From Hypholoma sublateritium FD-334 SS-4 (lineage: Eukaryota; Basidiomycota; Agaricomycetes; Agaricales; Strophariaceae), in assembly GCA_000827495.1 (NCBI GenBank), contig KN817537.1, forward strand, positions 368,360 to 432,359: 64,000 bases of DNA. Reading direction: 5' to 3'. Numbering within the stretch: position 1 is the first letter of the stretch; every line of letters begins with the position of its first letter. Under the pieces are notes generated by a model. It had not been told where the DNA came from. It did not search any database and saw only the letters and a list, made by a program, of their open reading frames with translations. Of the stretch, positions 1-64,000 are shown in pieces. A program made the translations under genes and the position numbers.

Positions 1-218
1 ACCCTTAATTCACACCATACTTGTCTAGCACTTGGAAGCTGATCTGAACATAGCTGATATCTAGATACCGTTCGATATTGAGACCGATATTCGTTTTCGA
101 ATGGTTCTCCGCTGGTACTGTCACACTCAGTTTGCTTTATATATATATATGCATTCCGCCTCGAAAATCATCGTGCCCACTGTTTTAATTTCCTATATAG
201 TTGTCCTCGTTTGTCGCT

Positions 219-1773
219 TTATCCTTGGTATTCATACGAGAACTCCGACAAAAACTCTCCCCCCGCGCCCAGCTCACCGCACCGCACGTTCCACTTGATA
301 CCCAGCATCAATTTCTGCGCAACAATCCACTCAGCATCGCTGCGCAAAAGCATAGGCCCGTGTCCGACGACTTGGATATGCCCCACCTCTGTGCTTATCA
401 TCCTCGGTGCATTGTAGTACATTGACACGCCAAGTGCACCCATCAGCGTGACGAGGGCGCCCGACGTGACGTGCGTGCAGTCCTCAAACCGAAGTATCCC
501 CTTGCTGTACATGCCACCGGCATACCGCTCCCGCCTCTCTTGCAATGCCATTGGATTGGGAATTGGCATGATCCACGCGAGGAAGTCGTCCGTGACACCG
601 GCGCAGCCCAAGAAGGTGATATGGTCCGTGCGGAAGGCTGTCATTGCTTGCTGGACCCCGGAACGCCCATGCGATGGGGCGGCTTTGAATGGGGCACCTT
701 TGACTGTGAAATGCGACAGAGGCTCCGAGATGTGTTCCAGGATGAGATGTCTGATGTGTGGGGGTTCGTCCAGATATAGATTGGACAATGCGCATCTGCT
801 TAATTTGGTACACTCTATAGGCTCAAAGAATGTTATCGATTTGTACAAAGCAGTGATAAGGGCGTCGGAGACATCATCGAATGCTAGATACGTCAACGAG
901 AGCATCAGGTGGCCAGTCCCTGTGCGCGGGGTGGCCGAAATAGGCGTGGCACTAGCGAGCTGAGCGAGCGACAGGCTGGTTAGGTAGCGGCAGCATTTCA
1001 CTCTGAGCAGGAACGTCGCAAAACTGCGTCTGCCATCCGAAGGACTGCCCCCGACGAACGTGAAATGGGTGATGCTGAGCTTCTTGAGCTTAATGCATGT
1101 ATTTCCAAATAGGATATTGGCACAGCTCCATGAAGCCGACGCCGGTGACTGTGAGCTCCCTGAGCTGTGGGACGCGCTGTTGGTCCTGCTGGAGGTTGAA
1201 CGCGCGAGCCGGGACGGCGATCGCATTTTCACTATCGTCCAGATCGTGGACGGAGCATGTGAGCGACAGACGGCGAAGAGAAGGCATGGTGTTGGATAGA
1301 AGACCGATTGCAGATGGGAGAGACGATTGGTAGACAAGATCGAAGGTGATGCTCTCGCATTGTTCGAGAAACGATTCGAGCGCTTTGTGGACCTTGCGTA
1401 CCCGCGAGAGCTCCAGCGCATTGTTTGACGCTTCGCAGGCGATATCGTAAGGTGCGCCTCCTGCGCTGGAGAAGACAACGACATGGAGCGTCATACTGGC
1501 CATCCGCAGCTTATGAACTTCTAGTGCGTCGAGGAAGGGAGTGAGGTCCTCTGCGACATCGATGATAATGCGGTCCCAGTATTTCCCGTGGTGCATGAGC
1601 ACGCTGAGCCACGCGTGACACGTTGCTGCGACGTTGAACGGAAACAGTGCGCGATAAGGGGCGACGCCACTCCCTTTGACTGGCGAAGAGGTGGTACTCG
1701 ACGGGGCCGAGGCAATATATTCGAAAACAAATTCCAGCAGCTCAACCGGGAGGCTCTGGATCTGGATTGGCAT
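219..1773 (-). pseudogene. F-box/LRR-like protein, one frameshift
   Basis: F-box proteins link substrates to SCF ubiquitin ligases; here only the family level can be given. From an ATG at 1773 the protein opens with an F-box-like start (SLPVELLEFVFEYI). Leucine-patterned repeats follow (LRELTVTGVGF, LKKLSITHF), as do segments such as DHITFLGCAGVTDDF. The first frame stops at a TAA at 1090-1092. The second frame already reads GNTCIKLKKLSITHF over the same bases and continues to the stop at 219. No GT-AG intron fits the overlap; dropping one base of the ATTAAG around 1090 would join the frames. It may therefore be a recent pseudogene or a sequencing error. The ATG at 1773 is preferred over 1845 because the degenerate copy at 6.5 kb aligns from there. 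Remnants of this gene recur at 5.9, 6.5, 8.5-9.0 and 13.7 kb. Confidence 0.75.
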
Positions 1774-2325
1774 CTGTGTTATGCACAATTTTCGCTGATG
1801 GGACGGATGTATGTCAGCGCTCGATTTTAGATGACGTGGTTGCACTCACCTGTTCACATTTATTAGTATCTGAGAGGGAGAACCGAATGGGCGAAGTAGA
1901 ATGCGTGTTCTGGCAAGCTTTATTTGTCAGTGAGGATCCCCCTTGACATTAAATGGTGTTTATCTCCGGCTTGAATGATTGAATGGAGGACAAAGGAAGG
2001 ATACATCAATCAATTTATTGTTTAACTGTACAGTCAACGCAGTGCACGCCAAAGCACAGACAATTCAGGGCCCTTTCTGTGACCGGCGGCACCCAATGCG
2101 AACACGTGGCAGCGCGGCGGTGTGAGCGATGCAAACGTGCGGCTCAGCCGCTACAGCGCAGACGACGTAGATCCAGCTAATACACAACCCGCGGCATCCA
2201 TCGTACGCAAGGCATAGCGGCGNGGGGGGCGGGAGGTCTGGTTCCGCGTCTGCGGGGAACATCTCAGGTCGTGCGCATGTCGCACGCTCGTGCGGCGCCC
2301 AAATGCAAGACGGCGTTTGGGCGGT
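1774..2325. other. F-box 5' flank, no gene seen
   Basis: About 1840-2000 matches the flank of the F-box 5' remnant at 6600-6730 (shared TGGTTGCACT and AAGCTTTAT-like stretches), so the duplicated block included the promoter side of the F-box gene. I see no coding sequence. An N lies at 2223. Confidence 0.5.
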
Positions 2326-2329
2326 ATTC

Positions 2330-2690
2330 AAGAGCGGAGACAAGGGAATCAAGGCGGCGGAATTGGCAGGCAGGGTGCTGGGCATGTGCACCAGAATGCG
2401 CTGACGTGCGGGGGATAGGGTGATTTGATCGCGCGCGTCGGCGGTCGGTGACACGAGCGCACAGAAGAGATGGTGCACATCTCCGCGCTTCCACGTATGT
2501 ATACGGGAGAACAGGCAGCGGCGGACAAAATGGTAAAAGTATGGTGACGCACCGGTGGTGACCAGAGGAAACGTTCGAATTGAAGCTTGCGCAGCTCTGC
2601 ACGCAGACGTTAGGTGCGGTAGAGAGACTGTGATTGGTGCCGCCGAGCGCTACTCGCAGAGCCTGTAGTGGTAGCTACGATGAGAGGAGG
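2330..2690. repeat. Dispersed GC-rich repeat, copy 1
   Basis: This stretch aligns with 11150-11480 and 13890-14180. Shared landmarks in order are GGCATGTGCA, GAATGCGCTGAC, GGGAGATAGG, GACACGAGCGC, a TATAC-GGGAGAAC block and ACGTTCGAAT. No reading frame is conserved among the three copies, so I treat it as noncoding. Confidence 0.6.
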
Positions 2691-3350
2691 AGCGTGGGCA
2701 CTAGGGTAGACGTGGATCTGAAAGCGAGACTGCAGTCGATGTGGTGATCGAGTAAGGACGAACGCACCTCGTAAGCCCAGATGTGCGCTTCACATTAACA
2801 CAGACCATGAAAATCGCCACAAGACGAGGGGCAGGACGCATCGTTCGAGGCTGCGTATCATAGCTGCTGGATTGATCGATGGGTGTGGAAGTGATGACGC
2901 TACGCAAGGGAGAGCATACAGAGACGACGCACCAAATTCGTAGCACGTCCCGCTCGTAATGAAGTACAAGTGTATCAGTACCTTCCATGTATATGGCGCC
3001 GGCGGTGAGCATGCTGCATCCCATGATGATCGACGTGGAAAGAGATGGCGCTAGCGGCCAGGCGCCGCCGCCTGCCACATCGTCCTCACTCCTGATGGAT
3101 ACCCACGACCGCGTGACTACGCCGTCCCCGGGAGGCCGGGCATAGCCACTACCCCGGACCCCGCCCGTGGGCAGCGCGAGAAATGCGCAGCCGAAGCTCG
3201 GGGAGCGTAAATACCCCATATAACATTCTGCGCCCTATTCTCGCCCACTCCAGATATTTTCGACCGGCGCGCGCTACCCATCCGAGCTGCGGCTGTAGCG
3301 AGTAAGCCACCGCCAGCCTACCAGCTCCGTAAACAGACGTCAACATATGC
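2690..3350 (-). repeat. Decayed spliced-gene-like repeat (family B), left copy
   Basis: It aligns with 14330-15560. On the minus strand it carries the marks of family B: a near-palindrome at 3106-3119 (CGACCGCGTGACTA), a stretch with coding character, and a splice-donor-like GAGGTGCGT near 2760 followed by a pyrimidine tract and CAG. No intact reading frame remains. See the family B finding for the other copies. Confidence 0.5.
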
Positions 3351-3599
3351 GCGTTCTCCCTCCAGAGCGGGCGCTACCGCTCATGCGTCGACGTAACCCA
3401 TAATACCCAGACACCGCACGAGAACAGCCATAAATACCGCGTCTATAATATTGTCATGGTCCGCAGCGCGCTACCAGCGCGCCGCGATAGCACAGCGCTC
3501 GCTTGATGATGAGGGGGTGAGTGACCCACGGCGCCGCCGACTGCGTGATGAGCGCGAGGCCCTGCTGGAACGTACGGCGCTGCGACGAGGGAAAGCCGC

Positions 3600-5386
3600 G
3601 GCGAGAGAACCGCGTCACTGTCGACGCGAACGTGCGAACGCGAACACGTTGCAGCGCACTGGTAAAAACGAGAAACACGAGAAATAGGACGCGACGATGT
3701 ATGATGGCATTTTTTGTCATTTTAGACGACCCATAGCGCCGCGCGCGCAATGAGCGCGTCGGACATGCCGGGGGTCAGCCCATGCGCTAGTCAGCAGCGC
3801 AGCATTGACACCACCTAGGGCGCGCATCGGCCAGCCGTCGCCGACGTCTCGGGCGGACTTTGAAGTGCTGCGTGTCCCGGCTTCGCGCTGACAAGGGGCC
3901 ACATAAATGTAGCCTATGGTAGTGGAATTCGCAGACACGTGGGGGATTGCCTTCTTCCCCACACCGCGGCGGCGCGCCGGTAGGCCTTCTCTACTGGGAC
4001 CATTGACAAAGAGGGGGAGATACGGTGGAATCGCAGAGACGTATCAAGGATCCTGGCGTCTGTTAGTGATAGCTATTATCCACGGGGTGAGGTTCACGCT
4101 GCTGTACCTACCCCGCGGAGGTGACAAGTGGATGGGACGTGCGGCGCGATAAAGCGCATAGTGCCTGTGTTTACGAGTGCCGATATGCATTAACAAATGG
4201 AAACATCAAGCAATGGAGATGGGATACATCTCCGCGCTGCCGCGCATGTGCGCGGGCACAGGCGGCGGTGCAAGTGCGGGGACGCACCGGCGAATGCTTT
4301 AATTTCCCAGTGAACACGTTCGAGTTGCAGCTTGTGTACCAGTGCGTTTGTATTTTCGAAGTACGTGAGGAATCATGCGGTGGAAGACGATTAGAGTCTA
4401 GAGCCTGGAAATGGGGTGCGTGCGGAGCGAAACTCCAGGTACGTAATGCTTGGAGAAGAGGAAGGAGGGGCGTGGGGCAAACACAGTTCGAAGAGCAGGA
4501 TCCACTGGCTATCGTTGTAGTGATCGAGTAAGGAAGAACACACCTTCCTCTCTTTAGCAGATAGGGTTATCGTGAGAAGCGCATTGTAATTAACATGCAA
4601 CGGTAATTTCGGAGGTGTGCAACGCGAAGGTATGTAACCATTCGAATCCACCACGATATGTATAAGACGTCTATTTCATCCGCCGTCTGTTTAAAGTGAT
4701 CTGGAGATGATATAGGCAGGGCTGAAACTATGTCACCTATATGAAATCTAGACTGGCTATGCAGATCCCAGCAGCTGCTGGACGACGCAATTTTTAAGAA
4801 CTTGACGTCCTAACAAATGGGATGAAGTCCTTCTTCAGCGTTCTAGTGCGTGCAAGCGTGAGGCTTACATTTTAATTATACAATCTACGCTCCCTCAAAC
4901 TTGAATTCCATGTGTGACATCCAAGCTCTGAGATCTGAACGTTCGAACGTTTGAACACGCATGGATTCCAACTACTGAGCCTACTTCTATCGCCGAGAGT
5001 TGTAACTCCAATCTATGTTGGTATATGAACCCCTCATTGACAGTTGGCAAATGACACTACAAATTCAAATTTGGTCGTTGTACACCTTTGTTTGTGTAGA
5101 TACACTTTTTGGGTAACTTACACTCTATGTTGAGTAACACCGGTACGAACTTGATGGCTCTCGAGTGACCTATGCCATGGGTACGCGACGCTAGGAGCAT
5201 GATGTACGAAGTACACAAAATATCTAGTAAAAACGGCCCGTGATATCCGAAAATGATATAAAGCGCTCAAGCCCGCCGTTGTCCTCCAGGTTATCATCGA
5301 TACTCCTTACTCACCGAAAACAAAACATGTACGTCTTCAGCATGCCACCCAGTCGTATCTGACCGGTTTTTCAGTGCATACGTACT
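3600..5386. repeat. Tandem unit 1: repeat plus secreted-protein promoter
   Basis: It aligns with 6895-7983 (unit 2) and 11690-13146 (unit 3). Units 1 and 3 share almost the whole length, including about 700 bp directly upstream of the secreted-protein gene; unit 2 shares the start and the last 480 bp or so. Conserved upstream words include CTTGACAGTT, TTGTACACCTTTG, GCCATGGGTAC and ACGGCCCGTGATAT. Besides the promoter I see no gene. Confidence 0.7.
5257..5262 (+). promoter_or_regulatory. TATA box of secreted-protein copy 1
   Basis: TATAAA in the context GATATAAAGCGCTCAAG, 130 bp before the ATG. Context and spacing are identical in copies 2 and 3. Confidence 0.7.
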
Positions 5387-5870
5387 ATGCTCGTTCGGAA
5401 CGCTTTTTTGGCTCTTGTCGTCCTCGCCTACGGCGGAGGCGCAGCGTCTGTGCCAGGCGTTTCCGACGCCATAGCGGGAAGCACGGCTGCCGCCGATTCT
5501 AATATCACCGTCATCAACGAGGCCAACCGCAACGGTTTTGCAATAGATATTGGCGTCGGAAGCAGAGGCACCGTCGCCTGGGTTGGTCGCTTTGATCCAT
5601 GCAGGAACGTCCCGGTTGCACCGGTACGTATTTCCTGCGCCCAACATCGCACCGAGATACATGCTGATAAAGTGAAATCACTGTCAGTTAGGGGTTCGTG
5701 AGTGCGGCCGGGTGTTTTCTGTCAACGGCCAGGGGGGGTTCACTTTGGAGGGTTGTGGAACGAAAATGTTCATCAATCAGTTCGGGAGATTCTGGGGAAG
5801 CTGCGGGAGAATATCTGGGAACTTCGCTTGTAATGATGGTCTCATCTCGTCCAGGTTCCACTGTGAATAG
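5387..5870 (+). pseudogene. Small secreted cysteine protein, copy 1, frameshifted
   Basis: The reading frame starts MLVRNAFLALVVLAYGG, the same signal peptide as copies 2 and 3, and matches them for about 90 residues. One extra base near 5667 (GATAAAGTG against GATACGTG) then shifts the frame, and it ends at the stop at 5699-5701. The DNA stays alignable to copies 2 and 3 down to the old stop near 5870, including the part that encodes FTLEGCG in the others. The frame is therefore broken, but the copy is recent. I do not recognise the family. The loss could be a sequencing error, but the downstream part also carries other changes. Confidence 0.75.
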
Positions 5871-5990
5871 GCGTTTGTAGGTAGCCAGTGTCGACTTCTG
5901 CTCAAGGATAGTCATGTGCATCTCGTAGTTGTTCCATGGAATATTACGCAAGTCTTGTTTGTGAACTCAGGCAAAAAATCGAATTTGTAA
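5871..5990 (-). pseudogene. F-box gene 3' remnant (unit 1)
   Basis: The minus strand reads PWNNYEMHMTILEQKST, matching the tail encoded at 8482-8560 (LWNNYEMHMTVLEHKST). The rest of the F-box body is missing here; a dispersed repeat follows at once and the gene's 5' end reappears at 6460-6620. So an internal part of the F-box copy was lost or replaced. Confidence 0.6.
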
Positions 5991-5999
5991 ATGCGTAGC

Positions 6000-6430
6000 T
6001 TTTATACCTACTATGTGTACTCTAGTTTACAGAGAAATGTTATATGCTTATGAAGCTGAAATGCAGAAGACAAATTATAAGAGAATAATACAGTACTAAG
6101 AGTGAAATTATTAGGAAAGAGAATGAGAAATCGAGCCTTGGAAAAGGAAACGAAGGCAGTGTGTTGCCATATGTGGGCGCCTAAATATGCATGACAAAGC
6201 ACAGCGCGCTAATGGTTATTATTAAGCGCGTACCGGGCTCGGGTATGTAGAGGTCCGGTATACTGCTTTGGGGGAAGTGTAAACATGCGGCGGAATGTAC
6301 TGGAAGGAGTGCGTCGGCGAATGTGGGAAAGCGGCGGGGGGAGCGGGAGAATATTGGTCCGGTCACATGTCGAGTGCGGACTTAGTCGAATTCGTGGCTG
6401 GCGTGAGCACGGGCTCATCAACATAGGTGC
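6000..6430 (-). repeat. Dispersed ~400 bp repeat, copy 1
   Basis: The reverse complement aligns with 49340-49760 on the plus strand. Shared words are CATGTGACCGGA, CCGCTTTCCCACATTCGCCGA, GGCGCCCACAT and TCTTCTGCATTT. It sits inside an F-box remnant, which suggests insertion. I see no coding frame, terminal repeats or duplicated target. Confidence 0.55.
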
Positions 6431-6454
6431 GCTTATTGAATGTGCAAACGGACA

Positions 6455-6620
6455 CTCATAGAGAGGTGATACTCGACGGAGCTGAGGCAATACATTCGAA
6501 AACAATTTCCAGAAGCTCAACCGGGAGACTCTGAAGCTGGATTGACATCTGATGGGACGAACGTGTGTTAGCGCTCGATTGTCGATGATGTGGTTGCACT
6601 TCCCTCTTCACAAGTATTCA
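6455..6620 (-). pseudogene. F-box gene 5' remnant (unit 1)
   Basis: The minus strand encodes the start of the F-box protein again (SIQLQSLPGELLEIVF-like, starting at the CAT near 6546) and aligns with 1690-1860, including the 5' flank. Relative to the full copy it lacks about 20 bp just upstream of the ATG. The frame is lost after the first domain. Confidence 0.6.
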
Positions 6621-6894
6621 AGTGTTGTATCCGAAAGGAAGAATTGATAGGGCGAAAAGGAATGCGTTGTCTGTCAAACTTTATATGTCTGCAACCATCC
6701 CCTTTGTTGTGAAGATGACTTTATTTCCGCTGTTTATTTAGCTGAACGGTCAATCCTCTGTCGATTTTTTTGTACCGCCCGCCGATGAGAGCCCACCGAC
6801 TTCGCTCGCAAAATTCGACACAGTGTACGCAATACTACACAGACAATGTGAATATCTTCCTGTGATCGGCAGCACCCAGTTCTCGGGTAAAGCC

Positions 6895-7983
6895 GCTGGG
6901 AGAGACCCGCGTCACAGTCTATGCGAACGTGCTAACGCAAACACGTAGCAGCGCGCTGGTAAGAACGAGAAACACGAGGAAAAATAGAAGGAGACAATGT
7001 ATGATGGAATTTTAGACGACCCATGGCGCCGTCCGCGCGATGGGCGCGTCGGAAATGCCGGGGGTCAGCCCATGCGTGAGTCTGGAGGAACACCAAGGGC
7101 GTGCATCGACCAGTCGTCGCCGACGTCTCGGGCGGACTTCGCAGTGCTACCTCTCCAGACCTCGCGCCGACAAGGGGGCCACATAATTGTAACCTAATGG
7201 CGTGGAGCCCGCAGGGCAGTGGAATTTGCAGACACGTGGGATATAGGCTCATGACCCACTCCGCAGCGGCGCGTCGATGGGCCATCGCTACTGGGAACAT
7301 TGACGAAAGGTTCGCACTGCTGTACCTACGAGCGACGATATGCATTATTAAAGGGAGACGTCAATAAATAAAAACGGAATACGTTACGTGGCGCCGCTGC
7401 GCATGTGCGAGGACACAGGAGGCGGATGGCACGATGCAAGTGCGGGGAGGCACAGGCGAAGGTTGAAATTTCTCAATGAACACGCTCGAGTTGCAGCTTG
7501 TGTACCGAGGTACGCGAGAATTCATGTGCGACACCCAAGCTCTGAACTCCCATAGAATCAAATTACTGGGTATGCTTCTATCGGACTTATCTGTACACCG
7601 AGAGTTGTAGCTATAATCTCCGTTGGTAAATGAACCCTTCCTTGACAGTTAGCAAATCATATTCCATATTTGGTCATTGTACACCTTTGTTGTGTAGATA
7701 ATTTTTTTGGGTAGTTTATGCTCATATTGGGTAATACAGGCACGAACTTGACGTCTATCGGGCGACCTATGCCATGGGTACACGACGCTAGGAGCATGAT
7801 GTGCAAATTACGCAAACTGTCCAGTTAAAACGGCCCGTGATATCCGAAAGCGATATAAAGCGCTCAAGGCCACCGTGGTCCTCAGATTATCAGCAATACT
7901 CCTTACTCACCCAGAAACACAACAAGTGCGTCGTCAGCATCTCACCTAGCCGCCTCTGACCATTTTTTCAGCGCATACGTACC
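6895..7983. repeat. Tandem unit 2: repeat plus secreted-protein promoter
   Basis: It aligns with units 1 and 3. It is shorter than both because the middle part present at 4520-4900 and 12300-12650 is missing. The last 480 bp before the gene are well conserved. The preceding stretch 6620-6895 is F-box 5' flank and unassigned AT-rich sequence. Confidence 0.65.
7854..7859 (+). promoter_or_regulatory. TATA box of secreted-protein copy 2
   Basis: TATAAA in GATATAAAGCGCTCAAG, 130 bp before the ATG at 7984. Confidence 0.7.
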
Positions 7984-8475
7984 ATGCTCGTTCGGAACAC
8001 TTTTTTAGCTCTTGTCGTCCTTGCCTACGGCGGAGGCGCAGCATCTGTGCCAGGCGTTGCCGACGTCGTCGCGGGAAGCACTGCTGCCGCCTCGTCCAAT
8101 ATCACCGCCCTCAAAGAGGTCGGCCTCAACATATTTGGAATAGAGATTGGCTCCCGCAACCAAGCCACCGTCGCCTGGGATAGTAGCCTTAATCCTTGCA
8201 GTCATTTCGTCCCGGTTGCACAGGTGCGCATTTCCTCTACCCACCATTCCACGAAGATACATGCTGATACGTGCAATAATTATCAGCCAGGTGCTTACGA
8301 ATGCGGTCGCCGCTTTACCATCAGCCGCCAGGAGGGGTTCACTTTGGAGGGTTGTGGAGGTAACATGGTCATCCACCAGAACGGCCGCCTTTGGGGGCGC
8401 TGCGTGAGAGCTATTGGGCACTTTGCTTGCACAAATAGTGCTACCATCTCGACCAGGCTCCACTGCCAACAATAG
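7984..8475 (+). CDS. Small secreted cysteine protein, copy 2, intact
   Basis: A single-exon frame of 163 residues. An N-terminal signal peptide is clear: basic start MLVRN, hydrophobic LALVVLAYGG, and likely cleavage after the AAS near residue 21. The mature part has seven cysteines, in PCSHF, DTCNN, YECGR, EGCGG, GRCVR, FACTN and the terminal LHCQQ. It has no membrane segment or known domain I recognise. It looks like a secreted effector-type or cell-wall-associated small protein, but that is inference from size, signal and cysteines. The gene shares its promoter with two paralogues and is followed by a convergent F-box remnant. Compared with copy 3 most of the mature protein is alignable, but surface residues differ often. 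Confidence 0.8.
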   Translation: MLVRNTFLALVVLAYGGGAASVPGVADVVAGSTAAASSNITALKEVGLNIFGIEIGSRNQATVAWDSSLNPCSHFVPVAQVRISSTHHSTKIHADTCNNYQPGAYECGRRFTISRQEGFTLEGCGGNMVIHQNGRLWGRCVRAIGHFACTNSATISTRLHCQQ

Positions 8476-9060
8476 GCTATTTTAGGTAGCCGGTGTCGAC
8501 TTGTGTTCAAGGACAGTCATGTGCATCTCGTAGTTGTTCCATAGAATATCACGCAAGTCCTGTCTTGCTCTCTGTTCGTATGCGAACTTGTGCAAAATTT
8601 TGTCCTCCGGGCCCCGCTCACTGTCACCACGCCGCACTTCCCACTGCATACCCCCCATCAATTTCTGCACTATACTCCACTCTGCGTCGCTTTGCAAGAG
8701 CATAGGGCCGCGTTCGACGACTTGGATGAGCCCCGCATCTGCACGTATCTTGGTTAATTGCATACGCCGATTCGTACACTAATTATTGAGACCAGGGCGC
8801 GCGACGTGATGTGTATTACTTTGTCGTACATGGCACCGAAATACTGTTTCCGCATATCCCGCATCGTCAAGGGAGTGTGAATAGTTAAGAGCCATATGAG
8901 GAAGACGTCCGTGACGCCGGCGCAGATCAAGGAGATGATATGTTCGACGGTCAAATTTGGTAATGCGTGCTGGACCCGAGAATGCGATTTAGATGGGCTA
9001 GCCTTGAACGTGGAACAATTGACTGTGTGTATGATGGCTAATCAATGGCGAATATGAAGT
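8476..9060 (-). pseudogene. F-box gene 3' remnant (unit 2)
   Basis: Two minus-strand frames (8954-8754 and 8763-8482) match the C-terminal third of the full F-box protein. The first has CAGVTDVFLIWLL against CAGVTDDFLAWIM; the second has ERGPMLLQSDAEWSIVQKL against GHGPMLLRSDAEWIVAQKL. About ten codons are deleted between them and the frame shifts. The second frame carries a longer tail than the copy at 219, ending near LEHKSTPAT. It is convergent with the secreted-protein gene, with almost no spacer. Confidence 0.7.
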
Positions 9061-9606
9061 ACATTTGTTACGATTACATAGGTCTCCGACAAAATGCTTC
9101 ACTCTTGTTCCATGGTGGATGGGGTCCGGGACTCGGATATGGCTAGAAGGGTGCGAGCAGGAAAACCCAGTGAATTCGGAGGAAGAGGCATGTGGCTACA
9201 ACACGACGCGTAAGTATTCTGCTCCGTCGGTGATCCCCGGAGGTCTAGGCCTCTCCCGGCTCGATGGTCTCCGAGCACCGCCGCAATGGACTGATGAGAG
9301 TTTTGAAAAACAAATAGGCCTATCCAAGTGGACAGTCTGCGAGATGGATGAGACAAACTTCCCTCTGACGCGGCACCTATCAGCAACACATCAAGGCGAG
9401 CGTTCGATATCAAAGATTTCCCCGGTTTCCGAGTAGCATAACAAAGTGCAAGGTAGATTACTGAGATTTTAACTCAGGTGGCTGTCATCATGCTCATAAT
9501 TCTGCGTTGGTTTGCGGCGCCGCACGATATAGGACAGCACGGCGCGGATTCTGTGGCGGTATCCCAGGCACCCCTTATCCTTGCGCGTGTCCGTGCCCGC
9601 GTGGCG
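9061..9606. other. No recognised gene
   Basis: Open frames exist on both strands (for example 9065-9436 plus), but none resembles a protein I know or recurs elsewhere in the window. A splice-donor-like GTAAGT lies near 9211. Left undecided. Confidence 0.3.
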
Positions 9607-11118
9607 GATTGTCAAAAAAGTAACTTATTTCACGAGCGTGCTAACTTATAGGCGCAAATCTAACTTGTAACGTGTGCCGTACGTAGAGGCGCGGGCCTCG
9701 CACCAGTAATGCTTTGGTACTGTATAGTGTATATAATAATGCTTCGCAAGGCCGCTTTGCGGCAGGACCCACTACGCACATCACGTTGCCTCAGAAATAA
9801 ATATAACACAGTACAAACGCAAAAACAATAACCGCAATCTTCATCAGTTTAAGTAATACCATGAAGCTGCTGTCCATCAGACATACCACCTCTAAAGCAA
9901 CGGTTAAATAAAATTCGGCGAGGACTCCACAGTGTTTTTCACGCACCGAAATCATCTTCGTTAACCACCGTGCAGCCAATAAATTTTCTGTAGTACAAGG
10001 CAACAGCCAGGAGATGCCAACATCGATACGTCGCATTGATTGATTTCGCATCGTCATCACTAACGCACCCAGGCTAGCCAACGTCGAATATTCGAAAATT
10101 TTGGGGTCGACAAGGCCGCAACAAGGCCATGCATGTTTCAAGCAATGAAATGGCGATTTCCGGCCGCAGATGCCGTGTTGGTAAATGTGGGCCAGGGCGA
10201 TCGAAATGGGAGAGCTTAAGACGAAAAGTACGGGTGTTTCCGGCCGAAATGCCGTGTTGGTAAATGTCTGCTAAAGCGATCGAAATGGAAGAGCCTATAA
10301 GACCACACTACTAAGCGTAGTGGGAATAATAGCTGTTGGGTTTTAATGTATAGGGCAGATATTATAGCATTAAGCATCACCTGAATACATCTGAAGTGAG
10401 CTTGAGCCATGACTTATCCATAGGTATTGCTCGCAGATGAGTCAATTATTGATGTCTGTGCGTACTTGTTTTCTAATAAATGGTAGCCCAGTCTGCACAG
10501 CTAAAAGGGTACTGGGGTAATACGATATGTCTGCCTCGGCCTGGTCGCATACATTGCAGTGGATCCCTGAATAATGTAAATCAAGACATTTGATCTATTA
10601 AGCGCCCACCAAAGACCTCGCCAAAGACCTGGCGTCGACACCCTCACGCTATTGGAAGGCCGGTATCTCAAATACATAATTGAAACCTTTACAAGTTCCA
10701 CCCTAGGAGCCTCGGCGAGGCACTTAGTTTACCGCTGTGCCCAATCGGTGGCAATGTGTAGATTCCGGCGCTAATTCATGTCATAGCTCAGTGCGTAGGG
10801 ACCAATATTATGTAGAACGTTTAAAACATACTCTTTATTAGTACTACTCGGCGCATATGTTATTTATTTGACTATCCACTGCTTGTGAATAGCCGTGCAC
10901 AACCAGGTCAGTGCTGAGAGCACGGTGGAGGCCGTGTGAATACGCCAGGGTGGAACGACAAAGGCAACTCAAAACTACCATGAAATGATGGCAAGTTACC
11001 TCGCAATTTCACCAAGTTAAAGTGCGAACTTGGCTCAATCTAACTTGTCCCGCCAAAAAGTTAGCGCAAGCTAACTTGTGCAGGCGCAAGTTAGTTTTAT
11101 AAGTTACTTTGTTAACAA
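9607..11118. mobile_element. Non-autonomous DNA transposon, ~1.5 kb
   Basis: The ends form inverted repeats: TTGTCAAAAAAGTAACTTAT at 9609-9628, and the reverse complement of 11099-11118, TTGTTAACAAAGTAACTTAT (18 of 20 match). Further TAACTTG motifs follow inside both ends. The flanks carry a probable 11 bp target duplication: CCCGCGTGGCG at 9596-9606 and CCCGCGCGGCG at 11119-11129 (10 of 11 match). No transposase frame is visible; the longest minus-strand frame (9791-10141) is not recognised. It lies between tandem units 2 and 3. The superfamily cannot be fixed: the long duplication would suit Mutator-like elements, but the ends do not prove it. Confidence 0.65.
10157..10299. repeat. 80 bp direct repeat inside the 1.5 kb element
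   Basis: Two copies begin TTTCCGGCCG at 10157 and 10237. Both continue with ATGCCGTGTTGGTAAATGT and GCGATCGAAATGG. Confidence 0.75.
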
Positions 11119-11149
11119 CCCGCGCGGCGTCCTACGCAGAGTCATCGGC

Positions 11150-11580
11150 GCCTTGGAGGGAATGAATGCGACGGAGTTGGTACGCAGGGCGCAGGGCTTG
11201 TGCATGAGAATGCTCTGACGTGCGGGAGATAGGACGCTTCGCCACCTCGCGCCGACGGGCGGGGACACGAGCGCGCAGGGGGGACGACGCGCAACTCCAC
11301 GCTTTCACGTATATATGGGAGAACGGGCAGCCGTGGACGAGGAGGTAGAGGTGCAGAGACGTACCGGTGACGGCTAGAGAGCACGTTCGAATCGCAGCTC
11401 TGCGCGCATGCGTTAGGGGCGACGGATAGGCAGAGACCGGCGCCTCCGAGCGCTACTCGTAGATCCCTGCAGTATTCCGCCGACGATAAGCGGCGGCAAA
11501 AAGACCAAGGAGTGCGGGGCGTACCGTGCAAACAGGGCAGTGGAAAGCGTTGTGGAGAGGCGTCTCCGGGCCGTGGCCCG
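11150..11580. repeat. Dispersed GC-rich repeat, copy 2
   Basis: It aligns with 2330-2690 and, more closely, with 13890-14180 (shared TATACGGGAGAAC-like block, ACGTTCGAATCGCAGCT, GGCGCCTCCGAGC). No conserved frame. Confidence 0.6.
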
Positions 11581-11689
11581 TAGGTATGCGGTTTAAAATT
11601 TAAAGAGGAAGGAGTAGCATGGGCACTGGGGCAGGCGTAGGTCTGGAAGTGATCAATACACGATAATGTGCGTTAGGCGGACGCTCGGC

Positions 11690-13146
11690 TGTGCGCTGCG
11701 TCGCCGCCCGTGGGCAACGTTGATACGACCCAGAGCGTGCATCAACCAGCTGTCGCCGACGTCTCAGGCGGATTCGCCGACAAGGGGGCCACATAAATGT
11801 AACCCATGGCGCGGAGCGCACAGGGTAGTGGAATTCGTAGACACGTGGGGGATAGCCTCATGCCCCACCCCGCGCCGGCGCGCCGATAGGCCGTCGCTAC
11901 TGGGAACATTGACGAAGAAGGGGGGATACAGTGGAATGATAGAGATGCAACGGGGATCCTGGCGCCTGTTAGTGATAGCTACTATCCACGGGGCGAGGTT
12001 CGCGCTGCTGTACCTACGAGCGACGATATGCGTTAATGAAGGGAGACGTCAAGAAAGGGAAACAGGATACGTCTCGCGGTGGCGAAAGCTGGAATTTCCC
12101 AGTGAATATGTTCTAGTTGCAGCGTGTGTACCAGTGCGTTTGTATATTCGAAGTACGTGAGGAGTCCTGCGATGGAAGACGATCAGAGTCGAGAATCTGG
12201 GAAAGGGGTGCGTGCGAAGAAAAGGTCCAGGCACGTTATATGAGGAGAAGAGGACAGAAGGGCGTGAGGCGAACATAGATCGAAGAGAAGGATCCACTTG
12301 TAATCGTTGTAGTAATAGAGTAAGGAAACACACGTCCTCCACCCCTTAACCTATAGGGTTTTCTTACTTAGTAAATGTGAGAAGCGCATCGTAGTTAAAG
12401 CGCAGTGGAACTCTCAGAGATGTGCAACGCGAAGGAATGTAACGACGCCACCACGAGATGCATAAGACGTCTATTTCATTCGCCGTCTGTTCAAAGTGAT
12501 GTGGAAATAATATAAGCACCACCTATATGAAATCTAGACTGGCCATGCAGAGTCCAGCAGCTACTGGACGCTGCAATATTCAAGAACTTGACATCCTTCT
12601 AAGTGGGATGAAGTCATTCTTCAGTGTTCTAGTGCGTACATACGTGTTAATCGTACAATCCACGCGTCCTCAAACGTGAATTCCATGTGCGACATCCAAG
12701 CTTCGAACACGCATGGATTCACATTACTGAGTATACTTCTATCGGCCTTATCTGTACATCGAGAGTTGTAGCTCTCATCTCCGTTGTTAAGTGAACCCCT
12801 CCTTGACAGTTGGCAAATTATATTGCAAATTTGGACATTGTACACCTTTGTTTATGTAGATACTTTTTTTGGATAGTTTACGCTCTATATTCAGTAATAC
12901 CGGAACGAACTTGATGTCTATCTGGTGCCCTCTGCCATGGATACATGACGCCAGGAGCATGATGTACGAATTACACAAACTATCGAGTTGAAACGGCCCG
13001 TGATATTCGAAAGCGATATAAAAGCGCTCAAGCTCATCGTGGTCCTCCAGGTTATCATCGTTACTCCTTACTCACCCAGAACACAACAAGTGCGTCGTCA
13101 GCAACTCACCTAGCCGCCTTTGACCAGTTTTCACCGCATAGTTACC
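11690..13146. repeat. Tandem unit 3: repeat plus secreted-protein promoter
   Basis: It aligns with unit 1 for almost its whole length (about 3870-5386), so units 1 and 3 are closer to each other than to unit 2 in this part. No gene besides the promoter of copy 3. Confidence 0.7.
13017..13022 (+). promoter_or_regulatory. TATA box of secreted-protein copy 3
   Basis: TATAAA in GATATAAAAGCGCTCAAG, 130 bp before the ATG at 13147. Confidence 0.7.
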
Positions 13147-13635
13147 ATGCTCGTTCGGAACACTTTTCTGGCTCTTGTCGTCCTTGCCTACGGCGGAGGA
13201 GCAGCATCTGTGCCAGGCGTCGCCGACGTCGTCGCGGGAAGCACGGCTGCCGCCTCGTCCAATATCACCGCCCTCAACGACGTCGGCCCCAACAGATTTG
13301 GAATAGAAATTGGCACTCGCAACGGAGCCATCATCGCCTGGGATAGTAGCCTCGATGCGTGCAGAAATTGGGTCCCAGTTGCACAGGTGCGTATTTCCTC
13401 TGTCCACCATCGCACGAAGATACATGCTAATACGTGCAATCACTATCAGCCGGGTGCTCATGAATGCGGCCACCGCTTCAAGATAGGTAGCAAGGAGTGG
13501 TTCACTTTGGAGGGTTGCGGAAGTAACATGGTCGTCCACCTAGACGGCCACTTATGGGGGCGCTGCGTGGGAGCTATTGGGGAATTCGCTTCTCCAAATG
13601 AAGCTACCATCTCGTACAAGCTCCATTGCCAGTAG
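13147..13635 (+). CDS. Small secreted cysteine protein, copy 3, intact
   Basis: A 162-residue single-exon frame with the same signal peptide as copy 2 (MLVRNTFLALVVLAYGG). Six cysteines are in register with copy 2 (DACRN, NTCNH, HECGH, EGCGS, GRCVG, LHCQ); the one in FACTN of copy 2 is replaced (FASPN). The even set of six in this copy would suit three disulfides and suggests that the extra cysteine of copy 2 is dispensable. The start is the ATG matching copy 2; the open frame runs nine codons further upstream without another ATG. Function unknown. A convergent F-box remnant follows directly. Confidence 0.8.
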   Translation: MLVRNTFLALVVLAYGGGAASVPGVADVVAGSTAAASSNITALNDVGPNRFGIEIGTRNGAIIAWDSSLDACRNWVPVAQVRISSVHHRTKIHANTCNHYQPGAHECGHRFKIGSKEWFTLEGCGSNMVVHLDGHLWGRCVGAIGEFASPNEATISYKLHCQ

Positions 13636-13900
13636 GCCTTGTTAGGTAGCCAGTGTCGACTTGTGTTTAAGGACAGTCATGTGCATCTCGTAGTTGTTCC
13701 ATACAATATCACGCAAGTCTTGTCTTGCTCTCTATTCGTATGAGAACTCGAAAAAGGATTCGTCCCCCGGGCCCCGCCTACTGTCACCGCATCGCACTTT
13801 CCACTGCAAACCCCCCATGCGTGCTGGACCCCGGAATGCGAATGACATGAGCTGATTTTGAACGTGGAAGTATGATGGCGAATATAAAGTAAGGGCGCAG
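13636..13900 (-). pseudogene. F-box gene 3' remnant (unit 3)
   Basis: The minus strand encodes GGLQWKVRCGDSRRGPGDE, matching GGMQWEVRRGDSERGPEDK of the unit 2 remnant. The flanking DNA also matches 8476-8650 and 8960-9050 with an internal deletion. It runs straight into the dispersed repeat at 13890. Confidence 0.65.
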
Positions 13901-14200
13901 GGCATGTGCAGCATGAGAATGCGCTGACATGCGGGAGATAGGACGCTTCGCCACCTCGAGCCGACGGGCGGGGACACGAGCGCGCAAGGGGGACGACGCG
14001 CAACTCCGCGCTTTCACATATATACGGGAGAACGGGCAGCCGTGGACGAAGCAGTAGAGGTATGAGGACGCACCGGTGACGGCTAGAGAGCACGTTCGAA
14101 TCGCAGCTATGGGCGCATGCGTTAGGGGCGGCGGATAGGAGGAGACCGGCGCCTCCGAGCATTATTACTCATATATCCCTGCAGTGGTCGGCGACGATGA
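13890..14200. repeat. Dispersed GC-rich repeat, copy 3
   Basis: Close match to 11180-11480; see copies 1 and 2. Confidence 0.6.
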
Positions 14201-14329
14201 GAGGCGGCGAAATGACCAAGGAGTGTGTGGGGCGTACCGTACAAATAAGGCAGTGGTGGGCGTTGTGGAGATGACTTACGGCGTCTCCGGGCCGAGGCAC
14301 GTATGTAGACATGCGGTTTAAAGAGGAAG

Positions 14330-15560
14330 TTCGAGGAGCAGCATCGTCAGGCGGACGCCCGACTGTGCACTGCCTCGCCGCCAGTGGGCAGCGCGAGGAT
14401 TGCGCGATCGAAGGGGCTCTTCGTCGGGCGTAAACATCCACACGATATTCCGCAGCCGATCCTCGCCACTGCAGACATTTTTGACGGGCGTGCCATCCAT
14501 CTGGGCTGCGGCTATTGCGGAGAGCTCACCGCCAGCTTACGATATCGACGCGCAGCGCCCTAAACCGAGACGTCGACGTATGCGCACTCCCAGTCCGGGC
14601 GGACGGGAGCGTGTCGCACGGCTATCGCTCCTGCCTGAGGCTGCGTCGACGGGGTCCAAAGTCCCCAGACACCACGTACGAGAGTCGTCAGCTCGCAAAC
14701 ATCGCGCCTACAATATTGTCAAATCTCACAGCGCGCAGTGATAGCACAGCGCTCGCGTTCCGTCAGGTTATACGCCAAACCCACGGCGCCTCCCACGCGA
14801 TGAGCGCGTCGGACATACCGTGGGATAGACCTATCCGCGGGACTGTGCTGCCACGTGTGTCCCTGCGACGAGGAGGGGGAGTGGACCGCGCAGGGCAGTG
14901 AACTGCGCAGACGCGTCGGGTTGCATCGGCGGCTGCTACTGGAACATTGGCGTGGAGGGGGACGGGGAGTGATACGGCGGAAGCGTAGAGACGCACCGGA
15001 GACGCTGGCGTCGCATGGCCACTATCCACCGGGCGAGGTTCATGCTGGTGTACCTGTCCAAGCGGTGGAGAGGCGCAAGGGGCGGACCAGTGGCGGCGCG
15101 AGGTACGTGAGGAGTCCTGTGGTGGATGACGATGAGAGTCAAGGAGCCAGAAAAGGAATCGATGCACTGATCGAGTGAGAAAGCACGCACCTCGTCGGTG
15201 CAGATACGTAGTCACGGCGGTACAGGCCGCGCAGACCATCATCAAAATCGGTTGAAGGGCGGGGTATCGTTCAAGGTCTGCTCATCATAACTACTGCGCT
15301 GATTGATGCAGGTGAAAGCGATGAGACCACGCAAGGGAGAGAGCATCCACGCAACGGCATCGATCCTATCCTAGGCAACAACTTCATATCCGCCAGGACC
15401 ACGACGCGCTTGCTCTGAGCTCCAAGCGGATGGGAGAGGTGCTGGTGCTGAACGTTGAACGCTACATCATGATGTATGATCGATGGCGCCTGCCTGGTGC
15501 TACATCCAAGTCGTCCTGATGCTCACGACCGCGTGACTGCGCCGGCGACTGCGTGCCGTG
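14330..15560 (-). repeat. Family B repeat, second left copy
   Basis: It aligns with 2690-3350, best over 15185-15540. The near-palindrome is at 15526-15539 and a minus-strand donor-like GAGGTGCGT near 15186. Reading frames are short on both strands and not shared between copies. Confidence 0.5.
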
Positions 15561-16660
15561 CCTCTCCGCACGTCCAGCGCGGATGGTAAGCGCTGTCCAG
15601 CCACTCGCTTTTTGCGTGCATGCGGGCGGTGCTATGCGATGCGCGCGTACCACGCAGAGCGCGGCTTCATGCATGTATCATGGCGCTCTCCGCGTGTTCT
15701 GGGGTGCTCTGGAGAATACGCAAGAATCCGACGCGAAAGTTCCAGACGGGACGCGCGGTGTTCACAGTATTCAAGCTGTATACTACGGAAGGGAAATTTA
15801 CCGCACCACAGTTAGTGAAATAAAGTAAAGTAGACCGTCCGGGAAACAATAAAGCGAGTGCGACTTAAAGCCGAGGCGGCGTGCGGCAGGGGCACAAGTC
15901 AACGTGGAAATAAACTCATCAGCCTGGGGCCGTCCGACGCACAAGCAGTGCATCGGGCGCCCGTCAGGGTGAGATATACACCGACACCGTGACCCCACGT
16001 GTGCGCATGCTTCCACGAAATATACACGCTCCGGCCGGCCGTGGCGAGCCACAGCGTGTCGTCCGCTATGTACAACACCCGTGAGGGTGGGGCGGCGCCG
16101 CGCACACCCAAGACAACACAGATTGAAACGGAGCTTCAAAGCCCCCCCCCCTCCCCAGGGCGGCGCGAATAGCGTGTCCAGCGGTCCGGGGGGCAGAAGT
16201 GTTCCCTATCTGTGTTGGCGTGCAGTGGACGTGGCGGGGACGAAGGAGGAGTCGGATGAGGCGTGCTCGCGGGATATTATTGTCTGACATAACCATGGCT
16301 GAATTCAGAGAGGGAAGCATCCTGGACAGCGCGGGGAGAAATCCACGCAGAATGACGTCCGGCGCAAAACACAGCAGGGGTAGAAGTGCAATGTGAGAGA
16401 CGCACGAGTGACAGAGGCATCGCGAAGGGCTGCGGATGTCGGGCGGCTCCATTGCGAATTCGTGTGTGATGTAGTAGGCGAGCAAAATACACCATGCCGT
16501 CAGCGAACGCAGACGTCTGCTAGAGGGAAACGATCAGTAACAGAGAGACGCAAAAAGATGGCTACACAGACCATGCCTCACGATCAGTAGATGCACCGCA
16601 GATAAATATCTGAATGGTCAAAATCTGCAGTAGAGAAAGAGGGAAAGGAAAGGTGTAAAC
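15561..16660. other. Repeat-like, no gene seen
   Basis: GC-rich sequence with short frames only. Part of it (16150-16200, GGCGCGAATAGCGTGTCC) recalls the GCGTGAATAGCACGTC motif of family B at 41.9, 45.7, 55.4 and 62.7 kb. Confidence 0.35.
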
Positions 16661-17085
16661 CGCACCTCACGAGTCACGATCGGGAGATACGCCTTAGTGT
16701 AGCCCCAGTCTCCCGATATGTACTGCCCGAGAGGACAGAATGACATCGCCGTCCGATGACGCGAAGCAGATCACAGGCAGCAGGAGCGCGGGATACGTCG
16801 ATGACGGAGAGGTGGGCGATATGGATACGCGCAGGATAGGTGGATTCGAGAGTGGGCAGTGCACGTAGAATGGGGCCACGATGGCACCGACTGGACATAA
16901 AATACCAATGTATACCCCGACTGGCGCACGGGTACGACATGGCACGCCAATGTCCGCCACGGGGTAGATGAAGCATTTCTAGGCACGGACGGCGCCAGTG
17001 AGCTGGTGGATGTGTTGAACGCTGGTCTTCGGTGTTCGTCATCAATGTTTCAACACAACAGCCCACGGTCGCGTGACCGCACCGG
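16660..17085 (-). repeat. Family B repeat copy at 17 kb
   Basis: Palindrome CGGTCGCGTGACCG at 17066-17079. The minus strand encodes SSDGDVILSSRAVHIGR and then a GAG-GTGCGG donor-like site near 16670. The SSDG segment recurs near 63.4, 42.5, 53.7 and 37.0 kb at the same place before the donor. Confidence 0.5.
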
Positions 17086-18750
17086 AGCCGCCGAGTGGTG
17101 AGCGCGCTGCCTCACGGCATATTTCACGACAGAGAACTTGCAGGAGACCCCTTTCGGTGTCTAGATGTATTCACAGGCACGTATGTAGGAGGGATGACGG
17201 CCGGTGATGAAGAGTATGAGTCTGGAAAGGGACCACTACATGCAAAACGCGTATATAGGACCAGCAGGAATACAGATTGGTATGCTTCCCTTCCATGAGC
17301 GTATGTAGGATCTTCAATTTCGGGTCGACGCAGCCCCTCCAAGAAAGGCTGGCGTCGTTCCTGAAATAAGATTCATGCGACCATAGAAGGGAGGTCATCA
17401 ACTGGTCCATTTGAAATGAAATGATGTGTGTTCATGGGGTGGTGCGTGCGGGGTTAATTCGAGCGATGAAGTCTGTATGCCAGGAGCGACGATCTTAAAG
17501 TTGACCTACAAATATTTGTGAGACGATTGAAAAGTAGACAAAATTTAACCTACAATAATCGTTGACATCCCGCTGATGACTCATCTTAGAGGGTGATCTG
17601 TTCAAAATTGAAAGTGAGTCAGAGCGCCTCGCAGAAGAACGCCTGTGCGCACAAGCAAAATCCGTACACGTCCCTATGCGAGCGACTACTTAGGGAAAGA
17701 CAGATGGGCGTCGGGAGCGAAGAATAAAGAAAGAAAGAGGGAACATGCGCACCTTTATATACCCCTAGGGCTGACTCCTATCTGCCGCCGCGGCTGACCC
17801 GCAGGCTGGTCTGGCAGCGCACCATCTGCGATTACAGTCTGAGACTTTCCTAAGACGTGATTTGCGCATGAGTGTGTGGGAATGGTCAAAGGACGCAAGG
17901 AGGAACGATCCGTGAGCGGGGCACATGCAAATTGCGTATAAGTGTAAGTTCTTACACAAAAATGTGGGACGACAGTGATATCATTGCTTATGCGGCATGC
18001 CTGACGAGTGAAATTTCATTGGGATTTCATGTACATTTTCACGAAATAAACAGCGTCGGGCTTATCATCTCCTCAGGTGACTACTCTCGTGGTCCACATT
18101 GGGCTCGGACGACGTAGTTCCTGTGGGGTGTCCGTGCTGTACCCTACACCAACGTGCAAAATAGAAGCATATCTGACTTCCGCGACGCGCGGCGCACATA
18201 AGAGGGGACTGGCGAAGCGTTGATGGTGGGTGGTGTCTCGCGCGTGTCTGGACAAGCCATCAAGGAAGCATAAGTTGCCTATCCATCACGAACTGCGCGA
18301 TCGGGCGCGGACGGTGTGATTTCTGCCATTATACGCCCAAGATAGGTGTTTATATTGCGGCTAGTCTAATGAACGGAGAGGACCTGCGATACATCGGCCT
18401 GAATTTGATGCCGTCGTAATGCTGCTCCCCGTGTTTTGTAGCACCAATTCGCTCACAAGGGTATCACCGTGCGTAACGTGAGGTCTATCCATGAACAGCA
18501 GGAATTGCCTAACGCCCTCATACGGCTTCTGAAGGTAGAAGGCAGCATATGGGACTCGTAGTGTACCATATGTGCCAACTCGAGATGCCCGAATTCGAGC
18601 TTCATCTGTCCTTTCTGAGTTGCGTGAATTCTTCCTCGCGTGTCCGGCGTGCTGATCAGACGATAGAAGGCTATGTCGATTACGTTGCTTGCGCGATATC
18701 AGTGATCAACCTACAGTTACAATTAATAAGTTTAGAAGCGCGGATCCAAA
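17086..18750. other. No gene seen
   Basis: This stretch becomes less GC-rich toward the monooxygenase gene. No frame of recognisable origin and no repeat match found by eye. Confidence 0.35.
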
Positions 18751-18751
18751 G

Positions 18752-18757
18752 TATAAA
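18752..18757 (+). promoter_or_regulatory. TATA box of the monooxygenase gene
   Basis: TATAAA in AAAGTATAAAACAGG, 73 bp before the ATG at 18825. Confidence 0.55.
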
Positions 18758-18824
18758 ACAGGCCTCCACCCCTTCAAGATGGCGCCAGCTACAGCAGCCC
18801 CGAGAAATACTGCGGGAAACCAGG

Positions 18825-19609
18825 ATGAAGGACTGCACCAGCGAGCAACGTCGTCCCAAAATTCGTGTAGCTATCATGTAAGTAGTGTCCATCCTATCTA
18901 AAGGAAAATTGCTAGACTGGATTTTAAAATTAATAGAGGCGCCGGAATTGGAGGCCTATCTCTTTCGGCCGCTTTGGGTGCACTTTCGAACGAGGACAAA
19001 CTAGAAATTAACATTTATGAGAGTGCTTCCGTCATCGCTGAGGTGGGCACCGGCATCTCCCTATGGCCAAGAACGTGGGAAGTAGTCAAGGCCATCAATC
19101 TGGAAAAGAGTCTGCTGCAATTTGTTTCGCAACCTCCTGATAAATCGCCGCGTGGGTACTCATTCTATTTGACTCAACATGATTTTTGATAATTATTCAC
19201 GAAAAGATGTTGTATTTCAAATGCGAAAAGGAGACCAGAAAGAAGGAATTTTCGTCCACAATATACTGATGGAAGGTGAATTTTATGGCTTAGTTATCAC
19301 GCCGATAGTGTATCACCTTTTGGCATAGGCAGGGTTGTCTCGTTCCACAGGGCCGATTTACAGCAGACACTGCTAAATCACGTGTGCGGCTCTTTGCACC
19401 TCAACCATCGTTTCTCGTCGTTCGAGGAGCTCGATGATGAAGTGAACATTCGCTTCGACAATGGCACAACGGCAAAGTGCGATATCTTGATTGGCATGGA
19501 TGGTATCAAGTCAACTCTGCGCAAGAGTGTTCTTCAACAGAATATTCCTTCTTCCGAATCGGTTAATCTAGTATGGTCTGGTACCATGGTGTATCGAGGA
19601 TTGGTTGGG
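18825..19609 (+). pseudogene. FAD-dependent monooxygenase, 5' part, cut by transposon
   Basis: This is the N-terminal part of a salicylate-hydroxylase-like flavoprotein monooxygenase (FAD and NAD(P)H dependent, usually hydroxylating aromatic substrates). Exons are 18825-18877, 18937-19275 and 19329-19609; the introns of 59 and 53 bp are GT-AG. Exon 1 and 2 join to give the FAD-binding VAIIGAGIGGLSLS at residues 15-28. Exon 3 has the FHRADLQQTLLNH segment and the DG motif (LIGMDGIKSTLR). A stop at 19187-19189 comes from one extra T in a T run (GATTTTTGAT); without it the frame reads on through FDNYSRKDVVF. The gene is then interrupted after GGTTGGG at 19609 by the 13.76 kb element and resumes at 33378. 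The substrate is unknown. Confidence 0.85.
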
Positions 19610-19686
19610 CACCTTATTATGTCCCCCCCATGGATAAAAACCCGATAACTACCTGTATGGCCTTATGTATCATCCCCGGTAGTTAC
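19610..19686 (+). repeat. Left terminal inverted repeat of the KDZ element
   Basis: Compared with the reverse complement of 33293-33370, shared blocks in order are CA, ATGGATAAAA, TAACTA, GTAT, ATGTATC and CCCCGGTAGTTA. Each end also holds an internal inverted pair (TAACTACC and GGTAGTTA). Confidence 0.85.
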
Positions 19687-19799
19687 AAGGCCATGGATAG
19701 TATACTTAATACCTGTCAAAGACCTGTAAGTGAGATGCCATCCATAGAATAGCAGGTTCCATCCATACAGCATCCATTGGTTCCGTTGGGCGTGCGAGC

Positions 19800-20130
19800 C
19801 GCACGCGTGCGCACAAACCGGTGCGCTCTGGCGCGTGAATGCCCCTCCGCCTGGTATGGTCAGCCGCTTATAGCGCATAAGATTGGGTTTAACTACAGCA
19901 TGGTTCTTAGAAAGCAGCTCGCACACTAATGGCTCCATTAAAGCGTTAAAATAGACACTGCGGGGACACTCGCACGCGCGCGTTTTACGCGCACGGCCTC
20001 ATTGCTTGCGCGCATTGTAGTGGTATGTCACGCGCTTTGACGCATACGGTTGGGTTTAACTTTGGCGCCTGTCTTGAAAGCAGCGCGCGCTCTAGGGGCT
20101 CCACAAAAATTTTATGTGCACTGCGGGACA
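19800..20130. repeat. ~100 bp direct repeat near the left end
   Basis: Two diverged copies, about 19876-19975 and 20040-20140, share TGGGTTTAACT, GAAAGCAGC, GGCTCCA and CACTGCGGG-ACACT. Noncoding. Confidence 0.6.
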
Positions 20131-20700
20131 CTGGCATCTGACCATCCATGCGGTATCCATAGAACAGTATTATCCATCCATTTATCTATCCATCCATTTG
20201 TGTAATAATAGTATACATACATCCATCGATTATAGAAGCGCACAGCTTGCCTCATCCATCATACTTTCCATCCATGAAAAATCCATTCCATAGAATGCAT
20301 ACATCCATCGCTTATAGAAGCGCACAGCTCAACTTATCCATAGCGTACATAATTTATATCCATTCCTTATTATCCATCCATCCATTTGTGTAATAATAGT
20401 ATACATACATCCATCAATTATAGAAGCGCACAGCCCGCCTCATCCATCGTACTTTCCATCCATGAAATATCCATTCCATAGAATGCATCCATCCATCGCT
20501 TATAGAAGCGCACAGCTCACCTTATCCATAGCGTACATAATTTATATCCATTCCTTAGATTACATCAGGATTAAGCATCCATCGATTATGGATGCGTTGC
20601 AGCGTTATGCACTGATAATACCGAAATTCCATCCATTAACCACTATCCATTGACTATGGATTCATTATCCATCACTCATGCATGCCATTTCGTCGCTGAC
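20130..20700. repeat. Left subterminal CCATCC motif zone with 188 bp tandem repeat
   Basis: It is dense in CCATCCATCC words. A 188 bp unit is present twice (about 20189-20376 and 20377-20565); anchor words are CCATTTGTGTAATAATAG at 20194 and 20382, and TAGCGTAC at 20341 and 20529. Within it TTATAGAAGCGCACAGC occurs four times. The motif strand is opposite to that of the right subterminal zone, as expected for transposase-binding sites that must be mirrored at the two ends. Confidence 0.75.
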
Positions 20701-20990
20701 TTAGTCTAAATATATGTATCCAAAAAACAAGAAATATATTACATCAATTAAACAAATGTGAATATTATGATATACAGACTATTGTCGCAAAATCCAAGAA
20801 GGAAAAGAACGAAGCACCAATTGTACTCTAAAAAAAATCATAACATGCAGAACGAAGCCAGAGCCAAACGCTCCCCAAAAAAGCGAAAAGAAGAATCAAA
20901 TCACGAGAACATCACAATGAATACACGCATACGACGAAGAATTGATGGGCAGTACGAAGAAAAGACGGTATGTTCGAAGAACCACAATAC
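20700..20990. other. AT-rich 3' flank of the companion gene
   Basis: A-rich sequence without a gene; probably 3' UTR and terminator region of the minus-strand companion gene. Confidence 0.4.
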
Positions 20991-23900
20991 TCACATCTTT
21001 TGTTTCTTTCGCCCTCGGCCAGCACCTTGCTCTTTAGGCTTTCGTTTGATTCCTTGGCCCGCATCCAAGAACAACTTCACGCATGCATGAACGTCGTCCA
21101 GCGACGCGTTCCATCGTGCGTCTGTTGTGTGTAGCGGTGCCCACCATGCGAGAGCGATGATGACGAGAATGAACCCAACGGGCCCGGCCTTCTTGATGGG
21201 GTCGAGATTCTCGGATCCTTTCGCCATTGAAAGCGGAACGGGAAGGGAATTTTCGGCAGGAGAGCGGCGCCAGACGGGCTGTACCGAATTCCACCACGTA
21301 ACCCATTCATCAGCAAGCATGGGGAGGTCCGACTCAGAAATTGTCGGTGGGGAATCATATCTACGTTTTCCATTCTGGACCCACGTTGAAAGAATCGCTG
21401 GACGCAATTTTGCTGGCATGCGGTGCTGAAAAGTAAGTCAGATATATACGTAAACATTTACCTAACCAGATAAACATACCGCAGAAGTCTTCGCGTTACC
21501 GAACTGGCGCTCGAACTGCAGAAAATCTTCAATGAAGGGTCGCCACGCAGGTACATTGACCGCATTGCAGAGATACAAGTGACAGGCCTCCGATAACCAC
21601 TTCGGAAAGTGGTCCTCCACGACAGCACGATTGCGCAGGGACCTTGCATTATCTCCGACTAACGGCGCTGTTATCGATGGATGGGGCTCTGGATCGTTTG
21701 AAGAAGGTTGGTGGATAGCTTCGTTCGTAGCCGCCGGATCCGCATCCTCTGCCGCAGGCGTCATACCTGATGGATGGATCTCCTGGGCTGAGTCGGTACA
21801 CGCACCGGTATCCGGCGTCGTATCTGATGGATTGATCTCGGGGGGGGGATCTGCGCTGCCCGATGGATTGGGAGTAGGTTCCAATGGATGGACGCCACGT
21901 AAGTTTTCGATGATACGCCAGGGAGAGGGCGGCGCTGGCACTGGCGCTGCACTTGGTGCTCCCACATCTGTGCTGGAGGTTTGAACGACAGGTGGCGGTG
22001 CATTGGGCGCCGGGGCATTCACTGGGGCTGGTGGTGGTGCGGGAGACGGCGCTACATCCACGGCAGGAGTCTGTACTAGTGCGTTGGGGACCGAGACCGC
22101 TGACAACACTGAGGTACCGTTAGAGATTCCAGCTGGCGGGTTGGGTACTGCGACTGGTGGCGCTGCGAGCGCTCCGGTTGATGACGTCCCGACATTTACG
22201 TCCAAGTTGGGAATTTGACCGACAGCCGATGCAATGGGAGCAGGGGTGGGCGACAGCGCCGGTTCTCTGCCTGATGCTTCTGGGACATGTACGTTGGCTG
22301 AGATAGGGGGGGCGGGGACAAGTACCGCCGCTGGAATTTGGGGCGCTAAATCCGTTTGAGTGCCAGTCAGAGACGCACGAGAACCACCATGCAGAGCGAT
22401 TGAGCCAATCTGTGAGTCGCTCTGAGTAGCCGACGTTGATGGCCGATATCCCGGTGGATGAGAACGACGGGGCGAGGTGTGAGTCGCCGGGAGAGCGGCG
22501 GGAAAATTGTACATCGACGTGGTGTTAAAATCTATTGTGATTGAGGGGTCCCGTTCACGACCCATCATGTACAGGGAATCGATATTGAAATCCATGTTGG
22601 GTCCAACTTGAGTGTTGGCGACGCCGGCACCTGAAGGACCTGCAGCGTTGAAAGTCCAGTTGGGATGGGCTGCCCCTGATATTGACGTCGAGCCGAGACC
22701 TAGAAGGACATAAATAAACTGATTAGCCGCATGAACGAAGTGCCGTTCCTAAGTACATACCATAATTCCAGGTTGCGTCCGTTGTTGGTAGTGATCACCA
22801 GGGGTTACCCAGGGGTCCCATAGACTGTACCCCTACCCCTACCCCCCTCTGACCCTTCCCTAAAACCCCTGGGTAAACCCCAAGAAATTTGCTTAATAAC
22901 ATCCAGAACAAGTGAAAAATCATAAAACTGTTTTAATTACATTGAATTAAACATAGTACATGCAGCTATCATCCATTCCAAGCACTTTGAAGCATGGTTT
23001 CATTATATTTCAAAGTCCAAGGGTACAGAAATGTGGACCCCTACCCCTACCCCTGCTTTACCCCCCCCCCCTATACCCTGGGGGTTTCAAGTACCCCTGG
23101 TGAACACTAGTTGTTGGCGCCGTCGACCAATCAAACATACTGGTCATAAGCGGTGGACCATGAGCAACTGGTGTCGAATATGGACTAAACGTGCGCGCGA
23201 AGTTGTTAGAATAGGGGTCCCCATAATATCCTCCCGACATAGCCATCATATCCGGTCTCAGATGAGCGTTCGCGCCAAGATTGGAGTTTGCGCTGGGATG
23301 AGAAGACATGCTGGACACGAGAAGACCATCTGCCGATGTAGGGGGGACGACATCCAAGGTTAATGCCGGAGTAGTAGGTTCGGAGGAGGTCGTCGCAGAA
23401 GGGGCTTGTTGGTGTTCGCTACTGTGACTATCGTCTTCGTCTTCATCCTCAGAGTCCCTCGGGATGAGTGCACGTGATTTGCATACATCTGGCGCTGAAA
23501 AAAAAACATATGGTCGGTTTAAAGAACATATGGAGACAATGCAACTTGACTTACAGTATATAGTATGAAGATAATCAGAGAACGGCTTGAGCACCGTTTG
23601 CTGGAAGTCGGGAGTGGCCTTTGCATATGACTGACCGTACATATCAACGCAGGAGTGGATGCTCATGGTCGTGATATCGCCGTTCTGGTTGGGATCGGGG
23701 CCTCCACACGAAACCGTAAAGGACCATCCCGTTCTGGCATTCAGCTGAGACAGAAGATTGTGAACGATTTGCGGCATCTTTTCGATCGCGCTAAAAAAAA
23801 GGTAAGCTTTGAAATTGACGTCAGATGAAAGATACTCACAGTGCATATTCCTCCGGAGTTCGCTCAATCACCTCGTCAACACTTTCTCGCTCGCGTTCGA

Positions 23901-24530
23901 GCTCTGCCTTCCTCCTTGCTACCACCTTGCGCACCTCCGCTTTGACTTCATCGCTTTCGTCGTGGTAAGTTGATTCCGTATGTTTCGTAATGATGGCGAT
24001 ACGGCTTTTGGAGTTGTAGAGCGGGTCATTTTGGGCCAATTCTTTAACGCGGTTGGAATAGTGCATCTTCGAATATGCACGCGCCTCGCTCGGAGCACGC
24101 CGCGATGAGGGATTGGCGGTGATGGTAACTTTCGCCGTCTCTCCTGACCGACTACGCTTCCCAACAGGGTGATTATTGAGCCAATTTGTCAATTGCTTGT
24201 AAATTATAAAAACATTAGCACATCGTCATCCACAAATAAAAAAACATTACGTACTGACTGTCGACCTGCAAACCACGCCTCATGGCTGGGAAACAATTCC
24301 GGGAGGCGCTCAGTAATAACATTACCCCTTTTGTCAAAAGTAGGAGGTAGTTCTCTCCATTCGCGCTGCTCGGTCTCTTGGTCCTTCCAGAGGGCAAAAA
24401 AATCGCGACTTAGATTTCCCATCCAGGCCTTTGATGCACCTTTTCCTTTTTTCTTCGCCGCATGAAAATCAACTTTTTTGGAGTTGAGAAATTCCAATTG
24501 CTTCGGCGTCGTCCAACCAGTCGGCGCCAT
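20991..24530 (-). pseudogene. Large KDZ-companion protein, W-rich C-terminus, MITE-disrupted
   Basis: Six exons on the minus strand: 24530-24255, 24195-23840, 23790-23555, 23494-22761 (containing the MITE), 22699-21480 and 21425-20991. All introns (49-61 bp) are GT-AG and in phase. Without the MITE and one 8 bp duplication the frame is open for about 975 residues. The N-terminus (APTGWTTPKQLEFL) and a basic, coiled-coil-like segment (RRKAELERERESVDEV) come first. An acidic stretch and a long Pro/Ala/Ser-rich linker follow. The C-terminus holds WVTWWNSVQPVWR and GPVGFILVIIALAWW, then a lysine-rich end. From memory this C-terminal W-rich motif is common in uncharacterised agaricomycete proteins; function unknown. 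As the DNA stands, the frame stops inside the MITE. Confidence 0.8.
22789..23109. mobile_element. hAT-like MITE, 321 bp
   Basis: Terminal inverted repeats TAGTGATCACCAGGGGT (22789-22805) and, reversed at the right end, TAGTGTTCACCAGGGGT differ by one base. A perfect 8 bp target duplication GTTGTTGG flanks it (22781-22788 and 23110-23117). An 8 bp duplication with TAGTG ends is typical of the hAT superfamily. The inside is rich in CCCCTACCCC next to both ends and AT-rich in the middle, with no coding capacity. It interrupts exon 4 of the companion gene; 329 added bases shift its frame. It is younger than the KDZ insertion or was carried in by it. Confidence 0.9.
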
Positions 24531-25059
24531 AGCCGCCAAAGAACAGGGCGAAGCTCGACAAATGTATCAGAAGGGATCAAAGGATAAAGTCAAGGGATAA
24601 AGTCAAGGGGAAGCCTATCATATGATGGATGCAGGACGCTCCCAGTATCCATTCGCAGCTTGCAATCTTTCATTTGCGAATCCTTGGTGAATCGCTGTCA
24701 ATGAATTACGTCGTAGCCGCAGAGAGCATGGGTTCTAACAGCAAATATCCATTGTGTATGTATCCGTTCGCCTTATCTATCCTTGCCTACCAGACGCCAT
24801 CCATGTTCCATCCATGGAGAGCGCTATATATACAAACTGTATCCATCCGGCCTATGGATCCATACAACATGTTGCAACTCTATTTATACAAACTTAGCTT
24901 CTACCGTAATCTATCCATGGACCCATAGCTCATCCGTCGGCGAGAAGCACTGTGTCATATACCAGATATGCTTCGCGGGCGATTCCAGCATCCATAAATA
25001 CGCCGGTGACAACCCCACAATTCTTCATCACCTAACCTCATCACCCAACCAATATCAAC
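24531..25059. other. Intergenic, GGATGG/CCATCC motifs, divergent promoters
   Basis: It separates the minus-strand companion gene from the plus-strand RNase H1-N gene. It holds a short direct repeat GGATAAAGTCAAGG near 24577-24610 and scattered CCATCCATGG words. A TAAATA-like element near 24994 could serve the plus-strand gene. Confidence 0.45.
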
Positions 25060-25849
25060 ATGGTACAATCCAAACCTGCTGCTGACTCTTCCGCTTCCGC
25101 TTCCCCAGCGCTCCAGGAGCTCCTCACCGCCCTTGTGAATCTTGGAATCAATATCGGCACTAGCACCGGTATGTCACCATTTTTTTACCTCATATTCTCT
25201 CCGGGCCTTGACGTCTAAGCACCGTTCTAGGTGTCGAAGCTGCTCCGGAATGTGAATCCGGCGTCTCTGCTGCATCCGTTGCACCCACTGAGCCTGCTGC
25301 ACCCGCTGACGCTACTGAGGGTAAGTCCAGTCTGATCGTCGTTTGTATTACGTATCTAACATAGTATATCCTGACAGCCGACGACCGCGCCAGCGATGGT
25401 GGAGACACCGAAGATGCTATCGATTCTGCTGGATCTGAGGACGGTCACCTTGCTGCTCAGGGGGATCCGGGTGCTCATGGCTCTCCGCTGGTTACCGATC
25501 CGAACTCTGAAGGCTCCCAGGGCATTATCTGCTCCAGGTGTCGTACTTTCAATGCGGTGCGCTCCGGCAACGACGCGGCGTATGTAGTCACAGTTGGGCT
25601 CCGGGTCGGGGTCTTTACTGAATGGTACGTCCTTTTTTCTATGCATTCGGGATACTGCTCATTTAATTTTACAGGAGTATCGTCCAACCCCTCGTCTCCG
25701 GAGTTCGAGGCGCATGCTACAGGAAGTATAGCACCAACGCTGCTGCACAGACTGCGTTTGCGGAAGCGCTCAATGCGGGTGTTGTCATGGTTGTTTCCCC
25801 AGCGACTCAGCCATTCCAGGGTACTGGACCTTCCCGCTCTTTTCGCTGA
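25060..25849 (+). CDS. Protein with RNase H1 N-terminal (viroplasmin-like) domain
   Basis: Four exons (25060-25168, 25231-25320, 25378-25624, 25675-25849) with in-phase GT-AG introns of 50-62 bp give 206 residues. The N-terminal half is Ala/Ser/acidic and probably disordered. A CxxC (ICSRC) precedes a segment at about residues 134-182 starting YVVTVGLRVGVFTEW and containing GVRGACYRKY. This matches the pattern of the RNase H1 N-terminal hybrid-binding domain, which binds RNA/DNA duplexes. No catalytic RNase H domain follows. As I recall, such stand-alone domains are numerous in agaricomycete genomes. Its place inside the KDZ element suggests a role tied to the element, possibly binding nucleic acid during transposition or transcription; this is inference. 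Confidence 0.8.
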
Positions 25850-25995
25850 ACAGTTCCGTGACTGCGTCTGCCACATGTACAATGTTTGTTAGAATTTGAA
25901 AAAATATACTGCGCCTTGATGTCTCCTCCAATGTGTGAACGCAATGTAGTTTCAATGACAAGCTCCGAGACTGAATCGGTCATTACATTGCCCAA

Positions 25996-26035
25996 GACAA
26001 AAGATTTATGTGCCTTGGAACATAAATCTTTTGTC
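25996..26035. repeat. Perfect 16 bp inverted repeat with 8-base loop
   Basis: Arms GACAAAAGATTTATGT and ACATAAATCTTTTGTC enclose GCCTTGGA. It lies between two convergent genes; the stop codon of the minus-strand gene (26006-26008) is in the left arm. It could form a 3' end hairpin for either transcript or mark a footprint. Confidence 0.85.
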
Positions 26036-26703
26036 AGAATACATAGTAGATACGCCGTTCTTGTCAACGAGATACACACAGAGGATCTCGTCAATCCAAC
26101 CAATGATCATCCGTACATCCTTCATAATTGCAGTAACACTGGCGAGTTCCGGTCCGACACCGGATAGCTGCAGAACTTTGTCGTGGCACTGACTAACTGA
26201 CTTGAGGACAGAGCCCAAGTGCTCGATGGAGGTGTTGAGCGGCTCTGTTTCGTTGCTGATGATGAACTGGCGGCATAGGTGATCCACAAAGATTGCAGGG
26301 GGACCATTTGTGACGGTATGGAGGCGTCGGGCTAAGCGTTTCGCGTGTTCAACCCACGTAGCAAGTGGATCAAACGGCTCAGGGCAGCTGTTTGTTTCCT
26401 TCGCACCGTTGTTGACCTTCGATGGCAAGTCTATGAGCAAATCTGCCTTAGACCTAGACAAGTAATGTCCATGTGAGAACTCTAAGGCGAGTTGAAGATT
26501 AAGAACTCACTTTGTAACCTTCTTACTGTATTGTTTACGCCGTTTCGCATTGATTATATCTTTCACCCTAGTGGAAATGTATTTTATAAGTGAATGTACC
26601 TCGTAGGATGAGTATATACATACTTATCATAGTGCCTCTTGCTTTTCGCACGATTGGCCGCCAGTTTGGCCTCGGGAGTGTGGTAGATACGTTTACGGCC
26701 CAT
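26006..26703 (-). CDS. Basic-region protein, KDZ cargo
   Basis: Three exons (26703-26624, 26567-26511, 26453-26006) with introns of 56 and 57 bp give 194 residues. The N-terminus is strongly basic: MGRKRIYHTPEAKLAANRA, then KSKRHYDK and, after the first intron, INAKRRKQYSKK. From memory this RKR...AANRAKSKR pattern begins many uncharacterised agaricomycete proteins and looks like a DNA-binding basic segment without a leucine zipper. The rest is mixed helical with a hydrophobic segment (GWIDEILCVYLV). No enzyme motif is visible. It converges on the RNase H1-N gene, with 156 bp between stops, and is divergent from the gene at 27182. A role as accessory DNA-binding factor or repressor of the element is a guess. 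Confidence 0.7.
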
Positions 26704-27181
26704 GATGGTAGGTAAGAACTTGCTTAAAGATCGTAATTGACTTCACTCGCTAATATGCATTGTCTAACCTTTATTTCCTTCATCTAAAGTGCCTGTCGTA
26801 ACTATACCCAAAATTGAAGAATAACTCAAAGCCATGATATATAAAATTATTAGCATGTTCATTGACTTTCTATTTGCCAGCGAATTTCTTTTGCTATGAT
26901 AGCTATCATTCAGCTATCATTTAATAAAAGTAGATCATGCACGGACAATGTATCGGCAAGATCGATGTATATTTCAATGGATGTTCGATGGATGGGATCG
27001 AGTTTGGATGGATATGGGATGTATACCACTCCGGTAGTTGGACGTCATCCATTCCTTAATGTAGTTCAATGTATCGGTATCCTTAATTTAAATCCATTGA
27101 ATGGACACATACATTACTCGATACATCAGTTAGATTTTTATATAAAGGACTCATCACAAATTTTAATCCATCATCGCTTCA
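26704..27181. promoter_or_regulatory. Divergent promoter region with palindrome
   Basis: It drives the basic-region gene leftward and the 27182 gene rightward. It contains the perfect palindrome ATGATAGCTATCAT (26896-26909) followed by another GCTATCAT. GGATGG words lie at 26980-27060, and a TATAAA at 27141-27146 is 41 bp before the ATG at 27182. Confidence 0.5.
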
Positions 27182-27788
27182 ATGCCTACCCCCCCTACCC
27201 CCTCCAAAACTCAACTTGACAAGCGCCGCTTCATTCATAGAATGGGGCCCTACTTTCGGCAAGCTCGCGCTGAAGGATTGTCCAGCGAGGCTCAGTTTCT
27301 CAAGGCAATCTGGACTCAATACTGCAATCGCTGGCCCGTCAACGCCCGAGACTATCTCGACCTCGACATCATGCAATCACATATGGATGTCAAAAGACAG
27401 GTAATATATTGCATGAATCCGTTCTTTGGCTACCTTTGTTAACCAATATATCGTACAGGAACTTCACTTGTCTGTTGAGAAGTGGGCTGGCCTTTCGGCT
27501 TTCGAAGCGGAGATGCACTGGTCTCAGCTATTCCACTTCCAGGAAGCTGCAGCGGCCAACACTGGGGAGCACGCCAAACTTGGGTCAAAGGAGAATCCCA
27601 TTGACGTCGTGAGTGCATCTATGTAGTATAAATGACGTTACCAATCTAATCTCTTGCGCAAGGATGGTGCAATCACCCTTCCCCCTCTTCAACCGCGTCC
27701 GCGTCCGCGTCCCCGTCCCCGTGTGCCTTTTTTGACACTGTCCACAGGCACATCCAGTTCCACAAGCGCGTCCGCGGATATCATTTGA
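27182..27788 (+). CDS. Unknown 162-aa... small protein, KDZ cargo (164 codons with stop)
   Basis: Three exons (27182-27400, 27459-27608, 27663-27788) joined by GT-AG introns of 58 and 54 bp make 495 bases, that is 164 residues plus stop. The first part is helical with charged and aromatic residues (HRMGPYFRQARAEGLSS, AIWTQYCNRWP). The second has WAGLSAFEAEMHWSQLFHF. The third is a proline/arginine run (RPRPRPRPR) ending in a Ser/Thr-rich tail. I do not recognise a domain. It lies 264 bp upstream of the transposase on the same strand. Confidence 0.7.
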
Positions 27789-28051
27789 CGTACATTATTA
27801 CTATGTAGATATAGTTTCTAGTAGCTACTATGTCTACTTATATCTCTTGTGTGGTACTCGTACGCTGAATATCCTTGTACACCGAACATCCTTATAAATT
27901 TACTTGTGTATTTGTTGTACCATAGATTTATGCCGAGCATATTTGGTCATGCCGACGTCAATCAATAATTACAGCGCACAAGTTGACCATGGGCATGCCA
28001 GTGCAAGGTGTATTGAATTGTTCACTGCCAACCACAACCATCTACCGTCGA
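27789..28051. promoter_or_regulatory. Likely promoter of the transposase gene
   Basis: An AT-rich spacer with TATAAA at 27893-27898, about 154 bp before the chosen ATG. An in-frame upstream extension (from 27983) exists; the ATG at 28052 (MPPKKGPK) is preferred because the sequence becomes lysine-rich and protein-like there. Confidence 0.4.
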
Positions 28052-31000
28052 ATGCCTCCTAAAAAAGGTCCTAAAATACTGATCGATGTTTTGGAAAAGC
28101 CCAAGGCATCAAAGACAGGCAGCAGGCGCACCGAAGTTCTTGAACGGCATATTGCATATGATGTGACTGGTAGCACAACCACATCGTTCATGCCTGTGCC
28201 TGTTGCTCCTGCAAAACGGCGATCTGGTGGCCTTGCATCTGTGTTAGACGACGACACTGACTCCATTTCAAATATTGAAAGTGCACCACCCCCTCTCACC
28301 GAAGACGAGATTGAGCAAGGAAACGACGAAAGCCGCTTACTCGACTTGGAAGGGCTGGGACACCTGTCTCTTCACGACACGATGCGTACCTCTCGGACAG
28401 GACCAACGCCTGTATCAAAAAAAAAGCGTACTGAGACAGTGAGCCGTCATGATATTTATAATTTATGACATTTTCAGATCTTCTCTTGTTATAGGACAAT
28501 CCCCTCCTTCTATGGGTACCACACATTGACAGTTACCTGGAGGAGTTTCTACGACATGAAGGCCTTTGCGACAGTGATACCACCGTCTGCTCGGAGGACG
28601 GCTGTATCCATCCGGCTAGCTACCGTTGCCGGGACTGTCACGACAACGAACTGTACTGTAAAACTTGCATTGTTATGATACATCAGCGGAATCCCTATCA
28701 TCATCTAAAGGTATACCAGAAAATCTTTCTCCAAGAAGTCTTCAGTTCTAATCAGTATGACTTAGTTCTGGAACGGCTCTTTTTTCGAAGGTGTCACATT
28801 GAAAGCCCTCGGTCTAAAAATACAATTAGGCCATAAAATTGGGAACGCCTGTCCAGCGCCTATTCCGGCGTTCAACGATGACTTCACCATTATTCATGAT
28901 AATGGAATACATCAGGTTTGTCTACTTCTATGTGGCTGCCAAAAGGCCCTTCGGCCGACGATTCAGCTGTTGCGCGCACGGCTCTTCCCCGCAACTACCA
29001 TCAATCCAAGGACTGCGGCAACTTTTCGGGTATTAGAAACCTTTCAGATGCTTAGTTTTACCGCAAAAACAACAGCATTTGACTTTTATAAGGCTTTGGA
29101 GGCTAGGACTGACAATACCGGTACTTCTGTACCGCCAGTGCGTGCACATTTCAAGTTCGTCCAATTTTAATATCTGACCAATTCTATTAATAGGATCGGT
29201 ACCTTGTTCTATTGCGCATAGTCCGTGAATGGCGGCATATTCGACTACTCAAGCGAATGGGCCGAGGGCACTCGAGCACAGGTGTCCGCGGAACTAAAGA
29301 GGGAGAACTGGCAGTACTCTGTCCAGCATGTCCACTTCCAGGCATCAATCTTCCAGTGGACTGGAAGACACGACCTGATTCTGAGCAGTACGTGTGCATG
29401 GTCCCATCACCAACGAAATCTAATCAGATGGTGGCTAAATATAGGTGGCTATATACGCAGTTTGTTGCTATCGACGCAAATTTCCGCTTGAAAAGATTCA
29501 ATGTATCAAGTGGCGAAAGGGACCCTGGGTTGAACCATGGCTATGCGTATATTGTGGAAGAAAAGAAATTCAAACATTACCTCTCAATTTATGACAAGAA
29601 GGTCCACGAGGAGAAGAGTACGTGTCACAACCATGATGCTATCAAATTGGCGCAACAGCGTGGCGGCGCGGGTACTGCCGCCAATGGATCCGGTACGGCA
29701 GAATGTGGGCGACACGATATGAAACGGCCAAATGGAATTGGGGACCTTCAAAAGGGAGAGCGGTAAGACATGATAATCTATTACTATCGATATGTTCTCA
29801 ATATTTTATAGCTACGTTAACATGGACTATTTTCTCTTGTCGAGCTTGAAATTCAACACTCCCTCCCGGCTCGTAGTGTCTTATGACATAGGCTGTCAAT
29901 GGTCACGAAATCTCGCAAGCCGCGTCCAACAGTACCCAACCAATCCGCTGTCAAATAAAGAAATGGATATCACATTCTTGGTTCCAAAATTTCACCTTCC
30001 AGGTCATGTCGACAAATGTCAGACTAATTATTCATTTAACCTTGTTCCCGGTGTCGGACGGACCGACGGCGAGGCTCCAGAACGGGGGTGGGCTGATATC
30101 AATGCGGTTGCTACGAGTACGAAGGAAATGGGACCGGGATCACGCCGCGACACTCTTGATGATCTATTTGGAGCTCGTAACTGGCGCAAGATCACAAATT
30201 ATGGTGTGTTGTATAGCCCTATTAAAAAATTGTTAGCTTACCCAAGCTCACCGTGCAAAGGGCCAACATTTGCTCGAAAGGCCACGGAGGCTTTGGCGGG
30301 CCGGGATGAGCACGTGCACGCCTTCTTAGAATTCGATGCTGCTCTATCCATTAACGCGGGCTCGGAAGATAATGGATCAGAAATACCTATTCAAGAATGG
30401 ACAACATGGTGCCAAACTTGGGAAAAGAACCGAAGCGGGCACAAAAATCCTTTCGAAGTCACCAGAATTGGTACGTGCCTGTTGAGAAACATTGTATTCC
30501 AATAAGTACTGACATATTACGATAGCAATATCTGACAAAGAAGTGCGACTTCGCCTCGCTGAGAAAGATAGCGAAGCTATCACCAGGGGTGACAGACCTG
30601 TGGTTGTTCATGAAGATATTACCCCTAGTGTCCTGATTTATCAGGGGCTAGAGATCGAGGAGCTTCAGTTTGTTCATCACCTTTCTGTCTGAAAAAGAAA
30701 TCTGACATAAATTCAACAGACGGAAATTGGTTGTGGACTCAGCTGCTCTTGGACTCCATTCAACCGATCTTCAACGTGCGAAAATACTCGAGCGATCAAA
30801 TTATCTCCGGCGAAAAATTGAAGCCTGGACAGAAATTCAGCACCTATACCTTCCTGCCGTAGCAACTTTGCGCTCACGAGCAAATAATGAAGGAGGTGGA
30901 TCATTGGCCGTGACCGACATCAAACTTTATCTTCCATCATCCATTCCCTTGACTACGACTTGTGACGCCAGTCTTGTCGACGCAGAATGGGAATTGCGGT

Positions 31001-31796
31001 ATGCAATGGCTGATGTTACCCTCAATTCCCTTCGGTCGCATCTCCTCCTCCGGTCGTGCCTCTACAAATCCAAAGACCGACACGTGCGTGGCCAGGCGCA
31101 GAATACGCGCAGCTACGATCTCATCCATACGGTCGAGGCGCGTATCAAGGCATCAACTCTCAAATATAGAATTGTTCGGATGGCTATGATTGAATTGACG
31201 AAGCGCCGTCGCACCGATAGCCAGTGGGAGTCAATCTACAAACCTCTGAATGACTGCGATATACAAGGACTGTCATCTCTCGATGACGATGGGGCTGAAG
31301 GACACAAGTCGCTGTCATGGATATGGAAAATATACGGCACAGGACAGACAGATATTGACAGCGGAACACAAGATGGTACGTCATTAGATTTATTTTTAGA
31401 ACGTAATTATTAAACCTTAACAAAGCACTGCGCATTGAGTGGTGCCGCGCTCGCGCTCGCGCTCATAGATGGCAAGAAGAGTGTCTCTTGCTGGCTGAAG
31501 AAATGAGGCGCATCAAAGAATACTTCAAGACGAAAACAGAGTGGTGGACAAATTTAGCATTAGATCCCCCGATGATCGAAGATTTCGACCGATCAAAGGT
31601 TCTTTCCCCGGCACTCCAAGCCATCTATAATGAAAGAAACCGGAGCATCGTAGATGGAAAGAGATCGTATGCGCTTCGCCAAGCTGACATTCAAGAACGT
31701 ATGTCTAGGATGTGTCAACAAGAATGGGAGGGTTTGTCGGAGAAACTTTTGACGATGGGAAATAGAGATGCTACAGTGATGGTAGAGCACGAGTAG
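28052..31796 (+). CDS. KDZ transposase with CxC2-type cysteine cluster, intact
   Basis: The transposase that should mobilise the 13.76 kb element. Nine exons: 28052-28438, 28495-28710, 28766-29137, 29194-29387, 29445-29762, 29812-30470, 30526-30667, 30720-31375, 31426-31796. All eight introns (49-57 bp) are GT-AG and every phase closes, giving 1104 residues without a stop. Residues ~155-195 carry the zinc-ligand cluster (VCSEDGC, RCRDC, YCKTC, then His). FWNGSFFEGVTLKALGL and a QLGH segment follow, as in CxC2-type KDZ proteins. The RNase H-like core shows AIDANFRLKR (D400), SYDIGCQW (D521) and RTDGEAPERGWAD (E583 or E586), the expected acidic triad. A C-terminal helical region follows (RARARAHRWQEE near residue 990). 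With all motifs kept it may be active. Confidence 0.9.
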
Positions 31797-31859
31797 ACAT
31801 TACATTTGGTAAATATATACATTTTAGTGTTAGTAATACTCTACGCCACACCTTACTAT

Positions 31860-33290
31860 ACCAAGATGCCTAATGTATACGTGAATGGTTAGCGGCAAAT
31901 CGATGGACCATGCAGAGCGCGGCAGCTGCTGTGGGCGCCGCGGCATGGATGGATCCGGTACACCTGGGAGAAGCGAATGGATGGTCGATGCATGCGTGCA
32001 TGGATAGAAAGGTGGACGCAAATGGATGGATAGCGGGGTGCGGCGTCGAAGCGGAGGGATGCCGCGGCATGGCCGGTGCGGCATCCCCCTATGCCAATGG
32101 ATGGCTGATGTATGCGTCAATGGATGGCCGTGAATGGATAGCTGATGTATGGGGCCGCGTCGAGTCTAATGGATGTGGTAATGGATGTGGCATGGATGGC
32201 GCGGCGGTAGTGTGGCGCGTCCGGNNNNNNNNNNNNNNNNNNNNNNNNNNNNNNNNNNNNNNNNNNNNNNNNNNNNNNNNNNNNNNNNNNNNNNNNNNNN
32301 NNNNNNNNNNNNNNNNNNNNNNNNNNNNNNNNNNNNNNNNNNNNNNNNNNNNNNNNNNNNNNNNNNNNNNNNNNNNNNNNNNNNNNNNNNNNNNNNNNNN
32401 NNNNNNNNNNNNNNNNNNNNNNNNNNNNNNNNNNNNNNNNNNNNNNNNNNNNNNNNNNNNNNNNNNNNNNNNNNNNNNNGCGATAATGGATAGCTGATGT
32501 ATGGGGCCGCGTCAAAGCGAATGGATGGAGGGCGCGGTCCGGCAGCTACCCGCCATGTCGATGGATGTCGAATGGATGTGGCATGGATGGCGCGGNGGTA
32601 GTGTGGCGCGCCCGGAAGCTACCCGCCATGTCGATGGATGGCCAATGGATGTGGCATGGATGGCGCGACGATAGCGTGGAACGTGCAGCATGGATGATGG
32701 ACATGCAATGGATGGTGAATACATATGCTGGATGGATATTGTATGCAAATCGTATGTATACGGCCCGGGGCGGCGATTTGGGCCGGGATATGGAAGGCCG
32801 GGCCGCTGCGTGAAAATCAACAGGAAGTCAGTATAGTTACTACATAATGGCATACGTATACCATGGCACGTCCTCTTAAATTATACAGTGTAATTAAATA
32901 CAGTACGAGGTGAATATAATGGCAATAATGAGCGCAACGTGACAACAACGATCAGCGCACGTAGAACTACAGGACGTACTGGCACACCCGTGGCGGGGAG
33001 CTTGCGCACGGCATATATCCCGATGGATAGAGCGGCGGCCAGTTCCGGATTCACAGCTGAGCTGATGGATCAAGAAGCTGATGGATCAAGACCACAGTAA
33101 GATAGATGATTGCATGCATTGATGATGGATACACTATACAAGGGTATGGATGGATCATGTAGTTTAATACATTGAATCTATGGATGTGTTCTATTCGCAT
33201 GGATAGATTATCAGAGATAATACATCGCTCCTATGGATAGACTACGAGTTAATGTATCGTTCAATGGTTCATAATGGGCATTTGACAGCA
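31860..33290. repeat. Right subterminal GGATGG motif zone and minisatellite
   Basis: It is dense in ATGGATGG words, the reverse orientation of the left zone. It includes a minisatellite whose units share GGCATGGATGGCGCGGCGG and AGCTACCCGCCATG; two neighbouring 73 bp units start at 32558 and 32631, with related sequence at 32160-32224 before the gap. The apparent long frames here are produced by the repeat and by Ns. Confidence 0.75.
32225..32479. other. Assembly gap, 255 Ns
   Basis: The gap lies inside the GGATGG minisatellite, so the real repeat length, and with it the element length, is unknown. Confidence 0.95.
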
Positions 33291-33292
33291 GC

Positions 33293-33370
33293 GTTAACTA
33301 CCGGGGCGGATACATCATCCTATACCCGTTAGTTACCGCGTTTTATCCATCGAAGCTACAGCATTGCCTG
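33293..33370 (-). repeat. Right terminal inverted repeat of the KDZ element
   Basis: See the left repeat. Outermost bases are ...GCCTG against CACC... at the left; the outermost 15 bases are less well matched than the inner blocks. Confidence 0.85.
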
Positions 33371-33377
33371 GGTTGGG

Positions 33378-34342
33378 AGGGATGCGCTTGAGAACGAATT
33401 TCCCGGGCATCGTACTATTACTATGCCTATGATGGTGAGCTGTTATGCTCATGGATAATAATGATACTGAGGTTTGTGTTCATTCAGTACATAGGCAAAC
33501 ACAAGGTGAGAGGTTTCATTAAAATTTACAGCAGTTTTATGGAGAAATCCTTACAGCATGTTGTTGCGTATCCGGTGTCCCGCAGCTTGATAACCGTGTC
33601 GGCTTATATCAGCGATGTGTCTAAGGAAGGTACTCCTTGCGGCGAAATTACTGCCTTCAGTCCTATCGTCAAAGAAGAGCTCCTGGCCGCCTTCACAGGC
33701 TGGGAGCCAGAAGTTCAAGTCTTGTTACGTGTACGTACCATTATAGGGATGTGCACCTCAGCAGCATGCTCAAATAAATTATTATCCTGAAGTCCATGAA
33801 TGAGCCAATGAAACTGCCGATAACTCGAGTCGTTCCGCTGGAACGCTACTCATTTGGGAGGGTGCTGATAGCAGGTGATGCAGTATGTATCTCAATTAGT
33901 TCATTTATTTGCGCAATTCTTTTACAACGCAGGCACACGGAATGCCTCCGCATCAAGGCGCAGGTGCTGGTCAAGCAATTGAGGTCAGTATATAATTCGG
34001 AATCTCACGCGACAGAATTTAATCATATCTGGATAGGACGCGTACATCTTAGCAAGCCTATTATGTCATACATCTAGTACACGGGAGTCAATCCCCAAGA
34101 TCGCAAAGATATACAACGACATACGCCGTCCCGAGGGAAATCGTGCCCTCCAAGCTTCCATCGAGTTCGGAAGGCTGTTGGATTTGGACTTTCCAGACTT
34201 GGAAGGATACAAAGAGGGCGACGATAGCATGCCCTTAGAAATTTTGGAAGCATTGGGGAGGAAAGCTAGTAAGGACCTGGAGTGGGTATGGAAAAATTCC
34301 GTTGAAGGAGACAAGCGCCGCGCTTTACATATGATGGATTAA
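33378..34342 (+). pseudogene. FAD-dependent monooxygenase, 3' part
   Basis: It continues the gene interrupted at 19609. Exons are 33378-33434, 33488-33505, 33557-33730, 33793-33882, 33933-33983 and 34037-34342; the introns of 50-62 bp are GT-AG and all in phase 0. It encodes RDALENEFPGHRT, then YIGKHK-HVVAYPVSRS, the second FAD motif split over an intron (RVLIAGDA | AHGMPPHQGAGAGQAIE), and the C-terminus ending KRRALHMMD. With the 5' part (one T removed) the protein would be 455 residues, normal for group A aromatic hydroxylases. Apart from the frameshift in exon 2 and the transposon I find no other defect, so inactivation appears recent. Alone, this part has no promoter or FAD-binding N-terminus. 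Confidence 0.88.
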
Positions 34343-34975
34343 TTAACGAATACACGGACTGGTGATTCCCCGTATGCGTGGCACCACAAGGGGAACGATG
34401 TGCACTCGACTATGCATGTACTAGAATGATTTAATGGAGGACGGAGCGACGGAGCAGTGGGTTGAGACAACACAGGTTGGAGAGCCATTCAACCTGCACT
34501 GTCGTGCGAATACTGTATGGGTTGGGGATATGTTTGGCGTCTAGATCGGAACGAGTTCCCTGACCGGGAGGTGAATAGGAAGGCCGCACGCAACGCGGTA
34601 GCACAGAGGCCAATTTCTAGATAATCACCCATGGCACGGACAACGCGAGCCGGGGACACTGCCCAATACACCGCAAGCGACGGACGAGATCACGCCAACC
34701 TGATATCCCCGACGTAGAGCGCAGGGAACGCCGTGCGTCATCGTATAGAGGATAGGATGCTGCGCCACTCCGCACCGACGCTGACGTGGGCCGGGCTCAG
34801 GTACGCGGGGATTTCCAGATGAGGACGCGCTTGTGCACATTGATGGGTATTCAGAGGGATGGCGGTGGATTATGGTGCGCGCAGGGTCCTACAAAAGAAT
34901 GTCACAGTGACTAACCCACAGACGGATAACGAATAGCAAGAGAGCACACCTGAGACGCGCGCCGATTACTAGTAC
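34343..34975. other. Repeat-like 3' flank of the monooxygenase
   Basis: 34650-34830 aligns with 54650-54800 (shared ATATCCCCGACGTAGAGCGCAGG and GGGCTCAGGT-TGCGGGGA). No gene seen. Confidence 0.45.
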
Positions 34976-34979
34976 ATGG

Positions 34980-35440
34980 TTACATCCACAAAGAGTAGGA
35001 GATGTTGTGGGACCTTGAACCAGCCCTGCTTGGCACAAACTGCGCGATAATTAGCGGCACGTTCCCTGGAGCCTGGGTAACGATGCAAGGAGAACAATCA
35101 ACCGATGTGTAAACAGCAAGGAAGGGCGTACTACCTCGCTTCCTCAGGAATGCTTTGACGGCACGGATAGGAGCGTCGATGACACGATGGAGGTCGCGAT
35201 CACACAGGAAGAGTGCAGGCACAACCCGCGAACATGGATGCGGCGGGAGATGGGACGAGATGTGATATTAGCGAATACGAGCCCCTTTGATTCAAGTTTG
35301 ATGCATCGCGATGATGCCCACGCCCGCGTGACCGCGCCGGCACCGGCGCCTGCCTTCCGAATGTCCGTGGCGAAGTCGAAGAATTACTGTCGGGCGGTGT
35401 TAAGCTCCAAGGTGGATTAGCATGAGCTGCTTGATCGCAA
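34980..35440 (-). repeat. Family B repeat copy at 35 kb
   Basis: Near-palindrome variant CGCCCGCGTGACCG at 35321-35334, with GCGCCGGCACCGGCGCC beside it. No open frame of note. Confidence 0.4.
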
Positions 35441-37410
35441 ATTTTAGAAGACCAGGAAAATGCGGAGTATGCGTATACAATACACTGCACACTATCAAGT
35501 TGGGCCTAGGCGTGACAGGATGACACCGTCAATTTGAGTATCTACAGACTCGCATGCGGAGGTCGATGCAAGTACATCGAGCATTCGCCTGCGGTGTGAT
35601 ACGTACATCGCGATCTACCGCTGTCACGCGCTGCACCACAACCGAATGATAGGTGTGAAGGTGGAATAGCACTACAGAATAGAGACGACGCCATGATGAT
35701 AGGTGATTGGATAGGCCAGAAGGCAGAGGCGAAGGGGCGAAAAATTACAAGCACACACCCAGGAATGGGGAAACGCCCCAGCGAAGGATCCGAGATTCGT
35801 TGAGGTAGTGATACACCCAGTGCATTATCCTCTGTCGACGGCGGTCAGAGGGAGATACGCTGGCGGATAATCCGTGCTTACAAGCATTGGGAGGCGTAGC
35901 GTCGTTTCTAGAGAGTTCAAACGGTAGACTTCGGAGGTATGACGATTAGAGGCGCTCGTGAAGAAATCAAACGGCGATGAAAACCGGCGATGATGATCTG
36001 AAATCGCCTGGAATCAACAACGGCAATACCATGAAATGGTGCATTGAGGTGCGCACCTACCGCAAATCAAGACGTGCCTATAGCTCTTTCCGTATTGCGA
36101 AAGAGAAGACGAGCGGCTGTGAAGGGATGAATCAGCGAAAGTTGTAACAATAGGACGCGATGAAGAGCACCAGCGCATGATGACGCTATTCGGATTCATG
36201 GTTCAGTCATTCAAACAGCGAAAACGTCCAGGAAGAAGCGGCGATGCGGCGTAATACTGCGGGGCGTGCGCCGCATGCGACAACACAACAGTAGCTCAAC
36301 TAGATGCACTAACCCCCGCTCCATGGTACGAATAACACGTCCGTCTGTCCGGGGGTCATATCTGCCGGCATTTTGTGTTGACGTGCGCACGGCGAAGCAG
36401 ATGTGCAAGCAGAGACTGGAAGGATCGGGGCTGGGATAGTCGCCCGGTCTCCCGGGACGTTGTGAGCAGTGGAGAGGATGATGCACAAAGCCACGCGGAG
36501 GGGACATGTACGCATATACGCAGGCAGAACATAATATAATGCAAGACTCGCCAGCAGGACTTGCGTTTGTCAGAAGTATTATAAGAGTCCGTCCGCTCAG
36601 CTGGAGCCGTAGGCAGATGGGACAAACAGAGGCAGCTGACGTGTAGGAGACCCGCTGTGGAAGGGATGATAGCTAACAAAGAAACGGAAAAGGAAAAGTG
36701 CGGGGACGTACATCACTATCTGCGATTGTACCGTAGAGGAGGGCCCAAGATAAACACGTTACGGCGCTGATGGAGTAGTTAAAATAGGTGATCGGCAACA
36801 TCGATGGAGGGGCACACACCTGGGCGGCGGGGGAGCGCCGTGGAATCATGGCGGGAACTGTGACCGGCCATATGCATGAGCGTCGGTCGGAGAGCAAGAT
36901 GTGGATGGATGAGCGCGCAAAATCTAAACGGAAAGGTATAGTCAAGCTGTGGTCAAGCAAGGAAGTACTTACCTCGTCACCCCAGAAATGTGCTTGATAG
37001 AATATGCCGCAATCGGATGACGTGGCACTGAACATGGACACAAGGAGCGGGGTGAAAACGACAAAGGGGAACAGGGAACATTAGGGATGGGATATAGACA
37101 ACGATTTCTCCAAAACAAGGATGCAGGTCATGGGAATTGGTGGGATGAGGGGTTGCAGCGTGAAGCCACAACGGCGCCATGATGGTACGTCGAACCAATC
37201 TACCAGATGTGCGCGTACAAAGTTCAAACATGGTGCGGCGATATCCAGGTGGAAGTATGTCAAATTACGCATGGCGCCGGTGGGCTGCAGCCTATATCGA
37301 TGATGGATGCAAGATGGATGAGTCGATGAGAATTCGTTGTCGACATCGATCATGGACCTCCCGCTGACAGTAACAATGCCTGCACCCACGATCTCGTGAC
37401 CGGGCCGCAG
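35441..37410 (-). repeat. Family B repeat copy at 36-37 kb
   Basis: The palindrome variant CGATCTCGTGACCG is at 37389-37402. The minus strand encodes SSDCGIFYQAHFWGDE followed by the donor GAG-GTAAGT near 36973 and an acceptor TTTAG about 45 bp on. Further downstream (36300-36350) lies the GAATAACACGTCCGTC motif (RTDGRVIRT on the minus strand). This is the order seen in the other family B copies. Confidence 0.5.
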
Positions 37411-39925
37411 CTGCCACCACACACCCTCACAACGCCCTCAGGTATCCATTACTTACGACGCGCACATTCCACTAAAAATACAGTAGTCTACGTAGCGTCC
37501 CGCTGCAGCCGAAAAATATGCAATCTGTTGAAAGAACGACACGAATTGCACTGCGCAGTTTTCAGCAAGACTACACACGGGATGTCTAGGACCATGTGTC
37601 CGAAATCTATCAAAACTATGGCCATAGCTCGCAGCGTGTACTCTGCCGCACCACACAACGCGGCGCTTTCAGATCCTGCTGCGTAAGTCGGCTGTACCCT
37701 AAATTGGGCTCGATGCACCGGCACACACAAGCGCAAGCTTATCCGACGGACTCAAGAAGAACGTCGGAAAGCAGCGTGCCACAGTCTGCGGAGCGCCTCC
37801 TTCCGACGGACTCCGGTCACATAAGTGACTTGCGCTTACGCGTGTGGCGCGGAGTAGCGCGAAAGTGGTGGAGGGAGGGCTTGGCCCCTTCATCCAGCGA
37901 AGCGGGGTATCTGGGAGACATGGTGCTGCACATAGCAGGAAATGATATGGATGACCATCATGGCTGGACAGTAAGGCGATGCCGATGCACGACAGCACGA
38001 CGTATGGTCCATGATAATCCCTCGACGCTGTGCACACAGACTGTGGTTATCGAGGGAGAGAATCGGCGCACAGTCAGCGCTGTCGAGCGTATGAGAGCGG
38101 GTGCAAGTGATGCAAAATGACGGTATCGGGGGAGTGCAGCAGCCACCATGAAGGGGAAAAGAGGCAACCAAAATCAAGAAAAAATAAAAATGCATCGTCC
38201 AAAGACCTCTTGGCTGCTGTACAACACGACCAATATTCCGTACGCGCAAGCCGTAATGTGGGTACCAATCAATGGAGAGAATCAGACAGCGCCCGCGTTG
38301 TCTCGCGCGCGGCACACACTGAGAAAAAAATGGGCTACGCAGCGCGCATGACACACGCGCCCACCTTCACAACAGCGCATAGTTCTAGAAAAACGAAAAA
38401 ACCTCACCCTCGACGACCAATACCTATGGGCACCGACGAGGGAATGTCACCGTTCCAGGCTAGCGCTGATGCAATACGGTGTCACGATGTGCGCTTGCGC
38501 AGTAATATAGTAGACGAAGATGGGGAAAGGCAATGCTCGTGACGGCGTTTGATCCAATCGCCCGCCTCGTAGACATGGATGCTGGAATCGAGGATTATAA
38601 AACGCGAGGAGGATATGAAGACTTGATTTGGGAGACGCACCTCGGTATGCGGGAAGACTGGACAAGCGCGGTACTGACTTCGAGCTTGAGGCGCGATTGT
38701 GAGAGATAACGGGAAGAAGTGCACAGCGCAGCGAAGATGTGAGGCTAGGTATTTATATGGGGGCCTATAAAAAGCGACAGACGTGCGAGAGCACCTGCTA
38801 TGCCGTGCAGCCGAGCGTAAGTATAAGTAGGCTCTGCGCCATGTGGCACGCCAGCGCGCCGGTTCTTGGGAGGCCAGAAGCATTGAGGTCCCAGCTGACG
38901 TGGTTGGGTATATTTAACGTCGCTCAGCATGTATGCACAAGGCATACTCCTGAAAGTATACGGAAACCCGACGAAGTATGTGGGCACGGCGCAATGCAGG
39001 GTACGCAGGCCAATCATTAATGTAGAACACGAACGTCTGAGGTACTCCCAAGCGTCATCGGGATGCAAGGGGCGTGGAAGCTTCATGAGTGACCTCATCA
39101 CCCACTCAGGCTCGATGCGCACTCGCCTTCGTGGGAATATGCCACAGACTTCCGCTGCCACGCAAGGTGCACCACGACGAAATAATATGTGTGATGGGGG
39201 AGGGAGATTCAGGAAACACACCGAGGTTGATACCTTGCTGTATACACAGATGCGCATTGTGTACCTGTTTGATGTGGTCAAAAGACATGCGCTGTTTGGT
39301 TGAAAAAGATCGAGAACATACCTGTCGCCCATGACCCTCCTTATCGATTGAAGAGCTGACAAGCGGCCCAGGAGAGGGTGCCGACGCGTTCCTAAAATGA
39401 GAATATCAGCATATGCGTCCGATAAGATCAACCATCGCACGTCCATTCATACAGCACATTCGAGAAGACAAGAATTGATTGCAGGCCGCTACAGGCGACA
39501 ACGCAGAGCATTTTTCAAAAACGAGTTACCCCCCTCTTCGTGGACAACACGTGTAGTGCGCTGGTCTGCGGGAAAGGGTGGAACGTCATATGAAAGTCTG
39601 CGTTGGCAAGCGAGCAGCGCGCTCGAAAACATGACGACATCCGTTCTGGGCTTCGGCAGTGAGATAGTTCTTTTCGCGGCGCGTCCTGTCCCCCAGGGTG
39701 CACAGCACGCGAGCGCGTTAGCGCGCAGGAGCCAGATGCTATGCCATCTCGCGCCGGCAAGCGGATAAAGGAGCGCGGAAAACGGCATGCGGGAACGGAC
39801 GAAGAAAAGGGGGATAAGAAAGCATATATTTGCGCGCATATATGCAATAGGCAGCGGGGAGGGAACACGGCAGAGGTGTGGAGACGCACCGGCGAGATTA
39901 ACGTTCTTCAGACACGCGCACTTGT
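37411..39925. other. No gene seen; diverged repeats
   Basis: Open frames on both strands overlap without any one being favoured (for example 38745-39446 minus and 39489-40103 minus). No recognised motif, intron chain or duplicate elsewhere in the window supports them. Confidence 0.35.
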
Positions 39926-39929
39926 GCGC

Positions 39930-40645
39930 ATGAACACCCGATAAGGTAGACGGCGCAGAGACCTGGATGGCGGTGACAAGCGACGGGAGGGTGACAACGG
40001 GAAGGAAGGGGCGTGTGGACTGGGACTCACGATCGGGAGACGCAACGCAGAGGGAGGCGATAAGGGGCCTATGGGAAGATGTGGGTGTGGAGATCGCTAG
40101 CATCGTGCAAGGGGAACATACCTAGCGGCTGAGCGACAACACGCAGCATAGGGCGCGCGGTGGCTAGCCATGTACATAAGGATCTGGTGGCGATCAAGAG
40201 CCAGTGGACGGAGGGACGGGAGCTCGCGGTGAGCGCTAAGATCCTGGATGTGGACTGAATAATCAATCTTTGATTGAAGAAGGAAATACGCACCTCAGTG
40301 CGCGCCAACTGCGGGCGACACGGACAGAAGGCAGCCGTCATAGGACGACGCGGAGCGGGACGCGGACAACAGGGACGCCGGAGTTGTGAGAAATGGAGTA
40401 GCGGACGATGGGGAGGCGATATGGGAGAAGGGAGCGACGCGCTGGGACAGCATCCAGCCAAGATGGCACCATACGCGACGACTGAGATGCGTACGTCGAT
40501 GTCCCGGTGGATAAGATCTCGTCCGCACGTATGGCGCCAGCACTGGGGCTACGTCGATGGTGGACGGGGAAGGAGATACTCGAATCGATGGCGGGAACGC
40601 GTGGCGACCCATCGATGGAGACCTCACGGTCGCGTGACCGCACCG
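39930..40645 (-). repeat. Family B repeat copy at 40 kb
   Basis: Palindrome at 40627-40640. The minus strand carries MVPSWLDAVPARRSLLPY, shared with 53.8 kb (MVSSWLDAVPFHAHPL), then a donor GAG-GTGCGT at about 40290 and an acceptor TCCAG near 40240. A second donor-like GGTATGT lies near 40120. Frames are broken. Confidence 0.5.
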
Positions 40646-42285
40646 AGGCAGTCCCCACGCACGGGCCTGCGCCCAGGAGGTCCGACACGCGCGCCTATGC
40701 CTCCGGATGGACGCGCGACGGAAGTGCATGCGCTACTTAAGAGCACATTGACATGTCCATCAAAAATCTACTAACTGCCGCACGAGAGGGTGGCACACAC
40801 CGCGTTCAGACCACCAGTCGGTGCATCTGTCTGCCGCGGAGACATGTATAACAAGCTAGCCCACCTGTACCGTCGACTGACTTCTCAAATAGTCACGTAT
40901 GCGCGTGGGCGTAATATGACATACATGGGTCCGCGGCAATGCATACAGATAGATGCGCGATCAGCGGGCAAGGCACGGAGTCAGGAGGTAGAATGGGATT
41001 TAGGGCATGCTGTATATGGACGGCGCGATTGCGTGCGCTATCAAGAAGGCGGAGAGATTATCTGTGTAAGGCTGTCCATAGAGACAGAAAGTCGACTCAC
41101 GCTGGAAAATGCAGCTTAACCAAGAACAGATGAACGACCGAGGAGTGTATGGAGTATATCACACACGCCTGAGCGGTGAATTTTGGTGTGTCTGGGCTAC
41201 AAATCGCAGCGTCCGTCCCGAATGGAGCTGAAGCCGCACGGGTTGATGAGGATTTCCAATACCCAGCAGCCACGACGTACAGAGCAGCTGGTGTGCCGGG
41301 TATGTATTTCACCAAGATCACAACGGTGCGGAGCACATCCATGGAGGACAGGACGCCAGACAGGAAGGCGGCAGGGACGGGTCGGATGAAGCGTAGACGC
41401 ACCGGAGGCGCAACTATGTCGGTATGCGTGTACTTGGACTGGAGTGGGCCCATCTCTGGCTAGAATACAGTCTGCGATGAATCATGATTAGCGAATAAAG
41501 GTTGGAGACCGTCTGCGGGGGAAAATACCTCATGATTGATAACGAATAGATATAGATATGTTAAATGTGCTCGTGCATCTGCGGTAATGCACGCTGAAAA
41601 TAGATAAAGAGGTGTCAGAAAGATTGGAAAAAGATCTGAACGCCGGTATTCACAGCGCGTACGGAGATTTGAAACTGGAAAAACACAATCAATGACTTAG
41701 TAGTCGACAGGAAAGAGCGCGGTGGCTTAAGAAATGCGGAGTCGATCCACGCAGCACCCCCGTGCATAAATGAAACAGAGGAAAAAGGATAGGCACACGG
41801 ATTTTCCAGGCACCTAAGTACAGACCCCGGCACAACAGATGATGAAGACTGGCCACCCCCGGCCCCACGGCGCGAATAGCGCGGCCGTTGGTACGAGGGT
41901 GAGATCTGCTTTCAGTTTGTACCGGGGTGCGAACGGCGGCGCGTGAGTGTGCAGATATCGGTGGGATGAGGTCAATATATTCGTCCCGCCTTCCACGGAG
42001 GCACGAACAGCGGAGAATGCGCGGTACGGCGCCACGTAGGAATTGGGTGATGCAGGGAAGTATAGTAAAATCGCATGCGCACAAGGGAGGCTATTGCCTT
42101 CTTGGAATATTTCTCAGGCCTGTTCTGGCTGATGTGCTCCACCACGCACGCTGCGCCAAGACGGAATAAAAGTTTCGAATGTGCAAGCGGATCGAGGAGC
42201 TCTGGAAACAGCGAAATAAATGATGTAAACTCACGATGGAGACACTTGCTGCAGATGTGCGGATGGATCGGTATGCACGGGAGCT
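40646..42285. other. Diverged family B tail, no gene
   Basis: It includes the GCGCGAATAGCGCGGCCG motif near 41872-41890, which on the minus strand reads GRAIRAV. No intact gene. Confidence 0.4.
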
Positions 42286-42289
42286 GGGA

Positions 42290-42885
42290 TGCCTGAGCGC
42301 TGATGTTGGGGATCACCAGCATCGTTGGGAACACACCTTGGTGGCGGCGGGACGCGGTGGAAGTGTAGGGGCAGTTTAAGTTGCGACTGCGGAGGGGATA
42401 TGCACCGTAGAGATACGCAGGTATCGAGTCTGGACAGGAAGATAATGGTCAGACTTTGATGGAGGAAAGATACACGCACCTCGCTATACGGAACGGCAGC
42501 GTAGACAGAAGCACGCTACCATCAGATGACGTGGCACAGCGCATGTGAAGGAGAGACACGGAAAGAGGAAACACGACCAGCGACCAACGAGATGTAAGAG
42601 GTAGGATCGATCAGGGGAAGTGGACGCGGGATGGGGAGACGCGAGGGGCAGCATGCAGCTACAACATCGGCACCAGGAACAACAGCGGCGTATTGAATCT
42701 GCCGGGCGGGTAAACACATAATGTCAATGTCCCGGTAGATGAGATATGTGCAGTGTGCATGGCGCCGGTGTGCAGCGGGCTGCAGGTCCTGTCGTGGTGT
42801 CGTCGAGGCTCGATATCGATGGGCGCGGGACGTGGCATCATGTCAAACCCATTGACACGGTCGCGTGACCGCGCCGGCGCCGCCA
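42290..42885 (-). repeat. Family B repeat copy at 42.5 kb
   Basis: Palindrome at 42858-42871; the minus strand then reads MMPRPAPIDIEPRRHH, also found at 60.5 kb (MMPRPAPIDTEPRRHH). Donor GAG-GTGCGTGTAT near 42480 and acceptor TCCAG near 42430, then a second donor-like GGTGTGT near 42335. Confidence 0.55.
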
Positions 42886-42949
42886 AAAGCGCGCCTACGC
42901 GCAGGCGCCGTCTGTACCGTCTGCGCCTCCGCTGCGCGTCGCACGCACA

Positions 42950-44600
42950 CGCCCGCTCTCGCTATACATAACAGCACACGTACAGAGCGCTCAAGGGGAA
43001 AGGTCGTCTACTGAGGGGCGATGTGAGTAACAGTCCTGTTGATATCATCCAAGGTATGTCTTTGAACACTCTAATAGAGTGAGTGGGACGCTGATGCACA
43101 GCTTAACGTCCGAGCGGTGTTATCTGCCCCATGCTCTATAATTTTGTGGGGAATTTCCTGCTAGAGTTGTTAGTTGCTGATTAAGATGAGTATAATAGGC
43201 GGCGTATATGCGCTGCGCGCATCAATATTTGCTTTAAGATGACTTGAAAGGTGAATGAATTCACGGTTGTTGCTTTTATAGAGGACTAACAGTTACAGTT
43301 TGATAACGAGTACATGATTTGATTACAATGAGGACTTGACTGGTAAGTATAATTGATCTGTTTTATACAATATGGTGACAATGATGAATAAGGAACAATC
43401 TGGAGGTAGGACTAGGAAGCAGTTGACGAAGTCCATTCAGTAGCCTGTAGGTACTCAGGCGGCGGAGCGTGGGCCGTATTGTCAATTGAAATGCAGTAGC
43501 AAAGATTCCCAGCTCCGCGAGATCGCGGACTGCTGCGTGCAAAGTGAACTTCACCGTCTCCGAGTTGGAGATGAGGATGTACACCTGCCCCGGCGGCAGT
43601 TTTCCCAGTCCGTGTTGTTCACCGACCTCGACGTGCATACAGCAAGTCTACAACTGTGGGCGCGTTCTCGCAGACGGACTGCTGTCGGGTGACGGCAGTG
43701 TAAGAGTGCCTGGGACCGTGACTGACAGACGTGCATGGCCCGATGAGGACCAATGAACGACTGGCGGTGGATGCCAAGGGGCGCCAACGGCCCGGTATTC
43801 TGAGTCGATCCGAGTGTGTGGGGCGGACGGGGTGGTTGGTGGCATCGGTGTAGGGACCGGTGTCGGGTAGCAAGCATATGGAAATGCGACTGCATCTATT
43901 ACAGCCAGATAAATAGGTGACAAAATTACTGACAAGCGGGCTCCACGTACCAGGAACTCACACTGGCTTGGAATTCTGGCCAGCAGGCTGAATAGCGGGT
44001 CCTGCGCAAGGTGAAGACGCGGCCAATCCCCCTAGGTATTCGAGGTCCAGCCTCTGTTCCGGAGTACCAGATGAGGTACGAAGGAAGGCAGGGCTGTTGG
44101 GCGACAGAAAGGAAGCCTGCACAGCACACGGACGACTTGCGTCCATAGATACCCTCTTCCTTCGATGGGTTGCCTGAGGAATAGGGCACCACGCGAGAGC
44201 CAACACTCTAGAACCTGTATGAAAACATGATTAGTATACACTAGACGATGTGAAATAGGAAGAAGTACCATGCATTCCAGATGAGTTCAATCAAGTAGCA
44301 TGCTTGTGCTGAGCGTCTGAGGAGGTCTATCAGACAGCGTGAGTTGTTTTGTGATAAGTGATTTTTCATGTTGAAGAATGTTGTTGAGGGAAATAGACCG
44401 AGGAGGAATGGGGTATACGATAATTCGTCACTGTATTTATATGAGAAAGACTTTGGGCCACATCTCGCGAATATGGAAAGCAAATATGTGGCTATGGGCT
44501 GGCCGACGGCCATAATATCCGAGAAGTGTTGCATCGCACGCCACGGCCAAAGCTAGTGGCTTTTCTTCCCGGAAAATGGCCGCAATAAAAATGCTACATA
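42950..44600. repeat. Segmental duplication D1, copy a
   Basis: It aligns in the same orientation with 56930-58300 over its whole length. Inside, 43544-43756 (plus) and 57468-57680 (plus) have matching frames with shared MRMYTCPG, SPCC, STC, QQVYNCGRVL and VRVPGTVTDRR and a common stop. Minus-strand frames are also open in both copies (EYRAVGAP, SSSGH, LSVTVPGTLT). By eye the changes do not clearly favour one strand. Either it is a small cysteine-rich protein on the plus strand or a spliced gene on the minus strand. Confidence 0.6.
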
Positions 44601-44879
44601 ATTTAATAACCTAAATCTGCATGCCATAAAACTTCTTATCGACGTGGCTTTGTGCATGCGTAGCGGTGTCCGGAAGATCTAGATCTGCGCGTCCAACACG
44701 CCACCCCAGAAATCTGCAGGTTAAGTCCTCTCTTCGGCGCTGAATGGTGTCCTCGATATCAATGGGCGCCGGACGTGCCTTCATTGCGATGTCGCGGTGA
44801 GCGAGTATGAAAGTTATTAAATTATATACGCGCTCGACGCGCGCCGGCGTCTTTCAAGATATGCCAAGTTTGACTAACC

Positions 44880-46740
44880 ATTTCTATTACAGCTGCAGCT
44901 CCAAGTATAGCAGCGCACGGACAGGGCGCTCGAGGGCCACGGTCAGTTTCAGGTCTGTATTTGGGCATCTTAGAGCGGGGTAGCGCGATCTACAATCAGC
45001 AGATGTATTATTCAATCCGCCACGAACGCAGATTATGGTCAGGAAGTAAAATCTCCGTGCACAACGTATCACGGTGAAGAAAACATTTATTAATCGGCGG
45101 GTAAATACGCGCTGAAGCGCGCCCGTCTACGAAACGCTGAACATTCGTAGCGTATGGTGGACAAGGCGTGTGGGGAATGTCACTGAGATCCACGCGCTAA
45201 CTCATGGCAGAATATAAGACCAGCGTGCACGGCGCACAGAGTCGCCGCCTCGCTGGAGAGGATTTGCCTGAAAAATCACCGCACGGATTACAGCCGCGAG
45301 AGGCGCTCGCTTCTCGACACGGATACAGAGCGGAGTATCGAATAGAATAGAGAATAGCGACGCACCAAGGCTTTCGCGCTCGCATGCGTGTACTTGAGGG
45401 GTTGTCATCCTAGGCAGACGACAACTCAGTTATCGAAGAATGCACCCTGGATTGAGAGAATGAGCGAATAGCGTATAAGAGGGCCGACAGCGGGGACAGA
45501 GACCTCACAATACACACCGAGGCGATGCATGTATGGCCGGGAGTATACGCGCAGTATGCAAGAAAAACAAAAACGGATCTCTGAAAAGGGCACCGACATG
45601 CTTCGCGCAATATCAGCGGAGTCCTCTCTAGATTGACATGTCCGCACAGCACACCAGTACATCACGCGAGAACAAGTTTAATATCCCCTTGCACGGACGG
45701 CATGAATAGCACGTGCGTGGGACCGGGGGAAATGTAATCTATGCCGTTGTGCTGGTGTGCGCGGTGCTCCGACGATGAGCTCCAAAGCAGGGATGAAGTC
45801 GCGATAGCCGCCCGTCAACGAGGAGAAGGGACTACAATGGAAAAGGATGATAACAGATTGCGGCGGTGGTACGAACGTACACGGGCGCGTGGACGAGCAT
45901 ATCAGACGCACCAGTGAGGGGGGATCCGCTTTAAACACGCTTTGAAACGGGATCGCGCAGCCAGAAGGCGGTGGGCGGACAGGATGCGGGGCGGCGGGTG
46001 GGTTGACCTGCGATTACGCGCGCTCAGTAGCAGCGGATGGAGGAAAAGGAATGACATGGGCTGACGGTGGACTATGCGCTGGACAGGTGCGAGCTGGGAT
46101 GTTATGCAGCGGAGCTGTGGGGGAGAATGAGAAGGGGGATTGATATCATCGATCATGGGCGCACCTGAGCGGCGGCGCGGCGGCTGGGAGCATAGTGGGA
46201 GCGGCTGGCGTCCATGTACATGAGCGTCGAGTAGGGAGGGCGCAGAACAGTGTTTTAATGGGGCAAATATATCTGAATAGGAAGAGAACAGTTAGCCGCT
46301 GATGGAGAAAAGACACACGAACCTCGTTACAGCGGAACTGGTGTGCGGAGAGAAGCAAGCGCCACTGGCTGACGTGGCGAAGAACATGAGAATCAGGGAA
46401 ATGGAGAGCGTGAGGGAAGAGCAGCGGACGACGGATGCAGGATGTGCGATCGATCAAGCGCAGCGGACGCGGGATGGGAGACGCTGGGTCCCAAGGGGCA
46501 GGCAGCTACCGCGTCGACACGATAGTGCACGACTGACATTGTTATATCTGTCGGGACGGGCACGGGATAGCGCGGTCCCGGCTGATAACGTACTTCGAGT
46601 ATGATGTCGACGGGGCGCAGACTACGCCCTGCGGTGGATGTCGGTGGAGAGAGTGGTGTCCTCGAGTCTCGATATCGATGGTACCACATCGGGCGACAAC
46701 GGACCACGGTCGCGTGACCGCGCCGGCGCCGCCGAAAACG
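44880..46740. repeat. Segmental duplication D2, copy a (contains family B)
   Basis: It aligns in the same orientation with 62060-63720. Shared words include GCGATCTAC, ATATGGTGGACAAGGCGTG, CTCGCTGGAGAG, GTTGTCATCCTAGGCA-like and GACGTGGCGAAGAAC-like blocks. The family B palindrome is at 46707-46720 and a minus-strand intron is suggested near 46320 to 46273 (GTTCGTGTG, GGCTAAC, CTATTCAG). Confidence 0.65.
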
Positions 46741-47099
46741 CCCATGCACGCGCCGAGCCAAAGCGCACGCACCGTCGGCGTCCGCGGGTCGTCGGCGACG
46801 TTTAGTCTGCTAAATTTTAATTCGTGTAATCTCTGCACGTTCCCAAAAGATACGTATATAAGATATGCACCGCCAGCACCCATAATTTTGACGTAACGTG
46901 AGGACGTGCGCGCCAAGTGCGCGCTCAGCATAGCGCAGATAGCAACGTCATGGCAGATTTGTGACGCCCTCTGCGTGTGGCGAATGAACATACAGCCTGA
47001 GTTAAAGAGACCTTTGTGGGTGCTTAATAAAGCGCAGACATGGCATAGAGCGAAGGCGAATGTCATCGTCCGAATAGCCGTGATCATTTGATTAGATTA

Positions 47100-48340
47100 C
47101 ATACTGATTAGATCCTCTGATCAGTATGCCCATGTGTGGTCAACGTGGCATGCGACCAGGCGTTCAACCTCTTCATCTCCTTCCACCTTCTTCTCGAATC
47201 TCTGAACTCCCATATCCTCTCTCTCTCTGGTATACGCAAGCCCCACATCCTCCACATTCGGCGGATTGGGCATCTGTCTACATCGAATGCGGCCGCGCTG
47301 CGTGCGCCGACCTACTTTCGTACGTCTCATTCACGAGGCCCTCCGCATCCATTTTCTTCCTGAGAACACCCCCCACTAGCCTGAAATTCCTTCCAGTCGC
47401 CGCGCGTCCCCATGTTCATCTCCCACCACCGTCGCGTCCCCAGTTCATGATCATCGTTCCCTGTCCCTATCCGCCCTGCCTTGCCGTCTGCGTGCCACCG
47501 CGCGTTTTCCCTCCCCAATGGGGTCTGTTTCCCAGAAACGCGCTGCTCCCCGCATGTCCCAGACGCAGTGATATCGGCTCAACTGAATTCCGCACATGGT
47601 CCTCTGTGCATTCTCCCCACCGCTCTCTCCGCGTCCTAAGCGCAGCCTCTCGGCGGTACATACCCGAGCGTGAATCGCCGTGGGCATGTCACGCCTGTTT
47701 GGGCTTTTATACTGTGGGCTCGGAAGACGCGCTGCGAGCATCCCCCACCCGTGTCTCCTTGCACCTTCGCTCTCCTTCCACATCCGCACTTCGCCGGCTA
47801 CCGCTGCCTGCGCGCCCAGGACGGTCTTCCAGGTAGGACATATCTCTGCATGCCGCTGAGACGTGCCCTGCCTGGTTACAATTGTATCGATGGCAGCGCG
47901 CACGCACATCCGCACAGCGCGTATCGCCTATCCGCCGCCCACTTCCCCGCTGGCTGCCTCCCTCCCGCGTCCGCTGCACGAATGCGACTTGATTCCATCA
48001 GACGGGCCACCGCGCAGGCGTGTACCGCGATGGACGTGGTCAGTCTTACGAGGGTGAAGTTTGGATTCGTGCAACGGTCGTGTGGTGCATCGGCGTCTCC
48101 TTTCCATCTCGCGCTCCCATTCAACGCCTGCGCGCCGGCTGCTGGCCGCCGTGGTCTCCTCGCTGGGTTTTTTCCCAGACAGGACGTCCGCGAGCATACG
48201 CTGCTACGCGTACGTCGGTCTGGTATCAAACGACTCTAGAGCGGCGGCGCTCGATGTATGCGGCGCTCATATCGATGCGCTCGGGCGTAGCTTGCGATTT
48301 GCTCTTCCAATTTCCGCCCTAGAGCTGTAGGATCTCTACA
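47100..48340 (+). repeat. Pyrimidine-rich block, duplication D3 copy a
   Basis: 47640-48240 aligns with 51830-52420: shared GGCGGTACATACC, CGCCGTGGG-ATGTC, GCGCGCACGCACATCC, ATCAGACGGGCCACCGCGC, GCAACGGTCGTG and GGTGCATCGGCGTCTCCTTTCC. The long frames (47126-47836 and 47670-48239) are not kept between copies, so I do not call them genes. C-rich on the plus strand, it has the base composition of family B read in the opposite direction. Confidence 0.55.
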
Positions 48341-49338
48341 GAACGTCATCTCTGAATCACTCGTCGTATGAAATCCACATCGGGCTGTGTCGTTGTAACC
48401 ATACTGGTGAGTGCTATCTCATGTGTTGGATTACGAATACGCTATTGATGAACGCCCTCTTGAACGGCCGTGACCCGAGAAAGCGGGGTAGAGATGCCGG
48501 ATGGGCGCAGAGCACATCCGATGGAGAGCGCCATATTCTACTGGGTTGGATCGGGGACACGGGGTGCGCATCGCCACAACGATTTTTTTTTAAAAAAAAG
48601 TGCAGGATGCATATTCCAAAGACGATGTGTGATTGGAAACTGTGGTGCTAATTTGTGATTAATCATTCTAAACGCAAGGTGTACGACTACAATCGCATAT
48701 TTCTGCTCAAAGAAATATCAAACGCATGATCACAGAGGCGCGTCGCGTCGTTATGCGCCTCTAAGCTCACATCCGCGTCTCACGTTGGGCAGACGCTCGC
48801 ACTCTGTACACCTCAGCCACATCTAAATAAAGAAGAAAAGAGAGTGGGAGCGAGCGCGCGAGCTAGACCAGAACCCGCGCATGACTGGAATCGTGCTGTG
48901 GCCCCTGCGACCCCACCCCGAAAACACCCGATCCCCGTGCAGCCCATTCCACAGGAGATGAGAGGATGTCCATCGTGCGCATGTCGATGGCGGCGCATAT
49001 CCACGCGGACGAACATGGGCATGAGGTGATGATGTGTGAGCCGATCGAGCGCGGTATGAGGCTGCACAGGCCGCTGGGCTGCGTGAGAGGGCGGAGGAGC
49101 GCGCAGATCGGCGTTGAGGTCTGGTTCGTGGGCTCAGGGGGGGAATCGTAGACGCATAACGGACGTGCAGTGAATCAAGGCCTCGGAAAACGCGCACGCC
49201 GCCGCGCAGAGCGATGCGCCGTGCGTGGGAGGGTGCGGCGCGGCCCACACCGGTAGAAGATGCGCAGGAGGTGGGCGTCGGTGTGTGGAGCACGAGTGGT
49301 GATGAGCCCGAGCTCACCCCAGCCGCGAAATTTGACGA
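48341..49338. other. No gene seen
   Basis: It contains an A/T run near 48586-48600 and a 176-residue minus-strand frame (49353-48823) beginning MADKTSSNFAAG. The start of that frame matches sequence near 6361-6420 and may be a first exon with a GGTGAGC donor, but nothing else supports a gene. Confidence 0.35.
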
Positions 49339-49339
49339 A

Positions 49340-49760
49340 GTCTTATCCGCCATGTGACCGGATCAACGTTTTCCCCCGCCCTTCGCCGCTTTCCCACATT
49401 CGCCGACACACCGCCCCCGACGCCGCCCCGCCTTTCCAGCACATTCCGCTGCATTTCACACCGCGTGTACTCATTCCCAAAGCTGTCCTCCGGAATTCTA
49501 CGTATCCGCGGCCGGTGCGCGCTTATTAATTCATTAGAGCGCAGCATTTCGTCATCCGTGTAAATTAGGCGCCCACATTTGGTATCGCACTGCCTCCACT
49601 TCCGTTTCTGTAGCTTAGNTTTCCATTNNNCTNCCCTAAAATCCTCACCNTCATACTCTAGTACATTCCACTCTCCTCCTTTCTTTATAATCTTCTGCAT
49701 TTTACATACAAATTATAGTACACAAAGTAGGTATATAAAGACTGTAAAAGCTCTACAAAA
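49340..49760 (+). repeat. Dispersed ~400 bp repeat, copy 2
   Basis: Reverse complement of 6000-6430; see that entry. Several Ns lie at 49619-49650. Confidence 0.55.
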
Positions 49761-49785
49761 CAATTAAGAACATTTCATTCATGCA

Positions 49786-50277
49786 TTAAATTCGTCGTTC
49801 CTCTCTCGTCTTCCTAATCGCCTTCATCATATTTGTCGCGTCTCTCCCCGGTTGGCTAGAAGCCTTGTAGAAACATCCTCGCACCCCCACGCACCCTTCG
49901 TCGAGCTCTTGCGTGTCCCATTCGTCCCATTTCGTTTCGTTTTGTTTTGTTGTTTGCTCGTCGCCGTTGTTCGCACGCAGGACGCCCGGCAGCGTATCAG
50001 TGGTGTTCGCCTGTTTTGAAGGGCCTGTGCTGCGCTCGAGGAGCGTCGCCAGTCTATGCGTGGAATTCATAGCTCTCATAATCTCTGGGGTGCTTCTCGC
50101 TCCGCGCTGCGCATCGGACCGCGCACACGTGCGATAAGGAGTAGTACAGCTCCGCCAGCGGTGCGTGGGGATTAGTGAGCGGCGGAAATTCAGCGTGGTT
50201 GGTGTCGCGGGACACGGGGCTCGTCGAAATGAGAGCGCTTTAGAGCGCGCCTGGCGCGTGATGAATGCAGGTAGCAT
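49786..50277 (-). CDS. Possible small unknown protein
   Basis: An uninterrupted minus-strand frame of 163 residues from the ATG at 50277. A TATATAAG box on the minus strand near 50311-50318 lies about 35-40 bp upstream, followed by an A/C-rich leader (AACACCAACA before the ATG), as in many fungal genes. The N-terminus (MLPAFITRQARSKAL) is basic and free of acids, which would suit a mitochondrial presequence. The middle has MNSTHRLATLLERS; the C-terminal part is hydrophilic (KQNETKWDEWDTQELDEG). No known domain. It has no second copy in the window, unlike its surroundings. The promoter context is the main support. Confidence 0.4.
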   Translation of the reverse strand: MLPAFITRQARSKALSFRRAPCPATPTTLNFRRSLIPTHRWRSCTTPYRTCARSDAQRGARSTPEIMRAMNSTHRLATLLERSTGPSKQANTTDTLPGVLRANNGDEQTTKQNETKWDEWDTQELDEGCVGVRGCFYKASSQPGRDATNMMKAIRKTREERRI

Positions 50278-50349
50278 TGTTGGTGTTCTGAGTGCGGTGG
50301 GGTGTTGATGGGTGCTTATATATACGCAGGAACTCGTTCTGTGCAAGGG

Positions 50350-50745
50350 GGGGCGGGGAATATTGGAACGATAAATACCAAAGAAAATGGGGCCTTCAAT
50401 ATGCGCGATGGACTGACCACGCTTGTTTTGCGGGCACTTCGAATAAAGCTTTTTGAAATGATGGTAGAATAGAGTCAGGCATGACTAAGGCGATCATATT
50501 TTTGTTGAAATCGGATACATAAAACTATTCTGAACGTCTCTTGTCTTGTATAGAATCTCGACATGCGCCGGCGCGCGTCGCTTTCAACGTGATGATAAAC
50601 CGAATGTGATTAGCTGTTCCGGGACCGGAGCATGAAGATAGCCGGCGGTATCTATGTCGTGGAGCTTACCTAAACAAACCCTTGACCCGCTCCCTCATCG
50701 TCCCTGCTCGCGCAGCCATCGCACCGTGCGTGAAGGCGTCGCCCG
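50350..50745. other. No gene seen
   Basis: A short stretch between a possible gene and a C-rich repeat block; no feature recognised. Confidence 0.35.
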
Positions 50746-52560
50746 TACGTGGATTCCAGATCTATACACGGTAAGAAAGCTCCTTCCAAATCTATATCCA
50801 CTCATGCACATCCGGTCCACGTCGTCCCTTCACCCCCGCCCGCCGACCACACGTCCCCGCCTGTGCGCTCTCGGGCCATGATTCCAGGTGGGCCTTCTCT
50901 TGTGCACGCGTGCATGAGCTTGGCGCTCCTGGTATTGTGCATAAGCAGTCTCCAGATGCGCACAGGCGCATCCGTGCTATCGCACCCCCCGTCGCCCATC
51001 GACTTTTCCCGACTCCTCAAGGCATCATGTAGCGACATGTCCAAATCCCATAATGACTTCGCTTCTGCCACCGTCTCCCCACTTCAAGGTTCTGCATCCC
51101 TGATTGGTTCCCCTCGCCGTCTGCGCTCTTCCGTTATCTCCCTCTCAGACGGACCATCGTCTAGGAGCACACCGCCATGCGCACATCTCGCCTGCAGTGA
51201 ACCCGATCCCACACGTCACTCCCCAATGTGTTCCTCCCGCGGCCGTCTCCACATCACATATTCGCATCCTGCACGCTAGCGTCTCCCCCTGCCCGCTCCG
51301 CCCATGTACGCATTCCTTCCACATCCCCGCTCCGCCGTGCATCGCCTGTCCGGCCGCGTTCTTCTAGACCCGCCCCGCGTCCCATGTGCAACTCCCACAA
51401 CGAACGCTGTCGTCGCCGTCTCCCCACGTTAAGGCTATCGCTCCCCTATCCCTCTCCGCTGCACCTCGCGGTCTGCGCGTCGTCACGTGCCTCCCCCTCG
51501 GGTGGTCTGTCTCCCATCCATACGCCGCTACGACGAATCGTCTGCGCGCAGCGGATCCTTGGTGGATGCTTCCCGCCGCTGTCTCCGCGCCCCGATCCCA
51601 ATGTCTAGGCGGTACATACCTGAGCGTGCGCCACCGTGGATATGTCCCGCCTGATCGGTTTCGTGTGATCTGGGCGCGGAAACCACAGCCAACGTACACC
51701 CGTCCGCCCATGTGGACGCCGCTACGCGCACGTCTCGACTGCAGCGCACTCGGCTCGTCTCCGCGCAGCGTGTGTCTCGCCCTGAAGCTTGCGCATATTT
51801 GTCCCGTCGCTGTCTTTGCGCCCGGGGCGCAGCGTCTAGGCGGTACATACCAGAGCGCGCGTCGCCGTGGGTATGTCCCGCCTAATCGAACCTGAGTCGC
51901 CCGGGCAGCGGAAGGCGCAGGCGCCTTACATCCCTCGTCGGAACATCAACCTGCTCCGCTGGTGTGCTCGCTCCCGCTACATCCGCGATCTGCTGCCCAT
52001 CGCTGCCTGCGCGCTCCCGGACGACGATCTTCCAGATAGGAAGCGTCTCTGCACGCTGCTGAGACGTTCCCTACCTGGTATCGGAGGTGTCACTACGGTA
52101 GCGCGCACGCACATCCACACAGCGCATCTCCCCTATCCGCTGCCCACTTCCCCGCCGAGCTGCCTGCCCCGCGCGTCCGCTACACGAACGCGAACAGCTG
52201 TCCATCAGACGGGCCACCGCGCCGGCGTGCGCCGCGATGCGTGGCCCGTCTTATGCGCATGTGTGTTTGCTTTCGTGCAACGGTCGTGCGGTGCGCGTAC
52301 GGTGCATCGGCGTCTCCTTTCCCTCTCGCGCTCCCTTTCGTCCCGATTCGCGCCGCTGTCGCCTGTTGTGTCTCCTCTTCCACACGGGAAATCCGCGAGC
52401 ATACGCTGCTACGTGCATGACCCGTCTGTTTCAGTGAGGTACATGACAAAGCGACGGCGCGCATCGCGGTCCTCCCAACTGATGGATCCGTTCAGACGAT
52501 ATTGGGGCGTCATCGGACCCTCACCACGTGAATTCTCCCTGCAGAAAGAAACGCACGGCT
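50746..52560 (+). repeat. Pyrimidine-rich block, duplication D3 copy b, tandem 230 bp units
   Basis: 51830-52420 pairs with 47640-48240. In addition, GTCTAGGCGGTACATACC with the following ATGTCCCGCCT block occurs at about 51602 and 51832, a 230 bp step, and again near 47650. Open frames on both strands are not shared between copies. Confidence 0.55.
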
Positions 52561-52640
52561 GAGCGCATCGCGTTGGTTGTATTGATCGCAGTCACATATA
52601 TGCACCGTCTACTCTATTCTCATGTAGTATTCGAGGAAGA

Positions 52641-53142
52641 ATGTCTGACTTGCCCGAGCCGGCTCCTCCCACGGGAGCCGCTTCCGGCCCCGCGTCCTTT
52701 TCCCGCGTGTCTTTGAGGATGAACGATGACATCGATGAGCTGACGGACAGTGACGTCTGCAGGGACCGACAGTATTTCCCTCCATCGCAGCCGCAAGCGC
52801 GCCGGTCGACGGTCATGTCCATCTCCATGCTTTCTCGAGCTGTAAATGTATATCATTATCAGACTACCGTGAGCTGCAGCAGTTATGAGCGGTAGAATTC
52901 ACACACCCATGTCCGTGTCTACGCCCCCGAGCGCGATCGAGAAGGATACTGGTGAGATTAGCAAATTAGAGTGGCAGCGGAGAAGTGTTGCTTACGCCGA
53001 GCCACGCGTTCGCGACGTGGATATTCCGCGCGATCAAGTTCAGTGCGACCTTGCTCGCGCCGTACGACGTGCACGCCGCGGGCGCGTGAGTAGCATGCTC
53101 GCGGCGTCAGAGTCGATGAGCATGCTGATACTACGAGTGTGA
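52641..53142 (+). other. Possible two-exon gene, weak
   Basis: Two adjacent plus-strand frames, 52641-52895 (MSDLPEPAPPTGAASG, then an acidic NDDIDELTDSD) and 52885-53142 (MSGRIHTPMSVSTPPS, then LEWQRRSVAYAEPR and a basic end), have protein-like composition. A donor GTAAATG at about 52841 and acceptors near 52880 exist, but none joins the two frames without a stop. It may be two small genes, a decayed gene or chance. Confidence 0.25.
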
Positions 53143-53467
53143 AGAGTAGGGGCGATACGGGAAGAAAACAGGCTAATACAGTACACCGCGCGACGCGCTG
53201 GACGTAGGCGCCAGCGCGGAGACGCGCGGAGAGGAGTGCGTAGCGGGCGTGGGCGGATGCGTGGGGGCCGGCGATATAGCATGATGGCGCGCATAGATCG
53301 ACAGGCGGACAGGACGAGTCGCGCTATTCAGCGCTCGCAGGGGCCTGCGGTAAAACACAATAAGCAGTGGACAGGTGGGAGGGGAGGGGTATAGGGACTC
53401 CGGGGACTCACTATCGCGGTCATGTTGTGGGAGAGTGGAGACAGGGGGGTTACAAAAGTGATTGCAA

Positions 53468-53578
53468 ATGCGCGCCTGCGACTTGGGTGGGGAGCAGGAG
53501 ACAGCGGATAGAAAATGGCGAGNATGCGCGCCTGCGACTTGGGTGGGGAGCAGGAGACAGCGGATAGAAAATGGCGAG
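53468..53578. repeat. Perfect 55 bp tandem duplicate split by one N
   Basis: 53468-53522 and 53524-53578 are identical (ATGCGCGCCTGCGACTTGGG onward), with an N at 53523. This looks like an assembly join rather than biology. Confidence 0.8.
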
Positions 53579-53579
53579 C

Positions 53580-54040
53580 GCTGGATCTGTAAAGGAAACA
53601 CTTCATCGATGTGATCAAATAAAGAACCGCGCACCTTGTTACCCAGAAATCTGCCTTTCTGCCTTTCATGAGCGTATCAGATGACATAAATCAGAACATA
53701 GCAAGATCGCGGGAAGCGTGAAGGGGGAGGATGGGNGCACCATACCGCGAATATGGGGTCGGTCAGCACGAGTGGGTGTGCATGGAAAGGGACAGCATCT
53801 AGCCAAGACGACACCATACGTGCAATGCACCTTATATCCATGACGTGCGCGTACACGACGCTGCGAATCCGACGCCCTCGTGGATAAAAAGCATACCAAA
53901 GCACGTATGGTGTCGACGGGCTGCAGCTACGTTCTGCGGTGGAGGGGAAAGTGCTCGACGTTGATGACAAGCCCAGGTGGCGCCACATCTTCATCAACAA
54001 AGCCCAGCCCANGGTCGCGTGACCGCGCCGGCGCTCCGAA
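53580..54040 (-). repeat. Family B repeat copy at 54 kb
   Basis: Palindrome at 54012-54025 with its first base N. Minus-strand SSDTLMKGRKADFWVTR before a donor GTGCGCG near 53632; SWLDAVP shared with 40 kb. Confidence 0.5.
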
Positions 54041-55695
54041 GCGCTCCCCACGAGTCCCCACGCACGCACCGAGCGCATGCGCACCCATTGTCCGCGCGCC
54101 TTTGCGGCGCCTGGTCCCCGCACAGCGCACGCGCCTCGAGTCTCATTCATTACAGAAAATCCCCAGATCGCTGCATGTCAGCGGCGACGCGCGCGCACGC
54201 CAGCTGCGGTCATCAAACACAACGCTCAGCACGAGTGACGCGCGTGAACGATAATCGCAAGCCCCTGCGTTGGCGCGCGCACTGCGCCAAAAAAAAGAGC
54301 CGGAAAAGTCAGCGGCATCAACGCAGTGCATATCGAAACAAGCTCCCTGGCCGGGCGTCGCGCGCACGGGGGTNATAAGGTGAATCGGAGGGATCCATGG
54401 ACACGGCAACAAAGAGAAGCCAACGTTCAAGTTATCGCCCAGGCACCGAGTAGCGCGTTACTCAGTCCGTGGGCGAGATCTTAAAGCCGCTCTGTGCTGC
54501 CGTGCATGGTGTTCCACAAGATAATGCAGTGTGTCGCGCCCTCGATTCCAGCGATTCTTCGATGTGTCGCAGCGCTGGGAGTTATTATCAGAGTAGAGGA
54601 AGCGCCGAGGTCGTGGTACCAGCAGCGCGCCGTGTACACTGCGCAAGCCATCGCCGGCAGCGTATCAATCCACCAGTGCAATATCCCCGACGTAGAGCGC
54701 AGGGCACGCGAGTGTGTCATCGCGTAGGGGATAAGACGTTGTGCAGCTCCGCGCCGGCGTTGACATGAGCTGGGCTCAGGTATGCGGGGAATTAATGGTA
54801 TACGGCGTCACACCACGGAAAGTGCATAAGGGAAATTGAATATATGTAGAAAAGGGCACACCAGGTGATGTTTCCTGAAGAGCGTGGGCTTTGTAGAGGC
54901 GTGCCTGCGAGGCGTGGCTTTTTGCAGCGTCGGCGGATAGCGAAACATGGTGAATGTTCCTACGGAAGACGTTAACGGTGATTGTTCGACAGACGAAGAA
55001 GGGACAGGGGATATCGCGGGAGCGGCTACATGGCGAGAGTAGATTTCAAGCGCGCACCGAAATTGTAGAAGAATTTTTTAACCAGCGTCCGCGGGAGCCG
55101 TTTTCCCAGGCTGACGATGATGAAGCTTTCGTAGAATGAANTCTGCATTGNGCNTTAGNGAGTACAAAGNGNATANGGGAGACANCNGCGGGGACAGACA
55201 TCTCGCGANNATTACGGAAGACCCATATAATATGCNCCTGGAATATGCNCCNACNGCGNAAACGGACATTCACNNAGATTCNGCCTTGCACAACGGACGC
55301 GGCGTTTTTCCTGATATGCATGCGCGCGCACCACATTAACATGCAGGAATAACAACCATGACCCCTTGCACGCACGGCGTGAATAGCACGTCTGCCGTGA
55401 ATCCGGGGGCCAAAGCATTTACGTAGCTTGCCTGTGATGGTGTGCGCGGCGCCCCAATGAGGAGGTTTTGAGAGGCGATGGGGCTGCGATAGTCACGCAG
55501 CAGCCTGGAGTAGCAGACCATGCGCGGATGTGCGGACGGGATATAGCAGATTCACAGACGCACCAGAAAGAGAGGGACCCGGTTAGGACATGGGGCGACA
55601 GCGACGCGCACTGGAGCCTGCGATAAAGTCGACGCACGATAAGTGGTGCTGGATGAATGGGAAAGAAATATTGTGGACTCACAATGGGAAGGTGC
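54041..55695. other. Repeat-like, N-rich, no gene
   Basis: 54650-54800 matches 34650-34830. Many single Ns fall at 55141-55277. GGCGTGAATAGCACGTCTG near 55379 is the family B downstream motif. Confidence 0.4.
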
Positions 55696-55699
55696 GCTG

Positions 55700-56385
55700 C
55701 AGATGGATCGTTATTCGCGGGAGCTGTGAACGCTGAGTGTCGAACTTTGAGCGCTGAGATGTTGGGGATCGGCAGCATCGTTGAGGGAACACACGTTGGC
55801 GGGGGTTGGGTGACGTTGAAGCGTAATAAGGGGGAGTTGCAACCGCGGGGACTGCGTACTTGGACGTCGATCTGTGGTGGGGGTCTCAGCACATTTGCAT
55901 ACGCAGGTATCGAATCTGAAATGGAAGTAACTGGCCAGACTTTGATAGAGAAAAGATGCACGTACCGTGCTACAGCGGGACTGCGCTAGGGACGCTGTCA
56001 TCGCATGACGTGGCGAGGAGTTATGGGCAGCAGGAACAAGGGAGGCATAAGCGGAGGGCAGCGGGAGACGTGATGCGCTGTGTGTGCTTAATCAAGGGCG
56101 GTGGATGCGATATGGGAGGGTTCGACGCAAGGGGCACTGGCTAGCACGTCGGTACCATACATACACAGCACTACGTGAAGCTATGATATCTGCCATGCTC
56201 GTAGACGTGGAACGACACAGTCTCGGAAGGCAGCCCGAGCAGATATGCAGCATTCTGGAGCGCGTATGATACCGGTGGGCTGCAGAGCACATCCTGTGGT
56301 GGAATCTGGAGGCAGAGTGTCGCTATCTATCGATGGAACCACATCGCAGTGGTCGGTCGCCCACGGTCGCGTGACCGACGTGCCG
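55700..56385 (-). repeat. Family B repeat copy at 56 kb
   Basis: Palindrome at 56364-56377. The minus strand has a donor-like GTACGTGC near 55966 and an acceptor TTTCAG near 55918, then RLRYLRMQ-like sequence and ATGTTGGGGATCGGCAGCATC (plus strand) as in the 42 kb copy. Confidence 0.5.
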
Positions 56386-56929
56386 GCCTCACCGAAAGCA
56401 CCTAGAGGCTAGACCCGCCGCCTCGCAATTCATGAAATCTTGGCGCACACAGATAAGCATTGAGTAATGGGAACACGCCTGGAGGTGGAGTTATCTTACC
56501 CTGTAGACTCAGGAGTGCTCGAAGGGCCCATAAAAGCTCATGAGGCCCAGCATGAACAGACGCGTAGAACACGGCGCTCGTCTACGCGTGGATGTCATGA
56601 GAACTGTGAGAATTGTTGGCGGTAAATATGTATATCTGTTTGCAGCTTGATCTCCTATGTATCTGGTATGCTTGCGTACGCGTATACGGGAGGTGCGCGC
56701 GTCTCAACGCGAATGCAGCCCGGCAGAAATACGAAAAGGACACCTCCACACACACAATAAAGAAGAAATAGGCTTAGTCGTCCGGCGAGAGCGCCCACTT
56801 CGCCCGGGAGTACATGCCTTAACATCCACAGCAGTGAGGATAACAGCCGCGCGGGTCCTTGTGTGACTAACCATCTACATTCCAGCTAGCTGCCCCTGCA
56901 CGCTGCATGGACAGCGCGCCTCCGCTGCG
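56386..56929. other. No gene seen
   Basis: A short spacer between a family B copy and duplication D1 copy b. No feature recognised. Confidence 0.35.
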
Positions 56930-58300
56930 CGTCACACAAACCAGGCGGCTCCAGCTGTAGCCATGCGCGTATTAAGCACGCAAGGTGAAAGGTCATCTGC
57001 TGTAAGATGTCAAATATCTCTACTGAAATCCTTGTGAGAGGGACAGCGATGCACAGCTTACCGTCCGAACGGTGCTATCAGCGCTGTAGTCCACAATTTC
57101 TTCGAAAATTCCCTGCTGGCGATGTATGTTGTATGTTTCCGATCAGAAGCAGAATAGTATCTCGTGTATACGTGCATCAGTATTAAAATAGAGAGGAAAG
57201 GTGAATGAATTCAGTTGTTTAAATAAAGGACTAACAGATACAGCATGATAACTAGTACATGGGACAATTACAATGAAAATTTGATTGGTAAGTATAATTG
57301 ATATGCTTCATACAATATGAGAAAAACGATGACAGTGAACAATGCAGAGGGAGGATGAGGAAGCAGTTGACGATCCGGTAGGCACCCAGGCGGCTGAGCG
57401 GGGGGCATATTGAACTGCCCCAGCAAAGATTCCCAGCTTCACCAAATCGCACACCGTCGCGTTCGAAGTGAACTCCACCGTCTCCGAGATGAATATGAGG
57501 ATGTACACCTGCCCCGGTGCCTGTTTCGCTAGTCCTTGCTGTGCACTGACCTCGACGTGTGCACAGCAGGTCTACAACTGTGGGCGCGTTCTCACAGACG
57601 GACTGCTGTCGAGTGATGGCGGTGTAAGAGTGCCTGGGACCGTGACTGACAGACGTACATGGCCCGACGAGGACCAATGAACGACTGGCTGTGGATGCCC
57701 AGGGGCGCCGACGGCCCGGTATTCTGAGTCGACCTGCGTTGCAGAGTGTGTGGGGCGGATGGAGTGGTCGGTGGCATCGGTGTAGGGCCGGTGTCGGGTA
57801 TCTAGCATATGGCGATGCGACTGTGTCTATAGCCATATCAATAGGTGGAAATATTACTGGCAAACGGGATCCGCGTACCAGGGTTCCACGCAACGGATAT
57901 TACTGTAGGTGGCGGAAAAGACGTATCATGTACCTTGCCCAGGCCACGACTGGCATCATCAAGCACTCTAGAATCTGTATGAACACACCATTAGTATATG
58001 ACAGATGAAGAAAACTAGTGGTAGGAATTACATTATGTTCCAGGTGGGTTCAATCAAGTAGCATGCTTTAAGACGGTGTGAGCTGATTTCTGAGACGCGA
58101 TTTTTCATGATGAACATTGTTGTTGGGACGATATACCGATGGGGAATTGATTTCAAACGATAATTTGTCGCTGTATTTATATGAGAAAGACTCTGGGCCA
58201 CGTCTGGAAAATACGGTAGGCGAATCTGTGGCTGCAGCATGGCCATAATGGCTGAGAAGCATTACCTCGCTTGCCACGGCCAAGGTATTTCGATTGACCG
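56930..58300. repeat. Segmental duplication D1, copy b
   Basis: Pairs with 42950-44600; see that entry for the conserved frames. Both copies share the AT-rich side (GGTGAATGAATTCA, GACTAACAG, GGTAAGTATAATTGAT) and the right side (ATTTATATGAGAAAGACT, TGGGCCAC). Confidence 0.6.
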
Positions 58301-59815
58301 TAAAATTCAGAACATGGCCAAGGTGGCCCCTTTATTCGCTCGAAATGGCCATAATAAAATTTTCATTTGATTTAATAACTTAATTCTGAGTTCCTTGAAA
58401 CTTGTTTGCGATGTGGCTTCGTCCACGCGTACCGGTGTCAAGAAGATCTGGATCTGAGCGTCGAATGTGGCGTCCCAATACATGTCTGCCTATATACTTT
58501 GAACCACAATTTCATATTCAGGGAGCACGCTCAGTAAAGTGCGTTGTCGCATAATGTAAAGCGCAGAGAATTCGCCTTGTTTAATTCCGTCTCGCACGAC
58601 CGTACAAACGCGCGGTCTAAACGCTCAAGCGCTCAGGACAGCGCTCCTTAATCCTAATTATAGATTTAGGTATCGCATACCTGGAACTTGAGAACACGAT
58701 TCGCCGTTGAAAGCCGTCGTATTATGCAACTCAAGTTCGGCATCACCATGCTTGTGTACCAGTAAAATTCGCCTATCTTGTTGAACGTCCGGCCAAGAGG
58801 TCTTCCCTGCGTGTTACAGTGAGATCAACTGCGGTGGGAAATCATCATCAAATGCGTGGCGTACACCTTCTGTGCACATGCGACGGAATATATCCATGCC
58901 CTTCACCCCCCACAAGCGCGGGCCATCAAAAATTGGTGCGCATACACAATCTCAAGGCTAGCAGACGGACATCATCCTTGTTAATCTGCTGCGGATATGG
59001 CTGCATGAGCATATATCCGCGCGCGTGGCCCATCGATATGGTCTCGCATACGTGCGGGAGTAAGATGTAACGCACAGCTCCGCGGCAACGAGACCAGATT
59101 GTGGTGTACGGCCTCGACCTGGTGCTCTCAGTCTGTACAAGAAAAATGAGGCATTGAATAGGGGCGGACCAGGAGGAAACATTAGAAAGGTAGAAAATAC
59201 AGAGAAATAGAGATGAGTCATGTGTGAGAGAGCCCGACAACGGAGGATGTCTCATACAACGTGAAGTCAGGCGGAGCGCGTCAGAGATGGTGTACGCTTA
59301 CTCACTCACTATCCTGGGGCGCCCGACATGTAACCAACGCATCGGGCGCACGTCCAAGGTGAGATACAAGTCGAGCCCACGCCTCTGCACGCTTTACCAC
59401 ATCACGAATAACCCGTGTCGGCGTACGAGTCCCACCGCGCAACAGTCCGTACCCCACACGGTGCGCTCGGCGTAGCGTATGCATTTCCCGGCGGGCGAAT
59501 ATTCAGGAACAGAATCACGCACGAACAGAACAACACAAATGAAAGCGACAAAACAGACAAAGAAGGACGCCATGGCTGAGCGACGGGTGTAAAGCGTGCA
59601 CACAGAAATCAATATGCAGACCCGCAAAGAGAGAGGTCGATAAATACGCATGTACGCAGGCAACAATGCCACGCATTCATTGTGGGCGTCGGGTGGCACT
59701 TTGAGCGTGTGAGTCCAGAGCGGTAAAGAGATACAAGACGCGGCGCTATGCAGCGCGCAAACACCTGCAATGGAGAGCGATGAGGAGATTCAATGCTAAG
59801 GAATAGGACGGATGA
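58301..59815. other. No gene seen
   Basis: AT-richer than its neighbours at first, then GC-rich. 59010-59110 weakly recalls 54700-54780. No protein-like frame. Confidence 0.3.
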
Positions 59816-59819
59816 GCAA

Positions 59820-60605
59820 GATTCACCTACCCATGCGAATACGCGGACTGGAGTTACGACGGGGGGCTATAGAATTGGGTGGGCGCGGGGATCGGTAGAA
59901 TAGAGTAAGAGACATACCTGGCGGGGGAAAACACCGTGCAATTTGGGGAGAACCGGAACCTGGAAGGAGACGCAATGAGCGAGCTTTCATCGAGAAAACA
60001 GAGCGCACCTCGGTACTCCAGGGCGAGCGTCTGTCGAAACCTGAGCGGCGATTCGCGCAATGGAGGATGATGGTGTGCAGGATGAGTGGCGGAGGGTAAG
60101 CGTCTCCCTTATGGATCTGCGATGGTGTACAATGAGCATACAGCAGCGGATAACGGGAAGGGAAAATTATGCAGGGCACACCTTATGCGCCGGATGTAAG
60201 GGAGCGGATTGAATGGAGGATCGGTCGAGGGTACAAGGCAGCAGGAACACAGAAAGCACGAAGGAGGGAGAAGCGCAAAACGAATGCGTGGGCTCGACGT
60301 GGACGCGGGATGGATCGGAGGCCCAGGGGGAGATGCAAGGGTGACCATCCAGCTACAACGACGGCACCATTCGATGACTTGTATATGATCATCTGCCGGG
60401 GGTATGGACACTGGATGGCGAGGCCCCGACGGATAAGAAACACGCAGTGTGGATGGTGCCGACGAGCTGTAGGCTGCGTCCTCTCGTGGCTGCGGAATGG
60501 TGGTGTCTTCGGGGCTCGGTATCGATGGGCGCGGGACGTGGCATCATCAGGATATCCAGCCCACGGTCGCGTGACCTCGCCGACGCTGCCGAAAGCGCGA
60601 TCCAC
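59820..60605 (-). repeat. Family B repeat copy at 60 kb
   Basis: Palindrome variant CGGTCGCGTGACCT at 60564-60577. Minus-strand MMPRPAPIDTEPRRHH, a donor GAG-GTGCGC near 60005, acceptor TTCCAG near 59960, and a second donor GGTATGTCTC near 59915. Confidence 0.5.
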
Positions 60606-62055
60606 ACAGCGGCCACGCCTAGGTAGTTCCACCGCACTGAGCGCTCATGGGATTTATTTAACCGCATCATACAGCCTTACACGCACCGAGCCAGCCTGCG
60701 AGGAAAAGTAACATTATCAACCACTCGAAGAGGACGCGCACGAAAAATAAGGGGGACGCGCGGCGTGGGAGCAGGCCAGACGCCAGATGGTGCATTCAGT
60801 CCAGCGCGGACAGAGATCAGCACAAAAAGTGACGCGGTGCGTGGCGCGGAGGCGCAGCACAACTGCGTCACTGAAAAGTCTTCGAGCACATCCGCGCTGG
60901 AAGTTGGAACGCCATACCTGATAACACGGGGAATATCATGCGGTCATAGTGGGGATATCGCGGGAGCGGCTACATGTCAGGAATAGACCTGTAGCGCGCA
61001 TCGTCGGATTTCAGGGATAAAAACATCTTACCCCCAGCGCATGGATCCGCCGGTGCGCTGGGGGAGGTATTCCCTAAAATCGCAACGGTGCGCATCAAAG
61101 ACGCGGGCGGTGCCCACTTCCCGACACGAACGCAGAGTGGGGGTGGATGGAATATATGACGCACAGGAGGCACTTGGACGAATGTCTGCGCGTACTTGGA
61201 TTTTTGGGAGCCATGTCACGAACTGAAGATGGCTGTGCGATCCCAGAATGAGGCCTGCATTGAGTGTCAACGGGTATGTAGTGATCAAACAACATGCACA
61301 CCGAGGTAATTTATGCTGAATAGAGAGGGAATCAGCATGTAGTAGCAGGAGGCCTGAAGATTGGTACCGACAGCGCAAATGTAAAATCTCCCCTAAAAAA
61401 GATGTTAAATTAGAAATCGATCGTAAGGAATACCGATAGTTATTGAAATCTAAATTCAGGTTTACACGGCATAAATGAGCTGGGACGTGCCCCACACTAA
61501 CACAGGTTGGTCGAAGCAATATCTATGACCCTCTGCAAACACGGCGTAAAAAGCACGTCTATCGGGGCAGGGTCAGGGTATTGATGCAGCCTGTGCTGGT
61601 GTGTGCTGTCCGCGTTGACAAGTGATAAAGCACTGAGGTTGCGATAGTCCCCCGGAATTCCAGAGCAGTGATTACAATGAGGAGACAACAAAATAGATCG
61701 CCATGTGGAACGCAGGTATTGGGCGGGATACAGACTCACCAGTATATCAGGCGTATTTACGAACATTGGTTGTAAATCTGGGAATGTGGCTCACGGTAGC
61801 ATGTAGTGTGGGTATAGAAGAGCGGGAAACAGTGCACAGGGATCTGCAATGGCGGTTGGTTGACGTTGATGAGTGAGGAGGGCCTTGATCATGATATCAT
61901 TATCGATGGGCGCGGGGTGTGGCGCGGGACGTGGCGTCCACGGTCTCATGACCGCGCCGGCGCTGCCGAAAGCCGCAGCATCACGCCTAGTTCCGCCCCA
62001 ATGAGCGTGCATGGAAATTATTGAATCTACACGCGCCGTGGTCCTTCGAGGCTTC
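60606..62055 (-). repeat. Diverged family B copies at 61-62 kb
   Basis: Palindrome variant CGGTCTCATGACCG at 61941-61954, the most altered one, with GGCGCGGGACGTGGCGTC beside it. The downstream motif GGCGTAAAAAGCACGTCTATC is near 61542. No intact frame. Confidence 0.4.
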
Positions 62056-62059
62056 GCAC

Positions 62060-63720
62060 GCACAACGCTGCTCCAACCGTAGGAGCGCGGGGACGGAGCT
62101 CTCAAGAAGTCAGGTCCAGTTATGTATTGGGGCGTCTCACAACTGGGGAGCGCGATCTACGATCAGAATCATCTACGAAACATGGAATATTCGTAGCATA
62201 TGGTGGACAAGGCGTGTGGGGAATGAGTCTAAGATCCGCGCACTAAATGTCGGCAGAAAGGCATACCAGCGTGCACGGCGCAGAGAGCTGCCGCCTCGCT
62301 GGAGAGTATTTGCCTGCAAAGTCACCGCGCGGATCGCAGCCGCGAGAGTCGCACGCTTCTCGACAAAGATATAGAGCGGAGGGTTAATGAAACATGGAGA
62401 CACACCGGAAACGCTCGCCCGCGTGTATGTGCGTCTTTGAGGGATTGTCATCCTAGGCAAATGACGGCTCAGCTTTCAAAGAATGTGACCTGAATTGAGA
62501 TAATGAGTGGATAGCGGTGGGCGCCAACTGCGGGAACACACACCACACAATACACACCGTGAAACCATATGCCGCAAATATATGCGTAGTACGGAAGAAA
62601 ATAAAAAAAATGGACCACTGAACAGGGCACCGACGTACTTTGCACAACGGCAGCGTGATGGTCTCCAAATGGACATACCCGCGCAGCACGCCAACACAGC
62701 ACAGCAGGAGTGGCAAAGGACCCCTTACACGGACGGTACGAATAGCACGTCCGTCGGACCAGGGGAGACGTATCCATACCGTCTGTGCTGGTGTGTGCGG
62801 CGCTCCGATGAAGAGGTGTATAGTGGGGATGAGGTTGTAGTCACCCATAATAGTCACCCAGGTGCACGGAGAAGAAGATCAGACGCACCGGTGAGAGGGA
62901 ATCCACTCTCAACATCCTTTAAAATAAGATCCGAGTAACTAGGATGCGATGAGCGGACAGGAGGAGGCGCGGCGTGTAGACGGAAACATGTGCAGACTTG
63001 CGAGCAGCGATGCTGTGCGCCGAGTGCATACCTGCGATTACGGGCGATCAGTAGGAGCGGATGAGTGGTTAAGGAAATTGAATGATCATGTGCCGAAAAT
63101 GGGACAATGCGCTCGACAGGGGTGATCCGGGATGTTATACAGCGGGGCTGTGGGCATCGGTCTCATCGATCAGGGGCGCACCTGTGCAGCGGCGGAACGC
63201 AGTGGAAGCGTAGGGGGAGCGGCGAGCGGCCATGTTCATGAGAGTCGAGTAGCGAGAGGGAAGGAGCGTGTTGAATGTGGCGAATAGATCTGAACAGGAA
63301 GAGAACGGTTAGTCGTTGATGGAGAAAAGACGCGTGGACCTCTGGGGTCCGGAGACAAGCAAGCCGCCATCGGATGACATGGCGAAGAACAAGGGAAGCA
63401 GGGACGCAGAAAGCGTGAACAGGTGAGCAGCGGACAACGGGATGTAGCTTGCGAGAGACGCTGGGCCCAGGCAGCTACCACGTCGACATATTACTGATGT
63501 TGTTATATCTTCCGGGCGGACGGACACGGGATGGGGCGGTCCAGGCTGATAACGTAGCCCCAATACGATGCCGACGTGGTGCAGAGTACAGACTACGCCC
63601 TGTGGTAGATGTTGGTGGGGAGAGTGGTGTCCTTGACTTGGATAACGATGGCGCCACATCGAGCTGGCAGACGACGGACCACGGTCGCGTGACCACGCCG
63701 TCGCCGTCGAAAGCGCCTAT
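62060..63720. repeat. Segmental duplication D2, copy b (contains family B)
   Basis: Pairs with 44880-46740. Palindrome variant CGGTCGCGTGACCA at 63682-63695. The minus strand keeps MSSDGGLLVSGPQR at 63380-63340, followed by an intron-like stretch with GACTAACC and CTGTTCAG. Between copies the protein reading differs much more than the splice-like words. Confidence 0.65.
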
Positions 63721-64000
63721 GCATGCGACGACCCCACGCGCGCGCACTGTCCGGGCGTCGTCGGCGACGTTAACTCAGCATAGCGCAGACAGATTTGTCA
63801 CCCATGCGGCGCACGAACATGAGCGGGCGGGTTTTCGAGCGCGGGTATGATGTGGAGAATTGAAAATAATACCAATCCACGTACCAGCAGATCCCGGTAA
63901 TTGTACTGTCAAGATTGTGAAGGCGCCGTGTGCGTCATGGCAAGCATCATTATCCACATAAAGATATCTGAAGGCCTCCGCCGTAATTTTTGCTGCTTGT
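63721..64000. other. Window end, no gene seen
   Basis: It has sequence in common with 46740-46990 (CGTCGTCGGCGACGTT-like and CTCAGCATAGCGCAGA), so duplication D2 reaches at least about 63800. Confidence 0.4.

Follow-up and report, generated by a model that had tools for sequence, protein, structure and literature searches.

Results

The 64,000-nt window analyzed here, to which all coordinates refer, derives from the genome of Hypholoma sublateritium FD-334 SS-4. A host flavin monooxygenase gene in the window is divided into a 5′ part that begins at a putative ATG (18825–19602, + strand), stretches of which align to the paralogues C115 and C131, and a 3′ part identified by sequence comparison (33378–34342, + strand). 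The two paralogues are uninterrupted and represent the empty site, reading RGLVERDVLDKQF and RGLVGRDVLDKEF at the insertion point. The Pfam family FAD_binding_3 matched one exon of the divided gene below the Pfam cut-off (E = 0.0033) and the C131 model above the cut-off (E = 5.1e-7). The initial annotation of the locus proposed that a transposon was inserted in a monooxygenase exon, which is borne out by the comparison with C115 and C131 and by the FAD_binding_3 match on the C131 model. The exon frame was proposed to rejoin as LVG/RDALENEF without the element, as is confirmed by the paralogues which are uninterrupted there.

The inserted sequence is a KDZ DNA transposon of the Kyakuja type with CACC…CCTG ends that were matched to other copies (19610–33370, + strand). 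It spans 13,761 bp, a length that is not exact because the element includes a gap of 255 N at 32225–32479 and a single N at 32596. The 7-bp sequence GGTTGGG is duplicated on either side (19603–19609 and 33371–33377, both + strand). End-to-end alignment revealed imperfect terminal inverted repeats (TIRs) on the left (19610–19691, + strand) and right (33289–33370, − strand): the two 82-base ends share 57 identities in 79 aligned columns with a score of 74, compared to a mean of 9.1 (SD 6.7, maximum 36) for 1000 mononucleotide shuffles, which upholds the imperfect repeats of 77–78 bp recognized at first. When the genome was searched for the terminal repeats, as had been recommended, other copies were recovered with the same ends and their own 7-bp duplications. 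The copies C34 and C191 possess the same terminal bases, CACC on the left and CCTG on the right, with duplications of GCATGTA and GTTGATA, respectively. As these copies end at the same bases, the boundaries of the window element have support besides the gene split, and the earlier assertion that the ends are exact and GGTTGGG is duplicated holds to the base. The split gene might instead reflect an assembly error in which two halves were joined across unrelated repeats, a concern voiced in the initial annotation, and the 255-N gap does lie near the right end of the element. However, the two ends agree to the base with independent copies that have 7-bp duplications of their own, and the motif array described below runs on across the gap, with 12 motifs before and 21 after it. 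Thus, assembly error was rejected as the cause of the split gene and is extremely improbable. Insertion into the monooxygenase exon with duplication of 7 bp is confirmed by the sequence, most probably as a single event.

The transposase gene (28052–31796, + strand) comprises eight exons in a hand-set model and specifies a protein of 1123 amino acids. The KDZ domain (PF18758) was detected on two exons (E = 5.2e-18 and 1.2e-40; 66 and 140 bits against a cut-off of 26.6), preceded on a separate exon by a CxC2 cysteine cluster (E = 1.2e-42). Among Pfam families, only KDZ and CxC2 passed the cut-offs on the transposase exons and no CACTA-type transposase was found. Residues D419, D540, and E605 are presumably catalytic. 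An intact transposase of 1104 residues was noted previously: the open frame stands, but the length is revised. The domains, together with the five genes present, also agree with the earlier description of a KDZ element bearing several genes.

The four other genes were designated A to D. The introns of genes B, C, D, and the transposase gene were set by hand and then checked, and those of B and C also were verified by identity with deposited proteins. Gene B (25060–25849, + strand; exons 25060–25168, 25231–25320, 25378–25624, and 25675–25849) specifies a product of 206 amino acids identical to HYPSUDRAFT_53781. The protein includes the N-terminal hybrid-binding domain of RNase H1 (Cauli_VI, PF01693; E = 1.3e-10), and a Pfam search for a nuclease domain found none. 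Y135, W149, and the stretch G-A-C-(Y/F)-R-K-Y are conserved in all five aligned proteins, query included. The single match in a PDB search was weak (yeast-type RNase HI, 1qhk; E = 0.13). A homologue of gene B was not found in C144 by tblastn, by motif pattern, or by Pfam on the 406-aa frame of C144. A six-frame genome search with Cauli_VI identified one locus, on C4, but is uninformative on the frequency of gene B which itself was missed because its domain is split by an intron. Gene C (26006–26703, − strand; exons 26703–26624, 26567–26511, and 26453–26006) specifies a 194-aa product with a conserved basic N-terminus that is identical to HYPSUDRAFT_200647; no Pfam family exceeded the cut-off and the best PDB match (E = 0.19) provided no usable relative. 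Gene D (27182–27788, + strand; exons 27182–27400, 27459–27608, and 27663–27788; 164 aa) matched neither Pfam nor PDB entries. Homologues of gene B occur in Ephemerocybe angulata, and those of gene C in Pholiota molesta and Flammula alnicola.

Gene A (20991–24530, − strand) has exons at 24530–24255, 24195–23840, 23790–23555, and from 23494 on; its 3′ part consists of open frames at 22748–21462 and 21437–20991 (− strand), which are frame extents and not exon limits. The homologue in a second element, C93, is a protein of 997 amino acids. As for C and D, Pfam and PDB sequence searches with gene A yielded no usable relative: no Pfam family passed its cut-off, and a MerR DNA-binding match scored 11.9 bits against a cut-off of 25.4. 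One of the gene A exons harbors a nested element of 321 bp (22789–23109; 22781–23117 including duplications) with inverted repeats TAGTG(A/T)TCACCAGGGGT and an 8-bp duplication, GTTGTTGG, at 22781–22788 and 23110–23117. The sole genome match of this element is itself. An automatic model of gene A that runs through the nested insertion was left unused. As gene A is interrupted, the window copy may not be fully autonomous and may depend on products from elsewhere. The terms complete and possibly active applied in the initial annotation were too strong for this copy, since the 321-bp element breaks gene A and 255 bases near the right end are unread.

The C93 element is two-ended, 18.4 kb in length with an N gap of 6.9 kb inside, and has TIRs of 72 bp at 97.2% identity. 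Its five genes are those of the window element, with order and orientation unchanged and approximately 34–61% protein identity. Because of this correspondence genes A–D look like resident transposon genes. Alternatively, they might be host genes captured as passengers and unrelated to transposition: a recognized transposition domain is present in the transposase only, and gene B resembles a domain of the cellular RNase H1. The synteny with C93 speaks against capture, as do the matches of the four genes elsewhere. In searches of the whole genome (E up to 0.001, the locus in the window counted, best candidates), gene A matched at least three places, three of them no more than 6 kb from a KDZ match, gene B at least three with two near a KDZ match, and gene D at least two with two near, among the matches listed. 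Gene C matched at least six places among those listed: four lie near a KDZ match, one is a fragment of 31 residues on C15, and one is the short element C34. Capture of host genes is made very unlikely by the C93 synteny. The earlier concern that the additional genes might never co-occur elsewhere is dispelled as the five lie together between such ends in C93. The genome contains at least 68 KDZ matches, which the analysis grouped into about 40 places; gene content was examined at length for the window, C93, C144, C143, and C84, and by short loci for eight more places.

The subterminal regions of the window element are populated by a hexamer with an ATGGA core. The left region (19610–20980, + strand) contains 31 ATCCAT and four ATGGAT motifs, and the right region (31797–33370, + strand), inside which the 255-N gap lies, contains one ATCCAT and 32 ATGGAT, so that the arrays are opposed in orientation (31:4 and 1:32). 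These counts correspond to 35 motifs in 1371 bp and 33 in 1318 read bases (~25 per kb), whereas the two flanks have 0.66 and 0.72 per kb. In 200 dinucleotide shuffles per region, the maximum was eight motifs for the left region and five and six for the two pieces of the right region. The motifs also occur in the divergent intergenic regions between genes A and B (24531–25059; 10 motifs against a shuffle maximum of four) and genes C and D (26704–27181; six against four). The 3′ part of gene A has seven motifs in 1790 bp, and the transposase gene has eight which is inside its shuffle range. Array polarity in C34 and C191 is the same as in the window element. In the C93 family, ATGGAA occurs at 7.0–18.3 per kb (background 0.58) and ATGGAT at 0.9–6.1 per kb (background 0.70). 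That ATGGAT arrays characterize KDZ elements in general was rejected, because the stretches of three further KDZ loci, C144, C143, and C84, contain 0.3–0.9 motifs per kb, a density similar to that of the host flanks.

The arrays might have arisen by passive satellite growth in unconstrained DNA instead of constituting binding sites. The left region includes a 188-bp tandem duplication (20171–20557), removal of one unit of which leaves 24 motifs in the left array, and shorter tandem repeats also are present within the arrays. Moreover, mirror polarity was looked for in the C93 family and not found, ATGGAA running mostly in one direction in both halves. Against satellite growth, the mirrored polarity of the window element recurs in C34 and C191, which are only 76–83% identical to each other, the ATGGA core is enriched in the C93 family also with one base changed, and the motif is present in both divergent promoters. 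Passive growth is considered unlikely.

Fourteen two-ended elements were assembled: the window element, C93, the two short copies of the window family (C34 and C191), and 10 short elements of the C93 type. The latter account for 20 of the 25 matches in the search with C93 ends; two matches are the C93 element and three one-ended matches (C135, C26, and C64) were left out. The one-ended copy C189 similarly was excluded from the element counts. All 12 short elements retain the same internal segment, namely the start of gene C and the C/D promoter, and the gene C segment is kept even where the frame is dead. In a tree of this segment the short elements group with their own autonomous partners (100/100 support), and the tree needs two changes. 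This tree disfavors descent of all short elements from one ancient source, although gene conversion could yield the same pattern. Elements C18b and C32b are 99.9% identical, a value that was not taken to date them, since N occurs at the same positions in both.

Discussion

The window element fits Kyakuja, a known KDZ lineage, on the basis of its termini and duplication length, the comparison with Kyakuja being by description. A 7-bp duplication, as for Kyakuja, flanks 13 of the 14 two-ended elements, and the 8 bp of Zisupton and Dileera was not observed; the duplications of C42, C65, and C24 were scored as 8 bp by script, the eighth base being the terminal G. The same 13 elements have CACC…CCTG termini, consistent with the CA..TG of Kyakuja, and C16 with an altered right end is the sole exception. 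The absence of TIRs described for two Laccaria Kyakuja families does not apply, with a TIR score of 74 in the window element and 72 bp at 97.2% identity in C93. The no-TIR statement is a description of those two families and not clearly a definition. Four observations extend the initial annotation: the C93 synteny, the opposed motif arrays, the retained internal segment, and a gene B that lacks a nuclease.

The locus is best read, with a probability of roughly 80%, as a Kyakuja-type KDZ cut-and-paste transposon with five resident genes, proposed recognition of end motifs, and short elements moved in trans. The KDZ transposase would cut at CACC/CCTG and join the ends to targets staggered by 7 bp. 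One or more of the accessory proteins (A, C, or D) may bind the ATGGA-core motif in the subterminal regions and the two divergent promoters, and the bound protein could both pair the element ends and regulate the element's own genes, by analogy with Spm/En TnpA. Short elements would be mobilized in trans by these proteins, and the window copy with its interrupted gene A may now need products made elsewhere. A bolder and doubtful elaboration envisages a five-component Kyakuja in which an accessory DNA-binding protein reads a subterminal ATGGA-core code, one base of which switched from T to A between two subfamilies along with their proteins, the gene C start and C/D promoter form a required cis element, and B is a hybrid-binding anti-silencing factor that replaces TET/JBP.

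Gene B in particular might hide element transcripts or R-loops from RNA- or methylation-based silencing in the role of TET/JBP. The caulimovirus P6 protein, a bearer of the Cauli_VI domain, suppresses RNA silencing. The PF01693 match in gene B and the residues conserved in all five aligned proteins accord with this role, whereas the function is a prediction and the sole PDB match, to 1qhk, is weak. Additionally, TET/JBP cargo was rejected for these elements: the genome has nine PF12851 matches, two over the cut-off, and none on C20 or C93, in a search that could miss a divergent TET type or one inside the C93 N gap. In the sections of PMC12730594 consulted, TET/JBP in other Kyakuja elements is interpreted as anti-silencing cargo. 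An anti-silencing role for B is rather unlikely on balance, but a cargo protein that binds hybrids and lacks a nuclease is a candidate for a second way, beside TET/JBP, in which a fungal transposon may escape silencing.

Within the parts of the literature consulted, no account was found of how KDZ transposases recognize their ends or of the role of the additional genes in large mushroom transposons. Two co-linear five-gene elements, 12 short ones that share their ends (one with an altered right end), and a one-base motif difference between the two subfamilies offer a specific recognition code to test, along with ready substrates and proteins that are candidates for binding it. The initial annotation considered such elements uncommon. 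A sighting in raw sequence may indeed be uncommon, yet the kind itself is not, as KDZ elements of full length with target duplications already are published (PMC12730594; PMC12810828, as far as consulted).

According to the same partial sources, the closest comparison is with Kyakuja-1_LB and Kyakuja-2_LB, KDZ elements of Laccaria bicolor (Kojima, 2025; PMC12730594), which also have a KDZ-group transposase, a 7-bp duplication, CA..TG termini, and an extra gene inside. They carry TET/JBP and are stated to be without TIRs, whereas the window and C93 elements have TIRs and gave no TET/JBP match; their four additional genes include one for the RNase H1 hybrid-binding domain. Zisupton and Dileera share the KDZ group, but have 8-bp duplications (PMC12730594). 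KDZ1, KDZ2, and KDZ3 of Cryptococcus neoformans likewise are TIR-bearing KDZ elements that insert into genes (PMC12810828). However, these are 9–11 kb with duplications of 8 bp (KDZ1) or 4–8 bp (KDZ2 and KDZ3) in place of 7 bp, and have CxC1 and TIRs of 139–241 bp in contrast to CxC2 and shorter TIRs in the window element; their mobility is experimental, whereas the Hypholoma elements are known from sequence alone. Spm/En and other CACTA elements similarly possess subterminal arrays of short motifs that diverge between subfamilies and deletion derivatives that keep the ends (PMC2613891). Those elements use a different transposase and a 3-bp duplication, in contrast to KDZ and 7 bp in Hypholoma, and Spm/En has the accessory DNA-binding protein TnpA (PMC2613891) for which A, C, or D is the putative counterpart here.

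Boundaries of the Element and Its Insertion into a Monooxygenase Gene

The KDZ element in the window extends from 19610 to 33370 (13,761 bp), lies entirely inside the window, and is bordered on either side by a copy of the heptamer GGTTGGG (19603-19609 and 33371-33377). Its two 82-base ends form an imperfect inverted repeat with 57 identities in 79 aligned columns; their score is 74, whereas 1000 shuffles reached 36 at most. We searched the genome (46.1 Mb, 281 contigs) with the left and right ends. This terminal-repeat search, proposed in the initial annotation, recovered two additional two-ended copies, on contigs C34 (2315 bp) and C191 (2379 bp), along with a match on C189 to the right end only. 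The C34 and C191 copies begin and finish at bases identical to those of the window element, and each possesses its own 7-bp duplication, GCATGTA and GTTGATA, respectively. Thus, the earlier placement of the element's borders is confirmed independently. The right-end-only copy (C189:39040-39125) is accompanied by a gene C fragment, and 9 kb of this locus includes 23 ATGGAT and three ATCCAT motifs.

The gene split by the element specifies a flavin monooxygenase (FAD_binding_3, E 5.1e-7 on a paralogue model). The initial annotation had proposed looking for an empty site in the orthologous monooxygenase; a DNA query of the 169 bases flanking the insertion on its left identified paralogues on C115 (83%) and C131 (79%), both of which are uninterrupted at that position. 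The monooxygenase stretches on either side of the insertion match paralogues across most of the gene, and stops within these alignments coincide with introns as read here. As the host gene still aligns to its paralogues on both sides, the sequences suggest that insertion was recent, although the alignments give no date.

Gene Content of the Window Element

The element contains genes A to D followed by the transposase gene (28052-31796), the model of which specifies 1123 amino acids with CxC2 and KDZ domains. The Pfam search identified a single family in gene B (206 aa), the RNase H1 N-terminal hybrid-binding domain (PF01693, E 1.3e-10). The same search returned no family above cut-off for either gene C (194 aa) or gene D (164 aa). 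The product of gene C has a conserved basic N-terminus in which residues 16-26 are invariant in all four aligned proteins. The gene B and gene C models are identical to deposited proteins of Hypholoma sublateritium FD-334 SS-4. The counterpart of gene A in the C93 element, a second five-gene KDZ element in the same genome, is a deposited 997-aa protein that is 98% identical to the 1014-aa model made here.

An exon of gene A harbors a nested 321-bp element (22781-23117 with duplications) that is bounded by inverted repeats of the TAGTG type, is flanked by an 8-bp duplication (GTTGTTGG), and matched only itself in a whole-genome search. It resembles a hAT-type miniature element. As this insertion interrupts gene A, the window copy is not fully intact. 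Moreover, the right subterminal region is incompletely read owing to a 255-N gap. The initial description of the element as complete is therefore too strong for this copy.

A Second Five-Gene Element and the Association of Genes A-D with KDZ Transposases

Whole-genome protein searches located genes A, B, C, and D together at two places only, the window locus and C93. The C93 element (87044-105491 of that contig, with 6,946 N inside) has CACC…CCTG ends, a GAATGTG duplication, and a 72-bp inverted repeat of 97.2% identity that starts 10 bases in from the end. Its transposase match terminates at residue 861 of 1123, directly before the N run. Gene order and orientation are common to both elements (A minus, B plus, C minus, D plus, KDZ plus). 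In local alignments, protein identity is 34% for D, 35 and 42% for A, 42% for C, and 45% for B; the transposases are 40-61% identical over their main stretches and reach 82% in one short stretch.

Genome-wide, and with the window locus included, matches were near a KDZ match in three of three cases for gene A, two of three for B, four of six for C, and two of two for D. Subsets of the genes occur at other KDZ loci: gene C with a weak gene D match on C143 and C84, and gene A on C144. Thus, genes A-D tend to travel with KDZ transposases.

Several further loci were noted. The transposases on C143 and C84 are distant ones, and the order is KDZ, D, C at both. A gene B-like match is situated at the start of C114 (668-802), a contig on which no KDZ match was found. 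A KDZ match at C41:275685-276269 is ~3 kb from a TET/JBP match below cut-off (C41:279402-279746), a possible TET-bearing KDZ element. The KDZ loci at C37:134505-135145 and C173:27303-27943 have identical scores and spacing, and perhaps represent either a pair of very recent copies or a duplication in the assembly.

Short Derivatives Retain the Same Internal Segment

The C93 end has 25 genome matches, 20 of which pair up as ten short elements of 2.06-3.06 kb, the longest being C18b which includes a run of 904 N. CACC…CCTG ends and a 7-bp duplication are present in nine of the ten (the script's value of 8 bp for C42, C65, and C24 arises from a base ahead of the left copy that happens to equal the terminal G); the exception is the C16 element, whose right end is altered. 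When the window, C34, C191, and C93 elements are included, 13 of 14 two-ended elements display these features. C18b and C32b, located at separate sites, have 99.9% identity across 1814 bp; their N positions are shared, and the identity perhaps is partly assembly-derived.

All 12 short elements (these ten plus C34 and C191) match their autonomous partner (E 1e-6, >100 bp in each 500-bp bin) in three places: both ends and a single internal segment, which in every case comprises the C|D intergenic region together with the 5′ portion of gene C. Comparisons for the C93 family cover the read part of C93, in which the 6.9-kb gap could conceal further matches. Some portions of the short elements have no match in either autonomous partner. 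None contains a full-length gene C, and a stop at codon 5 is common to five. Among the ten C93-type elements, the orientation of the segment is split evenly, five one way and five the other. In a tree built on this segment, C34 and C191 group with the window element, and the remaining ten group with C93; support for each grouping is 100/100. This division by autonomous partner argues that the same piece was retained from at least two origins, unless the copies were homogenised by gene conversion. The retained segment possibly constitutes an internal cis requirement.

Subterminal Motif Arrays

The left noncoding region of the window element (1371 bp) contains 31 ATCCAT and four ATGGAT motifs, and its right counterpart, of which 1318 bases are read, contains one and 32, respectively. 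The density is 25 per kb in these end regions, whereas the flanks have 0.66 and 0.72 per kb. Among 200 dinucleotide-shuffled versions of the left region, the mean was 2.1 motifs and the maximum eight; 24 motifs still are present when one unit of a 188-bp tandem duplication is removed. The polarity is the same in C34 and C191: the ATGGAT:ATCCAT ratio over the initial 800 bases is 4:11 in C34 and 4:10 in C191, and over the final 900 bases it is 16:2 in both. Motifs cluster in two divergent intergenic regions as well, A|B with 10 in 529 bp and C|D with six in 478 bp. No motif occurs in gene B, gene C, or the 5′ portion of gene A; gene D and the nested element have one each, the 3′ part of gene A seven, and the transposase gene eight.

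The C93 family instead possesses ATGGAA at 7.0-18.3 per kb, compared with a background of 0.58; its ATGGAT density is 0.9-6.1 per kb. ATGGAA is absent from C34, and is present at 0.4 per kb in C191 and at 4.4 and 0.8 per kb in the window element's own ends. The two families have an ATGGA core in common. Mirror polarity of ATGGAA was not found in the C93 family, which counts against a simple uniform model.

Proposed Mechanism and Comparison with Known Systems

The underlying mechanism is ordinary KDZ insertion, which is well documented here: the elements insert with 7-bp duplications and share ends, and the two five-gene elements have co-linear genes. The transposase would cut and join the DNA. 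Transposase-less short elements bear the same ends and duplications, and presumably were moved in trans. An accessory protein may bind both the arrays with the ATGGA core and the promoters in the divergent regions, in a scheme modelled on TnpA of Spm/En which is described as binding subterminal repeats (PMC2613891). By analogy with TET/JBP cargo (PMC12730594), a guess is that gene B might act as an anti-silencing factor.

The new features are the conserved five-gene block, the subfamily-specific subterminal motif, the retention of the same internal piece by short derivatives, and a nuclease-less hybrid-binding cargo protein (gene B). Neither the block nor the ATGGA arrays are described in titles and abstract openings of the top-listed papers on KDZ, Kyakuja, TnpA repeats, RNase H1 N-terminal domains of fungal elements, and H. 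sublateritium transposons, which is weak evidence of novelty. In other fungi, the accounts sampled note that KDZ mobility has been demonstrated in Cryptococcus neoformans (PMC12810828), that CxC2 precedes every intact KDZ transposon in Pleurotus (PMC7641404), and that in Marasmius oreades TIR motifs of KDZ elements have been characterised (PMC8290104) and Dileera load varies (PMC9674265). Passages in Kojima (2025; PMC12730594) assign 7-bp duplications and CA..TG termini to Kyakuja, and 8-bp duplications to Zisupton and a Dileera family. The window and C93 elements fit Kyakuja as outlined there; however, both have TIRs, whereas the same source reports TIRs to be absent in two Laccaria families.
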